From Leptolyngbyaceae cyanobacterium JSC-12 (lineage in GTDB: Bacteria; Cyanobacteriota; Cyanobacteriia; Leptolyngbyales; Leptolyngbyaceae), in the NCBI GenBank assembly GCA_000309945.1, contig CM001633.1:2878199-2942198 (forward strand): a stretch of DNA of 64,000 bases, read 5' to 3'. The position numbers and the translations under genes were made by a program. Below the pieces are notes generated by a model. That model had not been told where the DNA came from, did not search any database, and saw only the letters and a list, made by a program, of their open reading frames with translations. Within the stretch, counting starts at the first letter, position 1, and every line of letters starts with the position of its first letter. Positions 1 to 64,000 of this stretch are shown here, piece after piece.

Positions 1-1
1 T

Positions 2-568
2 GGCTTAATTGTTGCTGGAGTCTTCATCGCGTTTTATGTCGTGCTTGCTATTCTGTTTGCTGCCACGGCTACTGCTGCTGCTAGATTGGGGGGTGGAGGT
101 GGTGATCTTAGAGTCACTGCAATTTTTGCGCTCTTGATCTTTGTGTTAGTAATCGCTGCGCTGGTGCTTTTCCTGTGGTTGGGGGCCCGCTTGTTTGGCG
201 CAGAAGTGCCATTAGCAGTAGAAGCTCAAAGCTCAGCATCGCAATCAATTGGGCGGTTTTGGAATTTGACCAAAGGCAATGCTCGGCGTGTTGTGATGGT
301 GTTGCTAGTGGCGGTACTTGTGACTTTGCCGATTGGAGTCCTTAGCCAACTGCTTGCCAGTATTCCCCAATCCATTATTGAAAGTGGGGTGGCTTCAGGT
401 TCTGCCGCTGTGAGCACGATCGCTCTTCTTTCGGGTTTAATCAGCTATGCAGTGAGTGTGCTGTTGAACCTTCTCGTTATCCCGTTTTGGCAGGTGGTCA
501 AGTCAGTAGTTTACTATGACTTGCGGAATCGCCGCGAGGGATTAGGTTTGCAGCTCCGCGAGCGTTAG
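2..568 (+). CDS. Membrane protein, N-terminus cut off by window edge
   Basis: The frame is open from base 2, so the gene begins before the window; only its last 188 codons are seen. The protein is almost entirely hydrophobic, with about four membrane segments: one at the left edge, one near the residues encoded at 115-190, and two between 290 and 500. No catalytic motif is visible. It ends 18 bases before the RDD gene and is on the same strand, so the two are probably cotranscribed. Multi-pass proteins of this sort (glycerophosphodiester phosphodiesterase membrane-domain or DUF975-like) often sit next to RDD and DUF58 genes in cyanobacteria; assignment to either family is a guess. Function unknown. 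Confidence 0.75.
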   Translation, partial: GLIVAGVFIAFYVVLAILFAATATAAARLGGGGGDLRVTAIFALLIFVLVIAALVLFLWLGARLFGAEVPLAVEAQSSASQSIGRFWNLTKGNARRVVMVLLVAVLVTLPIGVLSQLLASIPQSIIESGVASGSAAVSTIALLSGLISYAVSVLLNLLVIPFWQVVKSVVYYDLRNRREGLGLQLRER

Positions 569-586
569 TCCTTTTACCATTCATGT

Positions 587-1429
587 ATGCGATTCTTTAA
601 CCGAATTTCATTGTCAACGCCCGAAAGTGTGGAGTTGGAGTTTACTCTGGCTGGCATTGGCAACCGGGCGTTGGCATTGGTCATCGATTACAACATTCTG
701 GCGATCGTGTTGCTCATTTTTTGGATTGCCTGGTTGCTGTTCTTCTTTGGGCTGATGGGCTATTTAGAACAGCTTGAGGGAGACTACAGCCAGGTTCCCT
801 ATTGGTTGTTGGGAATTGCTTTGCTGATTAGCTTTGTGATTTATAATGGCTACTTCGTTTATTTTGAAGTGATGCACCAGGGGCAAAGTCCTGGTAAACG
901 GATTACCAAAATTCGGGTGATTCGAGATGATGGGCGACCTGTTGGGATATCACAGTCGGTCATTCGGTCATTGCTGCGGGCAGTCGATGATTTCTTGTTC
1001 ATCGGCACGTTTTTTATTTTATTTGGCAAACAGGAAAAACGCATTGGAGATTGGGCAGCCGGAACTCTGGTTATTCAAGAGCAATCAGGAGACCCCAGCC
1101 GCGATCGCCGCTCCCTGTCAATTCTGCAAGACAAATCGGTTGATAGTTTAGAGGCTGACAATTTGGGCATCTCCAGGGAAGCCAAAACCCTAGCAGAGCA
1201 CTTACCCGAAATCGCCGATCTCAGCCAATTGCTTCCTGATGATTTTGCAGTAATTCGTGAATATTTGCGCCGCCGTCGCCAAATGGCACCCCATGCCCGC
1301 ACCGAGAAAAGTATGCAACTTGCTCATCAACTACAAACCCTGATTCGTCTGGAAGTGATCCCGCCTGGCACGTCTTCGGATCGCTTTTTGGAAGCGGTTT
1401 ATCTGGCGTATCAACAGCAGCAAGAATAG
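587..1429 (+). CDS. RDD family integral membrane protein
   Basis: 280 aa. The first 165 residues form an RDD domain: Arg27 and Asp34 lie in the first membrane helix (NRALALVIDY), a second helix pair follows at about 75-95, then SPGKRITKIRV and, after a third helix, KRIGDWAAGT with Asp155. These are the arginine and two aspartates that name the family. The C-terminal 115 residues are soluble, charged and arginine-rich and are likely cytoplasmic. RDD proteins are thought to be transporters or membrane partners, some linked to Na+/H+ exchange, but the role of the cyanobacterial ones is not settled. The gene follows the upstream membrane gene closely and is convergent with the DUF58 gene 11 bases beyond. 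Confidence 0.9.
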   Translation: MRFFNRISLSTPESVELEFTLAGIGNRALALVIDYNILAIVLLIFWIAWLLFFFGLMGYLEQLEGDYSQVPYWLLGIALLISFVIYNGYFVYFEVMHQGQSPGKRITKIRVIRDDGRPVGISQSVIRSLLRAVDDFLFIGTFFILFGKQEKRIGDWAAGTLVIQEQSGDPSRDRRSLSILQDKSVDSLEADNLGISREAKTLAEHLPEIADLSQLLPDDFAVIREYLRRRRQMAPHARTEKSMQLAHQLQTLIRLEVIPPGTSSDRFLEAVYLAYQQQQE

Positions 1430-1440
1430 AAGAGAAGATC

Positions 1441-2769
1441 TTACAACTGGTTGCGGGCTTTGAGTTGCAGGTAGCGATCAACCAGATCTTCACTAATCTG
1501 GTTAGCAGGCGCATCTAAAACCAACACGCCTTTTTGCTTCAGTTTTTCTAGGGCAAGCTGTCGTTGAGCTAGCAAATCCAGTGCCACCGCACGCGCATAG
1601 GTATCTGGAACGGTCGTAGTGAGGGAATGTGCCTTTCTATCCACCTGGGGATCGCGCAGGGTAACACAAAATGGCAGGTGACGCGGAGACAATCGACCCA
1701 TGGCTGCCAGCAGTTCAGCAGAAGCAATTTCGTCGATCACATCCGTAATCAGCACTACCAGAGCACGACGGGTCTGGCGTGTTGCCACGGTGGTGACTGC
1801 GCCCAAATAATCGGGTTCTAACAAAACCGGATGAATCGGCGTGAGCGTTTCGATTAACTTAGCTAGTTGAGTTTGTCCGCGATCAGGGGGAATCCAGGCA
1901 ATCATTTGGCGATCAAATACACCAATACCAACGCGATCGCCCCGTTGCAATCCTGCGAGCGCCAGAGAAAGGGCTGCGTTCAAGCCCCAATCAAACCGTG
2001 CCAAGCCTTTTACCTGGGCAGTCATCAAGCGTCCGCGATCAAGCAATACTACCAGGGTCTGTTCTTGCTCAGGTTCCAGCACTTTCACTAAGACACGATT
2101 TCGACGAGCAGTAGCTTTCCAGTCGATCAAGCGCGGATCATCTCCAGTGCTATAGTCTCGTAGTTCAGCAAACTCAGTGCCCATGCCCTGCCGTCGTGCC
2201 CGCCGAATGCTTCCCGATGTTTGCAGGGTAAGCTTGATGGAAAGCGATCGCAGCCCAATTAGATCAGGATATACAACAACGGATTGCTTCTGTGGAATTG
2301 TCCAGTCGTCCCAGGCTAAGCCCCACCGCCCCAACTGCCGCACCTGAACGTTGCCCCACTCATACTCACCCCGCTTGAAAGGCATCGCTGTATAGGTGAT
2401 TTCTCGAGTTTCCTGGGCTGGCAATGAGAGGGGATGGGTTGTTTCTGAAACCTGAAATGCTTGCGGATAAGCATCTCGAATTTGAATGATGGCAGGGCGA
2501 TCGCTCGTCTGTACTGTTAACGTCACAGGATTGTCTCGCCCAATCGATAAGCGCCGGAGTGGTTCTCGCGTCACCGTTACCCGATGCGCTTTGGTGCTAA
2601 AGCCATCGATCGCCATTGCCAATAGCACTACTGCATCAAACCCCAACGTTGCCAAAATCGACCAACCCAACAGCCGAGGGTTAATGAAATCTCCCCCAAG
2701 TGTGGCGACGATCATGCCAGCGATCGTCCCACCCACCAACCATAGATATACGCGACGCGAGGGAATCAT
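1441..2769 (-). CDS. DUF58 domain-containing membrane-anchored protein
   Basis: 442 aa. Two membrane segments occupy residues about 8-52; the rest is soluble. The DUF58 signature is clear near residue 205, YSTGDDPRLIDWKATAR, followed by a von Willebrand-like beta strand LVVLLDRGRLM with part of a MIDAS (Asp-x-Gly). DUF58 proteins usually work with a MoxR AAA ATPase, which here is 30 kb away (32238-33188) rather than adjacent. The start codon overlaps the stop of the methyltransferase gene by four bases (ATGA on the minus strand). That is odd, because the upstream gene is AT-rich and looks foreign, so the overlap may have arisen by insertion beside an older start. The family role is inferred to be chaperone or scaffold-like; no enzyme activity is evident. 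Confidence 0.9.
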   Translation of the reverse strand: MIPSRRVYLWLVGGTIAGMIVATLGGDFINPRLLGWSILATLGFDAVVLLAMAIDGFSTKAHRVTVTREPLRRLSIGRDNPVTLTVQTSDRPAIIQIRDAYPQAFQVSETTHPLSLPAQETREITYTAMPFKRGEYEWGNVQVRQLGRWGLAWDDWTIPQKQSVVVYPDLIGLRSLSIKLTLQTSGSIRRARRQGMGTEFAELRDYSTGDDPRLIDWKATARRNRVLVKVLEPEQEQTLVVLLDRGRLMTAQVKGLARFDWGLNAALSLALAGLQRGDRVGIGVFDRQMIAWIPPDRGQTQLAKLIETLTPIHPVLLEPDYLGAVTTVATRQTRRALVVLITDVIDEIASAELLAAMGRLSPRHLPFCVTLRDPQVDRKAHSLTTTVPDTYARAVALDLLAQRQLALEKLKQKGVLVLDAPANQISEDLVDRYLQLKARNQL

Positions 2770-3659
2770 AAAGACAGACTGGAAGGTGAATAGGCAAAAT
2801 CCAAAACCAGTTGATAACTCGAATCAAAACTTCTAACCACCAAACTTTCGTGATCCACTGGATAGTTTGTAATGAATAGCTCTTTCCCTTTAGCAGCGCG
2901 GATTTGCTTATAGTTATTCATCCCGTATTGCAGTTGCCATTCATAGAGATAAGCAAATTGAAACTTTTCTCTAATTTCGGGGCAATCATCATAGGTCACA
3001 AGCCATTGATGATTGCAATTTTTCAAGCATTCAGCAAATCTATCGTGATCAAAAGACGTATGAAGGTCACCTTTCTTGCCATAGAGCTTCGATTTTTTGA
3101 CGCTAAGGTATGGAGGATCTAGAAACAGAAAAACGTTGTCCCCAGGAGATTCTAAAAGATGGCTATAATCGAGATTTGTAATAACTACGTCATCCAGAAA
3201 ATTCTCAAATTTCGATAATCGCTCTATAGAAGACTCTGTGAATCTTTTGTGAAAGGCTTCTTCTGAGTATCCGCCTGACTCTACCGTTCCTGAAAATGTA
3301 ATTCGATTCAACACAAAGAAACGAATCGCTCTCTCCAGTTCAGATAGATTTTCAGTACCACCCTGCGTTAGTTCCACAAACAGATCTCTTCCATTCTCAT
3401 AGGCACTCTTGATTTCACGAATACCAGCAATCAAATCAGGAAGGCGAGATTGGGCATAATTCCAAAAAAGAAACAAGTCATAATTCAAATCATTCACCCA
3501 AAAATGCAGATCTTTTCTGGTCTGTTTCAGGTAAACAAATAAAGAACCACCACCTAGAAAAGGTTCTCTATACTCTGAGAAATTAGCTGGTAAATAATGA
3601 CCAATTTGAGAAATTGCTTTTGATTTTCCACCTAGATATCGTAGCGGGCTTTTAATCAT
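2766..3659 (-). CDS. Dam-type DNA adenine-N6 methyltransferase (D12 class)
   Basis: 297 aa, the usual length for a D12-class (alpha group) enzyme that transfers a methyl group from S-adenosylmethionine to adenine N6. Seen in order: PLRYLGGKSK at residues 5-14, the AdoMet-binding FLGGGSLF at 34-41, and the catalytic DPPY at 181-184. No cognate restriction gene is recognisable. The region is more AT-rich than its surroundings (37-43% GC in the 60-base lines I counted) and shows few HIP1 octamers, which suggests transfer. It starts in a four-base overlap with the broken small gene upstream and ends in a four-base overlap with the DUF58 gene. Recognition sequence cannot be read from the protein; GATC is possible but not shown. 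Confidence 0.9.
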   Translation of the reverse strand: MIKSPLRYLGGKSKAISQIGHYLPANFSEYREPFLGGGSLFVYLKQTRKDLHFWVNDLNYDLFLFWNYAQSRLPDLIAGIREIKSAYENGRDLFVELTQGGTENLSELERAIRFFVLNRITFSGTVESGGYSEEAFHKRFTESSIERLSKFENFLDDVVITNLDYSHLLESPGDNVFLFLDPPYLSVKKSKLYGKKGDLHTSFDHDRFAECLKNCNHQWLVTYDDCPEIREKFQFAYLYEWQLQYGMNNYKQIRAAKGKELFITNYPVDHESLVVRSFDSSYQLVLDFAYSPSSLSL

Positions 3660-3983
3660 GCTGGACTAATTTGGACAATAAATTGATTGAGATTTGCTTC
3701 GTTAAAAACTTGATAAATCGTTTGTTGATTGGCTTTACTAAAGTTGTTTGTCCTTAAAAAACTTTGCACCTCAACTGCTGAGGCATTTGAAACAACAGAA
3801 CCTTGAATCAAGGGAGATGTTAGCTTTAAAGAAACTCTGTAATCGCAAAGCTTTCCATTCCAGTAGACTTGACTCAAACTTAAAGATATGGATGCTGGCT
3901 ATAGATTTCAATTGAACCCCTGTATCAACTGAAATCTTTTTGTATGCTTCAATCTGACGATCAATGACTGCTGTAATGCTCAT
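3656..3983 (-). pseudogene. Small gene before the methyltransferase, apparently frameshifted
   Basis: Two overlapping minus-strand frames look like halves of one protein of about 107 aa. The first half starts with ATG at 3983 (MSITAVIDRQIEAYKK...) and reads sensibly to about 3890. The second half is open from 3898 to the stop at 3656 (...SLSQVYWNGKLCDYRVSLK...) but has only a TTG near 3877 as possible start. A one-base shift between about 3882 and 3898 would join them. The second frame overlaps the methyltransferase start by four bases, as expected for a coupled operon. No known domain is recognised; a regulator, nuclease or specificity partner of the methyltransferase are all possible. It could also be a sequencing error, or two real short genes. 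Confidence 0.5.
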
Positions 3984-4014
3984 GATCCAAATTCATCACA
4001 TACAGGCATCCTCC

Positions 4015-4863
4015 TTATTTTCGTCCTTGAATTCTCAAGCGTTGAGTCACCATTGTAATGCCATCATGGCGGACGACTACGGCTGACAACCAATGTTGCT
4101 CAGTATTGTTAGGAGCACGTCCCACTTTGAAAATGCCACCTGAATTGAGCGGCTCTAGATTCACGGTTGTAACTTTCAGGAAACCATCAGGTTTAATCGT
4201 TTCTTCCAGGGCTGCCCCCATCAGCAGGTCTTCTCCCAGGGGTTCCTGAACAATCGCGTCAAAGCTAAACTCCTGCCCACTGCGCACTTGCTCTGGCAAA
4301 CTGATTTTTAATGTTGGCGGCTTGGTACCACTTGTCAACTGACTGCGCTCGGTTAATATTTCTTGACTGACAATCTTTTGGTTCTCGATCCGCTGACGCG
4401 ATTCCAGTTGGGAATTAAGCTTGAATTCGCGATCGCCCTCTTTCTTCGTTCCCGTAATATAAGTTACTGTCTGTGCCACAATCACGTTTCCTTCTCGCTT
4501 CCAGGACTTTAGCTCAGTGCGATAGTTCAGGTTGGGATAGCGCTTCCATAGTGCTGACAGTGATTCTTGTAGCGTTTGCCGATTCAGCCCATCGGAGTGG
4601 GTAAAGGTTGGGCTGTAAAACTCCACCACAGACTGAGCATTTCGGCGATTTGCTGCCGCATCTATCTCGCTTAATAACGTTTTGAGCTGAGCTGGAGCAG
4701 TTGCCGCTGGGCTTTGGGCTTGCCCAGGATGAATAGCTACACTCAAGCTAGCCAACAAACTTGCAGCCAGCAACCATGCTCGCCGATAATCACGGCGGCT
4801 TCTGCAAGTCGATTGAAAGACGGAAGAGATCAATGATCGGCGATCGCTGGAAAGCTTTTGCAT
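4015..4863 (-). CDS. Exported NTF2-like (SnoaL/DUF4440-type) protein
   Basis: 282 aa from the ATG at 4863; a TTG five codons earlier is less likely. A basic N-terminus, a hydrophobic stretch (AWLLAASLLASLSVA) and a small-residue cleavage region (PGQAQS) form a Sec signal peptide, so the protein should be periplasmic. Residues about 45-165 match the NTF2-like fold: a helix with AANRRNAQSVVEFYSPTF, then strands ending NVIVAQTVTYITG. The C-terminal third is a beta-rich extension (LKISLPEQVRSGQEFSFDA) like an immunoglobulin-type domain. Many cyanobacteria carry such proteins, but no ligand or partner is known. It stands alone on the minus strand and is divergent from murG. Confidence 0.8.
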   Translation of the reverse strand: MQKLSSDRRSLISSVFQSTCRSRRDYRRAWLLAASLLASLSVAIHPGQAQSPAATAPAQLKTLLSEIDAAANRRNAQSVVEFYSPTFTHSDGLNRQTLQESLSALWKRYPNLNYRTELKSWKREGNVIVAQTVTYITGTKKEGDREFKLNSQLESRQRIENQKIVSQEILTERSQLTSGTKPPTLKISLPEQVRSGQEFSFDAIVQEPLGEDLLMGAALEETIKPDGFLKVTTVNLEPLNSGGIFKVGRAPNNTEQHWLSAVVVRHDGITMVTQRLRIQGRK

Positions 4864-5040
4864 AAAGAAAACTGGCAACCACGTAATAGGAATTCAAGCT
4901 TAACCTCTAGACTACTGAGAGTCGTTCAGTTCGAGACAGATCATTATCTTAAGTTAATGAACCCATTTCCTTAGTAGACTTTGTGACAACTCACTGCTAG
5001 TGTAGTCACTTCCAGAATGTCTGAAGGCGGGTGCGCTCCC

Positions 5041-6120
5041 ATGGCAGCAAAACGACTCTTGATCGCAGCAAGCGGAACAGGTGGACACATATTTCCAGCG
5101 CTTGCTGTCGCTGAACAACTGCCGGACTTTGAGATTGAATGGCTGGGCGTACCCGATCGCCTGGAAAAGCAGTTGGTTCCAGCACACTATCCATTGCATT
5201 TTGTCAATGTGGAAGGCTTTCAAACGCGTGGACTGGCAATCATTCGGGTATTGGCAAAATTTGCACAATCGCTGTGGCAAGTGCGATCGCTATTGCAACA
5301 GGGGCAGTTTGATGGCGTGTTTACCACTGGGGGATACATTGCGGCTCCAGCTGTGATTGCGGCTCGCACTCTTGGCATTCCCGTGATCCTGCATGAGTCC
5401 AATGCACTGCCAGGAAAGGTCACCCGGTTTTTGAGTCCCTGGTGTAATGTTGTCGCGATCGGGTTTGCAGATGCAGCGCGATTTTTGCCACACGCCAAGC
5501 AGACGCTTCATACGGGAACTCCTGTGCGTGCCCAATTTTTGCAAACACCTCACCCCGACCTCACAGATCTGCCGATTCCGCCAGATGTGCCACTGCTGGC
5601 AGTGGTGGGAGGTAGCCAGGGTGCAGTGGCAGTCAACAAGCTCGTGCGAGACTGTGCCCCTGCTTGGTTAGAAGCTGGCATTTGGATTGTGCATCAAACT
5701 GGGGAAAATGACCCAGATGTTAACAGCCTGATCCATCCTCACTACTTTCCGCTGCCGTTCTATCACAACATGGCAGGACTGTTTCATCGGGCAAATTTGG
5801 TAATTGGACGCTCTGGTGCTGGGACATTGACTGAGTTAGCGATCGCCCACACTCCCTCCATCCTGATTCCCTATCCCTTCGCAGCAAACGACCACCAAAC
5901 CTACAATGCCAATGTTTTTAGCAATTCGGGAGCAGCTCGTTTATTTCAGCAAAAAGAGCTAACTACAGAGCGCTTGCAAGCCGAAGTTTTGCAGCTATTC
6001 GTGAATCATCCCCAAGAACTTCAGCAGATGACTGCCAAAGCTGCGACTCTTGCTGTGCCGGATAGTGCCATTCGTTTAGCCCGCTTGCTGAGAGACCAGA
6101 TCGAGTCGCGAGATGGGTAA
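5041..6120 (+). CDS. murG: Undecaprenyldiphospho-muramoylpentapeptide beta-N-acetylglucosaminyltransferase
   Basis: MurG adds GlcNAc from UDP-GlcNAc to lipid I to make lipid II at the cytoplasmic face of the membrane, the last inner step of peptidoglycan synthesis. The GT28/GT-B fold is evident: the N-terminal glycine loop SGTGGHIFPALAVAE, the donor-domain loop VVGGSQGA near the middle, and the C-terminal GRSGAGTLTELAIAHTPSILIPYP that binds UDP-GlcNAc. Length is 359 aa, usual for the family. An in-frame ATG at 5017 would add eight residues (MSEGGCAP) that homologues generally lack; neither start has a strong Shine-Dalgarno, so 5041 is chosen on family length. It is not in a mur cluster here, as is common in cyanobacteria. 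Confidence 0.95.
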   Translation: MAAKRLLIAASGTGGHIFPALAVAEQLPDFEIEWLGVPDRLEKQLVPAHYPLHFVNVEGFQTRGLAIIRVLAKFAQSLWQVRSLLQQGQFDGVFTTGGYIAAPAVIAARTLGIPVILHESNALPGKVTRFLSPWCNVVAIGFADAARFLPHAKQTLHTGTPVRAQFLQTPHPDLTDLPIPPDVPLLAVVGGSQGAVAVNKLVRDCAPAWLEAGIWIVHQTGENDPDVNSLIHPHYFPLPFYHNMAGLFHRANLVIGRSGAGTLTELAIAHTPSILIPYPFAANDHQTYNANVFSNSGAARLFQQKELTTERLQAEVLQLFVNHPQELQQMTAKAATLAVPDSAIRLARLLRDQIESRDG

Positions 6121-6134
6121 ACTCTTGATAACTC

Positions 6135-7382
6135 ATGCGTTCTCGTGTTGGAGATGACCTGGTGACCTTTCCTCGAAAACTAATCGCGATCGCACTGTTG
6201 GTCATGGCTGTTGCTGCCTTATTGTGCTTTGGCGTGATTGGAGTTGGTCGTAGCAAAGCTATTTTTGACAGCATCTATCTTTACTTTGCAGGGCAAACCT
6301 GGCTCCAGGGTGGCAATCCCTACCATCGGGACGAGTTACTGCAAACGGCTGCCAGGGCAGGCGGTTCTATGGAATATGCTCAGCGAATGCTACCCGACTA
6401 TTTCGCCTATCCCCCACCAGTAGCAGCCTTTGCGATTCCCTTATCGCTTTTGAGTGAACCTGCTGCCAGAGTCATTGTTCGGATAGTGAACTTGATAGCC
6501 GTCGGCATAATCACGGCATTGTCACTCTACGAAGTGTATCTACGCGGTGGGAAAGAGGCATTGATAAATAGGGGTGCACTGATCGCGACTCTGGCGATCG
6601 GAAATCCGTTCACTGCCCATACCGTTTGGTTGGGACAAACCTCCTTAGTGTCTTTTGCAGCGACCTATGCAGCTTGGTTGCTAAGTCGTCAACAAAGATT
6701 CGTCCTGGCAGGCATTTGTCTTGGTGTTTCCTGTTTCAAACCCCACACCTGCATTCTGGTCTTTTTCTGGTTTTTGCTAGAACGCTATTGGAAAGCATTA
6801 GTAGCTTGTTTGGGCACTGCTTTACTCATGAGTATTTATCCAGTGATGACTCATGGACCCATTCAACTGACGCTGGAATGGTTGAGTTCAGTCCGCGGTT
6901 ATCAAAGCACTGACTTTAACCGAGTCAGCCTGGAAAATGATAACCTAATTGGACTGGGGAGCTTTTTGTATACGCTGGCAGGAATTGAGATTTCGTCTGC
7001 GATCGCAGTTTTTATAGGACTGATTTGTACGCTAATTTTATGGGCTTACCGCAAACGACTCAATCAAGATGATGTATTAGGTATTTTGATGGGAATTCAA
7101 CTGGTGTTCTTGTTTGGGCACACTTACGACTATGTTTACCTGATACCGATTTATAATTCGCTGGTGCTTTATGCCAGTCAAGTAAAAGTGGCAATCAGCG
7201 TCATTTTACTCATCCTGCTACTCTTTATCCCACAACAACTCGTGCGCCGATTGGCAGGTGCGCTTAGTATGCCTGTGCTCAGCCACTGGCGAACGCTGGT
7301 TGTAATCATCATGATGCTTTTTGTTATTCAGTTAAGCATCCAAGCGAAGCAGAAGCAACGTTCTCCCATCGTCACGTCTTAA
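6135..7382 (+). CDS. GT87 (DUF2029) family membrane glycosyltransferase
   Basis: 415 aa with about ten membrane segments. The extracytoplasmic loop after the first segment has the GT87 pattern (SIYLYFAGQTWLQGGNPYH) in which aromatic and acidic residues precede a Gly-Asn-Pro-Tyr turn. GT87 enzymes use polyprenyl-phosphate mannose or arabinose as donors on the outer face of the membrane. It begins 14 bases after murG on the same strand, so cotranscription is likely. The mannose-1-phosphate guanylyltransferase 1.3 kb further on could feed such a pathway by making GDP-mannose, which is an inference from position only. Acceptor and sugar are unknown. Confidence 0.85.
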   Translation: MRSRVGDDLVTFPRKLIAIALLVMAVAALLCFGVIGVGRSKAIFDSIYLYFAGQTWLQGGNPYHRDELLQTAARAGGSMEYAQRMLPDYFAYPPPVAAFAIPLSLLSEPAARVIVRIVNLIAVGIITALSLYEVYLRGGKEALINRGALIATLAIGNPFTAHTVWLGQTSLVSFAATYAAWLLSRQQRFVLAGICLGVSCFKPHTCILVFFWFLLERYWKALVACLGTALLMSIYPVMTHGPIQLTLEWLSSVRGYQSTDFNRVSLENDNLIGLGSFLYTLAGIEISSAIAVFIGLICTLILWAYRKRLNQDDVLGILMGIQLVFLFGHTYDYVYLIPIYNSLVLYASQVKVAISVILLILLLFIPQQLVRRLAGALSMPVLSHWRTLVVIIMMLFVIQLSIQAKQKQRSPIVTS

Positions 7383-7471
7383 ATCAACATTCAGCCAGAT
7401 GCAAATGGGGATCGAGTTTCAGCATAATAGCCAGTAGAACCATAAATACCGTGAGATATTCTGTGACATTG

Positions 7472-8701
7472 ATGGTCAGTTCTGGAACCCCAAAACCCAA
7501 GAGTCGATTGTTGAACTGGTGGGATTCGCTTACGCCCTTATCACGAGCATTGGCGATCGCGCTTGCTGCCCCCTTAACCGTTCTCAATGCCTGGGCTTTC
7601 TCATCCATCTTCAGTTATTTCCGGTCTCTGTTAGTCGTTTTGATTGTGGCATCGCTATTTGCCTTCTTGTTGAACTATCCAGTGAGTTGGCTCCAAAAGC
7701 GAGGAACCCCCCGCACTCAAGCGGCAATAGTGGTGTTTTTGCTAGCACTGCTGGGTGTTTTAGTGTTGGCAGTGACTTTGCTGCCCTTAGCGATCGCTCA
7801 GGCACAACAACTTGTCGTTCGTTTGCCAGAATGGTTTGACTCCGGACAGCGGCAACTCGTCATGTTAGACCAACGGTTAACCGATATGGGCTTGCCTGTT
7901 AGCTTGGATGGGATCATTGTTCAAATCAACGATCGGCTGAAAAGCCAGCTTCAAAGCATCGCGGGTAAAGCTCTCAACCTAACCCTCGATTTGGCAGTCT
8001 TTACTGTTGCAAAGCTGATCGATGTTTTGCTGACCTTTATCTCTATCTTTTATCTGCTGCAACATGGGGATGAAGTCTGGGAAAACATCGTAGGCTGGCT
8101 ACCCACCCGCATTCAAGAACCATTCTCAAATACACTACGCCTGAGTTTCCAAAATTACTTTTTAGGACAAATTATTTCATCTACTTGTATGGCAGTGGGG
8201 CTAACGTCCATCTTCTGGGTTCTGAAAGTGCCGTTTGGGCTGCTGTTTGGTTTAACAATTGGCTTCATGGCACTAGTACCCTTTGGCGGTTCGGTGGGCA
8301 TCGCGATCGTCACCTTCCTGGTGGGGCTGCGGGATATTGGCACTGCAGCTCAGGTGTTGGCTGTTGCTTTGATCGTCCAGCAAATTGTGGAAAATGGCAT
8401 TGCACCCAGGGTCTTGGGAAGTGTGACTGGGCTGAATCCTTTCTGGGTATTTGTAGCAATTCTTACCGGGGCAAGGGTAGGCGGTTTTTTGGGGGTGGTG
8501 GTGGCTGTACCCACAGCCGTGATGGTTCGAGAAGCATTAGATGCGATTCGCTCGACTCGAAAAAACGTTGAAATTATCTTGAATGATTCTGAGCATCATG
8601 ATTCCAGCTACTATACTCCCTCAGGCAGTTCGCAAATACCTCCGGGGGAAATGCTGGAGACAACACCCGCACCAACAGAAACCGTTTCTCCCCAATCGTA
8701 A
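7472..8701 (+). CDS. AI-2E family transporter (PerM-like)
   Basis: 409 aa with about seven or eight membrane segments. After two N-terminal helices (residues about 25-65), a soluble amphipathic part (RLPEWFDSGQRQLVMLDQRL) and then the C-terminal membrane block carry the family hallmarks: FGLLFGLTIGFMALVPFGGS and VQQIVENGIAPRVLGSVTGLNP. The family name comes from E. coli TqsA, tied to AI-2 export, but most members have other or unknown substrates. I chose ATG 7472; a GTG at 7451 would add seven residues without a better ribosome site. The tail (residues 385-409) is Pro/Thr/Ser-rich and polar. It is convergent with the next gene, 19 bases away. Confidence 0.9.
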   Translation: MVSSGTPKPKSRLLNWWDSLTPLSRALAIALAAPLTVLNAWAFSSIFSYFRSLLVVLIVASLFAFLLNYPVSWLQKRGTPRTQAAIVVFLLALLGVLVLAVTLLPLAIAQAQQLVVRLPEWFDSGQRQLVMLDQRLTDMGLPVSLDGIIVQINDRLKSQLQSIAGKALNLTLDLAVFTVAKLIDVLLTFISIFYLLQHGDEVWENIVGWLPTRIQEPFSNTLRLSFQNYFLGQIISSTCMAVGLTSIFWVLKVPFGLLFGLTIGFMALVPFGGSVGIAIVTFLVGLRDIGTAAQVLAVALIVQQIVENGIAPRVLGSVTGLNPFWVFVAILTGARVGGFLGVVVAVPTAVMVREALDAIRSTRKNVEIILNDSEHHDSSYYTPSGSSQIPPGEMLETTPAPTETVSPQS

Positions 8702-8720
8702 TCTGAACAATACTTCTCCC

Positions 8721-9788
8721 CTAGAGAAGATGCTTTAGGTTAGGGTCTGCTTGAATTTCCTTCAGCACATTTTTAATTTCTTGGGTGCGATCTTTTTTCA
8801 CAATCAGTGTTACTTTACCGTCACGCACAATCACGGTGTCTTCCAGCCCAATGGTGACGATCAAATCATCATTATCCGTAGCGTAGAATAACGCTCCCTG
8901 AGTATCCAGTCCAATATGCCGCGCCAGTTCTACGTTCGGGTCTTCGCCTTTTAGTAAGCGCTCGATCGCGTTCCAATCACCCAAGTCATCCCAACCAAAA
9001 GCAACGGGCAACACATAAGCCTGCTGTGTCTTTTCCATCAAGGCATAATCAATACTCTTTTTGGGCAAGTTCGGATATGCTGCCAGCCCTTGCTCTTCCA
9101 AAGGACCTAAAATCTCAGGGGCATAGACAAGCAACTCATCCAGCGCTACCCCTGCCCGGAAAACAAACATACCGCTGTTCCAGCTAAATTTTCCTGTGGC
9201 TAAAAACTCTTCAGCCGTAGCGCGATCAGGTTTTTCCATGAAGCGATCAACTCGATAAGCGGCAAACCCCCTGCCATACTGCCCCACTCCCTCGCCCTGC
9301 TGAATGTAGCCATAGCCTATGGAAGGATAATTGGGAGCAATTCCCAAGGTCACAATCGCTGTTTCTTGCGCAGCCAAATCGGCGGCAGCGGTGAGGGTGG
9401 CATGGAAAGCCGCTTCATCGGCAATCCAATGATCGGCAGGAAAGAACCCCAAAACTGCCTCTCTGCCGTAGCGTTGGGAAATTTCTAGTGTGCTCCAGGC
9501 AACTGCTGGGGCGGTATCTCGTCCTTCTGGTTCTACGAGCAAGTTTACTTCGGGCAAGTTGGGCAACTGCTCCCGCACTCCTTCTGCCAGGTGAGAAGCG
9601 GTGACTACCCAGATATCCTCCCAACCACCTGCGATCGCCAACAGTCGTTCAGCCGTGGCTTGCAGCAAACTCCGACCACTACCATCCAGGCTCAAAAACT
9701 GCTTGGGGCGGTTGCGGCGGCTAAGAGGCCAAAATCGCTCACCTTTGCCACCAGCTAAAATCACAGGAACGAGGGAGGGGATACTCAT
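8721..9788 (-). CDS. manC: Mannose-1-phosphate guanylyltransferase
   Basis: 355 aa. The enzyme makes GDP-mannose from mannose-1-phosphate and GTP for polysaccharides and glycans. Seen: the nucleotidyltransferase signature GGKGERFWPLSRRNRPKQFL at the N-terminus, GFFPADHWI, the EKPD motif, WNSGMFVFRAG and KSIDYALMEKT. The isomerase domain of bifunctional enzymes is absent, so this is the short monofunctional form. The start at 9788 is favoured over an upstream frame extension because GGAG lies six bases before it. That Shine-Dalgarno segment occurs twice in a tandem 17-bp repeat (9789-9821). Confidence 0.93.
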   Translation of the reverse strand: MSIPSLVPVILAGGKGERFWPLSRRNRPKQFLSLDGSGRSLLQATAERLLAIAGGWEDIWVVTASHLAEGVREQLPNLPEVNLLVEPEGRDTAPAVAWSTLEISQRYGREAVLGFFPADHWIADEAAFHATLTAAADLAAQETAIVTLGIAPNYPSIGYGYIQQGEGVGQYGRGFAAYRVDRFMEKPDRATAEEFLATGKFSWNSGMFVFRAGVALDELLVYAPEILGPLEEQGLAAYPNLPKKSIDYALMEKTQQAYVLPVAFGWDDLGDWNAIERLLKGEDPNVELARHIGLDTQGALFYATDNDDLIVTIGLEDTVIVRDGKVTLIVKKDRTQEIKNVLKEIQADPNLKHLL

Positions 9789-9821
9789 AGGTTGCTCCGA
9801 AAGGTAGGTTGCTCCGAAAGG
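9789..9821. repeat. Two tandem 16-bp copies covering the manC ribosome site
   Basis: The 16-bp unit AGGTTGCTCCGAAAGG is present at 9789-9804 and 9806-9821 with one base between. On the minus strand each copy supplies CGGAGC, so the GGAG ribosome-binding segment of the guanylyltransferase gene is duplicated, the proximal copy being six bases from the ATG. Confidence 0.85.
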
Positions 9822-10006
9822 GAAAAATCTGTAGGGAAAAACTGGAGATGCTGCTGTCAAAATCCTACTTAGTGTTGACAGATTCCTGGCTGTTTGCACA
9901 GTATCTCACTGGGGATCTTTATCTCAGCTTTGAAGTGTCCTACTGGTTTACATGGCCATGATGAAGCAGGTAATCCAGAATACTAGCAGGCAAGATTCGT
10001 TGGAGT

Positions 10007-11752
10007 TCAGACATCTGCTCGCAGATCAAATTCCTGGCTCCAGTCAGGAAACTCATCTCCTGGTAAGCGACCATAAAGTTGAATGCGGGTAATGCCTGTG
10101 ATTGGCGATCGCTTCAGCATGCTCACCGTCAGGGCTGCCATCTCAGTGGCATTCGGTACCGGATTGGCTTCAAACAATAGTTGCAATACGTCTGCTTTCA
10201 ACCGAACTTTGGCATTCGTACCCATCGGATTCAGGGCTGCACTCAGCATGGCTGTGAACTGTCCCAGCCAAGTTTCGAGGTCTGGTAACGGTTCAGGCTC
10301 GGTCGCAGTCGCCAGTCCAGGAGACGGAGTGACTGGAGAAGGAAGTTCCGCGTTGGGAATATCTTCCGGCAAAATCGTGGTGAGAATCTCATCAGTAAGA
10401 GTGTTGATGACAGCTAACCGATTTGCCTGCCGTTCAATGGTTTTTTCAAATAAATTGCGGACTAATCGGGCATTGCCAAAGGTGCGATCGCGCTGCTCAT
10501 ACAATTGGGTCAACAGGTCTTTCAGCTTCTGATTTGCGGCTTCCGTGGGGTGAAAGTGACTGTCTTTGCACATTTTGTTGAAGATAGCGACCAACTCATC
10601 CGGTGTGTAATCGTTGAAATAGAAATAACGATTGAAGCGCGATTTCAGCCCTGGATTAGATTCCACAAACCGCACCATCTCATCGGTATAGCCCGCTGCA
10701 ATGACCACAAGCCGTTTGCGGTAGTCTTCCATCCGCTTGAGCAAGGTATCCACTGCTTCTTGCCCAAAGTCGCGGGAATTGTCTTTAGGAGTCAGGGCAT
10801 AGGCTTCGTCGATGAACAACACTCCATCCAGCGCCGACGTAACTTTTTCGTCCACTTTTTTAGAGGTGCCACCGATGTAGTCTGCCACGAGTCCAGCGCG
10901 ATCGGTTTCTACCAGATGCCCTTTCTGCAAAAATCCTAGTTCTCTAAAAATACGGCTGACTAATCGTGCGACGGTGGTTTTGCCAGTTCCCGGTGGACCG
11001 CTAAACACGGAATGCAGAGAAACGGAAGTAGTTGCCAGTCCTCGCTCTTCTCGAACTTTCTGCACCTTAAGGAAATTGGTGAGAGATTTGACCTCCTCTT
11101 TGATGTTGTCCATGCCAATCAGTTGGTTTAGCTCATCCATCACCGCATCCAACCCTTCTTCGGGCGGGGTGGCTTCTGGTGCAGAGGCAGCTGCTGGTTT
11201 AGCTGAGGCTGGTGTTGGCGAAGATACTTGTTTCAAGTATTTGTCTGGGTCGCTGTAAGTGTGGAGCATCTGCCAGACTTGAGACAGTGCTGCCATTTCC
11301 TCCATAGAGATTTGCCCATCCGCTTTAACAATCACCTGAGCAAAGCGATAGATCGAATTGATAGTGCTTTCGAGCAAGCGAGTGCCGTGGGCTTCATCGT
11401 ATTGGTTGAGCACAGAAGGAAGGGTGAGTTTATGTTCATTGGCGATCGCTTCTTTTAATTCCAGCAACACCCGGACTGCTTCTTTCTCATACTTCAGCCT
11501 CACCTCTCGTGAAAGATCCCACTGGTTAATAACCACATCCAGCATATCTTTGTCTTGCTTGACCAGGGCATAGAAGACGATGAAGCCCAGCAATTCATTG
11601 GCAGAAATATCATTGTTGCTACGCCCACAAATCAGCACAACCTTCGCCACATCTATCAGCAACCATTGCTCAAAATCTTTCCCCATCTGTAAAATGGGCT
11701 GCACCTCTTTATAAAGTGCATTCGCCTCCCGCTTGATTTCGCTGGTATCCAC
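10007..11752 (-). CDS. AAA+ ATPase of SpoVK/CbbX type with TerB-like N-terminus
   Basis: 581 aa. Residues about 20-170 are helical and acidic ([16 protein letters not shown]) and resemble a TerB-like metal-binding domain. A Pro/Ala linker leads to one AAA+ domain at about 200-465: Walker [14 protein letters not shown], a conserved pore region [18 protein letters not shown], Walker [13 protein letters not shown], and an arginine-finger region LKSRFNRY. The C-terminal 90 residues form a separate domain ([20 protein letters not shown]). CbbX-type enzymes remodel Rubisco in red-lineage organisms and SpoVK acts in sporulation; neither fits directly here, so the client is unknown. It stands alone, with pyrD about 95 bases upstream on the same strand. 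Confidence 0.88.
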
Positions 11753-11846
11753 GAAAATCTCCTACTTGGCATAGCCTTACACTCCTTAAAAGATAGGCAG
11801 AACCAGATTGTTCGTCCACTAATATTCGTCTACTAATACGAAGCAC

Positions 11847-13007
11847 CTAATGAGATTTGGGAATCCCTGTACCTACTGCGTCTTGAATCGATTTCAACCC
11901 AGCTTGCTCCAGCTTTTGCAATAAACCCTCAAGCACCTGGCGTACCATCATGGGTCCTTGATAAATCCAGCCAGTATAGGTCTGCACCAGGCTAGCTCCC
12001 GCAGTGATTTTCTCCCAGGCATCGTCAGCCGTGAAAATGCCACCCACGCCAATGATGGGCAGTTTGCCCTGTGTTTCTTGGTAGATAAAGCGAATGACCT
12101 CAGTTGATCGTGCCCGCAGGGGTGCCCCACTAATGCCACCGGTTTCTTCTGTCACAGGCTTGCCCGTTTTCTGAACAATGTGTGTTTTTAGCCCTTCCCG
12201 CCGAATTGTGGTGTTAGTGGCAATAATGCCCGCCAGTTGATGAGCTTGAGCCAAAGCCAGGACATCTGCGATCGCCTCCCATTCCAAATCTGGTGCAATC
12301 TTTACCAGCAAAGGTTTGTGCACTGTATTCTCCTGCTGCAATGCTTGCAAAATTGGCTCCAGTTGAGCTTTATCTTGCAGCGATCGCAGTCCTGGCGTAT
12401 TCGGCGAACTCACATTTACCACAAAATAATCTCCCCAGTCTTTGAGCAACCGAAAGCTATTTACATAATCCTCAGCCGCTTTTTCCAGGGGAGTGGTTTT
12501 AGATTTGCCTAAATTGATACCCAGGGGATAGGGAATGGGAGTCCGACTCCTACCTTCACTCCTTCCCCATCTCTTCCCCAAGGTCTCCGCCATTGCTGCG
12601 GCTCCTTGGTTGTTGAAGCCCATGCGATTGAGAACGGCTTGATCGGAAACTAAACGAAATAGGCGGGGGGAGGGGTTGCCAACTTGGGGGTGATACGTGA
12701 CAGTACCTAGTTCAGCAAATCCAAAGCCAAAGGTTGACCATATGCCAGAGGCGATCGCGTCTTTATCAAATCCGGCAGCAAGTCCAATCGGATTGGGGAA
12801 GGGAACATCCCACAGGGTTTGCTGCAAGCCTGGATCGATAAGACTACAAGTTTGTTCTAAGTGCGATCTCATCCATCGGGCAATCCAATCTGACTGGGGA
12901 TTATCTAACCAGCCAAGAACTTTCAAGCTTTGGGAATGGAGCCATTCAGGGTCTGTTCTTAAACCAGAGAACAGAATTGGACGAAGTAGCGATTGATAAA
13001 GATCCAT
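11847..13007 (-). CDS. pyrD: Dihydroorotate dehydrogenase (quinone), class 2
   Basis: 386 aa from ATG 13007 ([10 protein letters not shown]); in-frame codons upstream to 13088 look non-coding. The enzyme oxidises dihydroorotate to orotate in pyrimidine synthesis, uses FMN and passes electrons to the quinone pool. Class 2 features are all present: an N-terminal membrane-associating helical extension, [22 protein letters not shown], the catalytic-serine loop [29 protein letters not shown] and [12 protein letters not shown]. Length is slightly long because of a small insert around residues 165-180 ([14 protein letters not shown]). It is divergent from the GAF sensor gene; the 350 bases between them must hold both promoters. 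Confidence 0.95.
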
Positions 13008-13363
13008 GTGGGTATTCTGAAGGCATAAGAAATGTGCGATCGCCCCCAGCAAGCTCAATTGAGAATCGATCCTGATCCGCAATCGCACTTGTGCACATTG
13101 ATTCTATTCCCGATCAATCAGGATGCAGATACTTATGCTAGACCCAGTAAATTCAGGCAATTTTTGGGAATAGATGCCTGGATGGGGCTATCCCAGCCTC
13201 GCTTCAGATAGCAAACACCGATATAGTTTTCGCATAGGTTGAACAGTGATGCAGATGGCGAATTGGTTTAACTAAGAGAGCATTGGTTGTCAACCGCCGT
13301 ACTTTATTCGGTCTATGTTTTTATCATTAGTCTTTAATTTAAATCATCCTCTCTACTACTGAA

Positions 13364-16147
13364 ATGGTTCCACAGAAAGAGCCAAATACTTATGAAAAAC
13401 AACTGGTGGCGTTGGGGCGCGTCCTGCAAATACTACGTGAAGAAGAAAATTCAGACGTTTTAATTGATACCGTCATCAACTATATTCATTCTGAGTTTGA
13501 GTACAGTGTGATTTGGATTGGGTTGTATGACCGTTTAGAACATCGTCTGTTTGGTAAAGGTGGAATAACCCCCAGCGGAGAAATTACTTTTCTGAAACAA
13601 CGGTTTACGCTTAACCCTGGAGATGTGCTGGAGCAGGTGATGATCCAACAACGCCCAGTCGCCATTCCGGATTTGCGAGAAGAGGTACGGGCAGGGGAAT
13701 GGCGCAAAGCGGCGAAAAAACACAATATCCAGGGGACGGTTATTTTTCCTATTCGTTATCGCGATCGCTGCTATGGGGTCACATTGCTGGGATCATCCGC
13801 TTGGGGCGTTTCCCCCAAACCAGACGAAAAAGCTCGCCTCTCAATGATTTTGGGTGAGTTTGCGGCATCCCTATTTCAAATTGAAACCGAATGGCAACGG
13901 CAGCAAACCCGGCATCCAGACGAACCCTTGCTAAATCTGTTGTCTCAGTTGCGATCGCTCAACGGATTAGGACCGCGTTTAGAAGCAGCTGTAGAACAAA
14001 CTCATCAATTCATTCAACCCACCCGAACTAGCGTCTATTGGTTTGAACGAGAACGCCGCTATTTCTGGCGCAGAGTGGGCAATCGTCAGCGAACAACCAG
14101 CTTTAGCGAAGCCAATCAACCTGCTTCTGGCATTACGGCGCAAGAAGTGAGTGGATTTTACCAGGCGCTAGCATCTGACCAAATTGTGGCAATTGGGGAA
14201 GCCCTTAGTTCTCTCAAAGCAGACACAACCAGTCGGCTGATGCAACAAATCAAAGCGCGATCGCTGCTAGCAGCCCCTATCCTGTTTCAAAATGAGTTGC
14301 AAGGATTTCTGGCAGTTGAAGGAACCGAACCTCGCATCTGGACAGAGCATGAGAAAAACTTCATCCGGGGTGCCGCCCAAATGATTGCCCTGACGGTGCC
14401 ACTAGACACAATGGAAACCACGATCGAGCAAATTCGAACTGATCGAGAACTGGTTTCCGAGATTGCACGGTCCATTTATGACGAAGATGATTGGAAAAAT
14501 ACTCTCAAACAAACCGCTGATCAATTGTGTAAACGGCTCAAAGCTGAGCGTTTTCTGGTGTTGTTGTATGACCGGGACTTAAACGGGTACGAAACTTGCT
14601 ACCAAAGCCATCCTGCGAATCGACGCCCCCTCACCACCCTCCTAGATGACCTGAGTGATGCTGATCGTAAGTTGCTGAAACGCAGTGAAGAAGCCATCGG
14701 GATTGAAAATTTGGATGGTGACCTGAAGTTGGTTAGTTGGCGAGATCGCTTGCTGGAGTTAGGAATAAAGTCCCTAATTTTATGCAACACCGCGATCGGA
14801 CAAGAACCAGAGGGGATTTTGGTGATTTGTCATGAAGCACCACGCAGTTGGAACCGGGCAGAACGAGAACTAGTGCGAGTCGTGAGCCAACAACTAGGAC
14901 TGATTCTGCACCAATGGCAACTCCAGCGCGAAACAGAGCAGCAGCAAACGATTCATCAAACCGTTCAATGGGGTCTCACAGCGATGCAACAGACCCAGGA
15001 TCTCGATCATCTACAGCAAGCAGCTCTACACTACTTAGTTCAGGTAATGCAGGCACCTGTGGCGGTATTGGTGAGTTGGATGCCGGGGCATAGTTCCGCT
15101 CGCATTTTGAGTTCACCACCGCCTAACGATCGCTTTGGCGTGAATGTAGATGCAGTTGTCCCAGTTCATACAGATTTGCTAATTCGGCAAACGCTAGAAC
15201 GACAAGATATTCTGCAACTCACCATTCAAGACGTTTCTATTCCCAGCCGGCAGTGGCTATATGGAGCAGGTATTGGGCAATTGTTGCTGATGGCGCTGCG
15301 CACTTCATCTGAAAACGAGCCAACTGGTATTGTCATCATCATGGATGAGTTAGAACGCCGTTGGTCTGAGCGACATTTGGCAGCTTTGCCAGTCTTGGTG
15401 AATCAATTGGCGTGGTCTCGCCGCCACATCATGCTAACAGAACGCCTGGCTTCTCAACGATTGAATCTGGAGCGATTATCCTGGTATAAGCATCGATGCC
15501 TGGACGAAGCACAACGGGCAGTCGTGGCTGGGCTAAAGCGGCTCGACGAACTGACAAACCCCAAAGAACCTTTATTTGTCACCCGACAGCAGCAACTGTT
15601 GCGGCAATTGAAGGATGCGATCGCTCCCCTCAACCAAATCATCCAAGAAGAAGAATGGACGTTGCAGGTTCAGCCTTCTACAATTTCGCTAATTTCGTTG
15701 TTGAAACGAGCCTTAGAACGAGTAGACAATCGCATCAAGCAACATCAACTCTGGACTCAAGTACACGACGAAACCAACCTCACCATTGGCGGTGACATCG
15801 CCAAAATTGAGCTAGTGCTCTACGAAGTGCTGCTCAAAGCCTGTGAGCGATCGCCCCAGGGTGGACGCATTGACCTTTGGTGCCGTCAGATTGATAATCG
15901 CTGGTTTGAGCTACTTATTACCGACACTGGACACATCGAACCGCGCCTGCTAGAAGAGTTGGAGTCAGGGCGCAAAGACTGGTTAGCACCGTCGATCCTG
16001 GATCATCCTCCTGGTCTGCATCTCCTGATCTGCCGCTCTCTGATGAAAACTATTGGGGGCGAATTCAATCTATATCGTCTAGATGACGGTCGTAATACTA
16101 GTCGGCTGGTTCTGCCCCTGGCAACTACCTTAGCCAGCACCCGATGA
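13364..16147 (+). CDS. Multi-GAF sensor protein with degenerate histidine-kinase core
   Basis: 927 aa, soluble. Four GAF-type segments can be traced at about 10-170, 195-345, 360-520 and 540-700 from their repeated pattern of a helix, a central strand and an LLxxPI/LGxLxx ending. A helical stretch near 700 (LSWYKHRCLDEAQRAVVAGLKRL) stands where a HisKA dimer helix should be, and its His in YKHR may or may not be a phosphosite. The last 140 residues look like a GHKL ATPase: the DTG of the G1 box and GLHLLICRSLMKTIGG of the G2 region are present, but the N-box asparagine is not (LVLYEVLLKACERS). No canonical SHELRTPL motif exists. None of the GAF segments shows an obvious bilin-binding Cys-His. 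Ligand and output unknown; it is convergent with the STAND gene, 14 bases away. Confidence 0.85.
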   Translation: MVPQKEPNTYEKQLVALGRVLQILREEENSDVLIDTVINYIHSEFEYSVIWIGLYDRLEHRLFGKGGITPSGEITFLKQRFTLNPGDVLEQVMIQQRPVAIPDLREEVRAGEWRKAAKKHNIQGTVIFPIRYRDRCYGVTLLGSSAWGVSPKPDEKARLSMILGEFAASLFQIETEWQRQQTRHPDEPLLNLLSQLRSLNGLGPRLEAAVEQTHQFIQPTRTSVYWFERERRYFWRRVGNRQRTTSFSEANQPASGITAQEVSGFYQALASDQIVAIGEALSSLKADTTSRLMQQIKARSLLAAPILFQNELQGFLAVEGTEPRIWTEHEKNFIRGAAQMIALTVPLDTMETTIEQIRTDRELVSEIARSIYDEDDWKNTLKQTADQLCKRLKAERFLVLLYDRDLNGYETCYQSHPANRRPLTTLLDDLSDADRKLLKRSEEAIGIENLDGDLKLVSWRDRLLELGIKSLILCNTAIGQEPEGILVICHEAPRSWNRAERELVRVVSQQLGLILHQWQLQRETEQQQTIHQTVQWGLTAMQQTQDLDHLQQAALHYLVQVMQAPVAVLVSWMPGHSSARILSSPPPNDRFGVNVDAVVPVHTDLLIRQTLERQDILQLTIQDVSIPSRQWLYGAGIGQLLLMALRTSSENEPTGIVIIMDELERRWSERHLAALPVLVNQLAWSRRHIMLTERLASQRLNLERLSWYKHRCLDEAQRAVVAGLKRLDELTNPKEPLFVTRQQQLLRQLKDAIAPLNQIIQEEEWTLQVQPSTISLISLLKRALERVDNRIKQHQLWTQVHDETNLTIGGDIAKIELVLYEVLLKACERSPQGGRIDLWCRQIDNRWFELLITDTGHIEPRLLEELESGRKDWLAPSILDHPPGLHLLICRSLMKTIGGEFNLYRLDDGRNTSRLVLPLATTLASTR

Positions 16148-16161
16148 GTATTCGATAGGCA

Positions 16162-19100
16162 TTATGGGTTATTCGCATTTTCGCGTTCCGTCACTTGAAC
16201 ACGCGGCACCACGATGGCATCAAATCCTTTTTGCTTCAAGTGTTCTACCACTGGAAAAGCTGCCTCTAGGGTGTCAAATTGTCCAATTGTAATGAATGTC
16301 CCTGGTGCGGCACGAGTTAAGGAGGCACGTGGTTCAACCTGTTGGATCTCGTTCAGCATCCCCGTTGCTGTTTGAGCATGGTTGTTAACGGGAATTGCTA
16401 CTGTGTAGCGATAGGTGCACTGATAGTTGAGGTTGGAGTTTTCCAGAGGCGGCACTGTAATGCAAATGCCACTCTCAAGCAAACTCCTGGCTATCTCTGC
16501 TTGAGTCGCGGCTTTTTGGGCAGTTTCTCTGGCTTTTTGGGCAGTGTAGCTTGTCCAGGCGACAATCCCCCCTGATAGAATCGCAATCATAGCAAATCCA
16601 GCAATTCCCTGACGCAGTATGCGGCGCGTTGTTTGTTCAATTTGGTGGAGCTTTTCTTCACTGCGCTGTAATTCTTTTTCAGCAACTCGGCGTTGTTCCC
16701 GTTCGCGCTGGAGTTCTGCTTCAAGTTGGGCAACCTCTGATTCCTGATCATGCCGAATGAAGCTCACGAGGTAGTCGTGCACCAGTTGATAGCAGTCAGC
16801 GGGAAAGTCGGGAATGAGAAAGACTAACCCAGATCCGACGAGAACTTCCAGCACCAGATCCAGGTTGGCGATCGCATGAGTCAAGCCCAAATCGACTAAA
16901 TCCGCTTCCAGATCTTCGCGCGTTTTCAGGGGACGGGCACCCTTTTCATTCGTCAAAAGGAAAAGTACGATTCGAGCCAAATCTTCATTTTCGGGACCGC
17001 AGTCTTTGACCACATCTTCCAGCGATCGCTGCACCAACTTTTCTTTGGGTCCCTTTTGCTGATATTTCGCCAGCGTATCGATCCCTTCTGCCTGCAATTG
17101 AGCACCCACAACTTGCAGTTCAATCGGGCGCACTTCCCCTAGTTCTCCTGCTAAATCATGCACTAGCGCATCGACCAGATCATCCGGCAAGTAAAACTGC
17201 GCCTTCTCTGTCAAACTCTTAATCACCGCCTTAGCATCCGCTAGGGTCAGATCTCCCAAAGGATAACGAATTTGCTTGCCAAGAATATCATTATTAATGA
17301 TGTCAAGATTCGCATAGCGCTGGAATTCCAGGAGATAGTGGAGATAATCTTCCCGCAAAGAAAGCACCACTTTAACGAATGGCAACTTCAAACATTCACC
17401 CAGAAAGCGGTAGAACGGAATTCGCTCCTGTACGGTGTTGTATGTAAAGAAAAATTCCTCAAACTGGTCAAACAGTAAAATCGGGAGCACGTTACGTTCT
17501 GTTGCTGTCTTTAGTTGGTTGATCAGCGTTTGAAACAGAGGAGCAGAAAGTGGAGAGGACGGAGAGAAGAGCGGCAGGGAAGAAATCTGCTCGCTGCTCT
17601 CCAGTCCCAAACTTTTCAGTCCTTTTTGCAATCCACTTTGCCAATCACCATAAAAATCAACCAGTAGGGGAAACGGCAGACGGCTTTCAAAAGTTTGGTC
17701 TTGCAAGAGGGGGAGGAGTCCAGCGTTGAGGATGGAGCTTTTGCCAACCCCTGAAGGACCATGAATTACAATCAGCTTGTATTGTGCCTGACTCAAGCGG
17801 GCAATCAGTTCGTTCAGGTCTTTTTCACGACCAGAAGCCTTTAGTTCCTGGGCAAGTAAGCGCTGTTGGTCAATTTGGGCAGGTAGGGGCAGGGGTGCAC
17901 CGGCCGATACTTCTTGAGGTTGCAGACGGAGCGCACCGACAAAGGCACGATAGCCATACTGATGCTCAATCAGACGACGAGCCTGGCGAGTGCGGAAGGC
18001 AAGTTGATACTCTCCTTTCTCAAAGTAGTTATCTCGAAGTTGCCGCAGAATTTGAATGTAAAGAAAGGGGTCATTGGAGGGATGGCTGCGATCGCGAGCG
18101 GATTCTAAAGCATGAATCGCACAATCAAGATTTCCGAGTTGCTTCTCAGCCTTTGCTCGCAGGAAAAGATACCAACCGTAGTGATAGCGATGGGCTAATT
18201 CCAGGCTGTTTTCCAGGTGTGGGTCAGGCAGATGATCCACCGCATGAAGTTCTGCCTCCGCGACATCTAAAATTTCCAGAGCAGTTTCTACTTGCTGCTT
18301 CGCGTCTTCCCAGTTAGAGCGGGCGATCGCGACCTCTGCCAAAAATCCGCGATCGCGAGCCTGCCGTACCGGATCTTTATACAGCTTGTGCAACACCAGT
18401 GCCTGTTTAGCTAAGGTGTCTAATTCATCCCACTGCTCCAGCTTTTGCAGCGTTTCCGCCTGAGCAATGATGAAGCGGGCAACCAGATCTTGACGATTCT
18501 CCTGCGTAAATAAATCCAAACTACGCTGAAAATAATACCGAGATTGCTGACATGCGCTGCGATACGCTGCTCGTTGCAAGATTGCATACGAACGCCACCA
18601 AAGTCCTAGATAGAAGAGGAGACATGCTGCCCGTTCCAGGTAGGGAATAGGGGGGAGAGGGGATGGAAGGGTGGGGGAGAGGGAAGATGCGGAGGGTAAG
18701 GGAGGGGATGCGGAAATGGGTGATGGGTCACTGGAAATTGGTCGGTCTTGTAAATCCTTCTGACTTCTGACTTCTGACTCCTGGCTTCTGATTTTGCCAT
18801 CTCCCCCATCTTCCCAACTTTCCTCAGCTCTTGGCTCTTTTGCCTCCTGCATATGTTGTAGCCAAAAGGTAAGACTACGCTGATACAGTTCATGGGCAGT
18901 TTCCATTTCGCCCTGACTATGGGCATTTTGTCCTAGCAGAAAATCCAAGCTGGCTTGAAGTTCGTCATCGATCGCGTATTGGTTACTCTGCAAATCGTTG
19001 ATGGCAAAGGTCAATTCGTTGGGTCGGAGAGCATTCGGTGGATGGATTTGCCAAATTGCCCAAAATTGTTCATCCCCCATGCTAAGGATAGAGTTGAACA

Positions 19101-19695
19101 GGCGATCACTATGATGTTTGAGCGATCGTACCAGTTCTGGAATTGCCATCTCAAATTCCACAATGGCATTGCCTGCCCAACTGAACAGATCGGGAGCGAG
19201 GCGATCGAGTTTCCAAAGCACATCATCATTTGCCCAAAGCACCAGCGGAAACGAAAACTGCTTTCGGAGTTCTTCTCGCACGAGATTAGTAGCAATCAGG
19301 GCTTGATCTAGATCATGAAGCGTTTCTAGCCCAAAGATCATTAGGGCAGACGGAAAGGGGGAGGATTGAAGATTGGGGATTGAAGATGGTTGACTCCTGA
19401 CTTCTGACTCTTGGCACCTATCTCCCTCACCTTCTTTACCTTCGGCTCCCTGCGTTCGCTCTGCTATTGCCATGTGAATAGTGGTATACAGCGTTTTAGC
19501 TGACTCTGGCAGGGTCAATACCTGAACAGGAATTGGAAGATGTTCCTGTAACTGCTCAGTGATGCGATCGCGTAACTGAGCATAGTTACACCGAACAACA
19601 ATCAGCGCAAACTGATTTTGCGATAGGGTAATCGCTCGAACCAGGGTGTTCAGCGATCGCTCATTCTTGAGTTCGATGTCTGTTATTTGGTCCAT
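16162..19695 (-). CDS. STAND-type NTPase with TPRs, membrane helix and SPOR-like C-terminus
   Basis: About 1177 aa from ATG 19695 (MDQITDIELKNERS); GTG 19722 and ATG 19701 are alternatives. Order: an N-terminal degenerate nucleotidyltransferase/AAA-like part (ALIVVRCNYAQL, LVLWANDDVLWKLDRLAPD) split by a low-complexity insert; helical TPR-like repeats at about 230-590, again interrupted by a Ser/Pro-rich insert; an nSTAND1-type ATPase with Walker A GPSGVGKSSILNAGLLP near 645 and Walker B ILLFDQFEEFFF near 745; a helical sensor region; a coiled coil rich in Glu/Arg; one membrane helix near 1030; and a C-terminal periplasmic domain whose ending (GTFITIGQFDTLEAAFPVV) resembles SPOR-type peptidoglycan binding. 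STAND proteins are signal-triggered switches. It lies 62 bases downstream of a second ATPase gene, and the two are likely one operon. The target is unknown. Confidence 0.82.
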   Translation of the reverse strand: MDQITDIELKNERSLNTLVRAITLSQNQFALIVVRCNYAQLRDRITEQLQEHLPIPVQVLTLPESAKTLYTTIHMAIAERTQGAEGKEGEGDRCQESEVRSQPSSIPNLQSSPFPSALMIFGLETLHDLDQALIATNLVREELRKQFSFPLVLWANDDVLWKLDRLAPDLFSWAGNAIVEFEMAIPELVRSLKHHSDRLFNSILSMGDEQFWAIWQIHPPNALRPNELTFAINDLQSNQYAIDDELQASLDFLLGQNAHSQGEMETAHELYQRSLTFWLQHMQEAKEPRAEESWEDGGDGKIRSQESEVRSQKDLQDRPISSDPSPISASPPLPSASSLSPTLPSPLPPIPYLERAACLLFYLGLWWRSYAILQRAAYRSACQQSRYYFQRSLDLFTQENRQDLVARFIIAQAETLQKLEQWDELDTLAKQALVLHKLYKDPVRQARDRGFLAEVAIARSNWEDAKQQVETALEILDVAEAELHAVDHLPDPHLENSLELAHRYHYGWYLFLRAKAEKQLGNLDCAIHALESARDRSHPSNDPFLYIQILRQLRDNYFEKGEYQLAFRTRQARRLIEHQYGYRAFVGALRLQPQEVSAGAPLPLPAQIDQQRLLAQELKASGREKDLNELIARLSQAQYKLIVIHGPSGVGKSSILNAGLLPLLQDQTFESRLPFPLLVDFYGDWQSGLQKGLKSLGLESSEQISSLPLFSPSSPLSAPLFQTLINQLKTATERNVLPILLFDQFEEFFFTYNTVQERIPFYRFLGECLKLPFVKVVLSLREDYLHYLLEFQRYANLDIINNDILGKQIRYPLGDLTLADAKAVIKSLTEKAQFYLPDDLVDALVHDLAGELGEVRPIELQVVGAQLQAEGIDTLAKYQQKGPKEKLVQRSLEDVVKDCGPENEDLARIVLFLLTNEKGARPLKTREDLEADLVDLGLTHAIANLDLVLEVLVGSGLVFLIPDFPADCYQLVHDYLVSFIRHDQESEVAQLEAELQREREQRRVAEKELQRSEEKLHQIEQTTRRILRQGIAGFAMIAILSGGIVAWTSYTAQKARETAQKAATQAEIARSLLESGICITVPPLENSNLNYQCTYRYTVAIPVNNHAQTATGMLNEIQQVEPRASLTRAAPGTFITIGQFDTLEAAFPVVEHLKQKGFDAIVVPRVQVTERENANNP
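18757..18800. repeat. Heptamer-like low-complexity insert in the STAND gene
   Basis: The plus strand reads as consecutive variants of TGACTTC (TGACTTC, TGACTTC, TGACTCC, TGGCTTC, TGATTTT). It is followed on the coding strand by a long Pro/Ser-rich run (18630-18740). In the protein it gives IRSQESEVRSQ followed by Pro-Ser-Leu repeats, between TPR-like helices, with the frame kept. Confidence 0.8.
19360..19416. repeat. Second heptamer-like insert in the STAND gene
   Basis: TGACTCC, TGACTTC, TGACTCT occur in succession at about 19391-19412. The encoded peptide is CQESEVRSQPSS, nearly the same as that made by the 18.76 kb insert. It sits in a predicted loop of the N-terminal domain and preserves the frame. 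Confidence 0.78.
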
Positions 19696-19757
19696 TGGCA
19701 TTGGAGAACCCACCCCAGTCACTCTTCGCTATCTCCCATCTCCCCACTCCTCCATCT

Positions 19758-21086
19758 CTATTCTGTCGTAGCCTCCATCAGCCATGTCTGGTATTTTGTT
19801 GTTTCCGCCAGTACAGGATTAATGCCAAACCAGGTTCCTTGAGTGTCTTGATACTCAAACACAAACATACTCCGGAGCAGCATCTGATACTCAATTTCGC
19901 CTTTTACATTCTGTTGATTCACGACCTGGCAAATTAGTTTCCATTCCTCATCATCAATCGCACGAGCAAGAGAATCTCGCTGACTGCGGATAACCTGCTC
20001 AACAATCTGTCGTGGAAAGGGTGGGTCACTCTGCTGAATGCAGTTTCGTACCAACCCCAATAGGTTCCGAACATGCCCACCGCTGACTAAACAGAGGCGA
20101 TCAAGGGTTTCCAGATTGTCAAATACTTGAGAAACGTGATCAAACCGTTTCGCTGGTTCCACACCAGGAAACGCCCGTGCCAGCACCATATGCCGCAATA
20201 GATGGATTCCTTCAGCGTAGGGGTGATGGCTGCGAGTGCGGACTGGGATCATGGGCAGAACTTTGGGTGCAACTCCGCCGCCAAATCGCTGCCGCAGCGT
20301 TTCATTCTCGTTTGAGAAAATCAGAGCTAAAGGAATCGTATAAACCAGGTGACAGTTGAGTTTAGAAAGCTGATCACCCCGGTCGATGAATAAATATTCT
20401 GGCTGGGTGCGTCCAGTCTGAAGTTGCCGGGCATCGACTCGATCCAGATTATCAATAATCACGACTAGCCCTTGCTGCCCTCGGCGCTGCAATTCAGCGA
20501 TCGCGCGTCCTAGCAATTCGTCATTCATGGCTTTCAGAATGCCATTGGTGCGGGGTTCCATAAATTGGCGGAGTTGGCTACGCAAGCGGGGGCTGTCCTT
20601 CGTGCGAGCCGTAATTTTGCTAATGCCAACAGAAAATTCCACCCCAGACAGTTCAATCGGAGTTTGCAGAATTTCACTAATTTCTTGAAACAACCGTACA
20701 AAGTACTCTGGTTTCAACCAAATTTGGTTGGCTTCCAGGCTGGCACTCACTTGATGCGCGATCGCGAGCAAAATATCTGTCACATCCACGTCAGACATAT
20801 CCAGAAACTCGCTGGACTCGAAGTAGACGACATAAAAACCCATCTCTTCTAGTTCTGCTTTCAGTCGGCGCAATTCAGTAGATTTGCCACACCCTACATG
20901 CCCAGTAAATAACTGGCAAGTCCATTCATTGGGCAGTAATGCGATCGTGCGCTTCAGTTCCCGAATATGATTGCTGCCTCGAACTGTCGCAAAGTCAATG
21001 TAATACTGTCGATCCTGCGAATTGCTGTAAGACAACGGCAGAGCAGGGTTACAGGCTTTGAAGAAACTGGCAACGTCAAGGGGCAT
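19758..21086 (-). CDS. P-loop ATPase, first gene of the two-ATPase operon
   Basis: 442 aa from ATG 21086 (MPLDVASFFKACNP); the extra 20 codons upstream look non-coding. An AAA/ORC-like ATPase: Walker A TGHVGCGKSTELRRL near residue 58, a region VVYFESSEFLDMSDVDVTDIL, and Walker B GLVVIIDNLDRVDA near 225, followed by a sensor-like strand CHLVYTIPLALIF. The C-terminal part (LVSGGHVRNLLGLVRNCI) resembles the lid and winged-helix of ORC/Cdc6-type STAND relatives. It has no membrane segment. Close relatives beginning with the same N-terminal block are known to me as conserved cyanobacterial hypothetical ATPases. Its gene precedes the STAND gene by 62 bases, so joint function is likely. Role unknown. 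Confidence 0.85.
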   Translation of the reverse strand: MPLDVASFFKACNPALPLSYSNSQDRQYYIDFATVRGSNHIRELKRTIALLPNEWTCQLFTGHVGCGKSTELRRLKAELEEMGFYVVYFESSEFLDMSDVDVTDILLAIAHQVSASLEANQIWLKPEYFVRLFQEISEILQTPIELSGVEFSVGISKITARTKDSPRLRSQLRQFMEPRTNGILKAMNDELLGRAIAELQRRGQQGLVVIIDNLDRVDARQLQTGRTQPEYLFIDRGDQLSKLNCHLVYTIPLALIFSNENETLRQRFGGGVAPKVLPMIPVRTRSHHPYAEGIHLLRHMVLARAFPGVEPAKRFDHVSQVFDNLETLDRLCLVSGGHVRNLLGLVRNCIQQSDPPFPRQIVEQVIRSQRDSLARAIDDEEWKLICQVVNQQNVKGEIEYQMLLRSMFVFEYQDTQGTWFGINPVLAETTKYQTWLMEATTE

Positions 21087-21347
21087 AAGGGAAAGGCAAG
21101 AAAGATAAGGGGACAAAGAGAAGAGGCAAGCAACCCAGTGAGGCAAGACTTGAGGTCTGAACTAAGAACCAGTCAAGACGAGTAGAAAAGAATTTTGCGT
21201 GAATTTTGGGGAATTCTTGATGAAAAAGGGGAAAGAATTGCTAGGGTGAACCGGGATAAACAATTTGAGATAAAACTTCACGATCTGCTATGACGGTGGA
21301 GCGAGATCGTTGCCCAATTTTCCTAGCTGCGCCAATGGAGAAAACCC

Positions 21348-21983
21348 ATGTCTGAAATGATTTCTGTTTGGATTGAAAACACAATGACTTCGATGGGGTA
21401 CTGGGGCATTGGGCTACTGATGTTTCTAGAAAATTTGTTTCCGCCGATTCCTTCTGAACTGATCATGCCATTAGCTGGCTTTACCATTGCAAAAGGAAAA
21501 ATGGAATTTGCCCCTGCTGTATTCGCTGGGGTCGTAGGGACAGTGCTCGGTGCATTTCCCTGGTATTTTGCAGGCAAGTTCATCGGCGAACCCCGGCTCA
21601 GACATCTGGCTGATCGTTATGGTAAGTGGTTAACCCTATCAGGACGGGACATTGATAAAGCCAACAGTTGGTTTACTCGTCACGGAATTAGAGCCGTATT
21701 CTTCTGTCGCTTAGTGCCCGGTGTACGGACATTAATTTCGCTTCCGGCAGGGTTGAATGAAATGCCGTTGTTCACCTTCACGCTGTTTTCCACCCTGGGT
21801 ACAACGCTTTGGGTGGTTTTTTTAACGTTTCTCGGGCTGAAGTTGGGTGAAAATTATGCTCTGGTTGACGTGTGGCTAGCGCCTCTCTCCAAGATTATCC
21901 TTTTGGGTATCCTTTTAGCATTTGGAGTATGGATCTGGAAGCGGAGAACATCGAGGATGCGGCGGCGGAAAAGTGGTTTGTAG
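21348..21983 (+). CDS. DedA family membrane protein
   Basis: 211 aa with four to five membrane segments. Family motifs: FLENLFPPIPSELIMPLAGF at residues 25-44, a GAFPWYFAGKFIG loop, and FFCRLVPGVRTLISLPAG, whose Arg and Gly-Val-Arg pattern is the conserved DedA/SNARE-associated Golgi core. DedA proteins are linked to membrane potential, drug tolerance and lipid scrambling (UptA-type undecaprenyl phosphate recycling is one known role). The start is supported by GGAG seven bases before the ATG. The gene is divergent from the ATPase operon with about 260 bases between, enough for two promoters. Confidence 0.93.
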   Translation: MSEMISVWIENTMTSMGYWGIGLLMFLENLFPPIPSELIMPLAGFTIAKGKMEFAPAVFAGVVGTVLGAFPWYFAGKFIGEPRLRHLADRYGKWLTLSGRDIDKANSWFTRHGIRAVFFCRLVPGVRTLISLPAGLNEMPLFTFTLFSTLGTTLWVVFLTFLGLKLGENYALVDVWLAPLSKIILLGILLAFGVWIWKRRTSRMRRRKSGL

Positions 21984-22409
21984 AGATTTATTGCGATCAC
22001 TCACTTAATGGGCACATAATTTTCACCTCAAACGTCCTACAAACTATCCAGGTATCATGAAAATCTTTTAGATTGGTTCGCTACGGTTGATTCAGCGAAA
22101 CGAGTCGCTTGAGCCATGTTCTAATCACCTGCTTTTTTGTATCTGTGCCGTTGTAAGAGATAATGTTGGCTATGCAATTGGAAGTTGGGATGGCTGTTAG
22201 CGACGGCACCTAAGGATTTTCTATCCGTTGTTTACAACATCATTGGGGAGATTGAGTTGAATAGTCAGCACTGTTTCAGGGCGATACTTCGGAGGGCAGG
22301 TTCCTTTGTATGTCGATAAGTATTTATTACAAAGTATCCTGGTGATCGTCACTGTGTCGATTGCCCCATCGATTCTTCAAGTTTATTCAAAAATACTATT
22401 CAGCAAACG
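21984..22409. other. 426-base gap, no gene recognised
   Basis: I see no tRNA, convincing hairpin with a T-run, or small gene with a ribosome site. It probably holds the promoter of the ABC exporter. The exporter's own frame stays open back to 22320 but has no ATG there. Confidence 0.4.
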
Positions 22410-24143
22410 TTGAAAGACCGCGATCGCTACTTGAAGCTTTTTGCTTATATTCGACCTCAGACGCAAACGATTCTTCAAGCCCTAATTTGCACGCTGATTT
22501 TTACGGCAATGTGGCCCGTTTTAGCGTGGTTGGCAGGTGGAATTGCAGAACCAATTGCTCGAGGTCAAGTTTTGGCTATTGGGCGCATGGCAGGGATTGG
22601 AGCCTTAATTTTTTTGGCGCAGAAAATTGCCCAATATGGCCAGGATACACTCATGGCAAAGGCTGCTTTAGCGATCGCATTCAAACTACGCACCCAGGTT
22701 TATGCTCACCTGCAACGTCTTAGCCTCAGCTATTTTGAAACTGCACAAAGTGGCGATCTTGCCTACCGAATGACTGAAGATATCGACCGGATTGGAGAAG
22801 TCATCAATAAAGTATTCCACCAGTTTCTTCCCAGTGTGTTGCAGTTGATCGTCGTCCTAGGCTATATGGTGTACCTCAACTGGCAATTAACTGTGACAAC
22901 GCTTGTAATCGCGCCCGTGATGGCAGCATTGATTGCCTGGTTTGGAGAGCGCATTCGGACGTTGTCGTATCGCAGTCAGAGCCGAATCTCGAATCTATCT
23001 GCGTTACTGGTTGAGGTCTTTAGTGGGATGCGATTGGTTCAGGCATTTGCCGCGGAAGATTACACCCTGGAGCGGTTTAGCCGCGAAGCAGAGCGGAATC
23101 GGTTGGCGCGATACCGTACTGAGAAGCTTAAGGCAATTCAGTCGCCTGTAGTGGGCTTCTTAGAAGCGATCTCTCTGTTGCTCTTGTTGCTTCTGGGTGG
23201 GTGGCAAGTGTCGCAGAATAATCTCACAGGCAGCCAGTTCGTCAGTTATCTGGCAGCAGTAGTGATGTTGATTGACCCTATCTCTCTACTCACTAGTAAC
23301 TATAACGAGTTCAAGCAGGGAGAAGCCTCGATTGACCGGGTGTTTGAACTGTTGGCTATGCAACCAACTGTGGTTGAGCATCCTGATGCAATTAGCCTAC
23401 CGCCCGTAACGGGGAAAGTGGAGTATCAAAATGTGGAGTTTGCCTATCATCCAGATCAACCAGTGCTCAAGCGCTTAAATTTATTGGCACTGCCAGGAGA
23501 AGCGATCGCCTTGGTGGGGCATTCTGGCTCTGGCAAAACTACCCTGGCAAATCTCTTGCCTCGCTTTTACGATCCACAGCAGGGGAAAATTTTCATTGAC
23601 GGAATCAATATTCGAGATGTGACCCTCCGCAGTTTGCGCCGTCAGATTGGCATTGTGCCCCAAGAAACAATTTTGTTTTCTGGCACAATTGCACAAAATA
23701 TTGCCTTTGGGCAAAATCATGTGGATGCAGATGCCATTCAGGAAGCAGCCAAAATCGCTAATGCTCACCAGTTCATCATTCAATTTCCAGATGGGTACAA
23801 CACTTGGGTCGGAGAACGTGGAGTGAATTTGTCTGGCGGGCAACGACAGCGTTTAGCGATCGCCCGTGCCGTTTTGCTCAACCCTCGTATTCTCATCCTG
23901 GATGAAGCCACCTCCGCCCTCGATTCCGAATCAGAAGCCCTGGTGCAGGAAGCTCTAGAGCGAGTCATGCGAAACCGCACAGTCTTTATCATTGCTCATC
24001 GGCTGGCAACGGTTCGTCGGGCAGATCGCATTCTCGTGTTAGAGCATGGGCATGTGGTTGAGTCTGGCACCCATACTGAATTGCTGAATCATGGTGGACG
24101 CTATGCCCGATTCTACGCTCAACAGTTTCAGGAACGTTTGTAA
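22410..24143 (+). CDS. ABC exporter, fused permease and ATPase (MsbA/MdlB type)
   Basis: 577 aa. Six membrane segments in the first 310 residues (ILQALICTLIFTAMWPVLAWLAGG is the first), then the nucleotide-binding domain: Walker A GHSGSGKTTL, Q-loop VPQE, signature LSGGQRQRLAIARAVL, Walker B ILILDEATSALD and H-loop IIAHRLAT. This is a half-transporter that dimerises to export lipids, peptides or drugs; the substrate cannot be told. The start is a TTG at 22410; the frame is open to 22320 without any ATG, so TTG is the best choice although no Shine-Dalgarno precedes it. The last 16 bases overlap the 3' end of dprA on the other strand. Confidence 0.92.
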   Translation: MKDRDRYLKLFAYIRPQTQTILQALICTLIFTAMWPVLAWLAGGIAEPIARGQVLAIGRMAGIGALIFLAQKIAQYGQDTLMAKAALAIAFKLRTQVYAHLQRLSLSYFETAQSGDLAYRMTEDIDRIGEVINKVFHQFLPSVLQLIVVLGYMVYLNWQLTVTTLVIAPVMAALIAWFGERIRTLSYRSQSRISNLSALLVEVFSGMRLVQAFAAEDYTLERFSREAERNRLARYRTEKLKAIQSPVVGFLEAISLLLLLLLGGWQVSQNNLTGSQFVSYLAAVVMLIDPISLLTSNYNEFKQGEASIDRVFELLAMQPTVVEHPDAISLPPVTGKVEYQNVEFAYHPDQPVLKRLNLLALPGEAIALVGHSGSGKTTLANLLPRFYDPQQGKIFIDGINIRDVTLRSLRRQIGIVPQETILFSGTIAQNIAFGQNHVDADAIQEAAKIANAHQFIIQFPDGYNTWVGERGVNLSGGQRQRLAIARAVLLNPRILILDEATSALDSESEALVQEALERVMRNRTVFIIAHRLATVRRADRILVLEHGHVVESGTHTELLNHGGRYARFYAQQFQERL

Positions 24144-25252
24144 CGCATTCCCGGCATCTGAGTTATCAAGCCTTCCATCTCGAGTTGAAGTAACACTCCA
24201 GAAACAGTACTCGTGGGTAGCCCCGTTGTTTGCACTAAGTAATCAAACGGAACAGCATCCCCCGCTTGAGATAGCTTCTCCAGGCTCTGCAAAATCTGCT
24301 CCCACTCCGGCTCGAGATTAACTGGCAAGCGAGTCTGGATTGGTTGAGTAGGGGATATATCCAGGGTTGGTAGCATTCCCAACATCTCTAACAGTTCATC
24401 CTCCAGAATTGGATGGGCACCTTTGCTGATCAGTTTCAAACAGCCGATCGCTCTGGGATTGTCCAAACTGCCAGGGAGCGCATATACATCTCGTCCATAC
24501 TCGTTGGCATAATGAGCCGTAATCAATCCACCTGATTTTTCTCCGGCTTCCATCACTAGAGTGGCGCGGCATAGCCCAGCAATGATGCGGTTGCGACGAG
24601 GAAAGAAAATGCGATCCGGCTTGGTGCCTGCAGGATGTTCACTCAATATCAAGCCAACCTGCCTGATGTGCTGATGCAGTTTTCGATTTGACCAGGGATA
24701 AATCACATCTGTGCCACAGCCCAGAACCGCGATCGTCCGTCCCTTTGCCGCTAAACAGCTTCGATGCACCTCAGTATCAATTCCTTCTGCCATCCCAGAT
24801 ACGACTGTAAACCCATGCTCAACCAGCAATCTGGTAATTCGCTGCGTCCAACGTTTGCCATACTCGGAGGGGGTGCGAGTTCCAACGATCGCCACCATTG
24901 GCGTTAGTCCAGCTAGTGCCTGGGGGTCTACAATGCCGTGATAGTAAAGTACTGGCGGTGGGTCGGGAATTTCCAGCAGTAAGCGTGGATAATCGCGATC
25001 AGCAGGTGTCCAAAATCTTGGATTATCACGTTCGTGCTGTTGCAATAGCAGTTCTGGCTCAAGTTTGCGGCGCTCAGCCACAACCGCATCAGCCGTCAAT
25101 AAACCGAAGCCTTCAACTTCTAACAACTCCGACGCCGTTGCATTCCAGGCATCGGTCAACGTCCCAAAGTGTTTCTGTAACCGTTTGAGCAGGATCGGCC
25201 CGATGCCATTAACGTGAGACCAGGCAACCCAATAAGCGCGTTCTACTACCAT
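24128..25252 (-). CDS. dprA: DNA-processing protein DprA
   Basis: 374 aa from ATG 25252. DprA binds single-stranded DNA taken up during transformation and loads RecA. It has an N-terminal helix-hairpin-helix/SAM-like part (HVNGIGPILLKRLQKHFG), then the Rossmann-like core: AIVGTRTPSEYGKRWT, SGMAEGIDTEVHR, GCGTDVIYPWSNRKLH, SEHPAGTKPDRIFFPRRNRIIAGL, and a C-terminal winged-helix (LPTSTVSGVLLQLEMEGLI). Its presence fits the natural competence known in many cyanobacteria. It is divergent from the GNAT gene with only 36 bases between starts, and convergent with the ABC exporter with a 16-base overlap. Confidence 0.95.
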   Translation of the reverse strand: MVVERAYWVAWSHVNGIGPILLKRLQKHFGTLTDAWNATASELLEVEGFGLLTADAVVAERRKLEPELLLQQHERDNPRFWTPADRDYPRLLLEIPDPPPVLYYHGIVDPQALAGLTPMVAIVGTRTPSEYGKRWTQRITRLLVEHGFTVVSGMAEGIDTEVHRSCLAAKGRTIAVLGCGTDVIYPWSNRKLHQHIRQVGLILSEHPAGTKPDRIFFPRRNRIIAGLCRATLVMEAGEKSGGLITAHYANEYGRDVYALPGSLDNPRAIGCLKLISKGAHPILEDELLEMLGMLPTLDISPTQPIQTRLPVNLEPEWEQILQSLEKLSQAGDAVPFDYLVQTTGLPTSTVSGVLLQLEMEGLITQMPGMRYKRS

Positions 25253-25288
25253 GAACAGAGAATACCCAATCTGCTGCTCAACAGAACG

Positions 25289-25726
25289 ATGAATCAATTA
25301 ACCGTTCGATTGGCTACACTGCCTCAAGATTTGCCTCAAATCCACAAAATTCGTTACCTTGTGTTTCAGATTGAGCAAGGAGTAGATCCATCCCTGGAGT
25401 TTGATGGCAAGGATGATGAATCAGAGCACATGCTAATTTATCAGGGTGAGAAAGCTGTGGGTACGGTACGACTGCGACCGCTGGATGCAGACACTATTAA
25501 AATTGAGCGCCTTGCGGTACTGCGTGAATTTCGAGGAATGGGGATTGGACGGGTATTGATGGAAGCTGTTTTGGCACGATTGAACGAAACTCAGATTAAA
25601 ACTGCGTATATGAATGCTCAACAACCTGTGCAAGCATTTTACGAGCGGTTTGGGTTTGAGCCAGAAGGGAAGGTTTTTGAGGAAGCTGGAATTCCTCATA
25701 TTAGGATGAAAAAGCTGTTGCGCTAG
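25289..25726 (+). CDS. GNAT family N-acetyltransferase
   Basis: 145 aa from ATG 25289; the frame upstream overlaps the dprA start and is not needed. Acetyl-CoA-binding motif A is clear (IERLAVLREFRGMGIGRVLME), preceded by VGTVRLRPLDADTIK and followed by AYMNAQQPVQAFYERFGFEPEG, typical of the ElaA/YjcF-like branch. The substrate, a small amine or protein N-terminus, is unknown. It is followed 10 bases on by the GT39 gene, so the two may be cotranscribed. Confidence 0.9.
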   Translation: MNQLTVRLATLPQDLPQIHKIRYLVFQIEQGVDPSLEFDGKDDESEHMLIYQGEKAVGTVRLRPLDADTIKIERLAVLREFRGMGIGRVLMEAVLARLNETQIKTAYMNAQQPVQAFYERFGFEPEGKVFEEAGIPHIRMKKLLR

Positions 25727-25736
25727 CTGGATAGAC

Positions 25737-28694
25737 GTGGTGGGTTGCGATTCCCCAAAATCCATTCCATTCAAGCATCGTCGTCACTGGCTGACTGATC
25801 TGCCCATACTTGGCGGGATCTGGTTAGCGAGTGTCGTCAGCGATCGCCTGTGGCTCTTCCTAGACCATAGCACCCCTGCCTGGGATGCCGCCGATTACCT
25901 GACTGGTTCCCTCACCTACTGGAACGCCCTACAAACACCTCAATGGTTTTCTGGCAACTGGTGGACAAACCTCTGGCTCCTTTCTTCGAAAATCCCACCC
26001 CTGGTTTATCTCTCAACGGCACCAATCATTTCCCTCTTTGGCAAAACTCCTGACCAGATGATTTTGTTATTTCTGGTCTTCAGCGCTATTTTGCTGTCCA
26101 CAGTCTATGGCTTGGGTTCTTACCTTTTCAACGGACGAGTCGGGCTATGGGCAGCCGGGTTTTGTGTCCTCTTCCCCACCCTGTATCAATCCCGTCTGGA
26201 ATTCCTGCTTGACTATCCACTCACTGCCATGGTGACTCTTTGCTTTCTGTGTTTGACCCTGTGGCGAGGAGATCAGGTAGAAGGCAGGAGTAATGAGGGA
26301 GATAGGGAAGACGCGGTAGGTAAGGAGGGCAGAAGGCAGAAGCCAGGAGATGAAAAAAGTGAAGAAAGCCAGGAGTCAGAAGGCAGAAGCCAGGACATCC
26401 CAATTCCCGATTACCCTTCCCCTGCTACCCAGCATCCATCACCCATCACCCATCACCCATCACCGATTCTCGCTTCCCTATCTTCCCCATTCTTCATCAC
26501 CTGTTACTCATTCCTGCGTCCTTTCCTCCCTATCCCCGCATCTCTTCGCCCCTGGCTATTAGCCATTGCATTCGGGATCGCCCTAGGACTGGCACTGATG
26601 ACAAAGCAATCTGCTGGGCTGTTTTTGCTGGTGCCGATCGCCTGGGCTGGGGGGGAAACCATTTGGCAACGGAAATGGCGTCGTCTGGCGCAATTCGGCA
26701 TTGCGTTCATTGCATCATTGCCAGTGTGGTTGCCATGGTATCGCACAAACTGGCTGTTGATTCTCACCTCTAGCAAACGGGCAACGATTGACTCAGCCGC
26801 ACTCCAGGGTTCGCCTTCGCTGCTCTCGCTGGATGCCTGGCTCTTTTACGTATGGCGATTGCCGATTATGGTGTCGGTGCCGTTGTTGCTAGTGCCGTTA
26901 TTAGGGTTAATTTTTTTCTGGCGACGATCGCGCGTGGGGCGGCAGCCATTAACCAGCGTTGATTATGAGCCTAAGCCCCTTGAGTATCGTCAGCAAGCCT
27001 TTCTCGCGTCTCAGCGATCGCTGATCTGGCTCCTGATATTTCTGGTTGGAGCCTATCTACTATCTACGCTGAATCCCAACAAGGATGATCGCTACTTTGC
27101 CCCTGCTCTGCCAGTGATGTCAGTGGTGCTGGCATATGGATTCACTCTGCTACCGCGATCATGGCGGTTGGTACAGTGGGGCAGCGTCGCCTTGGCAGGC
27201 TTATTGATGATTGTGACTCTGTTTCCCATCTTTGCCAGTGCTCATAATCTGACTCAGCCATATCCCAATCGTGCCTTTCCCTACCAAGGCACTCCCTATC
27301 CCCATGCCCAGGTGATTGCCGAAGTTGCTAAAGCAGATCCTTACTTGCGCTCAACTATTGGAGTACTGCCCTCTACTCCCGCCGTAAATCAACACAATGT
27401 CAATTACTATGGGCTAACGCACAATTTTCAAGTGTACGGGCGGCAAGTAGGCACACGCAAATCTTACCTGGAGCAAGATCGGCGATCGCTACCCTGGTTT
27501 TTAACGAAAACAGGCGACCAAGGCTCCATTCGACAGTTGGATGTACAAACTGCAATCGTTCAAGCTGTAGAGCAACGAGGAGATTTTAAGCTGCAAAAAA
27601 GCTGGCAAATCCCTGACGGTAGTGAATTACGACTGTTTCGCCGTAAAGTGCCTGCGATAGAAGTCAAAAGACAGCAGACAGAACGTGAGGAAGGCAAGAG
27701 AGATGGAGAAACCAGGAGTGAGACCCTCCCCCCCGTCCCCTCTCCTCCTCCCGCATCCCCGCCCCCCCTTGCTGACCCAATTCAACTCAACCAGGTCACT
27801 CTGCCAGCAACGGCTCCTCCAGGTCAGCCGATTCCGGTAACCTACGAATGGTCGGGACGATGGAAAGATTTACAAACAGGATTGGTGTTGTTAACTTGGC
27901 GCAGGCAAGAGCAACCTGGTGGACAACGGAGCGGAGCTTACGGAAGTACCAGCAGCGATCGCTGGTTGCATGACCACGGAATTGGTATGGGGATGTTGCA
28001 CCCAGAAACACCTCAACAGGTGCGTGAGACTGATCGCTTTCAGGTGATTGAACGGTTGGCAATGTTGCCGCCTGCCAATGCAATTCCTGGGGTGTATATT
28101 TTGGAACCTGTTTATCTCAATCGGGAAACAGGAACAGCCACTCTTCTTCCAGCAACAACTGCCCGCATTCAAATTGACCCAACTGCCGCACCAACCCCAG
28201 CACCAGAATTAGATCTGGTAACGCAGTTGCGATCGCTAGCAAGTACCCTACCCAAAGGCACTCAATCCCTAGAACGCATTTCTAACGAGATTAGTCGCAT
28301 CAATCAATATGACCCGATTCAGGATTATCTAACCCAGGCGCAGCAGGCAATGACGTATCGGCTTCAGGAAGAACCCCGTAATCAGCAATATGCCTACACT
28401 CTGGCATTAGCCAATGTCTTGAAACGGCAAGTACAACCTGCAATCGCCGCCTTAGAAAGAGTCACCCAATTAGATTCCCAAAATCCTTTTGCCTATGCCT
28501 ACTTGGCGTTTGTCAACCTGTATGATTTTCGTCCAAATGCTGCTCAAACAGTGTTAGATCAGGCATTGAAGTTGAATCCTGATCTAGCAGAACTACAAGC
28601 ATTAAGCGGCATTGCAGCCTTGATGCGAGGTAATTTAATTCAGGCTTGGAAACACGCTCAAGCTTATCAAAAAGCTGAACAAATGAAGGGATAA
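25737..28694 (+). CDS. GT39-like membrane glycosyltransferase with C-terminal TPRs
   Basis: 985 aa, GTG start at 25737 (GTG GTG GGT). The first 500 residues hold about ten membrane segments; the luminal loop after the first helix (TPAWDAADYLTGSLTY) carries the Asp typical of GT39/ArnT-type enzymes that use polyprenyl-phosphate sugars. After about residue 510 comes a soluble outer domain, and the last 150 residues are TPR repeats (NQQYAYTLALANVLKRQ, NPFAYAYLAFVNLYDF, NPDLAELQALSGIAALM). Two low-complexity inserts interrupt it in frame: one between membrane segments (26272-26545) and one in a linker (27661-27780). Its stop codon lies within the minus-strand terminator at 28693-28722. Acceptor unknown. 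Confidence 0.85.
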   Translation: MVGCDSPKSIPFKHRRHWLTDLPILGGIWLASVVSDRLWLFLDHSTPAWDAADYLTGSLTYWNALQTPQWFSGNWWTNLWLLSSKIPPLVYLSTAPIISLFGKTPDQMILLFLVFSAILLSTVYGLGSYLFNGRVGLWAAGFCVLFPTLYQSRLEFLLDYPLTAMVTLCFLCLTLWRGDQVEGRSNEGDREDAVGKEGRRQKPGDEKSEESQESEGRSQDIPIPDYPSPATQHPSPITHHPSPILASLSSPFFITCYSFLRPFLPIPASLRPWLLAIAFGIALGLALMTKQSAGLFLLVPIAWAGGETIWQRKWRRLAQFGIAFIASLPVWLPWYRTNWLLILTSSKRATIDSAALQGSPSLLSLDAWLFYVWRLPIMVSVPLLLVPLLGLIFFWRRSRVGRQPLTSVDYEPKPLEYRQQAFLASQRSLIWLLIFLVGAYLLSTLNPNKDDRYFAPALPVMSVVLAYGFTLLPRSWRLVQWGSVALAGLLMIVTLFPIFASAHNLTQPYPNRAFPYQGTPYPHAQVIAEVAKADPYLRSTIGVLPSTPAVNQHNVNYYGLTHNFQVYGRQVGTRKSYLEQDRRSLPWFLTKTGDQGSIRQLDVQTAIVQAVEQRGDFKLQKSWQIPDGSELRLFRRKVPAIEVKRQQTEREEGKRDGETRSETLPPVPSPPPASPPPLADPIQLNQVTLPATAPPGQPIPVTYEWSGRWKDLQTGLVLLTWRRQEQPGGQRSGAYGSTSSDRWLHDHGIGMGMLHPETPQQVRETDRFQVIERLAMLPPANAIPGVYILEPVYLNRETGTATLLPATTARIQIDPTAAPTPAPELDLVTQLRSLASTLPKGTQSLERISNEISRINQYDPIQDYLTQAQQAMTYRLQEEPRNQQYAYTLALANVLKRQVQPAIAALERVTQLDSQNPFAYAYLAFVNLYDFRPNAAQTVLDQALKLNPDLAELQALSGIAALMRGNLIQAWKHAQAYQKAEQMKG
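26272..26545. repeat. Low-complexity insert inside the GT39 gene, first of two
   Basis: Purine-rich units such as GGCAGAAGCCAGGA and CAGGAGTCAGAAGGCAGAAG are followed by tandem CCCATCACCCATCACCCATC and by TTCC/CCTC-rich stretches. The protein gains EGRSNEGDRED..., SEESQESEGRSQ and PSPITHHPSP-type linkers between two membrane helices. The wording closely matches the STAND-gene inserts on the other strand (AGTCAGAAG family). Confidence 0.8.
27661..27780. repeat. Low-complexity insert inside the GT39 gene, second
   Basis: A purine-rich run (AGACAGCAGACAGAACGTG, GGAGAAACCAGGAGTGAG) switches abruptly to a C-rich run (about 27725-27772, nearly all C and T with scattered A or G). The peptide is a Gln/Arg/Glu-rich then Pro-rich linker, in frame, before the C-terminal domain. 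Confidence 0.75.
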
Positions 28695-28722
28695 AAAAAG
28701 ACCCTAGCAAACTGCTAAGGTC
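28693..28722 (-). terminator. Strong rho-independent terminator for the 59-aa gene
   Basis: On the minus strand a 10-bp stem (GACCTTAGCA / TGCTAGGGTC, one T-G pair) with a 3-base loop is followed by seven T. It lies 69 bases past the stop of the small gene at 28792-28971. On the plus strand the A-run overlaps the stop codon of the GT39 gene, so one short segment serves both gene ends. Confidence 0.85.
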
Positions 28723-28791
28723 TACCAAGCTAAAGGGAGGAATCCATACTCTGACACTTTAAGTTTCACTATCAATTCGACCGGGTTTCGG

Positions 28792-28971
28792 CTAGGGTCG
28801 ATTCTTTTTCAGCTTGTCGTTAATTTGCTGTTCTACTTGCTTGAGACGATTGAGATCAAGCCTGGGCACAGCAGGCTTTGAGGGAATGCCAATTTCAATT
28901 GGTCCACCCAGGGCTTCAGCTCCAGATTTCGGCTGTGCATCAGATTGGTTCTTAGCAGATGATGAACTCAT
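28792..28971 (-). CDS. Small hydrophilic protein, 59 aa
   Basis: Too short for routine gene lists, but well supported: ATG at 28971 preceded by AAGGA eight bases upstream, an open frame to a TAG at 28792-28794, and a strong terminator just after. The protein begins MSSSSAKNQSDAQPKS, has a Gly/Pro-rich middle (GGPIEIGIPSKPAVPRL) and ends with an amphipathic, charged helix (NRLKQVEQQINDKLKK) that could form a coiled coil. No domain is recognised. The isolated transcription unit and helix-forming end suggest a small adaptor or regulator, but that is a guess. Confidence 0.65.
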   Translation of the reverse strand: MSSSSAKNQSDAQPKSGAEALGGPIEIGIPSKPAVPRLDLNRLKQVEQQINDKLKKNRP

Positions 28972-29202
28972 TGGAGTTTTCCTTAATAAGTAGAGGGGGC
29001 AGTTTTCAAAAATTCAGGTAAAGGCAATATTGGGGCAACAATAGTGGCTTTACCTTGCCAATCATGGGCTTTGCAAATACCAGTTACAAACAAACAAACG
29101 CACGACTGATTACTGAACTCTTATAGATTTAGCTATGTGAAATATGGTGAAGGTAGGGGAGAACGCCTATCCAAAACCAGGTTTTCATGAATTCGACTTA
29201 TC

Positions 29203-29379
29203 TTAAGCGTTCTGACCAACGTTAGAATTTCTAGCAGTAACTTCAACAGGGGTTTGAATAGAAAATTTAAAGCTTGATTTAGGAGCAGAGAATGCAGAGA
29301 ATACAGAAATCAGAAGGAGAAATCCAAAGATTGCGATCGCAGTCTGGCAGAATAGTGGAAATTCAGAACTCCGTTGCAT
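29203..29379 (-). CDS. Small single-pass membrane protein, 58 aa
   Basis: Open frame from ATG 29379 to TAA at 29203, with GGAGG five bases before the start, one of the best ribosome sites in the window. Residues 1-12 are polar (MQRSSEFPLFCQ), about 13-31 form a strong hydrophobic helix (TAIAIFGFLLLISVFSAF), and the rest is a short polar tail. It looks like a signal-anchored membrane peptide; no family is recognised. A 15-bp tandem repeat lies just upstream of its ribosome site. It may be in line with the 59-aa gene on the same strand, 230 bases further on. Confidence 0.6.
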   Translation of the reverse strand: MQRSSEFPLFCQTAIAIFGFLLLISVFSAFSAPKSSFKFSIQTPVEVTARNSNVGQNA

Positions 29380-29389
29380 AACAACCTCC

Positions 29390-29420
29390 AGGTAGACTTG
29401 TGAGCAGGTAGACTTGTGAG
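29390..29420. repeat. Tandem 15-bp repeat upstream of the 58-aa gene
   Basis: AGGTAGACTTGTGAG occurs at 29390-29404 and 29406-29420, one base apart. It lies in the 5' leader of the small membrane protein gene, right before its GGAGG. Confidence 0.85.
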
Positions 29421-29658
29421 ACTGATAGGATTAACTGGACTAATTGATTCATCTCTCTATAGTTATCATCATCGGAGATTGGACTGATTCCTGAAGTGAT
29501 GCCCAACTTTTTCCCAGGTGATGCTTAGCTGAAATACTTGTGATGCAGGGCTTTGAGCAGTGTGACCTAATGCTTCTCCAAGTGTGATTTGTCTCACTTG
29601 CATAATGTTTTTTTGGTTAGGCAAATCATTTGCAAATCCCCTAATCCCTGCAAATCCC

Positions 29659-30405
29659 CTAATCCCTATGCAGTAAAATTCGATCCACAAATTTCTCAAT
29701 CAATTGATTGGAAATAGGTGTCTCTTGTAAGTTCTGCAAAATCTTGGCTAAGTGGTCATCGTTGTCTAAATAACGAGACTGATAGCGCGTAATTCTAATT
29801 TTCAGATCTTTTGCATCAACTTCGGGATGAAATTGAAACCCATAAAAAGGTTTCCCTGCCATTTTGAAAGCGTGATAGGGGCAACGGTCTGAAAAAGCCA
29901 GCAAAATCGCTTCTTCTGGCATAGTTAATGCTCGTTCTTTATGTCCGGAGACTGCCCAAAAGCCGTTGGGAACATCACGAAATAGGGGATCCACCGCCGC
30001 CTCATCCGTCAACCAGAGGGGATAGGTGCCCATTTCCATGCTGGCTTTATCAACAATGACTTTTCCGCCCAATGCCTCTACCGCCGCCTGGAAACCAAAG
30101 CAGGAAGCAAACACAGGAATGTATGCATCTAAACAGTGAACCAACAAACGCTTGGCAGACTCTACAAATGGATAATTTTCTGGCTGGGTTACGGAAGCAT
30201 CACTAGAACCACCGACGAAGAGTGCATCATAGCCATCCAGGCACGTTGCATCAAATTCCAGCACTTTAAACACGTCTAGCACACCAAATTGGTCTGGCTG
30301 CAAACGGCTGTAGCGTACAAATTCGTCGAATTCTTCCAGGCGAGTTTGTTCGTCATCCCGAATTTGCATCAGTAGGATTTTGAGTTGGGAGCGGTGTTTT
30401 GCCAT
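29659..30405 (-). CDS. Class I glutamine amidotransferase-like protein
   Basis: 248 aa. A GATase1 fold with a complete catalytic triad: nucleophile Cys102 in FASCFGFQ, and His193 and Glu195 in FQFHPEVD. These proteins remove ammonia from glutamine (or cleave gamma-glutamyl bonds) for a partner or on their own. It is most like the stand-alone GMP-synthase-like/YfeJ group, which includes gamma-glutamyl peptidases. No synthase partner is adjacent, so the substrate is unknown. The 3' end runs into a short tandem repeat (GCAAATCCCCTAATCCCT, twice, about 29631-29668). Confidence 0.88.
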   Translation of the reverse strand: MAKHRSQLKILLMQIRDDEQTRLEEFDEFVRYSRLQPDQFGVLDVFKVLEFDATCLDGYDALFVGGSSDASVTQPENYPFVESAKRLLVHCLDAYIPVFASCFGFQAAVEALGGKVIVDKASMEMGTYPLWLTDEAAVDPLFRDVPNGFWAVSGHKERALTMPEEAILLAFSDRCPYHAFKMAGKPFYGFQFHPEVDAKDLKIRITRYQSRYLDNDDHLAKILQNLQETPISNQLIEKFVDRILLHRD

Positions 30406-30532
30406 TCGGTGATAGTTTGGGCGATCGCGTGCGAGTTCTCTAAGGGCAAAGTGTAACAGGGTCGAGCACTAAGGCTAACCCTGTATTATGGCTCTTTTCG
30501 GGGTAAATGAACGAGTCAGGCTTTATTACAAG

Positions 30533-30793
30533 TCAGGCTTCTATTAGATGCTTAGAAAAAGCAGGATGTGGATCATAGAGACGGCTACCTGCACCTACGC
30601 GTCGTCCTGGAATGCCTGGTCTTGCAGCAAAAAGAGTTTGCTGGGATGCAGTAGGTAAATTCAGCTTTGGGCTGAAGTCCTGAGATGTAGAAAGCTGATT
30701 GAATGAGGGTTGAGCGACTGCAGCAGTTTGAGTCAAGGCGATCGTACTCACAGACAGCCATAGAGAGTAGGCGACAGCAGGATTAAGCATCAT
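30533..30793 (-). CDS. Small exported protein with PGRR-GAGSR motif
   Basis: 86 aa. It has a signal peptide (MMLNPAVAYSLWLSVSTIALTQTAAVAQ) with a clear Ala-x-Ala cleavage region, so it is probably periplasmic. The mature part is polar and contains PGIPGRRVGAGSR, a segment like the one found near the start of cyanobacterial DUF928 proteins, whose remaining 150 or so residues are absent. AAGGA lies about nine bases before the start. It is either a short paralogue or a truncated DUF928 gene; I cannot tell which. Confidence 0.6.
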   Translation of the reverse strand: MMLNPAVAYSLWLSVSTIALTQTAAVAQPSFNQLSTSQDFSPKLNLPTASQQTLFAARPGIPGRRVGAGSRLYDPHPAFSKHLIEA

Positions 30794-30871
30794 ACAAACT
30801 CATCCTTAGATAGACAGTGCATTAGGGGCTTCTAAGGATTACTTACGTTTCTCAGCAACCAATTATGCTTA

Positions 30872-30907
30872 AGAAAAAACTCCTGTTGGTAGATGCCCAC
30901 AGGAGTT
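30872..30907 (-). terminator. Terminator of the rtcB gene
   Basis: Minus strand: AACTCCTGT/ACAGGAGTT form a 9-bp stem (30878-30886 with 30899-30907) closed by a short inner loop and followed by a run of T (30874-30879). It lies 30 bases after the rtcB stop. Confidence 0.8.
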
Positions 30908-30937
30908 GACGTGCATTCGGTCGTTAGGTTCCAGGCA

Positions 30938-32119
30938 TTACCCTTTCACACACACAACCTGTTTCAACGTTGCCACGATTTCGACCAGATCTGCCTGATT
31001 TGCCATCACCTGGTCAATCGGTTTGTAAGCTCCCGGAATTTCATCCAGAACACCACTATCTTTCCGGCATTCCACTCCTTCCGTTTGCTTGATCAAGTCA
31101 TCCAGTGAGAAGTGTAGCTTCGCCTTGTTGCGAGACATTTGTCGTCCCGCCCCATGAGAGCAAGAGCAGTAGCTTTCATGATTCCCCTTGCCCTTCACAA
31201 TGAAGGATTTCGCCCCCATTGATCCTGGAATGATGCCATAATCCCCCGCTTGGGCACGCACAGCCCCTTTACGAGTCACATACACTTCCTCACCATAGTG
31301 CACTTCCTTTTCGGCGTAGTTGTGGTGACAGTTGACAGAAAGTAATGGTTTAGTCGGCTTGCCTCCTGCCAAATGCTTCTCCACAATGCGCTTTACCCGT
31401 TCCATCATCACATCACGGTTCACACGGGCGTAGTTTTGTGCCCATTGCAAATCACGCCAGTAGGCATCAAATTCCGGTGTACCCGCAACAAAATACGCTA
31501 GGTCTGGGTCAGGAAGCTGGTTGCCAGCCAGCTTTGCCAATTGCTTCCCGGTGTTGATGTGGCACTGTGCCAGCATATTACCGATATTACGAGAACCAGA
31601 GTGCAACATAATCCACACCTGATCGTCAGTATCCAGACAAATTTCAATGAAATGATTGCCGCCACCAAGCGACCCCATCTGGCGCATGGCTTTAGGCTGT
31701 AAATCCTGAACGCCTGGGTGTAATTCTTTGAACTGGCTCCATCCCTGCCAGTTAGAAACGCTCTTGCCGACCTCTTTGTTTTCGTTGAAGCCGACCGGAA
31801 CCATTGATTCGATATCCTGGCGGATTTTCTTCAGCTTGCCTTCCAGTTGAGCGGCAACGAAAGGGGTTTTAATGGCGCACATGCCACAGCCAATATCTAC
31901 TCCTACCGCCGCAGGAATAATGGCGTCTTTGGTGGCAATCACGGAACCAACCAGCGCTCCCTTACCCAGGTGCACATCCGGCATCAGCGCCACGTGTTTA
32001 AACACAAATGGGAGGGAGGCGACGTTTTTCGCCATTTTAGTTTCTTCGGTTCCCAGGTCGTGATTTGCCCAGGAAAGAACTGGAGTTGGTGTTGCAAGTT
32101 TCAATGCTTCGTAAGGCAT
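30938..32119 (-). CDS. rtcB: RtcB family RNA ligase
   Basis: 393 aa, the short bacterial form. RtcB joins 2',3'-cyclic phosphate or 3'-phosphate RNA ends to 5'-OH ends with GTP and Mn2+, repairing cut tRNA or rRNA. Metal-binding blocks are present: PDVHLGKGALVGSV, VGVDIGCGM (Asp and Cys ligands), MGSLGGGNHFIE, MLHSGSRNIG and NCHHNYAEKE; the guanylylated histidine lies in SCSHGAGRQMSR. The start has GGAGG eight bases upstream. No archease or RtcA gene is next to it. A terminator follows the stop. Confidence 0.94.
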   Translation of the reverse strand: MPYEALKLATPTPVLSWANHDLGTEETKMAKNVASLPFVFKHVALMPDVHLGKGALVGSVIATKDAIIPAAVGVDIGCGMCAIKTPFVAAQLEGKLKKIRQDIESMVPVGFNENKEVGKSVSNWQGWSQFKELHPGVQDLQPKAMRQMGSLGGGNHFIEICLDTDDQVWIMLHSGSRNIGNMLAQCHINTGKQLAKLAGNQLPDPDLAYFVAGTPEFDAYWRDLQWAQNYARVNRDVMMERVKRIVEKHLAGGKPTKPLLSVNCHHNYAEKEVHYGEEVYVTRKGAVRAQAGDYGIIPGSMGAKSFIVKGKGNHESYCSCSHGAGRQMSRNKAKLHFSLDDLIKQTEGVECRKDSGVLDEIPGAYKPIDQVMANQADLVEIVATLKQVVCVKG

Positions 32120-32237
32120 AGTGGTTGCCTCCTCTCCTCAATCGACCAATTGTGACCACGTTCTTGTGACCACGTTTTATGATTGCGTAGCCGACATACT
32201 ACACATACTACAAAGATAATTCAAGCCTGTCAACCAT

Positions 32238-33188
32238 TCAACGCGGCACGGGAACTTGCCCCAACATTGAGCCAATCACGGCATCCACCTGTAACCCGTC
32301 GAGTTGCGCTTCTGGGCGAAGGATGAGGCGATGGCGCAGAACTGGGGATGCCACGGCTTTGATGTCATCCGGTGTCACGTAATCACGGTGAGCCAACCAG
32401 GCGATCGCTTTGCTTGCCTGCAACCAGGCAACACCTGCACGGGGAGAAGCTCCCAGAGCCAGATCGGGATGCTGTCGCGATCGCTGCACCAGTGCCAGCA
32501 GGTATTCCACCAATTGATCGGTCAGTTGGATGGATTGCACAGCTTTGCGAGCTGCCAGAATTTGCTCAACTGCCATGATTGGCTTCAGCTTTGCCAGATC
32601 TAGCCGCTTCGTTTGCAGCCCTGCCTGACTGTTGAGCAGCATTTGTTTCTCAGCTTTGGCATCGGGATAGTCCACCACGAGTTTGAACAGGAAGCGATCG
32701 AGTTGGGCTTCGGGGAGGGGATAGGTCCCTTCAAACTCCAGCGAGTTCTGAGTAGCAATTACCCAAAACAATTCTGGTAACGATAAGCCTTGTCCATCCA
32801 GCGTGACCTGTTGCTCTTCCATTGCTTCCAGCAGGGCAGACTGAGTTTTGGGTGGGGTGCGGTTCACTTCGTCTGCCAGCAAGATTTGAGTAAAGACGGG
32901 TCCTTTTTTAAGGATAAAGTCACGAGTATTCAGGTCAAAAATGTTTGTCCCTAAGATATCGGAGGGCAGCACATCCGGTGTTAGCTGAATGCGACGAAAC
33001 TCTGCCTGCACCAGTTGAGCGATCGCTTTTACGGTCAGCGTTTTTCCAGTACCGGGTACTCCCTCCAAAATTACATGTCCCCCTGCCAATAGGGCTACCA
33101 TCAGTTGCTGGACCAGCGAGAACTGACCCACCACAATTTTGCTGAGGGCTTCAGAGAGGCGGTCAAAGGCAGTGTTGAGTTCGGTCAT
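32238..33188 (-). CDS. MoxR family AAA+ ATPase
   Basis: 316 aa. Walker A EGVPGTGKTLTVKA, the conserved FRRIQLTPDVLPSDILGTNIFD, Walker B ILLADEVNRTPPKTQSALLEAMEE, sensor 1 VIATQNSLEFEGTYPLPEAQLDRF, and a C-terminal helical lid with GASPRAGVAWLQASKA. MoxR proteins act as chaperone-like ATPases, commonly with DUF58/vWA partners; the only DUF58 gene here is at 1441-2769. It is 12 bases after the coiled-coil gene on the same strand, which suggests an operon. Confidence 0.93.
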   Translation of the reverse strand: MTELNTAFDRLSEALSKIVVGQFSLVQQLMVALLAGGHVILEGVPGTGKTLTVKAIAQLVQAEFRRIQLTPDVLPSDILGTNIFDLNTRDFILKKGPVFTQILLADEVNRTPPKTQSALLEAMEEQQVTLDGQGLSLPELFWVIATQNSLEFEGTYPLPEAQLDRFLFKLVVDYPDAKAEKQMLLNSQAGLQTKRLDLAKLKPIMAVEQILAARKAVQSIQLTDQLVEYLLALVQRSRQHPDLALGASPRAGVAWLQASKAIAWLAHRDYVTPDDIKAVASPVLRHRLILRPEAQLDGLQVDAVIGSMLGQVPVPR

Positions 33189-33200
33189 TCCCTCACCTTC

Positions 33201-33653
33201 CTATTTCTCTCCTGCTTTCTTAGAAAGGGCATCGATTGCGTCTCCAAGGGCGGTGGTCAGACTTTTGCGGGTTTGGGCGTGGTTTGCTTGCTCGGTTTGC
33301 AGGGCTTGCATGAGGCGATCGCATTCAGCTAACGCTTGAACCAAGTGAGACTTTAGTTCTACCGGGGTGTTTAAGCTTTCAACCATGGCTTGAATCCGGT
33401 TCAGGTTAGTGTCTGAGATTGAGATTGATTGAGAGAAGGGATACCCTTTGAGCGTTTGAACTTCTTGCTGCAAGGCTTCAATGGTTTGTTTGGCGATTGC
33501 AGCTTCCATCCGGCGCTGTTGAGCTTCCGTTTCATACAAGCGTTGCCAATTCACAGCACTGGCATAAGCTTCTTCGCGTTCACGCTGGGCTTCGGCAAGT
33601 TGCTGCTTGAGTACCTTAATTTCGTCCAACCACTGCGTAACGTTTTGGGTCAT
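33201..33653 (-). CDS. Coiled-coil protein upstream of moxR
   Basis: 150 aa, no membrane segment. Residues 5-70 form a long heptad-patterned helix (WLDEIKVLKQQLAEAQRERE...), then a short linker with FSQSISISDTNLNRIQAMV, and a second coiled coil near the C-terminus. I know of similar conserved cyanobacterial hypothetical proteins but no function. Its spacing of 12 bases to the MoxR gene suggests that it could act with the ATPase. Confidence 0.75.
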   Translation of the reverse strand: MTQNVTQWLDEIKVLKQQLAEAQREREEAYASAVNWQRLYETEAQQRRMEAAIAKQTIEALQQEVQTLKGYPFSQSISISDTNLNRIQAMVESLNTPVELKSHLVQALAECDRLMQALQTEQANHAQTRKSLTTALGDAIDALSKKAGEK

Positions 33654-33744
33654 CCTGGCTCCTTTGCGCGATCACTTTCATCGCCTCAGCGTCGCATCAT
33701 CCAAAAAGTCTAGCGGAGTCAGATGGAAGATGTCACACATGCCA

Positions 33745-35265
33745 TCAAATATTAAGGAGGTTTGTCAGCAGGGAGGGAGCAGGCAAAATAATCAACAGCA
33801 AAATTGCTAACGATACAATCCCCCAAAGGTCCCGACGGTTATCCAACTCAGTCACATCGTTGAGGGCGGGTTCATCGTTGGCGGGCATGAGGAAGAGAAT
33901 GATTGCCCACAGCATTAAATAACGCTGGGCGAAGGAGAGAAGCAGGAGCAGGAGACGGGCAAACTGCCCCACCATTGCACCTGCCCGTTGCCCCAACATG
34001 GCATGAACAATGTGCCCACCATCAAGTTGTCCCACAGGCATCAGGTTAAAAGCTGTCACGACTAGCCCCAGCGAACTGGCAACGGCAACCGGATGCATTT
34101 TGATTGCGGTTTCTGCCGTAAGGACGCTGCCTAACATAAGTTTGCTGAGGAGGGTGAGCAGCAGGGAAAATTTGGGATCAAATGCCTGAAAGTTGAAAGG
34201 TTGAGGATTTTGCGGCATGGGCACGACTTCCGAGTGCGCTAGTCCCCAAATCAATAATGGCAGGGCAATGATGAAGCCCACCATTGGACCAGCAATACCA
34301 ACATCAAACAGTGCTCGCCGATTGGGGATGGGCGATCGCAGCTGAATGAATGCGCCAAAGGTGCCAAACGGAAACCAGGGCAATGGCAACACGGGGATGA
34401 AGTAAGGCAGGGTGGCACGAATGTTGTAACGGCGAGCAGTCAGGTAGTGGGCTAATTCATGAGCACCCAGAATTAACAACAGTGACAGGGCATAGGGCAA
34501 TCCTTGCACCAGCACATCGAAGGAAACTTGTGCAGATTCGTCAGTGGAACCGAGCCTGCCAGCAATCTGTAACCAAGCAAAACAGGTCGTAAAGAATGTA
34601 ATGATTAATAACGTAATTGCCAGAATGGGGCGCGTCACGGTGTCTCTGGCTGCCTGTCCAGGAGATTGTTTGGAATAGGGATTAGCCACTAAGGCAAAGA
34701 AGGGTTTGCCATTTGTGCCTTCTTGAAAGACAACGAGAAAGCGATCGCCAAATTGTTCTTCCACATTTTCGCGAACGGTCTGGTACGCTACTTCCGGCTT
34801 ACTACGTAACTGCCCCCGACAGATTACTGCTTGCGGACGATATTCAATATTTTGCAGATAGTAAATTGACCAGGGAAAACAGGTTTGCAAAGAGCGTTCT
34901 TCAGACTGATCAATTGGCTTCAAGACGGACATTTCGTTGGGCGCTTCTGAATTCTCGTGCCGAGACAGAGTGGTTTCTTGTCCATCAGAGGCACCTGGAT
35001 TAGGCGATGACACACGCCCCCATTGAATTAGAAACCAATACAAAAGTAAGCAGACTACCAACGGAATAATCACCAAGTAAGATGGAGGAGCTTTGCGACC
35101 TCCATTTGCTAGTGCCCATCCACTCCAGATAAAGGCAGGCATCATAGCGACCACCCACAGTAGCCAGATTGGTGTTCGCGTTACAGTGGAGACTCGCTGC
35201 ACAATAAAGTATGTGGTCAGTCCCAGTAAAAGCAGCAAAAATGGCAGCAAAAATAGGGGATACAT
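33745..35265 (-). CDS. Site-2-type membrane metalloprotease (M50 family)
   Basis: 506 aa from ATG 35265; a TTG nine codons earlier is less likely. Two N-terminal membrane segments, a soluble region rich in polar residues (about 85-215), then the protease core: HELAH at about 269-273 (zinc ligands and catalytic Glu), and FNLMPVGQLDGGHI, which carries the third ligand Asp, followed by the last helices. This layout is that of chloroplast EGY-like S2P homologues, which suit oxygenic phototrophs. Substrate unknown; members of this class cleave membrane anti-sigma factors or affect thylakoid development. It is divergent from the next gene. Confidence 0.9.
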   Translation of the reverse strand: MYPLFLLPFLLLLLGLTTYFIVQRVSTVTRTPIWLLWVVAMMPAFIWSGWALANGGRKAPPSYLVIIPLVVCLLLYWFLIQWGRVSSPNPGASDGQETTLSRHENSEAPNEMSVLKPIDQSEERSLQTCFPWSIYYLQNIEYRPQAVICRGQLRSKPEVAYQTVRENVEEQFGDRFLVVFQEGTNGKPFFALVANPYSKQSPGQAARDTVTRPILAITLLIITFFTTCFAWLQIAGRLGSTDESAQVSFDVLVQGLPYALSLLLILGAHELAHYLTARRYNIRATLPYFIPVLPLPWFPFGTFGAFIQLRSPIPNRRALFDVGIAGPMVGFIIALPLLIWGLAHSEVVPMPQNPQPFNFQAFDPKFSLLLTLLSKLMLGSVLTAETAIKMHPVAVASSLGLVVTAFNLMPVGQLDGGHIVHAMLGQRAGAMVGQFARLLLLLLSFAQRYLMLWAIILFLMPANDEPALNDVTELDNRRDLWGIVSLAILLLIILPAPSLLTNLLNI

Positions 35266-35434
35266 GTGCCGTGTCTTTAGTAGGTCTTGCAAGTGGAATC
35301 CTTCTTGATTAAGAATGACCCACTACAGGCTCTGAACTCAATCAGTTTAAGTTCCATTCACCGGAAAGTGCCGAAATTGTTTAAGACTTGTTGGGTTTTT
35401 CCAGTAAGTTCTCGATTGTTGTTACACCTTCTTG

Positions 35435-36166
35435 ATGAAATCAACCTTGTCTACGTCTCAATCCCTTGCTCGTCTTTCTAAACCACCCAGGCTCATCCTC
35501 AGCGAAATAGGAGCCAGTGCCGCCCCTCACCACCCCGCGATCTACGCCTTTCCACCTAACCGCGATACGCTCGGTGGCACTGCCTATTTTATTGTAGAAA
35601 GTTCAGCGTCAGGAAGCGTCAATATTCTGGTGGATTGTCCTGCCTGGAACGAAACTTGCCAGGCATTCTTGCAACAACATGGCGGAGTGCAATGGCTGTT
35701 TCTCACCCATCGCAACAGCATTGGTCAAGCTCAAACTGTTCAACAAATCTTTGATTGCAACATCGTGATGCAGGAGCAGGAAGCTTATTTACTACCAGGG
35801 TCGAAGGTGACAACTTTTCACCATACCTTGACGCTCACTCCCCAAACCCGCGCCATCTGGACTCCTGGACACTCACCTGGATCTTCCTGTTTATATCACA
35901 GTGGTTTTGGCGGTGTTCTATTTACTGGAAGGCACTTGCTTCCAACTCCTCAAGGTGTATTAAGTCCAATCCGTATCCCTAAAACCTTCCACTGGCAGCG
36001 ACAACTCAACAGTGTGCAAAAACTCATTGATGAATTCAGTCCAGATACGTTGAATATCATCTGTCCAGGAGCCAATTTGGGCTTTTTGCGTGGTCAGCTT
36101 GCCCTGGAACAGGGTTACGACCGCATCAAAAACGCATTAGCAACCCAGACTGCTGGTGAAAAATAG
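35435..36166 (+). CDS. Metallo-beta-lactamase-fold protein with altered metal site
   Basis: 243 aa from ATG 35435. The MBL fold is recognisable by GGTAYFIVE, a strand ending WLFLTHRNSIGQA, WTPGHSPGSSC and GVLFTGRHLL. However, the key HxHxDH motif is replaced: only the first His of THRNSIG remains, and the aspartate expected in FTGD is Arg. This variant (THR..IG) recurs in cyanobacterial homologues, as far as I recall, so it may be a stable branch with an altered or missing metal site, not a decaying gene. Function unknown. It is divergent from the S2P protease. Confidence 0.8.
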   Translation: MKSTLSTSQSLARLSKPPRLILSEIGASAAPHHPAIYAFPPNRDTLGGTAYFIVESSASGSVNILVDCPAWNETCQAFLQQHGGVQWLFLTHRNSIGQAQTVQQIFDCNIVMQEQEAYLLPGSKVTTFHHTLTLTPQTRAIWTPGHSPGSSCLYHSGFGGVLFTGRHLLPTPQGVLSPIRIPKTFHWQRQLNSVQKLIDEFSPDTLNIICPGANLGFLRGQLALEQGYDRIKNALATQTAGEK

Positions 36167-36202
36167 TTCTTATCGAATATCCAACGCACTGTAGCTGTTG
36201 AG

Positions 36203-37129
36203 TTACCCAAAGATGTTGAGGTTGAGCGATCGTGTCAGTTTTTCTAGCAAAAATAATCCTGCTATGGAGTTGCCAGTATCATCCAGGGCAGGGCTGTAGC
36301 AGGCGATCGCCCCGTAGCGAGGCACGACTGCTAGCAGCGCCCCACTCACACCTGATTTGGCAGGTAATCCGATTTGAACAGCAAACTGTCCAGACGCTTC
36401 ATACAACCCGCAGGTGAGCATCAAGGCATTGACAGTCCGCTGATTCACGACTGAGATTTTTTCGTGGGGAGATGCCAGCAATAACCCAAGGCGCGCCAGA
36501 TCATCAACAGTCCCCGATAAGCAGCAGATCTGATTGTAAGTATCAAGTGCAACTTCAATAGCATCCAAATATCCTGCTGCCGCCAGCATCTGGGCGATCG
36601 CCCGATTGGTTTCGTTGCCCACTGACCGCACGGATGCCAGCATTGCCTCATCTAAGTGCAACTGGGCCCCTGAACGCACATTTAGCCAGTCAGATAATGC
36701 TCGGCAACGACGTTCACCTGTTTCTCCAGGTAAGCGCCCTGCAAGCGCGATCGCCCCACTATTAATCATGGGGTTACGGGGAAAACCCTGATCAGCAGCA
36801 AGTTGCTCAATCGAATGAAAGGGTTGATCAGAGGGCAACATACCAACAGTCGAAAAAACTACCTCGCTGCCAAACTGCTCCAACAGAAACAGCACCACAA
36901 ATGGCTTAATCACACTCATAAGGGCAAATGAGCGATCTGTATCTCCAACCTGAATCTGTCGGCCATCTGCAAGCCGAAACTGCATCGCTAACCATTGACG
37001 ATCAGCAATTCCTAAACGAGGAATGTAAGCTGGAATCCGTCCGGCGATTGCTCTAGCTCTTGCCTCGTCCAACCAAAACTCTAACGTTGCCGGGGTCAAG
37101 CTGTCAGTTGATAAAGGAAACCCTTGCAA
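36203..37129 (-). CDS. glsA: Glutaminase A
   Basis: 308 aa. It hydrolyses glutamine to glutamate and ammonia. It has the serine-hydrolase-like SxxK motif (Ser72-Val-Ile-Lys75), the NPMINSGAI block, GNETNRAIAQML, and GLPAKSGVSGALLAV near the C-terminus. The start is a TTG at 37129, well supported by AGGAG six bases upstream, and no ATG fits the family N-terminus. It lies 33 bases behind ccmK4 on the same strand, so it may be read through from the shell-gene transcript. No ANK or STAS extension is present. Confidence 0.92.
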   Translation of the reverse strand: MQGFPLSTDSLTPATLEFWLDEARARAIAGRIPAYIPRLGIADRQWLAMQFRLADGRQIQVGDTDRSFALMSVIKPFVVLFLLEQFGSEVVFSTVGMLPSDQPFHSIEQLAADQGFPRNPMINSGAIALAGRLPGETGERRCRALSDWLNVRSGAQLHLDEAMLASVRSVGNETNRAIAQMLAAAGYLDAIEVALDTYNQICCLSGTVDDLARLGLLLASPHEKISVVNQRTVNALMLTCGLYEASGQFAVQIGLPAKSGVSGALLAVVPRYGAIACYSPALDDTGNSIAGLFLLEKLTRSLNLNIFG

Positions 37130-37162
37130 CGCCTACTCCTCAATGGCAAATCATCTCAGTCC

Positions 37163-37522
37163 TTACTGCCCTGGTGCCCCATTCGGAGCGCCTAGCAGTG
37201 GCCGCCCTTCTACTGCCATGCGAAATCGCTCAACATCGTCATTAAAGCCAATCGGCAGCACAACTTCCACGTTTTCATGGGGATTCGGGATAATAACCCA
37301 GGTTTCTACCGTACCACCCTCAACTTTACTGGCAGCATCTACACCTGCTTCTACTGCTCGCTTCACCTCCGAAACGTCGCCCCGGATGTTGACCGTAAAC
37401 CGGGCGCTCCCTGCCCGAATGTAACCAACCAACGTAATTCGCCCCGCTTTCACCATTGCATCAGCAGCAGCGAGTACAGCAGGAAAACCTTTTGTTTCAA
37501 TTGATCCAACCGCTTGCGGCAT
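37163..37522 (-). CDS. ccmK4: Carboxysome shell protein CcmK4-like
   Basis: 119 aa, one BMC domain that forms hexameric tiles of the beta-carboxysome facet. The N-terminal VGSIETKGFPAVLAAADAMV, the RAGSARFTVNIRGDVSEV strand and ETWVIIPNPHENVEVVLP match CcmK4 more than CcmK1/K2. The usual C-terminal tail follows (GRPLLGAPNGAPGQ). It lies 96 bases downstream of ccmK3 on the same strand, the arrangement known as the satellite ccmK3-ccmK4 locus, away from the main ccm cluster. CcmK3 and CcmK4 are thought to form mixed hexamers that tune shell permeability. Confidence 0.93.
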   Translation of the reverse strand: MPQAVGSIETKGFPAVLAAADAMVKAGRITLVGYIRAGSARFTVNIRGDVSEVKRAVEAGVDAASKVEGGTVETWVIIPNPHENVEVVLPIGFNDDVERFRMAVEGRPLLGAPNGAPGQ

Positions 37523-37618
37523 TACAAGTCTCCCAATCCAATCAACTTTAGTGTAAACGTCAAAATCAACCTTTCTACAGGTACCGTTTGTGCTCTGTCA
37601 AAAATTTCCCGATTTTTG

Positions 37619-37930
37619 CTATACCCGGAACCGCTCTACTCTCGCAGTGAAGTCGATAGGCATAACACTTTCAACGTTCTCAGGTGGGTTAGGAACGATG
37701 TAGTGCGACACTAATCGCCCAGTCGGTGGAGTTGCATCTGCAGCGGCTTTGCCTGCTTCCACTGCCCGTCGAACTTCAGCGGTGCGCCCGCGAACAGCAA
37801 CCAAAAACTCAGCTCGCTCTGCCAAGCCAAAATACACCAGCGTCACATTGCCACATTTGACCATTGCATCTGCGGCTGCCAACACAGGAGGAAACCCATC
37901 TGTTTGAATCACTCCAACCGCAAGCGGCAT
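37619..37930 (-). CDS. ccmK3: Carboxysome shell protein CcmK3-like
   Basis: 103 aa, one BMC domain. The ERAEFLVAVRGRTAEV and VSHYIVPNPPENVESVMP segments match CcmK3, which differs from CcmK2/K4 in the residues that line the central pore (here around LVYFGLAE). CcmK3 is reported not to form homohexamers alone and instead to combine with CcmK4. It is first in the short operon ccmK3-ccmK4. An AT-rich inverted repeat (CAAAAAT/ATTTTTG, 37599-37618) immediately follows its stop and could dampen read-through. Confidence 0.92.
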   Translation of the reverse strand: MPLAVGVIQTDGFPPVLAAADAMVKCGNVTLVYFGLAERAEFLVAVRGRTAEVRRAVEAGKAAADATPPTGRLVSHYIVPNPPENVESVMPIDFTARVERFRV

Positions 37931-38070
37931 CTAACTCTCCTAAAAACGCTCAAAGATATAGCCTTCATTCTAAGTGGCTTCTTGACCGTTTGGAATGAAT
38001 TTCTGTACGGCTTCAGCTTTGGGAATTTTGCTTAATAATTTGACACATATTGCAATGGGGGTGAAGCAGA

Positions 38071-39009
38071 TCAGGCAATCCGTTGGGCTGCGGCCATTTC
38101 AGGCTGAGGGGTTGATGAATCATACAGGATTCGTTCAGACGCGATCGCGTACCCCTCACCCAACCATACAAGAGAGGCTTGCTGCACCTGCCCCTGATAC
38201 AAGTAAACCAGAGAAAAATTGCGTTGACGGGTAGGAGTATGCACAATGCGGGGTACGCTGGCAGCGTTTAAGTAGAGTGTTTCTGCATCTGTTGCAATTG
38301 GAGTCCGGAGGTATTGTTTGGTGTGGCGCAGGGTGTGGTGCATGTGCCCAAATGCAACTAGAGGAATCGTTTTGCCTCGTTGCCGAATTGCTGCGATCGC
38401 GGCTGCCATATCTGGATCACCATGGTCTCCACCCAGCGGTTGCCAATCTTTGCCACAAGGGTCTTCGGGGCGATCGCCTAATCCAAATGGTCCACAATGT
38501 CCTAATAAAATCAGCCTGTTGTGAGCAGCCTGCTCCGCTGCATGGACAATACGAGCAGTTGATTCAGCAAAACTCGATACACCATAACGTTTCTGGTAAA
38601 ACTCAGTATGTTTCCACTCGGAGCCACCCCAGCTAAACGGACGAGCACCCACTACGGAAACCCCAAGCTCCAGAAAATCTAAATAGCTGTATCCTACATG
38701 GGTATCACCCAACAACTCTAGCTGCTGCTGAAAGCGATCGTTTTGCGTGCGATCATATGGACACTTCTTGCGTCCCCAATCAGTTGCGGTATACCAGGCA
38801 TCATGATTACCCAGGATGACAGCTTTGGGCAAGTCTAACGCAGCGATCGCCCGCACCACATCGATTGATTCATTACCTAAATCTCCCACAAACAGCACTA
38901 GATCAACTCCCAGGTGGCATAGCGCTTCACCGTCTTCCACCTCCCATTGATCATGCACATCGCCCACTACTGCAATTTTGATCACCCGATCTGCCGCTAC
39001 CTGTGTCAT
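38071..39009 (-). CDS. TIGR04168-type metallophosphoesterase
   Basis: 312 aa from ATG 39009, chosen because GGAGG lies nine bases upstream; ATG 39039 has no such site. The calcineurin-like core is complete: GDVHDQW, FVGDLGNE, LGNHDAW, LGHCGPFGLGD and FGHMHHTL supply the two-metal site. Members occur in cyanobacteria and plants and have no firm substrate, though phosphodiester or sugar-phosphate hydrolysis is expected. It lies 140 bases upstream of ccmK3 on the same strand; a functional link with carboxysomes is not supported beyond proximity. Confidence 0.9.
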   Translation of the reverse strand: MTQVAADRVIKIAVVGDVHDQWEVEDGEALCHLGVDLVLFVGDLGNESIDVVRAIAALDLPKAVILGNHDAWYTATDWGRKKCPYDRTQNDRFQQQLELLGDTHVGYSYLDFLELGVSVVGARPFSWGGSEWKHTEFYQKRYGVSSFAESTARIVHAAEQAAHNRLILLGHCGPFGLGDRPEDPCGKDWQPLGGDHGDPDMAAAIAAIRQRGKTIPLVAFGHMHHTLRHTKQYLRTPIATDAETLYLNAASVPRIVHTPTRQRNFSLVYLYQGQVQQASLVWLGEGYAIASERILYDSSTPQPEMAAAQRIA

Positions 39010-39213
39010 CCCGCCATACCTCCATACTGCTTCCAGCATAGAGGTTACCGCTTAGAACTTAAACCTGGGGTAGGACAGAAGTTGACTATTCCCTACAATC
39101 AATGTCTCTAGAGTTATCAGATTCACGTCAGCATCACTTTAGAGCATATCCCTCAGACACTTGAAGTTTTCCCTTAAAGCATCTACAGAACCAGAAATAG
39201 AACTAGAAGTAGC

Positions 39214-39570
39214 TTAGTTCGCGCCAATCTGCTTTAGAACAATTTCCCTGGCTCTTTCAGACAGTTTTTCTAAACAGACCTGGCGAGCATCATCAATCAA
39301 TCCCTCTTTTTGCATCAGTTCAACCATTGTTTGGAATAAAATCGCCTCAACTTCTGTTGCCCGATTGGAGAGCCATTGGTGGGTTTCGGTATCAGTCGGA
39401 AATTGTTCAATACAGCTAGTGGTGTATTCCCGAAAAACACGCACTTGACGTAAGAGCCTAGCAATATAAGCTGGACACTCACAAGCAATTACCTGGGCGG
39501 CTCTACAAATCTCGACTAGATTCTCATCGGTCAATTCTGTCAGTTGAATAACACGATCGCTACCTGCCAT
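39214..39570 (-). CDS. Conserved cyanobacterial helical protein
   Basis: 118 aa, soluble, predicted all-helical. It has a Cys pair region (ACECPAYIARLLRQVRVF) and an acidic/aromatic centre (EYTTSCIEQFPTDTETHQWL). The repeated-turn content is low and no catalytic pattern appears. I have seen the CPAYIARLLRQVR block in unannotated cyanobacterial proteins but cannot name a family with certainty. Isolated on the minus strand. Confidence 0.7.
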   Translation of the reverse strand: MAGSDRVIQLTELTDENLVEICRAAQVIACECPAYIARLLRQVRVFREYTTSCIEQFPTDTETHQWLSNRATEVEAILFQTMVELMQKEGLIDDARQVCLEKLSERAREIVLKQIGAN

Positions 39571-39757
39571 CTTGACTCCACTTCAACCACAGCATAAGGT
39601 GCTACTAGCAAACCGTCTTCCTCTGTTGTAACAGAAATTACCACTTCCTCCTACTTGACATTTGGCTGTTGTAACCTAATATTTGGCTGTTGCAATCCGA
39701 TACCGTTTTGTGTATCGATTAGCTTGTTTAAGCAATATCCCTATTGAGATTTGCAGC

Positions 39758-40753
39758 GTGAAAGCCATTCTAATGACCGCAATAGGTACTCCTGATGTTC
39801 TGCAACTGGCAGATGTTGCGCCCCCTATGCAACCAACCGCAACAGAGCTAGCCATACGACTCAAAGCGGCTGGGGTCAACCCAATCGATACAAAATTACG
39901 ACAACGCGGCACGTTTTATCCTGATAAGATGCCTGCAATTTTAGGCTGTGATGGAGCAGGCATTGTAGAAGCCGTTGGTAACGCAGTGCAGCGGTTTCGT
40001 CCTGGTGATGAAGTCTACTTTTGCAACGGTGGCTTGGGCGATCGCCCAGGCACCTATGCAGAGTATGCGATCGTCGATGAACGGTTTGTCGCCCGCAAAC
40101 CACGCACCCTCAGTTTTGCAGTCGCCGCCGCTGCGCCATTGGTGCTGATCACAGCCTGGGAAGCCCTATACGATCGCGCTCGATTGCAACCTGGGCAACG
40201 AGTACTGATCCACGCCGGTGCAGGAGGCGTTGGGCACGTCGCTGTGCAGTTAGCACGTCTACAGGGAGCCAGCGTGGCAACAACCGTGAGCACAGGCATT
40301 AAAGCCGAGTTTGTTCGACAACTCGGTGCCGAGTGCATCATTCCCTACCGAGACACTGATTTTGTGGAAGCAACTTTAGCCTGGACCAATGGACAAGGAG
40401 TCGATGTGGCGTTTGACACAGTCGGTGGCTCGACCTTTGGCAAAAGCTTTGAGGCAGTGCAAATTTATGGTGATGTTGTGACGATTTTGGAGCCAGACGC
40501 TTCAACTAACTGGAAAATTGCTCGCACCCGCAACCAACGAATCAGCTTCGAGCTAATGCTAACTCCAATGCTGAAAGGTCTAGTGGATGATCAAATTGCC
40601 CAAGCCAAAATTTTGGAACAGTGTGCTCGGCTGATTGATGAGGGCAAGTTGCAGATTCGGTGCGATCGCACTTTTCCACTGGCACAGGCAGCCGCAGCCC
40701 ATCGCCTTCTCGAAACTGGAGGATTCTGTGGCAAACTGGCGTTAGAAATTTAA
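39758..40753 (+). CDS. Zinc-independent MDR oxidoreductase (quinone oxidoreductase-like)
   Basis: 331 aa from a GTG at 39758 (MKAILMTAIGTPDVLQL), which suits the family N-terminus and has GAGA eight bases upstream. The frame is open 25 codons further back, without matching homologues. MDR fold: GroES-like N-terminus with AAGVNPIDTKLRQRG, GCDGAGIVEAVG, and a Rossmann domain HAGAGGVGHVAVQLARLQGA that binds NADPH. The catalytic zinc ligands of true alcohol dehydrogenases are missing, so a quinone or enone reductase is likely. Upstream, ATTTGGCTGTTG occurs twice (about 39659 and 39681). Confidence 0.9.
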   Translation: MKAILMTAIGTPDVLQLADVAPPMQPTATELAIRLKAAGVNPIDTKLRQRGTFYPDKMPAILGCDGAGIVEAVGNAVQRFRPGDEVYFCNGGLGDRPGTYAEYAIVDERFVARKPRTLSFAVAAAAPLVLITAWEALYDRARLQPGQRVLIHAGAGGVGHVAVQLARLQGASVATTVSTGIKAEFVRQLGAECIIPYRDTDFVEATLAWTNGQGVDVAFDTVGGSTFGKSFEAVQIYGDVVTILEPDASTNWKIARTRNQRISFELMLTPMLKGLVDDQIAQAKILEQCARLIDEGKLQIRCDRTFPLAQAAAAHRLLETGGFCGKLALEI

Positions 40754-40892
40754 CCCCAACACTACGGCTTGCTCTACCTTGATGTCTTCAGGATTGGATG
40801 CCAGCCTACAAGAGCACAGGATAAAGTTCCAGACTGGTAAGGATGGCGGCTGCCGCCGCTCATTACTATCTCGTTAGCTCTGCCCGTAGATG

Positions 40893-41777
40893 TTAAATGA
40901 TGTTGGAAATGTAATCGACAACAACGTAGCGCACCTGATCTAATAACACTAGATTGGAACCGACAACCACTAAATCATATTGGGTTGGCAAATTGATGTA
41001 AGTGTTCACCTGTTTCGGCAATTTCACTATTTTCTTGGCGATGCCAGGAGGTAACCCTTTACCACGCAAGAGTTGCTTTTGAACACCAGGTGGCAGCGAT
41101 CGCGTCTGGCTAATGATTTGAGTCCGGAGTGAATCACTCAGCAGGTAGTTGCAACCACAATTGCCACGCAATAAGTCAACCAATACTGTACGTTGATTGG
41201 ATGTAAAACTTTGAATTTGAGTCTGTCGAACATTGCGAATTGCCCCATTGTAGACAACAACAACCCGTGGGGTGTTCTTGTAGACTGTCACTACACTCTC
41301 AGTAGTCATGACAGTGGAGCCAGGACGCCCGCCTAAGAACGTAAAGGTCCAGGAATCTCCATTATCCACATAGGGACATTGAGCTGCAGGACCATGCATG
41401 GAAGCTTCGGCACGATAATATTTCAGTCCTCCATTTGCTGCCTCTGCAGCTTGGCGAGCCAGGTTTTTCGCCCGGTTTAGATCCAAATGCACAATTTGAA
41501 CTTCTCGAGTTTCGCGAACATCTTTCTTATGCCCCTGTTTACGCTCCTTCTTATCATTATCATCCCGACTAGCGATAAGCCAGCTTTGCTGAACCATGTT
41601 ATTAAGCAGGCTAGGTGATGGTTGAGTTTGACCAATGAACTGGTTATTCACGCTGCTAGACTGAGGTGCAAAGGTAGACGCTGTAGCAAGGGTAGGCGTG
41701 ATTGCCAGAATTGCAAATCCGGTAGCAGTTAAAACACGTTTGTGTAAAAGGGTGAACACAGGTGAACGTGACAACAT
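40893..41777 (-). CDS. Exported CigR/RcnB-like protein
   Basis: 294 aa from ATG 41777, supported by GGAGG five bases upstream (the ATG four codons before is not). It has a signal peptide (HKRVLTATGFAILAITPTLATASTFA). The centre has a conserved soluble domain with two Cys (CGCN). The C-terminal 75 residues show the CigR/RcnB pattern: SLPPGVQKQLLRGKGLPPGIAKKI and then YDLVVVGSNLVLLDQVRYVVVDYI. Known members bind metals or act in stress; here the location is periplasmic and the role unknown. A perfect inverted repeat GGCGGC-T-GCCGCC (40845-40857) lies between this gene and the convergent oxidoreductase. Confidence 0.8.
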   Translation of the reverse strand: MLSRSPVFTLLHKRVLTATGFAILAITPTLATASTFAPQSSSVNNQFIGQTQPSPSLLNNMVQQSWLIASRDDNDKKERKQGHKKDVRETREVQIVHLDLNRAKNLARQAAEAANGGLKYYRAEASMHGPAAQCPYVDNGDSWTFTFLGGRPGSTVMTTESVVTVYKNTPRVVVVYNGAIRNVRQTQIQSFTSNQRTVLVDLLRGNCGCNYLLSDSLRTQIISQTRSLPPGVQKQLLRGKGLPPGIAKKIVKLPKQVNTYINLPTQYDLVVVGSNLVLLDQVRYVVVDYISNII

Positions 41778-41973
41778 CCTCTCCTCCATTAGAAACCGTG
41801 TAATGTCCCTTGCAAATTGTGCAAGTTAAAATACAGGAGTTTTGATAGCAGTGTCAGGTTCCTTTTAAGACAGCGGTTCGCAATTTCTTCACACATATAA
41901 AGCAGACGATGAAAGCTCTGGGGATATACTTGTCGCAGTTGCGCGTTCACCCTTGCGATTAGTAACACGCACT

Positions 41974-43218
41974 CTAGACCTTTTCTTTTGCGGCTGGCAC
42001 TAACCGAGTGCGGCTTAAGCTTTGATCTAACTCTCGCAGTAATGCAAAGTCTTCATCTGGTAAAGGCTGACTTTCTGGACAAACTTTATCTACCTGCTCA
42101 TCCAGTTTCTCCAGGAAAGAGAAGGCTTGGCGAAACTGAAGTGGACTGGCATCAATGGGCGCATCCAGATGGCAGGGAATAATCCGATGGAAATCCCAAC
42201 TGGCAACATCATTTGCCCAATCAATGGTTTCTTGAGGAGCACGATTCAAAATCAGAGTTTGCAGAATTGGTGCAACAAATAATCGTCCATTTCCGTGCAG
42301 TGCCTCGAACGATCGCTGCCATTTTTCATTCCATTTGAATGGGAACCAGCCAAAGTAAGCTCGTTTGGAGCGATCAGGCGCTTTGAACGCATCGCGAATC
42401 GATTGCCAGGTTTTCACAGGTTCTAGCGCACTGGGGCGAAAGAAAAATGCAAATAAGGTCATCCGGTGCCAGCCCTTGCGGCGATTCTCAGCCGTATTTT
42501 CTACCCTATCAAAGGCACTGTCTTTGGCATGAAACAGCAGTGGATAGGGATCAAGCTGAATAATCTCAGGTGGATTGTCTGGGACGGAAACAATAGAGTC
42601 GGTGACCAGCAAGGTCCGCGATCGCGGGTGATACAGTGCCACCTCAGCAAATTTCCCTAGTCCCAGGTCAATCGGTCCTAAAATGGCATACTCAAACTCA
42701 TCGCCAAACGGAGCATTGCAACTGTATTCTGGCAAAATCTGGGTTCGCTCTATGGGAAAGCCCAGCCAACTCAGCGGCAAATTGAGCGGAAAGCTCCATT
42801 GTCCTGGTGCGATGAATACTTGAGCCGTGGGAAAATAGCGAGCAAACGGACCAACGAACACTTTATGCTCTAAGCCTGAAACTGTTGGCAAGATGATGTA
42901 TTTGACCTCGCCATGTTGTTCCACTAACTCATTCACGAGTTGCAAACATTCAGCCGTTGGAGCGACAGGCGCATACACTAACAATCCGCCTGCTGCCAGC
43001 TTTACTATGGTCATCCGAATTGGCACCACCACATAGAGAATGCCCTGCATCTGGTCAAATGTCCAAATAGTGTCTTTGACCACTTCTTGCCGCAGTGTGC
43101 GACGTTTGTTGTAGGGATATAAGGGAACTAAATACCAGAACTGCCAAAACCAGTCTCTTGTTCGGCTAATTACTGCTCCTGGGGGATGATTGTGTTGTTG
43201 CGTTCTGAGGAATCCCAT
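41974..43218 (-). CDS. DUF4336 domain-containing protein
   Basis: 414 aa. The MBL-like DUF4336 segment covers about residues 50-290: VPIRMTIVKLAAGGLLVYAPVAPT, IILPTVSGLEHKVFVGPFARYFP, VALYHPRSRTLLVTDSIV. The hydrolase metal motif is replaced (LPTVSGLEHK), so enzyme activity is doubtful although the fold is likely. The C-terminal part has RSKRAYFGWFPFKW and HRIIPCHLDAPI, typical of the long cyanobacterial and plant members. No partner is nearby. Soluble, cytoplasmic by absence of signals. Confidence 0.88.
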   Translation of the reverse strand: MGFLRTQQHNHPPGAVISRTRDWFWQFWYLVPLYPYNKRRTLRQEVVKDTIWTFDQMQGILYVVVPIRMTIVKLAAGGLLVYAPVAPTAECLQLVNELVEQHGEVKYIILPTVSGLEHKVFVGPFARYFPTAQVFIAPGQWSFPLNLPLSWLGFPIERTQILPEYSCNAPFGDEFEYAILGPIDLGLGKFAEVALYHPRSRTLLVTDSIVSVPDNPPEIIQLDPYPLLFHAKDSAFDRVENTAENRRKGWHRMTLFAFFFRPSALEPVKTWQSIRDAFKAPDRSKRAYFGWFPFKWNEKWQRSFEALHGNGRLFVAPILQTLILNRAPQETIDWANDVASWDFHRIIPCHLDAPIDASPLQFRQAFSFLEKLDEQVDKVCPESQPLPDEDFALLRELDQSLSRTRLVPAAKEKV

Positions 43219-43390
43219 TCGTCGTCACTATGCGATCGCTCACCGTTAATCTTTCATGCTAAACCACGTCCAACTCGAAAACTAGAGTTTTCCTTCAGAG
43301 AAACCTATGGATTTGGACGTAGATCAGGTTTAACGCACAATACAGTTGATTCCAAGTCACTTTTTCACAGAGCAGCAGAGAATGCCAACC

Positions 43391-44776
43391 TTACGCAGGG
43401 GTAAGACGAGAATGCCCTTCATAGTACCGTCTCAGCAGCCAACCGACCGACAGCAAACCAGCGACTCCCAGGGTTAACCCTGTATAGGGCACCAGGAATG
43501 CGATTACGGGCAATACCGCTCCACTCAGAGTTACGACTACTGTTCCCGGATGTTTGTGGTGGTGAATACCCAGTCCCCAACCGAATGCCAGTAAGACCCA
43601 GAGCAAAAAGCCCCAGGCTAATTTAGCATCCATGACTCGGCTAGCATAGGTCAACGCTAGTAGGCAGGCAAAGAAGACAGCCGCCGCGATCGCCACATCT
43701 TGCACGCGCAAGGGAGTTGTGAGATAGAGCAATAGCAGCCACCACAGCAAAATACCAGGAGCCAACAACAACAGGCGCGGCAAAATACCCGTGTTTTGGA
43801 AGCGCTGGGTTGCCGTAAACACACCAAATGGATTTTGCACTGACACATTATCCTCAAACGCCCAGGTAAAGCGAGTTCCCTGTCCTTCCGTTTGGGTTTC
43901 AGTAGGAATAATGCCGCTGGCAAAATCAGCGTTGGGAAAATCTGCGAACATGGTGAGACGAAATTTGGAGAGCGATCGCCCGTTTGCGTTATATACCCAG
44001 CGAGGAGCACCTTGAGCTTTGTAACTTACCTGAAATTGAGTCATTTCTCGCGGTGCCAGTTTCACGGGAAACCGATATTCCCCTTGATTGCCTGGCTCCA
44101 GGCGTTTGCCTTCTCGCTCAACACGATAATCTTGCAGTAGAGTGTAGCCAACGGGCAGCGGTGCTTCAAACATGAAGTCTTGCGTCACGTCGAGAGAATT
44201 GGTGACCTGAAAGGTGCCTTTAAAGTTGGACTGGTAAATAATTCGCGATGTGGCTGGATCGGTTGCCAGTTTGATGATGGTTTCGGCTTGGGTGCTACTG
44301 GGAGCCAGGAATCGATCAACCTTACGTTGCTTCTCAACTTCCGTAGGTTTGCCATCCACATAGGTCATGGTGGTAAATGGCTCATCCACAGAGTAGCGCA
44401 CCAGCGGGGCAAGATGCTCCACTCGTTCTCCGGCAACGCTACCTGCCACCCGGCTGATTTTGTCTTGTTCCCAGTGGTGATAGCGGTTAGCAAGCGTGGA
44501 ACAGAGAAAGAAGCCTACCACCAAAATTCCGATCATCAACAACCCATGCCGTACTCCGTTCCAGATCTGCCCATAAGTAGTAAGTTCAGTGTCTAGCCAA
44601 ACTGGCCGAGCACTGCGGTATGAAAAATTAATGGCTGCAAAGACAAGCCCAATCCCTACCAGAAATATCAGCAACCATTGGCTGAGTTGCAGCATGTGGT
44701 GCCCAAATTGTAAGAGGGTTTGAGGTTGAGTTAAGTCGGGAATGGCAGGAATACCTTGAGCCAGAAGCATATGCAT
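43391..44776 (-). CDS. Multi-pass membrane protein with large outer domain
   Basis: 461 aa from ATG 44776 (MHMLLAQGIPAIPDL); the frame extends to 44875, but that stretch looks unlike a protein N-terminus and lies next to an island boundary. Helices at about 30-55 and 85-105, then a soluble beta-rich region of some 230 residues (FQVTNSLDVTQDFMFEAPLP..., a CreD-like arrangement), then five to six helices at the C-terminus with a His-rich loop (GIHHHKHPG). CreD family membership is possible, not proved. A remodelled 5' end from island insertion cannot be excluded. Confidence 0.7.
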   Translation of the reverse strand: MHMLLAQGIPAIPDLTQPQTLLQFGHHMLQLSQWLLIFLVGIGLVFAAINFSYRSARPVWLDTELTTYGQIWNGVRHGLLMIGILVVGFFLCSTLANRYHHWEQDKISRVAGSVAGERVEHLAPLVRYSVDEPFTTMTYVDGKPTEVEKQRKVDRFLAPSSTQAETIIKLATDPATSRIIYQSNFKGTFQVTNSLDVTQDFMFEAPLPVGYTLLQDYRVEREGKRLEPGNQGEYRFPVKLAPREMTQFQVSYKAQGAPRWVYNANGRSLSKFRLTMFADFPNADFASGIIPTETQTEGQGTRFTWAFEDNVSVQNPFGVFTATQRFQNTGILPRLLLLAPGILLWWLLLLYLTTPLRVQDVAIAAAVFFACLLALTYASRVMDAKLAWGFLLWVLLAFGWGLGIHHHKHPGTVVVTLSGAVLPVIAFLVPYTGLTLGVAGLLSVGWLLRRYYEGHSRLTPA

Positions 44777-44880
44777 GTGCGATCGCGTCAATGTGCCTTC
44801 AGACTTCACATTCAGCACACCTTGTTCCGCACAAAAGTAATAAGAATTTAACGCCATTGTTTGACGCAATCTCAAATAGA

Positions 44881-44904
44881 AACGGGACTGGCGCGATTCA
44901 AACG
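44881..44904 (-). other. Copy of the tRNA-Arg 3' end, candidate attachment site
   Basis: Nineteen bases (AACGGGACTGGCGCGATTC, 44881-44899) match 49163-49181 exactly, followed by one mismatch and four further matches. In the intact gene this is the T-arm and acceptor 3' part plus the adjoining bases. The same orientation as the real tRNA gene makes it a direct repeat that bounds a 4.3-kb segment. Confidence 0.75.
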
Positions 44905-44946
44905 GAGAACATAAGGCAGAAAGCCTTCCTGAAAACAGCTTTAAAG

Positions 44947-45004
44947 GTCCCTCTACCCTTTTTGGGAGAGGGATTTGGGGTAAGGGTCAAAAGTGACATG
45001 CTCC
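44947..45004. repeat. Right half of a second copy of the MITE-type repeat
   Basis: This segment shares with 48630-48694 the hairpin of CCCTCT and GGGAGAGGG type, then ATTTGGGGT, AAGGG and the terminal TGACATGCTCC (44994-45004). The left terminus (GGAGCATGTCA) is not found, so the copy is partial. It lies inside the tRNA-Arg-bounded region. Confidence 0.75.
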
Positions 45005-45248
45005 TGGGGAGTCTTTGTACGAGCGAAATCATGGCGATTCTGATTGCCTTTCGCCAACAGGGTACATTTCTGCGCCTTCAGAAACTGTTTGTAAACGTAT
45101 ATGAGGCAGAAGTTCCTTTGGATTGGGGATGCGCGATACCAGAAGAGACCCATCTACCTGAGTTTAGAATATGAGTCAGCACGGTTCTGGTCTGTGAGGT
45201 CTGGTTATCTTCAAACTAAATCATTGGCAGAGGGGCGATCGCTCATAG

Positions 45249-46492
45249 TCAATCTGACCAGAGCTTCCGAAACATTTTTTGTTCGGATGCCAGGAAGTTC
45301 AGAAATTCGTTTGACTCTCTACAATTGTCAGGAAAGATAGTTAGCAGTTCTAAGTATCTGGGAGTTGGAACAGGTTTGGGCTTACTATCTGGTGATTCTG
45401 GTGGCTTGAGGCGCACTACAGGATACATCCGATGCCAAATGCGTCCAATTTTTCCCATACTTCCTGTAATCGACGACTGATAAATTGAGCCTTCAGAAAT
45501 TTTGGCATTGGGAATTGCTGCTCGGTAGGGACGATGCAGCCAATAAATGGCTTCACAGTCTTCTGCTCCTTCCGCCAAACGTCCCCAAACTTGGACAGTG
45601 TTGGGAGTCCAGGCTTCTCGCCAAGGAGCCGTATGGTCGAAAGTGGGGTTAACGCCCTGCATTTGCATCCAATCTTGAGCCGTTTGGCGAACCTCATCAA
45701 TGAACTCACCAATTTTTTCGAGTTTGCGAACTTTGACATCAAGAACGAGTGCTCTTTCACCCGCCCATTGCCAATGACAACCGATCAAGGGCTTATGGCT
45801 TTCATCGTAATAATCTTCGTAAAACAAGCGATGATCAGCTCGCCGCCACGATTTGCCAAAGCCGCCAAATATCATCGCGAAGCGAGTGAGAGCGGCGACT
45901 AACTTTTTCAGGACAACTTTTTGATCAGATGGGAGCGATCGCTGAAGTGTCCAAACGAGAGTCCCCTCAACGTTATAGGTTGTTTGTTCATAAGCACCTT
46001 TACCAAACTTGCCTAGTTCTAATCGAGACTCCTGAAACGCCATTCCTAAAAGTCCAACTGTGCCCTGTCCTTGCACTCCACCAAATAATCGCTCGACCAG
46101 GTGATCAGCGGTTGTCGCAAATGAAGTTTCCAACTAATCCGATTTGAAGTAATCGGTGAACGAGGTTAAGGTGCCAACCTGGATCGAGCAGCGTTTTGGT
46201 ATGTTTCCAACTAATCCGATTTGAAGTAATCGGTGAACTCACCCTGAATAGAAGTGCTGCCCTGAAAGGGCTTCAGGGGGGCAAAACGACGGAGGGTAAA
46301 TTTACTGTACTCGATCGGACGATTTTCGCAAACTTGACAGCCGATCGGATCCCTGAAACTTGCTCTCCGTCGGGCATCCACACAGGTCAACGGAACAATC
46401 GGCATTTCAGCTATTGGCTGACGTGTGTAGCATCTTTCATTCACTAACACTAATTCAGAGCAGTTTTGATGCATTACGGCTTCACCTGACAC
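45249..46492 (-). pseudogene. Orphan RAMP-like (type III CRISPR) gene, broken
   Basis: Two parts on the minus strand. 45249-46133 encodes about 290 aa with the glycine-rich LVERLFGGVQGQGTVGLL and FGGFGKSWRRADHRLF, which resemble RAMP-superfamily proteins of type III effector complexes, ending in NEFLNFLASEQ. 46211-46492 encodes 93 aa in another frame with CQVCENRP and KFTLRRFAPL, ending TDYFKSD. A 77-base insertion bounded by 36-bp direct repeats lies between them; removing it joins the two frames, but a TAG still interrupts (…FKSD stop LETSF…). The intact ancestor would be near 390 aa. No cas gene or CRISPR array is found in the window. The RAMP assignment is by motif memory and moderately sure; the breakage is directly visible. 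Confidence 0.5.
46126..46238. repeat. 36-bp direct repeats inside the RAMP-like gene
   Basis: Identical 36-bp copies at 46126-46161 and 46203-46238 enclose 41 unique bases; the period is 77, which is not a multiple of three. Each copy contains the in-frame TAG. Confidence 0.9.
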
Positions 46493-46561
46493 ACCCTACT
46501 TTAAATTCTCATTTCTAACTAGGCGTTATCATTTAGAAGATGTAACCGATTCAAGGCTTGA

Positions 46562-46795
46562 ATGATGACCATTCCCACATCTTCTAGTCAGACCCAGAGA
46601 AAGGTCTTGTTGTATCCCGGTGAGGATGGATATTTTGTGGTTGAGGTACCCAGTTTGCCAGGGTGCATCAGCCAGGGGAAAACCCGTGAGGAAGCTTTAG
46701 CGAATATTGAAGAAGCAATGTTGCTTTATGTTGAGGTATTGCAAGAGCGAAATGAGCCTGTGCCAGACGATCGCATCGAAATCGTGCTGGTATGA
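46562..46795 (+). CDS. hicB: HicB-like antitoxin
   Basis: 77 aa. A partial RNase-H-like HicB fold: YPGEDGYFVVEVPSLPGCISQGKTREEALANIEEAMLLYVE, with the PGC loop and the EAL..I..A helix characteristic of the family. No C-terminal DNA-binding domain is present, so this is the short form. The stop overlaps the hicA start by four bases (ATGA), the usual antitoxin-first hicBA order. HicB neutralises HicA by direct binding. It lies in the tRNA-Arg-bounded island. Confidence 0.9.
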   Translation: MMTIPTSSSQTQRKVLLYPGEDGYFVVEVPSLPGCISQGKTREEALANIEEAMLLYVEVLQERNEPVPDDRIEIVLV

Positions 46796-47013
46796 GTAAA
46801 CTTCCAGTGATCTCAGGAGCAACTTGTGTCAAAGCACTTGAGAAGATAGGGTTTGTGGTGGTGCGCCAACGCGGCAGCCATGTCATTGTGGTCCTTGAAG
46901 AATCGAAAACAACAGTGTCAGTCCCAGACCACAAGGAGCTTGACCGAGGGACGTTACGTTCCATCATCCGACAGGCAGGCTTGAGTGTGGATGAATTTGT
47001 GGAACTGCTCTAA
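46792..47013 (+). CDS. hicA: HicA-like mRNA interferase toxin
   Basis: 73 aa. A double-stranded-RNA-binding-like YcfA/HicA fold: SGATCVKALEKIGFVVVRQRGSHVIV with the catalytic His in RGSHVIV, then VSVPDHKELDRGTLRSIIRQAGLSVDEFVELL. HicA cleaves mRNA independently of ribosomes when HicB is lost. Translational coupling to hicB through the ATGA overlap keeps the antitoxin in supply. Complete and apparently intact. Confidence 0.92.
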   Translation: MSKLPVISGATCVKALEKIGFVVVRQRGSHVIVVLEESKTTVSVPDHKELDRGTLRSIIRQAGLSVDEFVELL

Positions 47014-47033
47014 CGTAAAACGACTCAGTTCTT

Positions 47034-47588
47034 TCATAGCAGCAACCAACTAAAGACTTGCTCCGCTGTTAAAGCAAGTTCAATGCCACTTAGCACTGGC
47101 AAGGCAGTATCACCTCTCAGTAATCGCACTCGTTGTTCTGGCAATACGATCAACACACTTGCTTCGGCTGGATCGAGTAGCCATCCTAGTTCCGTTCCCT
47201 GCTCAGAGCAATGCAGCAAATTATCTAACACCTTCGTTTGATTCTGATCTGGCGATAAAATTTCGATCGCCCAATCGGGATGAATAAAAAAGCGGTTTTC
47301 AATCCGACCGGATTCGGTGCGCGGAATGCGTGCCCAACGAAAAACGGCAATATCTGGAACCAGCGATCGCCCTCCAAAAGTACAACGTAGTTCAGGGAAG
47401 GCATAGGCAATTTTTGCGGTTTCGGTCACTTGATTAATCGCGAGGCAAAGTTTCGCCTGTAATCGGCTATGTTCTCCTTGTGGCATCGGTTTTTGAATGA
47501 TTTCCCCATCAATAAATTCTGACGCTGGCTTGGTTTCCGGCAAGTCTAAAAATTGTTCTAGAGTTAATGGCTCAGTTGCAAGATTCAT
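47034..47588 (-). CDS. Uma2 family (DUF820) PD-(D/E)XK nuclease-like protein
   Basis: 184 aa from ATG 47588; GTG 47597 is three codons earlier. Typical order: LTLEQFLDLPETKPASEFIDGEIIQKPMP, GEHSRLQAKL, a nuclease core with RSLVPDIAVF and DWAIEILSPDQN, and the C-terminal LLHCSEQGTELGWLLDPAEASVLIV. The Asp of PDIAV and Glu of IEILSP are likely catalytic. Uma2 proteins are very abundant in cyanobacteria and their role is unsettled, with transposon or defence links proposed. It is convergent with hicA. Confidence 0.92.
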   Translation of the reverse strand: MNLATEPLTLEQFLDLPETKPASEFIDGEIIQKPMPQGEHSRLQAKLCLAINQVTETAKIAYAFPELRCTFGGRSLVPDIAVFRWARIPRTESGRIENRFFIHPDWAIEILSPDQNQTKVLDNLLHCSEQGTELGWLLDPAEASVLIVLPEQRVRLLRGDTALPVLSGIELALTAEQVFSWLLL

Positions 47589-47635
47589 GGTCAACACTAG
47601 GAGTGAAAGAACAGGGAAAGTGCGCAGGCAATCAC

Positions 47636-47800
47636 CTAATCCTCCTCATCGGGAGTATTTCCTTTATAACGCTGTGTCCACCAGACGATGCAATCGCAAA
47701 GTTGGGTCAATACTGCCAATGCGACACGCTGATCTTCGATGGGAATTCGCCAAAGTTGCTCAGACATTGCCTGAATCGCATCGGTATTTTCAACTCTCAC
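47636..47800 (-). CDS. Small hypothetical protein, 54 aa
   Basis: The frame runs from GTG 47800 to TAG at 47636. The encoded MRVENTDAIQAMSEQLWRIP, then LAVLTQLCDCIVWWTQRYK and an acidic tail, reads like a real protein with one amphipathic helix rich in Trp and Cys. No Shine-Dalgarno is seen; an internal ATG at 47767 is also possible. It follows the next upstream gene on the same strand, 15 bases after its stop, which suggests coupling. Function unknown. Confidence 0.4.
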   Translation of the reverse strand: MRVENTDAIQAMSEQLWRIPIEDQRVALAVLTQLCDCIVWWTQRYKGNTPDEED

Positions 47801-47815
47801 TGCATCGTTGGGAAT

Positions 47816-48049
47816 TCAAACATGAGCTTGTTGCATGACTGCAACGAGAGCATCCCAGGTTTCCTTCCAATACTGAGATTTGTTCGGTTCCTTTTGCAAA
47901 CGCAAATGTTCTCCCCAAAAACGCTCCAATCCATAAGCCACTGCCATTCGCATTTTGTAGCCTTGATTTAAAGATTTTGGATCACGCTTTCTGGCAGCGA
48001 GTACTAGTCGTTGTGCTGCTTGATCTAACCCGTATGACTTCCAGCCCAT
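47816..48049 (-). CDS. Small helical hypothetical protein, 77 aa
   Basis: From ATG 48049 (MGWKSYGLDQAAQ), with GGAG ten bases upstream; a TTG eleven codons earlier adds little. Basic in the first half (RLVLAARKRDPKSLNQGYKMR), helical, ending KETWDALVAVMQQAHV. Cyanobacterial small basic proteins of this sort occur, but I recognise no family. Located in the tRNA-Arg-bounded island, before the 54-aa frame. Confidence 0.5.
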   Translation of the reverse strand: MGWKSYGLDQAAQRLVLAARKRDPKSLNQGYKMRMAVAYGLERFWGEHLRLQKEPNKSQYWKETWDALVAVMQQAHV

Positions 48050-48244
48050 TACTGATACTCTCCGCCTAAAGTGACACGACAACGACTAACTAAGAAAGAA
48101 GAGAGAAGAGAGCAGCATGAAATAAGAATTGAACGGTGCATTTCTTCTGTTTTCTTTCTTCCTTCTTCTTTTTTGTTTTGAGTTGGTAGGATTGAGAGAT
48201 GGAAGGGAAAACTAGGTCAATACCAAAATTCCTTATTTTTTGCT

Positions 48245-48755
48245 GTGACTGATTTGCGCGATCGCACGAAGCAATTCGCCCTACGGATTATCAAGATATA
48301 TGCTGCCTTACCTCCAAAAACCGAGGCGCAAGTGATGGGCAAGCAAGTATTGCGAAGTGGCACTTCAGTTGGTGCACATTACTGCGAAGCAAGTCGTTCA
48401 AGGTCAACAGCAGGGTATATTAGCAAGATCGGTGGAGCGTTACAGGAACTTGAAGAGACGGTATACTGGATTGAACTGCTAGCAGAATCGCAAATTGTCC
48501 CGACTAGCAAATTACAAGGACTGATTCAAGAAGCACAGGAAATAGGAGCATGTCAGTTTTGCAAGTCTCTGCATTTGCCCTCATCCCCCAACCCCTTTCT
48601 CCCAAGTTTGGGAGAAAGGGGAGTCGAAGCTTCAAGTCCCTCTCCCAAATCTGGGAGAGGGATTTAGGGTGAGGGCGCAAAGGTGACATGCTCCCCAGGA
48701 AATCATGGCAATCTTAGGCACAATGCTCAAGAAAGCTAAACAATCAAACCAATAA
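48245..48755 (+). pseudogene. Four-helix-bundle (S23-like) gene split by a MITE
   Basis: GTG start at 48245. The first 100 residues are a four-helix-bundle protein of the 23S intervening-sequence family (RTKQFALRIIKIYAALP, QVLRSGTSVGAHYCEASRS, ISKIGGALQELEETVYWIELL). At QEI the reading enters a repeat element; the present frame ends at 48667 with a proline/glycine-rich tail coded by the element. After the element, 48696-48755 resumes the normal ending (MAILGTMLKKAKQSNQ, then TAA). Removing the element and one copy of the 8-bp duplication gives the usual C-terminus. The present product has a foreign tail in place of the last helix part. Confidence 0.8.
48544..48695. mobile_element. MITE-like element, 152 bp, in the four-helix-bundle gene
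   Basis: The ends are inverted repeats: GGAGCATGTCA at 48545-48555 and TGACATGCTCC at 48684-48694, 11 of 11. Both flanks are CAGGAAAT (48536-48543 and 48696-48703), an 8-bp target duplication. Inside are two back-to-back hairpins: a 14-bp perfect stem (48592-48605 with 48608-48621) and a 10-bp stem (48638-48647 with 48652-48661). No transposase gene is inside, so it must be mobilised in trans. Confidence 0.82.
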
Positions 48756-48763
48756 ATTACTGA

Positions 48764-48883
48764 TTTTCTTTCTTCTCTTTTCTTTCTTCCTTCTTTTCTT
48801 TTCCTTCTTCTCTTTTCTTTCTTCCTTCTTCTTTCTTCTCTTTTCTTTCTTCCTTCTTCTTTCTTCTCTTTTCTTTCTTCCTT
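48764..48883 (+). repeat. Pure pyrimidine tract of 120 nt
   Basis: Every base is C or T on the plus strand. The inner part repeats a period of about 27 with cores like TCTTTCTTCC and TTCTTCTCTTTT. Directly follows the four-helix-bundle gene; a similar but shorter C/T-rich segment precedes that gene at about 48143-48175. Confidence 0.9.
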
Positions 48884-49164
48884 ATTGGTAAAGCTTGGGA
48901 TGAGGATTGCCAGGTTTTGGAGGAGGGGTGGCTTGGAGCCGAAGCATTTCTTCAGGCTGATGGAGGCGAGCTTTCGATTTAGCTATCCTTCAATGCTGGT
49001 CAACTGCCTCAAGCGTGTACTCGAGTCGTTTAACCCCTTGACTTAAACCATTCTTAAAGATGTCCTTAAAAGCTCAGAAAACGTTAACCATTGGCTATTT
49101 CAGAGTATGCCAAGGTCAGCCCTGAAAGGGTTCAACGCCTTGTATATCTTACATTTTAAGACAA

Positions 49165-49238
49165 CGGGACTGGCGCGATTCGAACGCGCGACCTGTCGCT
49201 TAGGAGGCGACCGCTCTATCCTGCTGAGCTACAGCCCC
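49165..49238 (-). tRNA. tRNA-Arg (anticodon CCU)
   Basis: On the minus strand a complete cloverleaf: acceptor GGGGCTG/CAGTCCC (one G-U pair), D-arm TAGCTCAGCAGGATAGAGC, anticodon stem GTCGC/GCGAC with loop CTCCTAA (anticodon CCT, arginine), T-arm GCGCG-TTCGAAT-CGCGC. Discriminator G, CCA not encoded. Its 3' portion is duplicated at 44881-44904. Confidence 0.97.
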
Positions 49239-49350
49239 AGTTGGGAGTCCTATCCGAGATTAATCATAACAGGGAGGCTGGGTAGCGTCATGGAAAAGGG
49301 GGAGAGGCGGATGAGGAAGGTCGGGGAGAAAAGATGGAACATCACGATTC

Positions 49351-51849
49351 TCACCCTGTCACTAGTGATTGCGGACTCAGCGGTGTGAGTTTTGGATAAG
49401 GGATGCGTTGATGGTTAAACTGTTGCCAAACCTGCACAAAAATTTCAGCAATTTGGGACATTTCTTCCCGGGTGATGCCAGAGTTGATGAGTTGGTTATC
49501 TTGCCAGCGGGCCCGCAGAATTTTATTGATCATAGTCAGGGCTTCTTCAGGGGTAGCGTCTTTGAGCGATCGCAGAGCCGCTTCGCAGGAGTCTGCTAAC
49601 ATCACAATCCCAGTTTCACGAGATTGGGGAATAGGACCGTCGTAGCGGAAATCCGCTTCGTTCACTGTTCTGCTACCTGGTTTGTCCAAATTCTTTGCCT
49701 GCTGAGCCTGGTGATAGAAGTAAGCAATCAGCATGGTACCTTGGTGCTCTGGAATAAAGGCTTGAACAGCTTTGGGCAAGCGGGCTTTGCGTGCCATCAC
49801 TAATCCTTCACTCACATGTTTCTTAATAATTTCTGCACTTTCCCACGGGTCGTTAATGATGTCGTGTTTGTTTGGTCCACCCATCTGATTTTCAATGAAG
49901 CCAAGCGGGTCGTGCATTTTGCCGATGTCATGATACAGTGTGCCCGTGCGGACAAGTTCCACATTACAGCCAAGGGCGTGGGCAGCGGCTTCTGCCAGGG
50001 TGGCAACAAATAGGGTGTGCTGGAAGGTGCCTGGGGCGTGGGCAGCTAGACGTTTTAACAGGGGACGGTTAGGGTTTGCCAGTTCCACAAGTCGAATGGT
50101 GGTCACCAGATCAAACAATTGTTCTAAGTAAGCACTGCTGCCCATTCCACCAATCACCCAGGCTAAACCGATGACGGCTTGAATCACGCTGGCACCCAGT
50201 AACGTATACCAGACTGTGCCAGATGCCACATTCAGTACCAGATACAGTCCGCCTTGCAGTAAGCCCACCCCAATCCCAAGAACTGCCAATTCTTCGCGCG
50301 ATCGCAACCGTCCCCCCAACCAGCCACACAAAAGCCCGCCAGCCGCACTCGACAATAGATAACTAACGTTCATATCCATACCAACTGCTAACAACACCGT
50401 TAACAGTCCTGGCACAGTCATTCCCAGTGGCGCACCATAAAAACTACTAATCAATAGACCAACCGCAGGTAAGTTGGTTGAGGGAAAGTGCAACGCGATT
50501 AACAGAGGTGCGCTAAGGCTTAAAAGCCACAGCAAAAGTCCATCTCGTCTACGCAGGTTGGGATAGTAGCGACGTTTAACCATCCACACCGTTGCCACTG
50601 CACCACTGACCAGAGCAGCAAACCCAATCAAGCCTACCCAGTCAATTTCCCGACGGCTGAGTTTAAAGTGTTCCAATAAAGCAAAGTCTTCTGAGGTAAT
50701 GACTTCACCCTGGCGCACAATGGGTTCGCCCCGACGAATGTTAACCATGACTGGTTTAATTTGTTGGGCAGCTTGTTCCGCTAATAACCGAGTTTGTTCT
50801 TCGTCCCGGATCAAATTAGGTTGTAGAAACGCCAGTAACAGTTGGTTGGCGATCGCCTGAGCGCTTGCTGGAATTTCTCGCTCAACATGGCGATTTGTTG
50901 CTTCTTGCAGAATGCTGCCAGGGAGTCCTGGTGGAATCCCCTGAATGAGCATACGTTCAGCGATAGAAGGTAGATTGGTTTGAATTTTTTTCCAGTCAAC
51001 ATCAGTTAAGTCTAAGACCGCAAGATCAAAGCTGGCGGGCAACTCAGTGGAAATAGGAGGAGTCACAGAGGTGATTGCGGCTGAGTAGCGCATCCGGGCT
51101 TCGGTGACTTCTTGTACCAGCAGCATGTAAGCTCCTAGGTCTGTTGAGCGGCGATAGGCTCGCAATTCAGCGATCGCTTTTTGGTGTTCTGGTGCGGTGG
51201 TGGGGGATGGTGTATTAGCGTCAACACCCACTGCCAGTGGGCTTTGAGGAAACCTGCGATCAACACTACTCAAGATGCTTTGCCACTCTGCTTCTGGAAT
51301 CTTGCGAAGTGCTGCCTGCACCGGAATCGACAAGGCAGAGGTTTTGGCATAAGGAAAATTGCCCGCAAGATGCCGCACGATATTCCCTTGCTGGAGTTGC
51401 TGTTGCAGTTGGCGTTGGATTTGTTGCGTTGCAGTTCGGTTAATTTGCAGAACTGGAACAGATCCAGTCCGAGCAGCTTTGCGGCTTTCGTCGGTGGCTT
51501 TTAGATCTTCAATCGTTGCATTGGCTGGGGCAAAAATCGTTTGGGTTGCCTGTTTGCCAATATCCAGTTTAGGGGTGTTGTAAAATCGATACCCCAATGC
51601 GCTGGTTAAGGAAACAACTGTGATGCCTAATAAGAGGGGCGATCGCACCGTTCGCTTAATCACCTGATGATCTGATGAAGCCAGCTTAGTTGAGGTTGAT
51701 TTGACACACGGTTGCCGATTTTCTTGTGTCGCATGCCCCATTACCTGAATGGCTTGGCGAACCGTGACCACATACTGGCTCAAACGTTGAACAGATTGCC
51801 GAGAGCGAGTTTCCTCAAACTGTCGCACCAGCGATTGAAACAGCTTCAT
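49351..51849 (-). CDS. PgpH-type HD phosphohydrolase (7TMR-HD)
   Basis: About 832 aa from ATG 51849. An N-terminal polar segment, one membrane helix (LLLGITVVSLTSALGYRF), a large extracytoplasmic 7TMR-HDED domain to about 370, then seven membrane helices, then the HD domain: FQHTLFVATLAEAAAHALG, YHDIGKM (catalytic His-Asp) and EHQGTMLIAYFYHQA. PgpH homologues break down cyclic di-AMP in other bacteria, so c-di-AMP turnover is a reasonable inference. The C-terminus overlaps no other gene. It comes 112 bases past the tRNA-Arg gene on the same strand. Confidence 0.92.
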   Translation of the reverse strand: MKLFQSLVRQFEETRSRQSVQRLSQYVVTVRQAIQVMGHATQENRQPCVKSTSTKLASSDHQVIKRTVRSPLLLGITVVSLTSALGYRFYNTPKLDIGKQATQTIFAPANATIEDLKATDESRKAARTGSVPVLQINRTATQQIQRQLQQQLQQGNIVRHLAGNFPYAKTSALSIPVQAALRKIPEAEWQSILSSVDRRFPQSPLAVGVDANTPSPTTAPEHQKAIAELRAYRRSTDLGAYMLLVQEVTEARMRYSAAITSVTPPISTELPASFDLAVLDLTDVDWKKIQTNLPSIAERMLIQGIPPGLPGSILQEATNRHVEREIPASAQAIANQLLLAFLQPNLIRDEEQTRLLAEQAAQQIKPVMVNIRRGEPIVRQGEVITSEDFALLEHFKLSRREIDWVGLIGFAALVSGAVATVWMVKRRYYPNLRRRDGLLLWLLSLSAPLLIALHFPSTNLPAVGLLISSFYGAPLGMTVPGLLTVLLAVGMDMNVSYLLSSAAGGLLCGWLGGRLRSREELAVLGIGVGLLQGGLYLVLNVASGTVWYTLLGASVIQAVIGLAWVIGGMGSSAYLEQLFDLVTTIRLVELANPNRPLLKRLAAHAPGTFQHTLFVATLAEAAAHALGCNVELVRTGTLYHDIGKMHDPLGFIENQMGGPNKHDIINDPWESAEIIKKHVSEGLVMARKARLPKAVQAFIPEHQGTMLIAYFYHQAQQAKNLDKPGSRTVNEADFRYDGPIPQSRETGIVMLADSCEAALRSLKDATPEEALTMINKILRARWQDNQLINSGITREEMSQIAEIFVQVWQQFNHQRIPYPKLTPLSPQSLVTG

Positions 51850-51970
51850 TACAGGCACCATCAGGAAAGGGACGGAACAATCTCCAGTAATTCTGGATGA
51901 CAGCAGGCAATTAACACTCCTCGATTATAAGAACCTTCATTACTTCTCTCAGAATACTTTGGTAACATCC

Positions 51971-52870
51971 TCATGAGACGCGCATAGCCCAAGGTGCAGC
52001 GACATCAGGAGGAGGCATCTGTGGAAAGTTTGATGGGGTGTATACGCCTGCCCAAGTTGCCAACAGTTGCAAGGTAAGTGTTTGAAGTTCTTGAACGGAG
52101 GGGATTCCAGTCGCAGAGTGCATCCATGGCATGATCCAGGCGGCAGGGATGCTAACAGCACCGTTGTAAGCACCAGAGAGTGCTCCAGTTAGGGGGGTAA
52201 TGCTGGATTGCGGTCTGGCTAGCTGGCTAGCTCGATGTAATGCTAATGGCAAGTTTTCTGGAGTGGATAAAAAACAGGCGATCGCGATGGCAATCGGGTG
52301 ACTTAGCTGGGCTGTTTGCTCTAGAGAACGATGCAGGGATTTGATTTCATCCAGTTGACCTAATAAGTTTTCCAATACAGGACTCTCATAAGAACCTGCA
52401 ACTCGCAAATAGGCTTGACTCTGATCAATAAAAATGGGGGGATCGAGGTGTCCTTTGATGGCTTGAGAAATAGCATAGGCAAAAAGGATTAACCACCCCT
52501 GGGATTCGTCATTCAGTTGCCAGGCTGCCATTGCTTGCTCCATCGCTTGGCGCTGACGACTGAGATCGTCATGGTAGAAAAGTGCCAGCGGCAGAGTGGC
52601 GATCGCCAGGGCTGCATCGGTTATCGGTGGCTTCACTAAAGCTGCGATCGCATCAACCTGAACACCTATTGAATCCCAGGTTTGCGCTGCCACAATCGCA
52701 GACGCAAGTTGGAACGCTACTGGACTAAATAATAGCGGCTGGGTGGGATCAGGGTTTAGCCGGAAGGGCTGCTGAAAGACTGAGGGAGAACCTGCTTCGG
52801 AACTCAGCGATTCTCCAACAACCATGCCCAGTAGACATCCCTGAAACCGATTGAACAGTGAATAATGCAT
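51971..52870 (-). CDS. ADP-ribosylglycohydrolase-like protein, catalytic residues lost
   Basis: 299 aa. The helical ADP-ribosylglycohydrolase fold is seen from RFQGCLLGMVVGESL at the N-terminus and LTGALSGAYNGA at the C-terminal side. The active enzymes carry a G-D near the start, a TDDT block and a SDSDT block, all metal ligands. Here the first reads VGES and the other two are missing. It is therefore likely a pseudoenzyme or a divergent hydrolase. Relatives of this form exist in cyanobacteria as unannotated proteins. It is isolated on the minus strand. Confidence 0.75.
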   Translation of the reverse strand: MHYSLFNRFQGCLLGMVVGESLSSEAGSPSVFQQPFRLNPDPTQPLLFSPVAFQLASAIVAAQTWDSIGVQVDAIAALVKPPITDAALAIATLPLALFYHDDLSRQRQAMEQAMAAWQLNDESQGWLILFAYAISQAIKGHLDPPIFIDQSQAYLRVAGSYESPVLENLLGQLDEIKSLHRSLEQTAQLSHPIAIAIACFLSTPENLPLALHRASQLARPQSSITPLTGALSGAYNGAVSIPAAWIMPWMHSATGIPSVQELQTLTLQLLATWAGVYTPSNFPQMPPPDVAAPWAMRVS

Positions 52871-53086
52871 AAATTCTTAATTGTTAAATCGTAAGGCTGT
52901 GTCTACAGGTTTATTCATACTTTTTAAAGTGCGATCGCTTTGAAAAGCGACATTGGTCACGTATATTAGCTCTAACTTAAAGACTCCATTCACCCTCTTT
53001 CCAGTATTGCCACAGGCATCCGCAATTTACCTGAGTATCTCCCGCACCAGGCAAAAGCCTATTTTACTAACCATTACGGAAATCGC

Positions 53087-53881
53087 ATGCTGCGCGGCTC
53101 CTTCCAACCTATGTTTCGACATTTCCTGGCTCAGATCGCCTCACCTACTTCCCAAGCATTTCTAGGAATTTGCCTGGGTGGATTGCTAACAGCTAACAGT
53201 GCATATGGACAGGTGCCTAAAACTCCGACAAAAGCACCACTAGAGGCTGAATTCTCCAAACCAGTGGCAAAACCCCTGCTAAAAACTGGCAGTCAAGGAA
53301 CCGAAGTGACTGAACTGCAAGCATTGTTAAAACTATTGGGCTACTACACCGGTAGGGTGACTGGAATTTATGACGAAGGAACTGCCAGTGCGGTCGCCAA
53401 TTTTCAAAAGGCAGCCAGCCTCAGTGTGGATGGGATTGTTGGGGCTGAAACCTGGGGGCGTTTATTGCCTCCCTCGCCAGTCATCACAGCAAATGCTCCT
53501 GCTGCTACAGTCCCTCCTCGTAACTTTGCAGAGTCCTTTCCTGCCCCTACTGGGATGCAATCTGGAACCGCCCAATTCCCCAATAAGCCAACCCCTTCAA
53601 AACCATCAACAACAAAAGCTGGGCCAGCCCAAACGGGTGGCGAAACCGGGCAAGCTAAGATCCAGGAACCTGCCACATTTCCCATTTTGCGTTTGGGCAT
53701 GAAAGGACCCGCAGTTGAAGGGTTACAGGAACGATTGAAGTCCCTGGGGTTTTTGAAAGGGGCAGCAGATGGGGTATTTGGTCCCGAAACACAAGCTGCT
53801 GTGAAAGCGGCTCAGCGTCGGCTCAGCCTAGAACCAGATGGAGTCGTGGGGAATTCCACCTGGATTGGGCTTTTGCGATAA
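53087..53881 (+). CDS. Exported protein with two peptidoglycan-binding domains
   Basis: 264 aa. Signal peptide around TSQAFLGICLGGLLTANSAYGQ; ATG 53111 is an alternative start. Two PG_binding_1 domains: residues about 65-125 (TGSQGTEVTELQALLKLLGYYTG... SVDGIVGAETW) and 205-264 (LGMKGPAVEGLQERLKSLGFLKG... EPDGVVGNSTWIGLL), joined by a 75-residue Pro/Thr/Ala-rich linker. No enzyme domain follows, so it probably binds cell-wall glycan as a structural or adaptor part. The gene is free-standing. Confidence 0.88.
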   Translation: MLRGSFQPMFRHFLAQIASPTSQAFLGICLGGLLTANSAYGQVPKTPTKAPLEAEFSKPVAKPLLKTGSQGTEVTELQALLKLLGYYTGRVTGIYDEGTASAVANFQKAASLSVDGIVGAETWGRLLPPSPVITANAPAATVPPRNFAESFPAPTGMQSGTAQFPNKPTPSKPSTTKAGPAQTGGETGQAKIQEPATFPILRLGMKGPAVEGLQERLKSLGFLKGAADGVFGPETQAAVKAAQRRLSLEPDGVVGNSTWIGLLR

Positions 53882-53929
53882 GAGGTCTTGCGACAAGGCG
53901 ACTATGGTTAAAGCTTTAAAGTTCAATGC

Positions 53930-54745
53930 TTAAAGTTCAAATCCGTGTACGAGCGTTCTCCCCAAACTTCCTTCAAATGCTCGTTCAGCACCGGTAATCA
54001 ATACCGCAACGGTTTTGCCATCTGGCGATTGTTGCACGTCTTGAATCGCAAACTTTAGCATCCAATCTTGCATTTGCGTAATAGAACCGATCGCTCGAGT
54101 CTTTCCAGCATAGGTTACTTCCAATTGCATAGCTGCCTGGTCTTTTTCAGCACCGCCGTCAAGTTTTACAATTCGCTGCTTTTGGTGCAGTTTGAGTTGC
54201 AAAGGTTGACCATTGGCAAGCCGCACGGTGACTGTTTCGGTACCATCTTTAGCCCGCGATCGCGCCGTTACTGGCAAACTTGTACCAGCAGTAGGGGGTG
54301 TGAGTTTGAGGTTTTGCCGCAGGGTTTGAGTTTGTTGCAATAGCAGCTTCTCTGCAGCTTCAGTGCTCAAATTTGCCTGACTTTCACTCCACCGAGTTCT
54401 TACACAGCCTTGCTCAAGACACTTGTTCGCAGGCAAATCTACAACTTGCATCGCAGCATGGGGAATCCCTGCTCCTGTATCACGCCAACTTTCTAGATGT
54501 AGGTAGTACTTACCATCTGTAGAAAAACCCGCCATGCGTGATTCTGTTTGCATTGTAGCGATCGCAGGCAAGGGCGAGGCTGGCGCGATCGCGGTTGGTT
54601 GAGACCTGGTCTGCTCAATCGCAGGATCTGCTGACACAGATGTGTTGACAGGTTGGGTGGTTTCCGGTGCCGTACAGGCACTAATCATCACACCCATAGC
54701 AATAGGCGCAAGACTACGCCTTACCCACCGATCATTAATCCTCAT
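53930..54745 (-). CDS. DUF2259-like predicted lipoprotein
   Basis: 271 aa from ATG 54745. An N-terminal basic segment with twin Arg, hydrophobic core and a lipobox ISAC point to a lipoprotein. After a polar linker the domain begins at GFSTDGKYYLHLESWRDTGAGIPHAAMQVVDL, which follows the DUF2259 pattern (a strand with DG.Y...E...D.G.G.P). Two cysteines (CLEQGC) flank a loop. Close to the end, QSPDGKTVAVLITG looks like a beta-propeller-type strand. Function unknown; a periplasmic sensor role is possible. Confidence 0.75.
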   Translation of the reverse strand: MRINDRWVRRSLAPIAMGVMISACTAPETTQPVNTSVSADPAIEQTRSQPTAIAPASPLPAIATMQTESRMAGFSTDGKYYLHLESWRDTGAGIPHAAMQVVDLPANKCLEQGCVRTRWSESQANLSTEAAEKLLLQQTQTLRQNLKLTPPTAGTSLPVTARSRAKDGTETVTVRLANGQPLQLKLHQKQRIVKLDGGAEKDQAAMQLEVTYAGKTRAIGSITQMQDWMLKFAIQDVQQSPDGKTVAVLITGAERAFEGSLGRTLVHGFEL

Positions 54746-54960
54746 AAAAATCATCCAACAGGAAACGAATCTCAGTACCTAACAGATACACGAGCCAAGT
54801 CCCTAGCTCCGGATGGTGGTAGTGGTTTGAAACAATCAGGCAGGCAAAAAATACAGCGATAGTCAGTCAGCTTAGAACCATGATTACCATCTCAACCATT
54901 CGTCTGGGGAGGCTGACTAACAACCGTTGTCCTAACAACGATGGCAATGGCAATCTTGAC

Positions 54961-55272
54961 CTAAATCACGTGCAATACTCGCACAGCATACACGCCAGCA
55001 CTTGATAGCAACGCTACTAGGGAAATCAGGGCAGCTAGACGAACAGTGCAGGCATGAATAGAGGGTGCAACTGTTTCCCGCGCCAGGATAGACGCGATCG
55101 CTCCCAGAATATAGCTCAATGTCAGCACCAAATATTGCCACTCTTGCCGTATCCACCACACACCCAGCACAATCAATGCCAGGAATAACATTGTGGCTTC
55201 AACTACGCGAGGAGGAGTTGTCCAGCTTGAATCAACAATTCCATTCCACCAGTCCCCTAACTGTCTCATCAT
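54961..55272 (-). CDS. Small membrane protein, three to four helices
   Basis: 103 aa from ATG 55272 (a second ATG follows immediately). After a short amphipathic start (WWNGIVDSSWTTPPRVV) come hydrophobic helices at about 26-42, 46-63 and 76-100. No named family is recognised. It is on the same strand as the carbonic anhydrase gene and 280 bases downstream of it. Confidence 0.6.
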   Translation of the reverse strand: MMRQLGDWWNGIVDSSWTTPPRVVEATMLFLALIVLGVWWIRQEWQYLVLTLSYILGAIASILARETVAPSIHACTVRLAALISLVALLSSAGVYAVRVLHVI

Positions 55273-55677
55273 GGCTCTCCAAAAGCTACTTGTAGGATAG
55301 TGCAGCCAAGTCGATGTTAAAAAATTCTTTAAGAAGTTAAAAGTTGTTTAATGAAGATTCTATTGCGATGGAGCCGCAGTTTTTAAGGGTCTTGAGCAAC
55401 GATATAATTACCAAACCTGGAAACAGGAAAGCCCTACTCAAGCTCCAAGGAGATGCAGACTTGAGTAAGGCCCTGGGTCAGTTAACCCAACTGTGTGATT
55501 TGGACTGTTGTTTCGATTTCGATTACCAGCCGTGATCGCTCAGCAGTCCAATCACGCTTTTTGATTCAGAAATTCCACCTTGCCAGTGTCCAGATCGTAG
55601 TAAGCACCAACAATCTTGAGTTTGTTCTCTTTAATTAGTCCTGCCAAAATCGGGGACTTTTTCAGAGTTTCAACTTG

Positions 55678-57141
55678 TACTCACGACTTGGCAAGTTACC
55701 CAGAAAGGAAAAAGATAAGCAGAAAATGTAGGAGACGTTAGCCGTAGCCGTATCATGCTGCCCTTTGTCGCTGTGCCATCGACGATTGCTCAAGAGTTTG
55801 GGAAATATCGAGACCTGTTCTGCCGAGGCGCAGGCTTTGAGCAGGTGAGTCGCTATGTGACCGGATTGCTGTTGAGTGAGAACAAAACCTTGCAAGGGAT
55901 TGCCGGACAATGGGTAGCAGGTGGGGAGGTCGGCGGACGAAGAGCGATGCACGCAGCGGTGTTTGAGGCGGGCTGGAGGAGTTCAGAGTTAATGTCCCAT
56001 CATCGTGCTGTGATAGCCAAAGAGCATCAGGGGCGAGGGCGAGAAGTCATCAGTCTGGATTGGACGCTCAGCCATCACGATTGGGGCAAGCAGATCTTTG
56101 GGGTGAAGCGATCCTATGATTATGTGGAACATCGGATGAGTTGCTTTCAAACGGTGGTGACGGCGACGATTGCGAACCGCCACCTAATTGATGGGATTGA
56201 CGTGGTGGTGCAGTTTCCAGATTTTTCAGTGGCAGAACGGGAGTATCTGAAGGTGACGGCAAAATCCCACTATGACGATTTAGACCAAGTGCGAGAACGA
56301 CTGATTGAGATGTTGCATTATCACAAGAATCGATTGGAGTATCGCAAACGCACCGAGATTGCCGTCGAGATTGTGCGCCAAGTGGAAGCGGAAGGACAAT
56401 TTCCCACCGCCGATTATGCGTTTGACAATGGGGTGTTGACTGTTGAGTTAACCACCATGATTGAGTCCGCAGGAAAACACTGGGTGAGTGAAGTTGAAAG
56501 TTCTCGCAACATCTTGTGGAATGACCAATGGCAACGGGTAGATGCGATTGGTTTAGAACTCAGAATCCATCACCCAGAGAGCTTTCGCCCGATTCAAGTC
56601 ACTTGCCGCAACGGCGAAACGAAACCGATTTGGGCATTTACCAAAGTCGTGCGCCTCAAGAAGTTTGGACGCAAGCGATTGGTCATCGTCCACGAGCAAG
56701 CAGATTTACAAGACCCACCTCGCTTCCTGCTCACCGATGCGTTGCATTGGGAAAGTGGGCGAGTCATGCAGACTTGGAGTTATCGATGGTCCTGCGAGGT
56801 CTTTCATGAGGTGAGCAAACAGCACACCGGGCTAGAGTCGGCTCAGGTGCGGAACGAGGAAGCGGTCAACCGTCACTTCCGTCTTAGTTGCGTGGCGCAG
56901 TCGATTCTGCAACGGACTGCCTGTTCTGGCGCACAATCTGAACGATTTGAGTTTGCTCAAGGCAAGCAAACGGTGGGACAGAAGCTCTATACCCTCACTC
57001 GTCAAGCCTTTGATGATTTGCTGCAATTCATTGTGACGCGATGTTCTCACGGACATACAAATGAACAGATTTTACAAGCTCTCCTCCCCAGTTGATTGGC
57101 GATCGTTTTTTCTACTTCGGTAACTTGCCAAGTTGTGTGTA
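55678..57141. mobile_element. IS701-like insertion sequence, 1464 bp
   Basis: Imperfect inverted ends of about 24 bp (left TACTCACGACTTGGCAAG..., right TACACACAACTTGGCAAG..., 21 of 24 matching) bound one intact transposase gene. Flanks are CTTG (55674-55677) and CTAG (57142-57145), a 4-bp target duplication with one change. Insertion splits the carbonic anhydrase gene. Size and transposase fit the IS701 family. Confidence 0.9.
55755..57095 (+). CDS. IS701 family DDE transposase
   Basis: 446 aa, apparently full-length. DDE catalytic fold: the first Asp in VISLDWTLSHHDWG, the second in the region YAFDNGVLTVELTTMIE, and the Glu-bearing C-terminal block SYRWSCEVFHEVSKQHTGLESAQVRNEEAV. The terminal third (KQTVGQKLYTLTRQAFDDLLQF) is typical of the family. 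It is opposite in direction to the carbonic anhydrase gene it interrupts. No strong Shine-Dalgarno was seen before ATG 55755, as is common for transposases. Confidence 0.92.
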   Translation: MLPFVAVPSTIAQEFGKYRDLFCRGAGFEQVSRYVTGLLLSENKTLQGIAGQWVAGGEVGGRRAMHAAVFEAGWRSSELMSHHRAVIAKEHQGRGREVISLDWTLSHHDWGKQIFGVKRSYDYVEHRMSCFQTVVTATIANRHLIDGIDVVVQFPDFSVAEREYLKVTAKSHYDDLDQVRERLIEMLHYHKNRLEYRKRTEIAVEIVRQVEAEGQFPTADYAFDNGVLTVELTTMIESAGKHWVSEVESSRNILWNDQWQRVDAIGLELRIHHPESFRPIQVTCRNGETKPIWAFTKVVRLKKFGRKRLVIVHEQADLQDPPRFLLTDALHWESGRVMQTWSYRWSCEVFHEVSKQHTGLESAQVRNEEAVNRHFRLSCVAQSILQRTACSGAQSERFEFAQGKQTVGQKLYTLTRQAFDDLLQFIVTRCSHGHTNEQILQALLPS

Positions 57142-57822
57142 CTAGCGTTGTGTCCTTAATGGAATTCACCAAATCATTTCCAGATTTGTTTTTTGCCTTG
57201 TCCACTCCCGGTTCAATATAAGGAACTAAAGTGCCAATCTTACTCTCAGCAGGTAGCTTCTGTTTTCGAAGCACAGCATTCACGGCACCACACCCCTCAT
57301 GCCCTAGCACGACCAGCACTTTCGACCCCAACACAGCAGTTCCAAATTCCAAACTCCCAATGCCTTCTGGAGTTGCCACGTTACCTGCCATCCGCACCAC
57401 AAAACAATCACCAATCCCCTGATCAAACACCACTTCAACAGGCACTCGTGAATCGGCGCAGCTTAAAAAAGCAGCAAAAGGAAACTGGTCGGCTCCAGTC
57501 TCAGTCAGGCGAGCAAAGTCTTGTCGAGGGTGGGCAAGCCGTTGTTCGGTAAAGCGCTTATTGCCTTCCACCAGAAGTTGCAACGCCTGATCTGGAGTCA
57601 TATCGTCCGAGAAGGGGCGAACATAAGGCTCCTTAGTTTTGTTGTTGGCGTCGGCAACAGGTTGAGCAGCAGGCGAAGCAGGTGCCTGGGCTGTGGAAGG
57701 TTGCTTTACCTGATTACAGGCGGTTGTGGCAACCGCGCTGACTCCAGCAATTCCCATCAGTTTGATCAAATTTCGGCGACCCAAAAAACCATTAATGCGA
57801 CTCATGATGGTGTCTCCTTGAA

Positions 57823-59169
57823 CTAAACGTTGACCTTTTTAACTTTCAAGCTCTTGAGATAGGCAGTTGGGTCATTTGCATCAAACTTGATGCCATCAAA
57901 GAAGGTTTCAACGCCACGAGTCTTTTCTTTGGGAATGTCTGCATCGGCAATTCCAGCTTCTTTTGCAGCTTCACGCCAGAGGTCTTCTCGATTCACCTTA
58001 CCAACCCATGCCTTGACGTCAGTTTCGGCAGGAATCATGCCCCAACGGATGTTTTCTGTTAGGAACCAGGTATCGTGACTTTGATATGGATACGACACAC
58101 TGCCCTTCGCATCTTTCCAAAATAGGGGACCCTTTGTGACATCGTTGATATCGGGTTGCCCGTCGCCCATGGTGTATTTGCCATCCAGTGGAGGAGCAAG
58201 AATCTCTGGAGCAAGTCCAATAAATTGCCGTCCAGAAAGAATTTTCGCCAGTTCTTTACGGTTTTCAGGCTTGTCGCACCATTGTTGAGCTTCCATGATG
58301 CCTTTCATTAGAGCTTTTGTGGCTTTGGGGTGCTTATCGACCCAGTCTGCCCGCATGGCAAAGTATTCTTCTGGGTGGTTGGGCCAGATTTGGGCAGTCA
58401 GTGCTGCCATGAAGCCAATTTTGTCTGCCAGGATGCGGTAGGGCCAGGGATCACCTGTACTAAATCCATCCATTGTGCCTGTCTTCATATTGGCTACGGT
58501 TTGAGCCGGAGAAACTGTGATGAGTTTGACATCGGTATCTGGATTGATGCCGCCTGCTGCCAGCCAGTAGCGAATCCAAAGTTCTTGATTGGCAGCAGGG
58601 AAGGTGTAGGCGGCTGTAAACGGTGTGCCTGCACTTTTGAGTTGGTCGATGTAGCCTTTGGCTTTAGAAACATCTAGATGCAACCCTTTGCCGAGGTGTT
58701 TGTTGGCGATCGCAATGCCATTACCCTGGGTTGAAGTTTGCATCAACACGTACATGGGAATTTTTTTGTTGTCGGTAATGATTCCCTCATTGATTAAGTA
58801 AGGCATAGGCATCTGCCACTGGCTACCATCAATGCCTCCTCCCTCTGCACCAATCACTAGATTGTCGCGAGCAGATCCCCAGGATGACTGTTTTAGAACT
58901 TGCACACCTGTCATGCCATATTTGGCAAAAAAGCCTTTTTCTTGAGCAACAATTAAGGGGGCAGACTCAAAAATTGGGATATATCCAATCCGGGCAGTTG
59001 CGATTTCTGGACCTTCACCACCCCCCACATTTGCGGCTGGACTGGCAACTGGAGATGACGCTTGTCCACCAGTTTCGGGTGGGTTTCCAGCACATCCTTT
59101 AAGTGCGATCGCACCAATTGCAGTAACACCTGCAGTAGCAATGAACTTTCTTCTTGAAAGTTGAGACAC
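57823..59169 (-). CDS. cmpA: CmpA/NrtA-type anion-binding lipoprotein
   Basis: 448 aa. The start is GTG 59169, not the upstream ATG 59184, because GGAGG (59178-59182) lies eight bases before the GTG and gives the common N-terminus [11 protein letters not shown] Tat motif (SRRKFI) and lipobox (LKGC) mark an exported lipoprotein. The body matches CmpA/Nrt[91 protein letters not shown] and [15 protein letters not shown]. It binds bicarbonate (Cmp) or nitrate (Nrt); the carbonic anhydrase next to it favours bicarbonate. No permease or ATPase genes (cmpB, cmpC, cmpD) follow, which is unusual. The symbol is by context. Confidence 0.85.
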
Positions 59170-59206
59170 TTGATATTCCTCCATAATTTTGAATGATTGA
59201 GTCCAT

Positions 59207-59244
59207 CAAAATCCGAATGGAATTGAGATTCCGTTCGGATTTTG
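59207..59244 (-). promoter_or_regulatory. 17-bp inverted repeat in the cmpA leader
   Basis: CAAAATCCGAATGGAAT at 59207-59223 pairs with ATTCCGTTCGGATTTTG at 59228-59244, with one G-T pair and a TGAG loop. It lies 38 bases ahead of the cmpA start. No T-run of terminator length follows on the cmpA strand, so a leader structure or operator is likelier than a terminator. Confidence 0.7.
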
Positions 59245-59893
59245 TAGCTTGTTTTGATTGAGTTCAGTAATGAAGCTACGATGGGAATTCGAGATCAAAT
59301 TTAGTTAGCTTGACGCTGAAGGCTGCACAGAACAAAACACGGTGACTTTCTTACCTACCCGAAAGAAAAGCCCAACAAAGGCAAAATTTATATCTTTCAA
59401 GATGTTTGGTATTAGGTTAAGAGTTAAGTCTAATAATCCAGAAAATATTGACTAAACTCATTTCCTACTGCTCAATCAGTCACTTTAGAGATGTGAAGCG
59501 CCTCAATTTATCACTCAAATAAATTAACCTCGAACCACTAATCAAACTAAGTGAAAATAAGGTGGGTTATGACCTTAGCTGTAAGCATACAACCTTTATC
59601 TTTTTTTCAGATCTGTGTTTAGCTGATTACTCAAACTGAATATTCAATTCAACTTATAAGCAAATCTTTTGACTTTGAAATTCAAATATTTTTTAGTTAA
59701 ATCATTCAAGTCAACTCTATTAAAAGTATTGAGAATAATCTGGCAGTTGCCCACTTTTTGAATGCTGAATTGAAGGAACTCTAAGACAAAAATTGATTTT
59801 TCTCTATTACGGTTTGCGGATAATAGATGAATCTTTAATAAGTTGATAAAATTTCAGTTGTATTGCACCTACCTGCTGATTGATGGGTTGAAA
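59245..59893. other. 650-base AT-rich gap with divergent promoters
   Basis: Upstream of cmpA on one side and the DUF6671 gene on the other. The DNA is strongly AT-rich with many short A and T runs. I cannot place an NtcA (GTA-N8-TAC) or CmpR site with confidence, nor a small gene. Confidence 0.4.
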
Positions 59894-60757
59894 ATGGCTC
59901 TAAGGTCGGAATCGGAATTTGCTCAGCGGGTGGCAGTGCTCGCTACAATGCACCGTAAGGAAACCGCGATCGCGCCGTTGCTGAAACAAGAATTGGGGAT
60001 TGAGGTGGTGGTGCCGCCGAATTTTAATAGCGATCGCTTTGGTACATTTACCCGTGACATTGAGCGTCCGGCAGACCAGATTGAAACTGCCAAGTTGAAG
60101 GCACTTGCCGCGCTAGAGATGACAAACGAAACGATCGCAATTGCTAGTGAAGGCACCTTTGGTCCCCATCCAGCCATGCCCTTTCTGCCCTGCGACCGGG
60201 AAGTTGTAGTGTTAATTGATCAGATCCATGAGTTGGTGTTGATAGGGGAAGCCCTTTCCACAGAAACAAACTTTAGCCATGCGGCGATCGCATCCATCGA
60301 TGAAGCCCTCGCTTTCGCCCAAAAAGCTGGCTTTCCAGCACATGGATTGGTTGCCATGCCAAACTCTCACTGCCGGGATACCAGTCAAATTCATAAAGGC
60401 ATTACGACTGAAACCCAACTGATTGAGACAGTGACCCATCTGTTGAAAATGGTCGGGAGTGTTCATCTAGAAACGGATATGCGGGCAATGCACAACCCCA
60501 CTCGCATGAAGGTGATCCAGCAAGCAACCCAGGATTTAATTCGTAAAGCCAAGCAGTCCTGTCCGGAGTGTGGTTTGCCCGGATTTGACGTGACAGAATA
60601 TCGACGCGGCTTGCCCTGTGCACTCTGTTGCCATCCTACCAATCAAATTCTGGCATCCATCTATCGCTGCCAACGATGCGGGTTTGAGCAACCTGTGATG
60701 TTTCCGCATGGCATCCAAGCAGCCGATCCAACCTTTTGTGAATTTTGCAATCCGTAA
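59894..60757 (+). CDS. DUF6671 family protein with C-terminal zinc ribbons
   Basis: 287 aa from ATG 59894 (MALRSESEFAQRVAVLATMHRKE); an earlier GTG/ATG frame to 59843 is not needed. The N-terminal half is an alpha/beta domain (FNSDRFGTFTRDIERPADQIE, IAIASEGTFGPHP). The C-terminal 70 residues have four Cys pairs: SCPECGLP, CALCC, YRCQRCGFE and FCEFC, a tandem zinc-ribbon arrangement. Members are common in cyanobacteria with no known function; nucleic-acid binding through the ribbons is possible. Confidence 0.88.
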   Translation: MALRSESEFAQRVAVLATMHRKETAIAPLLKQELGIEVVVPPNFNSDRFGTFTRDIERPADQIETAKLKALAALEMTNETIAIASEGTFGPHPAMPFLPCDREVVVLIDQIHELVLIGEALSTETNFSHAAIASIDEALAFAQKAGFPAHGLVAMPNSHCRDTSQIHKGITTETQLIETVTHLLKMVGSVHLETDMRAMHNPTRMKVIQQATQDLIRKAKQSCPECGLPGFDVTEYRRGLPCALCCHPTNQILASIYRCQRCGFEQPVMFPHGIQAADPTFCEFCNP

Positions 60758-60775
60758 AATTATGGCAGTTGTTCA

Positions 60776-61270
60776 TTAAACTTTGCTCACGTCCACATTC
60801 GTAGCTTGAACCATTAGTTGGTCGTTGAGTTTTGCCATGATTCGTTGATAGGCAGTGTGATATCGATGCAGCCGCTCCATATCTTTATTGGTAAGTTGCC
60901 CCAAGCGGGTGAGTGTCATGTTGTCTTCCAAGTCATAGCGTTTAACGCGAGTGGCTAAGGAGTTGGACAGAATACGAGCAATGAATTCGTCGTAGCTTTC
61001 CTGTTCGCAACGAGTGAGACAGGCGATCGCGTCTACAATTTCGGACGGAAATCCTTCGTCTGCCAGTTGTTCCAGCGTCCAATCAGAGTCTTCCACCACG
61101 TCATGCAACACCGCCACAATTTGTTCTTCTAGCGTCTGTCCTCGCATCATCATGCGGAGAGGATGCAAGATATAAGGGGCATTACTGCGATCGCGCTGGT
61201 TTTGATGGGCAGAGGCGGCAATTGCGATCGCCCGTGCTAACAGTCCAGATAAATCTGATAAGTCTGTCAT
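60776..61270 (-). CDS. Small HD-domain hydrolase (SpoT/RelA HD-like)
   Basis: 164 aa, HD domain only: AHQNQRDRSNAPYILHPLRM (first His), VAVLHDVVEDSDWT (His-Asp), and a late Asp in VKRYDLEDNMTLTRL. This order matches the hydrolase half of RelA/SpoT, without the synthetase half, as in small alarmone hydrolases. It may break down (p)ppGpp or a related nucleotide. It lies 11 bases past the HtrA gene's 5' neighbour arrangement on the same strand (stop of protease at 61282 comes after; this gene is downstream), so cotranscription with the protease is likely. Confidence 0.85.
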   Translation of the reverse strand: MTDLSDLSGLLARAIAIAASAHQNQRDRSNAPYILHPLRMMMRGQTLEEQIVAVLHDVVEDSDWTLEQLADEGFPSEIVDAIACLTRCEQESYDEFIARILSNSLATRVKRYDLEDNMTLTRLGQLTNKDMERLHRYHTAYQRIMAKLNDQLMVQATNVDVSKV

Positions 61271-61281
61271 CTGATGTCTCC

Positions 61282-62460
61282 CTAACTGGGCTCTTGATCC
61301 GGTAAAGGAGCGGGTTTGACCGTCAGGTTACGAGATTGTCCATTGCGGTTGACTGTGATTTGTAGCGGTGTCCCAATCGGCGTCGCCTCTACTTTTTGTT
61401 GCACCTGTTTCGAGTTTTCAATCCGGGTTCCTCCCATCGATTCAATAATATCTCCCGGACGCAGCCCGCCTTGAGCAGCGGGTGAATTAGGTAACACGGA
61501 CATAATAATCACGCCTTGATCCTGGTTGATACGGACCCCAGTATTCAAGTTGTTGATCTGAGCACGCAGCTCAGGTGTCAACTCCTGCATTTGAATGCCT
61601 AAATAGGGATGTTCAGCCCGTCCTTTGGTCACAATTTGTTCAGCAACTCGTTGTGCCGTAGCAATTGGTACTGCAAACCCAATTCCCGAAGCTCCTTGAA
61701 TAATCGCAGTATTAATCCCAACCACTTCTCCTTTAGAATTGAGCAATGGACCGCCAGAGTTACCTGGATTAATCGCCGTATCCGTTTGAATAAAATTCAC
61801 CCTGGCAGACCCTCCAAAATCTGCACCAGAACGCCCAGTTGCGCTGATGATGCCTTGAGTCACAGTAAAATCTAAACCAAGCGGATTACCAATGGCGATC
61901 GCAGCCTGTCCAGGCAACAAATTATCAGAGTTTCCAAGTTTTACTGTTGGTAGCCCGCTGGCATCAATCTCAATGACAGCAACATCAGTTGTTCGGTCGG
62001 CTCCTCGCACACGACCGTTAAAGCGTCGCCCATCTTGCAGAATCACAGTGACGTTATCTGCTCCTTCCACCACGTGGGCATTGGTAAAGATGCGTCCATT
62101 CGGAGAAACAATGAATCCAGACCCGGTACCTCGCTGGACTCGTTCTTGAGGAGCAGAACCACCACCAAATAGGTCAAATCCCAGATCACCAAAGGGTTGA
62201 TCCACCACTCGGCTGGCATTAATTCGGACAACGGCTGGAGCAGCATCTTTGACAATCTGTGCAACAAAATCGGGGCTACCTGGAGCCAGCGAGAGAGAAG
62301 AATTATCTGGCGATCGCACTGGCTGTTCTGGTTGAGCCGAAACAGATTGCTCTCTGGTTGGATTACGTTCCAAAATTGCTTGACATCCAGCACCACCCAC
62401 ACTGACCAACAACATCAGATAAATCGGAAGGTGTTTCAATAAATATTTCGTCAGATCCAT
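61282..62460 (-). CDS. HtrA/HhoA-type serine protease with one PDZ domain
   Basis: 392 aa. An N-terminal hydrophobic segment ends in GAGC, a possible lipoprotein site. The trypsin-like domain has its triad at His129 (TNAHVV), Asp159 (TTDVAVIEI) and Ser235 (GNSGGPLL). One PDZ domain follows at about 285-385 (YLGIQMQELTPELRAQ..., PGDIIESMGG). This matches cyanobacterial HhoA/HhoB/HtrA proteases that degrade damaged envelope or thylakoid-lumen proteins under stress; I cannot assign which paralogue. The HD hydrolase follows 11 bases on, likely in the same transcript. Confidence 0.93.
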   Translation of the reverse strand: MDLTKYLLKHLPIYLMLLVSVGGAGCQAILERNPTREQSVSAQPEQPVRSPDNSSLSLAPGSPDFVAQIVKDAAPAVVRINASRVVDQPFGDLGFDLFGGGSAPQERVQRGTGSGFIVSPNGRIFTNAHVVEGADNVTVILQDGRRFNGRVRGADRTTDVAVIEIDASGLPTVKLGNSDNLLPGQAAIAIGNPLGLDFTVTQGIISATGRSGADFGGSARVNFIQTDTAINPGNSGGPLLNSKGEVVGINTAIIQGASGIGFAVPIATAQRVAEQIVTKGRAEHPYLGIQMQELTPELRAQINNLNTGVRINQDQGVIIMSVLPNSPAAQGGLRPGDIIESMGGTRIENSKQVQQKVEATPIGTPLQITVNRNGQSRNLTVKPAPLPDQEPS

Positions 62461-62698
62461 GGTTCAATACGGGCGAGCCAAAACATACATCTACAGCAAT
62501 CCTAAATGATCTGTTATTAAATCGTTTACGCTTTTCAACAGCCCTACAAAATAAAGAGCCTTGTCAAGGACAAGACCCTCTCTAGCTCTCTAAATTGAGC
62601 CACTCAACCCATTTAGATCAGGATTTTAACCACTGAAGATGCACTCAGCTAATGTGAGAAACATCCCAAACTTTGACCGACCCACAAAACGCTGATCA

Positions 62699-62851
62699 TC
62701 AATAATCGGTAGAATGGTCTTTCTTATGAAAGTCGCCATCAAAGGGTTGAACGCCCGTATTGGGATATTTATCATCACTCACTGAGAAAATACGAGAGAC
62801 AGCCCCCGAAACAAACTGAATGACATCATCAATGACTTTGGGAATACTCAT
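62699..62851 (-). CDS. Small cyanobacterial protein with NTGVQPFDGD motif, 50 aa
   Basis: ATG 62851 has GGAGG eight bases upstream; a longer frame to 62926 lacks that support. The protein reads MSIPKVIDDVIQFVSGAVSRIF, an amphipathic helix, then DDKYPNTGVQPFDGDFHKKDH. Similar short proteins carrying an ATGVQPF/GD motif occur in other cyanobacteria, in my recollection, without known function. The gene stands alone. Confidence 0.7.
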   Translation of the reverse strand: MSIPKVIDDVIQFVSGAVSRIFSVSDDKYPNTGVQPFDGDFHKKDHSTDY

Positions 62852-63565
62852 AAACCCTTCCTCCAGAATGGCTGTTAATTGAAGTTTTCGTAGGGACAAA
62901 GACGTTGCGATTTGAGTGAACTTCAATGCCGATAGCCTTACACTTCTATTATGCCAATTTCCCTCTTCGAGTTGGGATTCCGAAGCAATTATTCAAACCA
63001 ATTGTTGTATTGTTTGATGCTTCTTTATCTGATGTAACTCGCATCAAATCTGCCTGTTTCTCTAAAAGCTGCTGTCCATCAGAAATAGAGACCCAAAAAA
63101 GCGACGCAAATCACTTTTTTCTTAATAATCCCCCCTGCATTGGTTCATGCAATGTTGCAATTACATATATTTCTTAAAGTTAGACTCATCTTACTCCCTC
63201 ACTTTTGTCAGGACTTTAACCTCTCAATGTGAATTCGTTTCACGCTTCGGGTGTAGTGTTGCGAGAATCCTTGCAAGCGATAAATCGTGGAGGCCGTTAT
63301 CCGTGGTGGGTGGAGATGGCGGATTGGGTGTTGCGAGAATCCTTGCAAGCGATAAATCGTGGAGGCAGATATTAGCAAACGAGGATATTTTAATAAGTTA
63401 AACTATAAGTCGTCTAAGGCAAAGAGATGTCTCTCTGCCAAAAGCCTTTTAGAAAAGCGCTTCCAAGGCTGATATCTAATCAGACATGCCAGGAACCCTT
63501 GAAAAACTCTTTCCCAATTATGGTTTTTCTTACTATAATTAGGGAGATGTGTCCTGCCACTCAAC
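62852..63565. other. 714-base gap before pncB
   Basis: It contains the paired 39-bp repeats at 63256-63366 and otherwise nothing I can assign. The pncB promoter should lie in its right end; CTTACTATAATTAGGG near 63530 has a possible -10 (TATAAT). Confidence 0.45.
63256..63366. repeat. Pair of 39-bp direct repeats with a 33-bp spacer
   Basis: Exact copies at 63256-63294 and 63328-63366. The period is 72, as in a CRISPR unit, but there are just two copies, no cas genes, and no typical palindromic arm. Translated, both give VARILASDKSWR, a phrase I associate with dispersed cyanobacterial repeats. Confidence 0.85.
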
Positions 63566-64000
63566 ATGAGTTCTCTAACCGCTAATGTAGTGCGATCGCC
63601 CGATTTGGCAAATCAATCGCTCGTCGTCACCCCAGCCGATCTCAGCCTCTTGACCGATCTGTATCAGCTTACGATGACTGCCTGCTATGTAGGTGAACAG
63701 CTTGAGGAGCGTGTTGCCAGTTTTGAGCTGTTTGCCCGCCGTTTGCCACCAGGCTTTGGCTATTTGATCGCAATGGGGTTGGCGCAAGCATTGGATTATT
63801 TGGAAAATTTGCACTTTAGCGCTGCCCAGCTAGCGCAGTTGCAGGCAACCGGAATTTTTGCTCATGCTCCCAACGCATTCTGGTCGTTGCTAGCAGAAGG
63901 GCGATTTACTGGAGACGTGTGGGCGGTTCCAGAAGGCACAGCGCTGTTTGCGAATGAGCCGCTGTTGCGGATAGAAGCACCGCTATGGCAGGCACAACTG
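63566..64000 (+). CDS. pncB: Nicotinate phosphoribosyltransferase, 3' end cut off
   Basis: The first 145 residues are present; the gene continues past the window. It makes nicotinate mononucleotide in NAD salvage. The N-terminal block LLTDLYQLTMTACYV, FELFARRLPPGFGYLIAMGL and the FTGDVWAVPEGTALFANEPLLRIEAPLWQAQ segment are typical of the bacterial enzyme. A plausible -10 (TATAAT) lies about 30 bases before the start at 63566. Confidence 0.9.
   Translation, partial: MSSLTANVVRSPDLANQSLVVTPADLSLLTDLYQLTMTACYVGEQLEERVASFELFARRLPPGFGYLIAMGLAQALDYLENLHFSAAQLAQLQATGIFAHAPNAFWSLLAEGRFTGDVWAVPEGTALFANEPLLRIEAPLWQAQL

Follow-up and report, generated by a model that had tools for sequence, protein, structure and literature searches.

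The window analysed here, a stretch of 64,000 nucleotides from Leptolyngbyaceae cyanobacterium JSC-12, corresponds to positions 2878199-2942198 of a complete chromosome of 5.53 Mb. It contains a gene for a four-helix protein of the 23S_rRNA_IVP type (PF05635) whose reading frame is interrupted in codon 100 of 116 by a 152-bp MITE (Table 1). Since the number of bases gained at this site, 160, is not divisible by 3, the frame is shifted, and the last 16 residues are exchanged for 40 element-coded ones in a predicted protein of 140 residues. An earlier note on this DNA had foreseen such a tail, and also that deletion of the 160 bases would restore the C-terminus: the frame then continues EAQEIMAILGTMLKKAKQSNQ up to a stop, and IVP homologues read EAEELTAILVTCINKAKK uninterrupted. 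Homologues in G037 (63-66% identical) and G009 pass through the site without the insertion, so that the refuting case named in the note, orthologues containing the same 152 bp, did not arise. No close orthologue of the gene was found in two genomes of the same genus, and no relative of the protein in viral contigs. The note's wording that the MITE splits a gene holds in so far as the gene is interrupted, but it is truncated and re-tailed near its end and not split in the middle. With residues 1-100 kept and a new tail near the end, the gene is altered more than split. The Pfam domain score drops only from 67.0 bits for the restored protein to 63.7 bits now, therefore a loss of IVP function is not demonstrated.

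The surroundings of the gene contain further repeats. Polypyrimidine repeats (TTTCTTTCTTCCTTC...) flank it at window positions 48140-48175 and 48764-48885. A tRNA gene lies at 49165-49238, and a fragment of its 3' end lies 4.3 kb away, forming a 24-bp direct repeat (23/24; 44881-44904 and 49163-49186). These tRNA-end repeats look like att sites that might bound a small island; the putative island between them holds the IVP gene along with others that, judged by eye, are Uma2-like and HicAB-like.

Table 1. Features of the interrupted IVP gene and its MITE (window coordinates)
Feature	Position	Strand
Frame of the IVP gene (23S_rRNA_IVP, PF05635) as it now stands, with 100 native and 40 element-coded residues	48245..48667	+
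Left target duplication CAGGAAAT	48536..48543	.
152-bp MITE	48544..48695	+
Left inverted end AGGAGCATGTCA (family consensus GGGAGCATGTCA), continued imperfectly by GTTTTGC as far as 48562	48544..48555	+
Double-hairpin core GCCCTCATCC...GGGTGAGGGC, common to MITEs with other ends	48577..48676	+
Hairpin 1 CCCCTTTCTCCCAAGTTTGGGAGAAAGGGG	48592..48621	+
Hairpin 2 (TCCCTCTCCCAAATCTGGGAGAGGGA)	48634..48665	+
Right inverted end TGACATGCTCCC, continued imperfectly towards the interior as far as 48677	48684..48695	-
Right target duplication CAGGAAAT	48696..48703	.
Orphaned 3' gene end: native last 16 codons and stop	48704..48755	+
Partial second MITE copy: hairpin 2 and right end only	44937..45004	+

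Direct reading of the sequence gives the ends AGGAGCATGTCA...TGACATGCTCCC with CAGGAAAT on both sides, in agreement with the earlier note, which had described a MITE with inverted ends and an 8-bp target duplication. Its arithmetic of 160 bases (152 + 8 = 160) was correct, but the span it gave for the element (48544-48703) is that of the element plus the right duplication. The inverted ends are perfect over 11 bp (11/11) in the window copy and over 12 bp (12/12) in several other copies; the 12-bp end consensus of the family is GGGAGCATGTCA, and the window copy has A instead of G as its first base. There are 22 exact 11-bp inverted pairs spaced 60-400 bp in the window, and exact 8-bp flanking direct repeats occur only for the MITE. 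The inner 100 bp form the two hairpins already recognised in the note, which are near-perfect, with a third stem closing them. Together with the closure by the ends, the fold of a 148-nt strand holding this core was computed at -86.7 kcal/mol (z -9.2). The reading frames of the element are devoid of transposase-like sequence, and an Rfam search returned nothing but the tRNA. Hence the element has the features of its class: it is short, has terminal inverted repeats and no transposase gene, occurs in multiple copies with target duplications at independent loci, has an empty site, and has ends in common with autonomous ISs (in other genomes).

The genome-wide search of the ends proposed in the earlier note, for which an absence of other copies would have refuted the MITE, yielded about 16 full copies, most of which share 90-97% identity with the window copy, plus fragments and more diverged relatives. 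Every copy lies in different flanking sequence. The exact end motif GGAGCATGTCA has 20 occurrences across the 5.53 Mb of the genome and its reversed control has 0, and all 17 exact occurrences of the extended end GGGAGCATGTCANNTTTGC belong to copies of the element. Target duplications are exact over 8 bp at nine copies, match at 7/8 at four and measure 9 bp at one; a further copy has an irregular end, and at copy 5023256 no target duplication is recognisable. An empty site, likewise proposed for sister strains, was found for the copy at 5356284, which is missing from the sister genome G002, where a single TTTGGACA is present; site L009 was left out of the query for empty sites. This empty site belongs to another copy and not to the IVP locus, because the sister genomes have no close orthologue of the gene.

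Several copies show peculiarities of their own. The copy L043 (921976-923306 of this genome, G000) is interrupted in hairpin 1 by an insertion of about 1.18 kb with an IS110-type (DEDD) transposase containing an internal stop, as judged by eye. Two others, L040 (G000 5356284) and L042 (G000 287794), bear in hairpin 1 TTGTATCTTAAAACTAGAGAGA or a similar stretch, which equals the left end of the IS in L043 and looks as though it were the residue of an imprecise IS loss. At L041 (G000 4111872-4112155) two copies form a tandem pair, with GATAACTG between them and after them. By eye, the copies L010 (G000 382621) and L008 (G000 3923067) appear to interrupt small accessory genes, with a Uma2-like and a PIN-domain-like frame, respectively.

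The earlier note had also suggested a search for a transposase with the same ends. In this genome there is no match to the ISKra4 transposase at E<=0.001 (NF033572 search), and no autonomous element with the MITE ends within 3 mismatches. Such elements do exist in other cyanobacteria: the ISKra4 transposase was matched in 37 of the 58 genomes searched, and ISKra4-family ISs there have GGG(A/T)GCAT..CA ends and 8-9-bp duplications. Those carrying the MITE ends (L154, L158, L161, L163 and L164) are 1.15-1.22 kb long. In L154 from Acaryochloris sp. CRU_2_0 (1217 bp, 8-bp duplication GTATACCC) both ends are identical to the MITE right end over 20/20 positions, and in L163/L164 from Nodosilinea nodulosa PCC 7104 the right end matches at 20/20 and the left at 19/20; L158 has the 8-bp duplication AGAAGCTG. 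That these ISs encode an ISKra4 transposase is seen from the NF033572 search, from alignment A1 and from their ends. In these ISs ORFB is in the -1 register relative to ORFA, and their overlap contains a slippery T6-T7 run. ISMich2 elements in ISfinder start with GGG and make 8-bp duplications. For the ISMich2 group, a two-ORF transposase with a -1 frameshift has been published (Guerillot et al. 2014, PMC3942029).

We consider it very probable that the window element is a non-autonomous MITE which a DDE transposase of the ISKra4 family (ISMich2-like) mobilised in trans; judging from sequence, the ISMich2-like ISs would be the best candidate mobilisers. We infer this movement from other species because neither an ISKra4 transposase nor an autonomous element is present in this genome. 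Two points speak against such a mobilisation: the duplications of the MITE family are mostly 8 bp long but those of many matching ISs 9 bp, and copy 5023256 lacks a recognisable one. After recognition of the GGGAGCATGTCA ends by the transposase, the element would be cut or copied and then joined to staggered target cuts 8 bp apart, with repair leaving the 8-bp duplication. In this way the family would have been amplified to its present size, and the insertion in the IVP gene shifted the frame and replaced its last residues. With the helper transposase gone, the copies can probably move again only after re-entry of an ISKra4 element. The basic interpretation as a MITE, as put forward in the earlier note, is supported by the multiple copies, the 8-bp duplications and the homologous genes without the element. 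In a different genome (G006, contig 84; L399/L125) an ISKra4 element with a 9-bp duplication lies within an element of the IS5/ISL2 type; a single genome has therefore seen activity of both kinds of transposon.

The interior of the MITE has a different relationship to these ISs than its ends. A BLAST comparison with nine of them gave no meaningful match; only about 20 bp of each end are alike. An interior consisting of a deleted IS was ruled out, as the match is confined to the ends and the core occurs with other ends. The element would rather be a pair of IS ends wrapped round a re-used double-hairpin core than the remnant of a deleted transposase gene. Sequences resembling the element or its core were present in 49 of the 58 genomes searched. 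Matches to the core arm number 284 in G039, 270 in G050 and 27 in this genome; these counts are rough, the reversed-pattern control not being independent for an arm that resembles its own mirror image. On plasmids, matches to the core at E<=1e-5 are from cyanobacteria only, and those outside cyanobacteria at E<=1 are short and partial. The core had no match in phages or in E. coli.

Among the distinct cores extracted from G006, 12 are bounded on both sides by TAGACCTCTTGC ends and another 12 on a single side at the chosen cut-off; these elements are typically 146 bp long, most with a 3-bp ANT duplication. The same genome contains a 0.9-kb IS (L401) with TAGACCTCTTGC ends and a PF13359 transposase. 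We take ANT duplications and this transposase to place the TAGACCTCTTGC-end elements in the IS5 family, ISL2 group. Two 168-bp elements in G030 hold the core between GGCGTTGCTGAAT ends, one of them with the 8-bp duplication CAGGTTTT, and on a Kovacikia minuta plasmid it is enclosed by TATTAACCTGGCA ends, the duplication matching at 7/8. Less clear is a single copy in this genome (4306011), which has it between GTAACTACTCAG-like ends, again with a 7/8 duplication. From these sequences the double-hairpin core of about 100 bp apparently occurs between at least two further end types besides ISKra4 and IS5/ISL2. The median identity of ISL2-type to ISKra4-type cores is 81.2%, and that among ISKra4-type cores from different genomes is 82.2%; therefore the core is about equally similar across and within end types. 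The identity to ISKra4-type cores is 82.8% for the Kovacikia core and 77.8% for those of G030. In G052, cores with ISL2-type ends reach a similarity of only about 65%, and we did not treat them as this core. It might be that cyanobacterial MITEs are modular, one core of about 100 bp sitting within the ends of unrelated IS families, at least two in number and probably four or more (ISKra4, IS5/ISL2 and the GGCGTTGCTGAAT and TATTAACCTGGCA types, which are unassigned), so that the core is the conserved, perhaps selected, unit and the ends are interchangeable; our confidence in this wider view is evenly balanced.

How could one core have come to be shared? As a refinement of mobilisation by an ISKra4-family transposase, it seems fairly probable that an existing copy of the core became enclosed by IS ends of different families, or that MITEs sharing a cell swapped cores through gene conversion or template switching, and that each new combination was then amplified. 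The near-equal identities across (about 81%) and within (82%) end types are in line with this. Cores also group by genome (50 changes versus a shuffled-label mean of 88), as amplification or homogenisation predicts, but such grouping would follow from simple amplification after a single capture as well, and end types cluster on the tree too (30 changes versus a mean of 59). In the sample behind this tree, end type and genome are confounded, and the clustering therefore fits amplification after few captures or homogenisation within genomes. The arms of hairpin 1 co-vary among near-identical G000 copies (A2 alignment): TTCTCCC/GGGAGAA becomes TGCTCCC/GGGAGCA, and the window copy, with TTTCTCCC/GGGAGAAA, has an extra T together with an extra A. 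This is what template switching between the arms would produce, the independent changes being too few for proof. No intermediate of a capture or exchange was caught. Both the order of events and the mode by which the core was acquired are inferred.

The core could also be a small mobile element itself, with its own ends GCCCTCA...TGAGGGC, that was inserted into MITEs of several IS types. Its boundaries are indeed identical in ISKra4-type, ISL2-type and GGCGTTGCTGAAT-type elements, and in 45 of 85 copies, those above the p<=0.02 cut, no inverted ends could be detected on either side of the core. However, direct repeats flanking core-only copies are no more frequent than with shuffled flanks (26 of 37 have none), and the core-less ISL2-type elements of G006 (L314, L323) have a different interior and not the same one minus the core, so that we regard a self-mobile core as rather improbable. 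An ordinary intergenic hairpin repeat of the REP/BIME kind, without transposition and with a coincidental 8-bp repeat, would account for GC-rich hairpins, many copies and core-only copies, but for the window element it is refuted by the duplications (7-8 matched bases at 13 of about 16 copies) and the empty site, the MITE ends equal those of an IS family, and neither core nor element ends carry a GTAG/CGTC terminal tag on reading the sequence, which makes this explanation scarcely tenable.

Bacterial MITEs are usually pictured as an IS minus its middle. Here the middle of the MITE is common to elements with different transposases and different target duplications, in many cyanobacterial genomes. 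As a MITE the window element is ordinary; the unusual part is the re-use of its core between the ends of unrelated transposases. In the open-access literature we found no paper on a link between MITEs and ISKra4 in cyanobacteria, nothing relevant on shared-core or chimeric MITEs, which does not prove absence, and nothing relevant for the letters of the core sequence; priority for the description of a shared core is uncertain. A testable question is whether the hairpin is kept because it assists whichever transposase acts on the element, for instance by drawing the two ends close to each other. Alternatively, it might be retained for shielding or tuning the host transcript, or hairpins might merely recombine easily. 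The MITE and the ISKra4-family ISs provide a transposase-matched MITE/IS pair for transposition tests.

Among known systems, the ISMich2 group of the ISKra4 family (PMC3942029) resembles the MITE in its GGGAGCATGTCA ends, its 8-9-bp duplication and its cyanobacterial hosts. The matching ISs differ in having a two-ORF transposase in the -1 register and a length of about 1.2 kb, in contrast to the about 150 bp of the MITE, which has no transposase gene. For the cyanobacterial Nezha MITEs (Zhou et al. 2008), movement by ISNpu3-like elements has been proposed (PMC3049150). Like the MITE here, they are small non-coding inverted-repeat elements supposedly moved in trans. The MITEs of Anabaena sp. 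90 make pseudogenes, are folded and have no matching IS in their own genome (PMC3542288). They are, by description, likewise cyanobacterial, folded and without an IS in the own genome; no IS partner was named for them in that paper. The IS5/ISL2-like group of MITEs with TAGACCTCTTGC ends in G006 has nearly the same double-hairpin core as the window MITE but differs from it in its ends, in its 3-bp ANT duplication and in its PF13359 transposase, encoded by the IS in L401.
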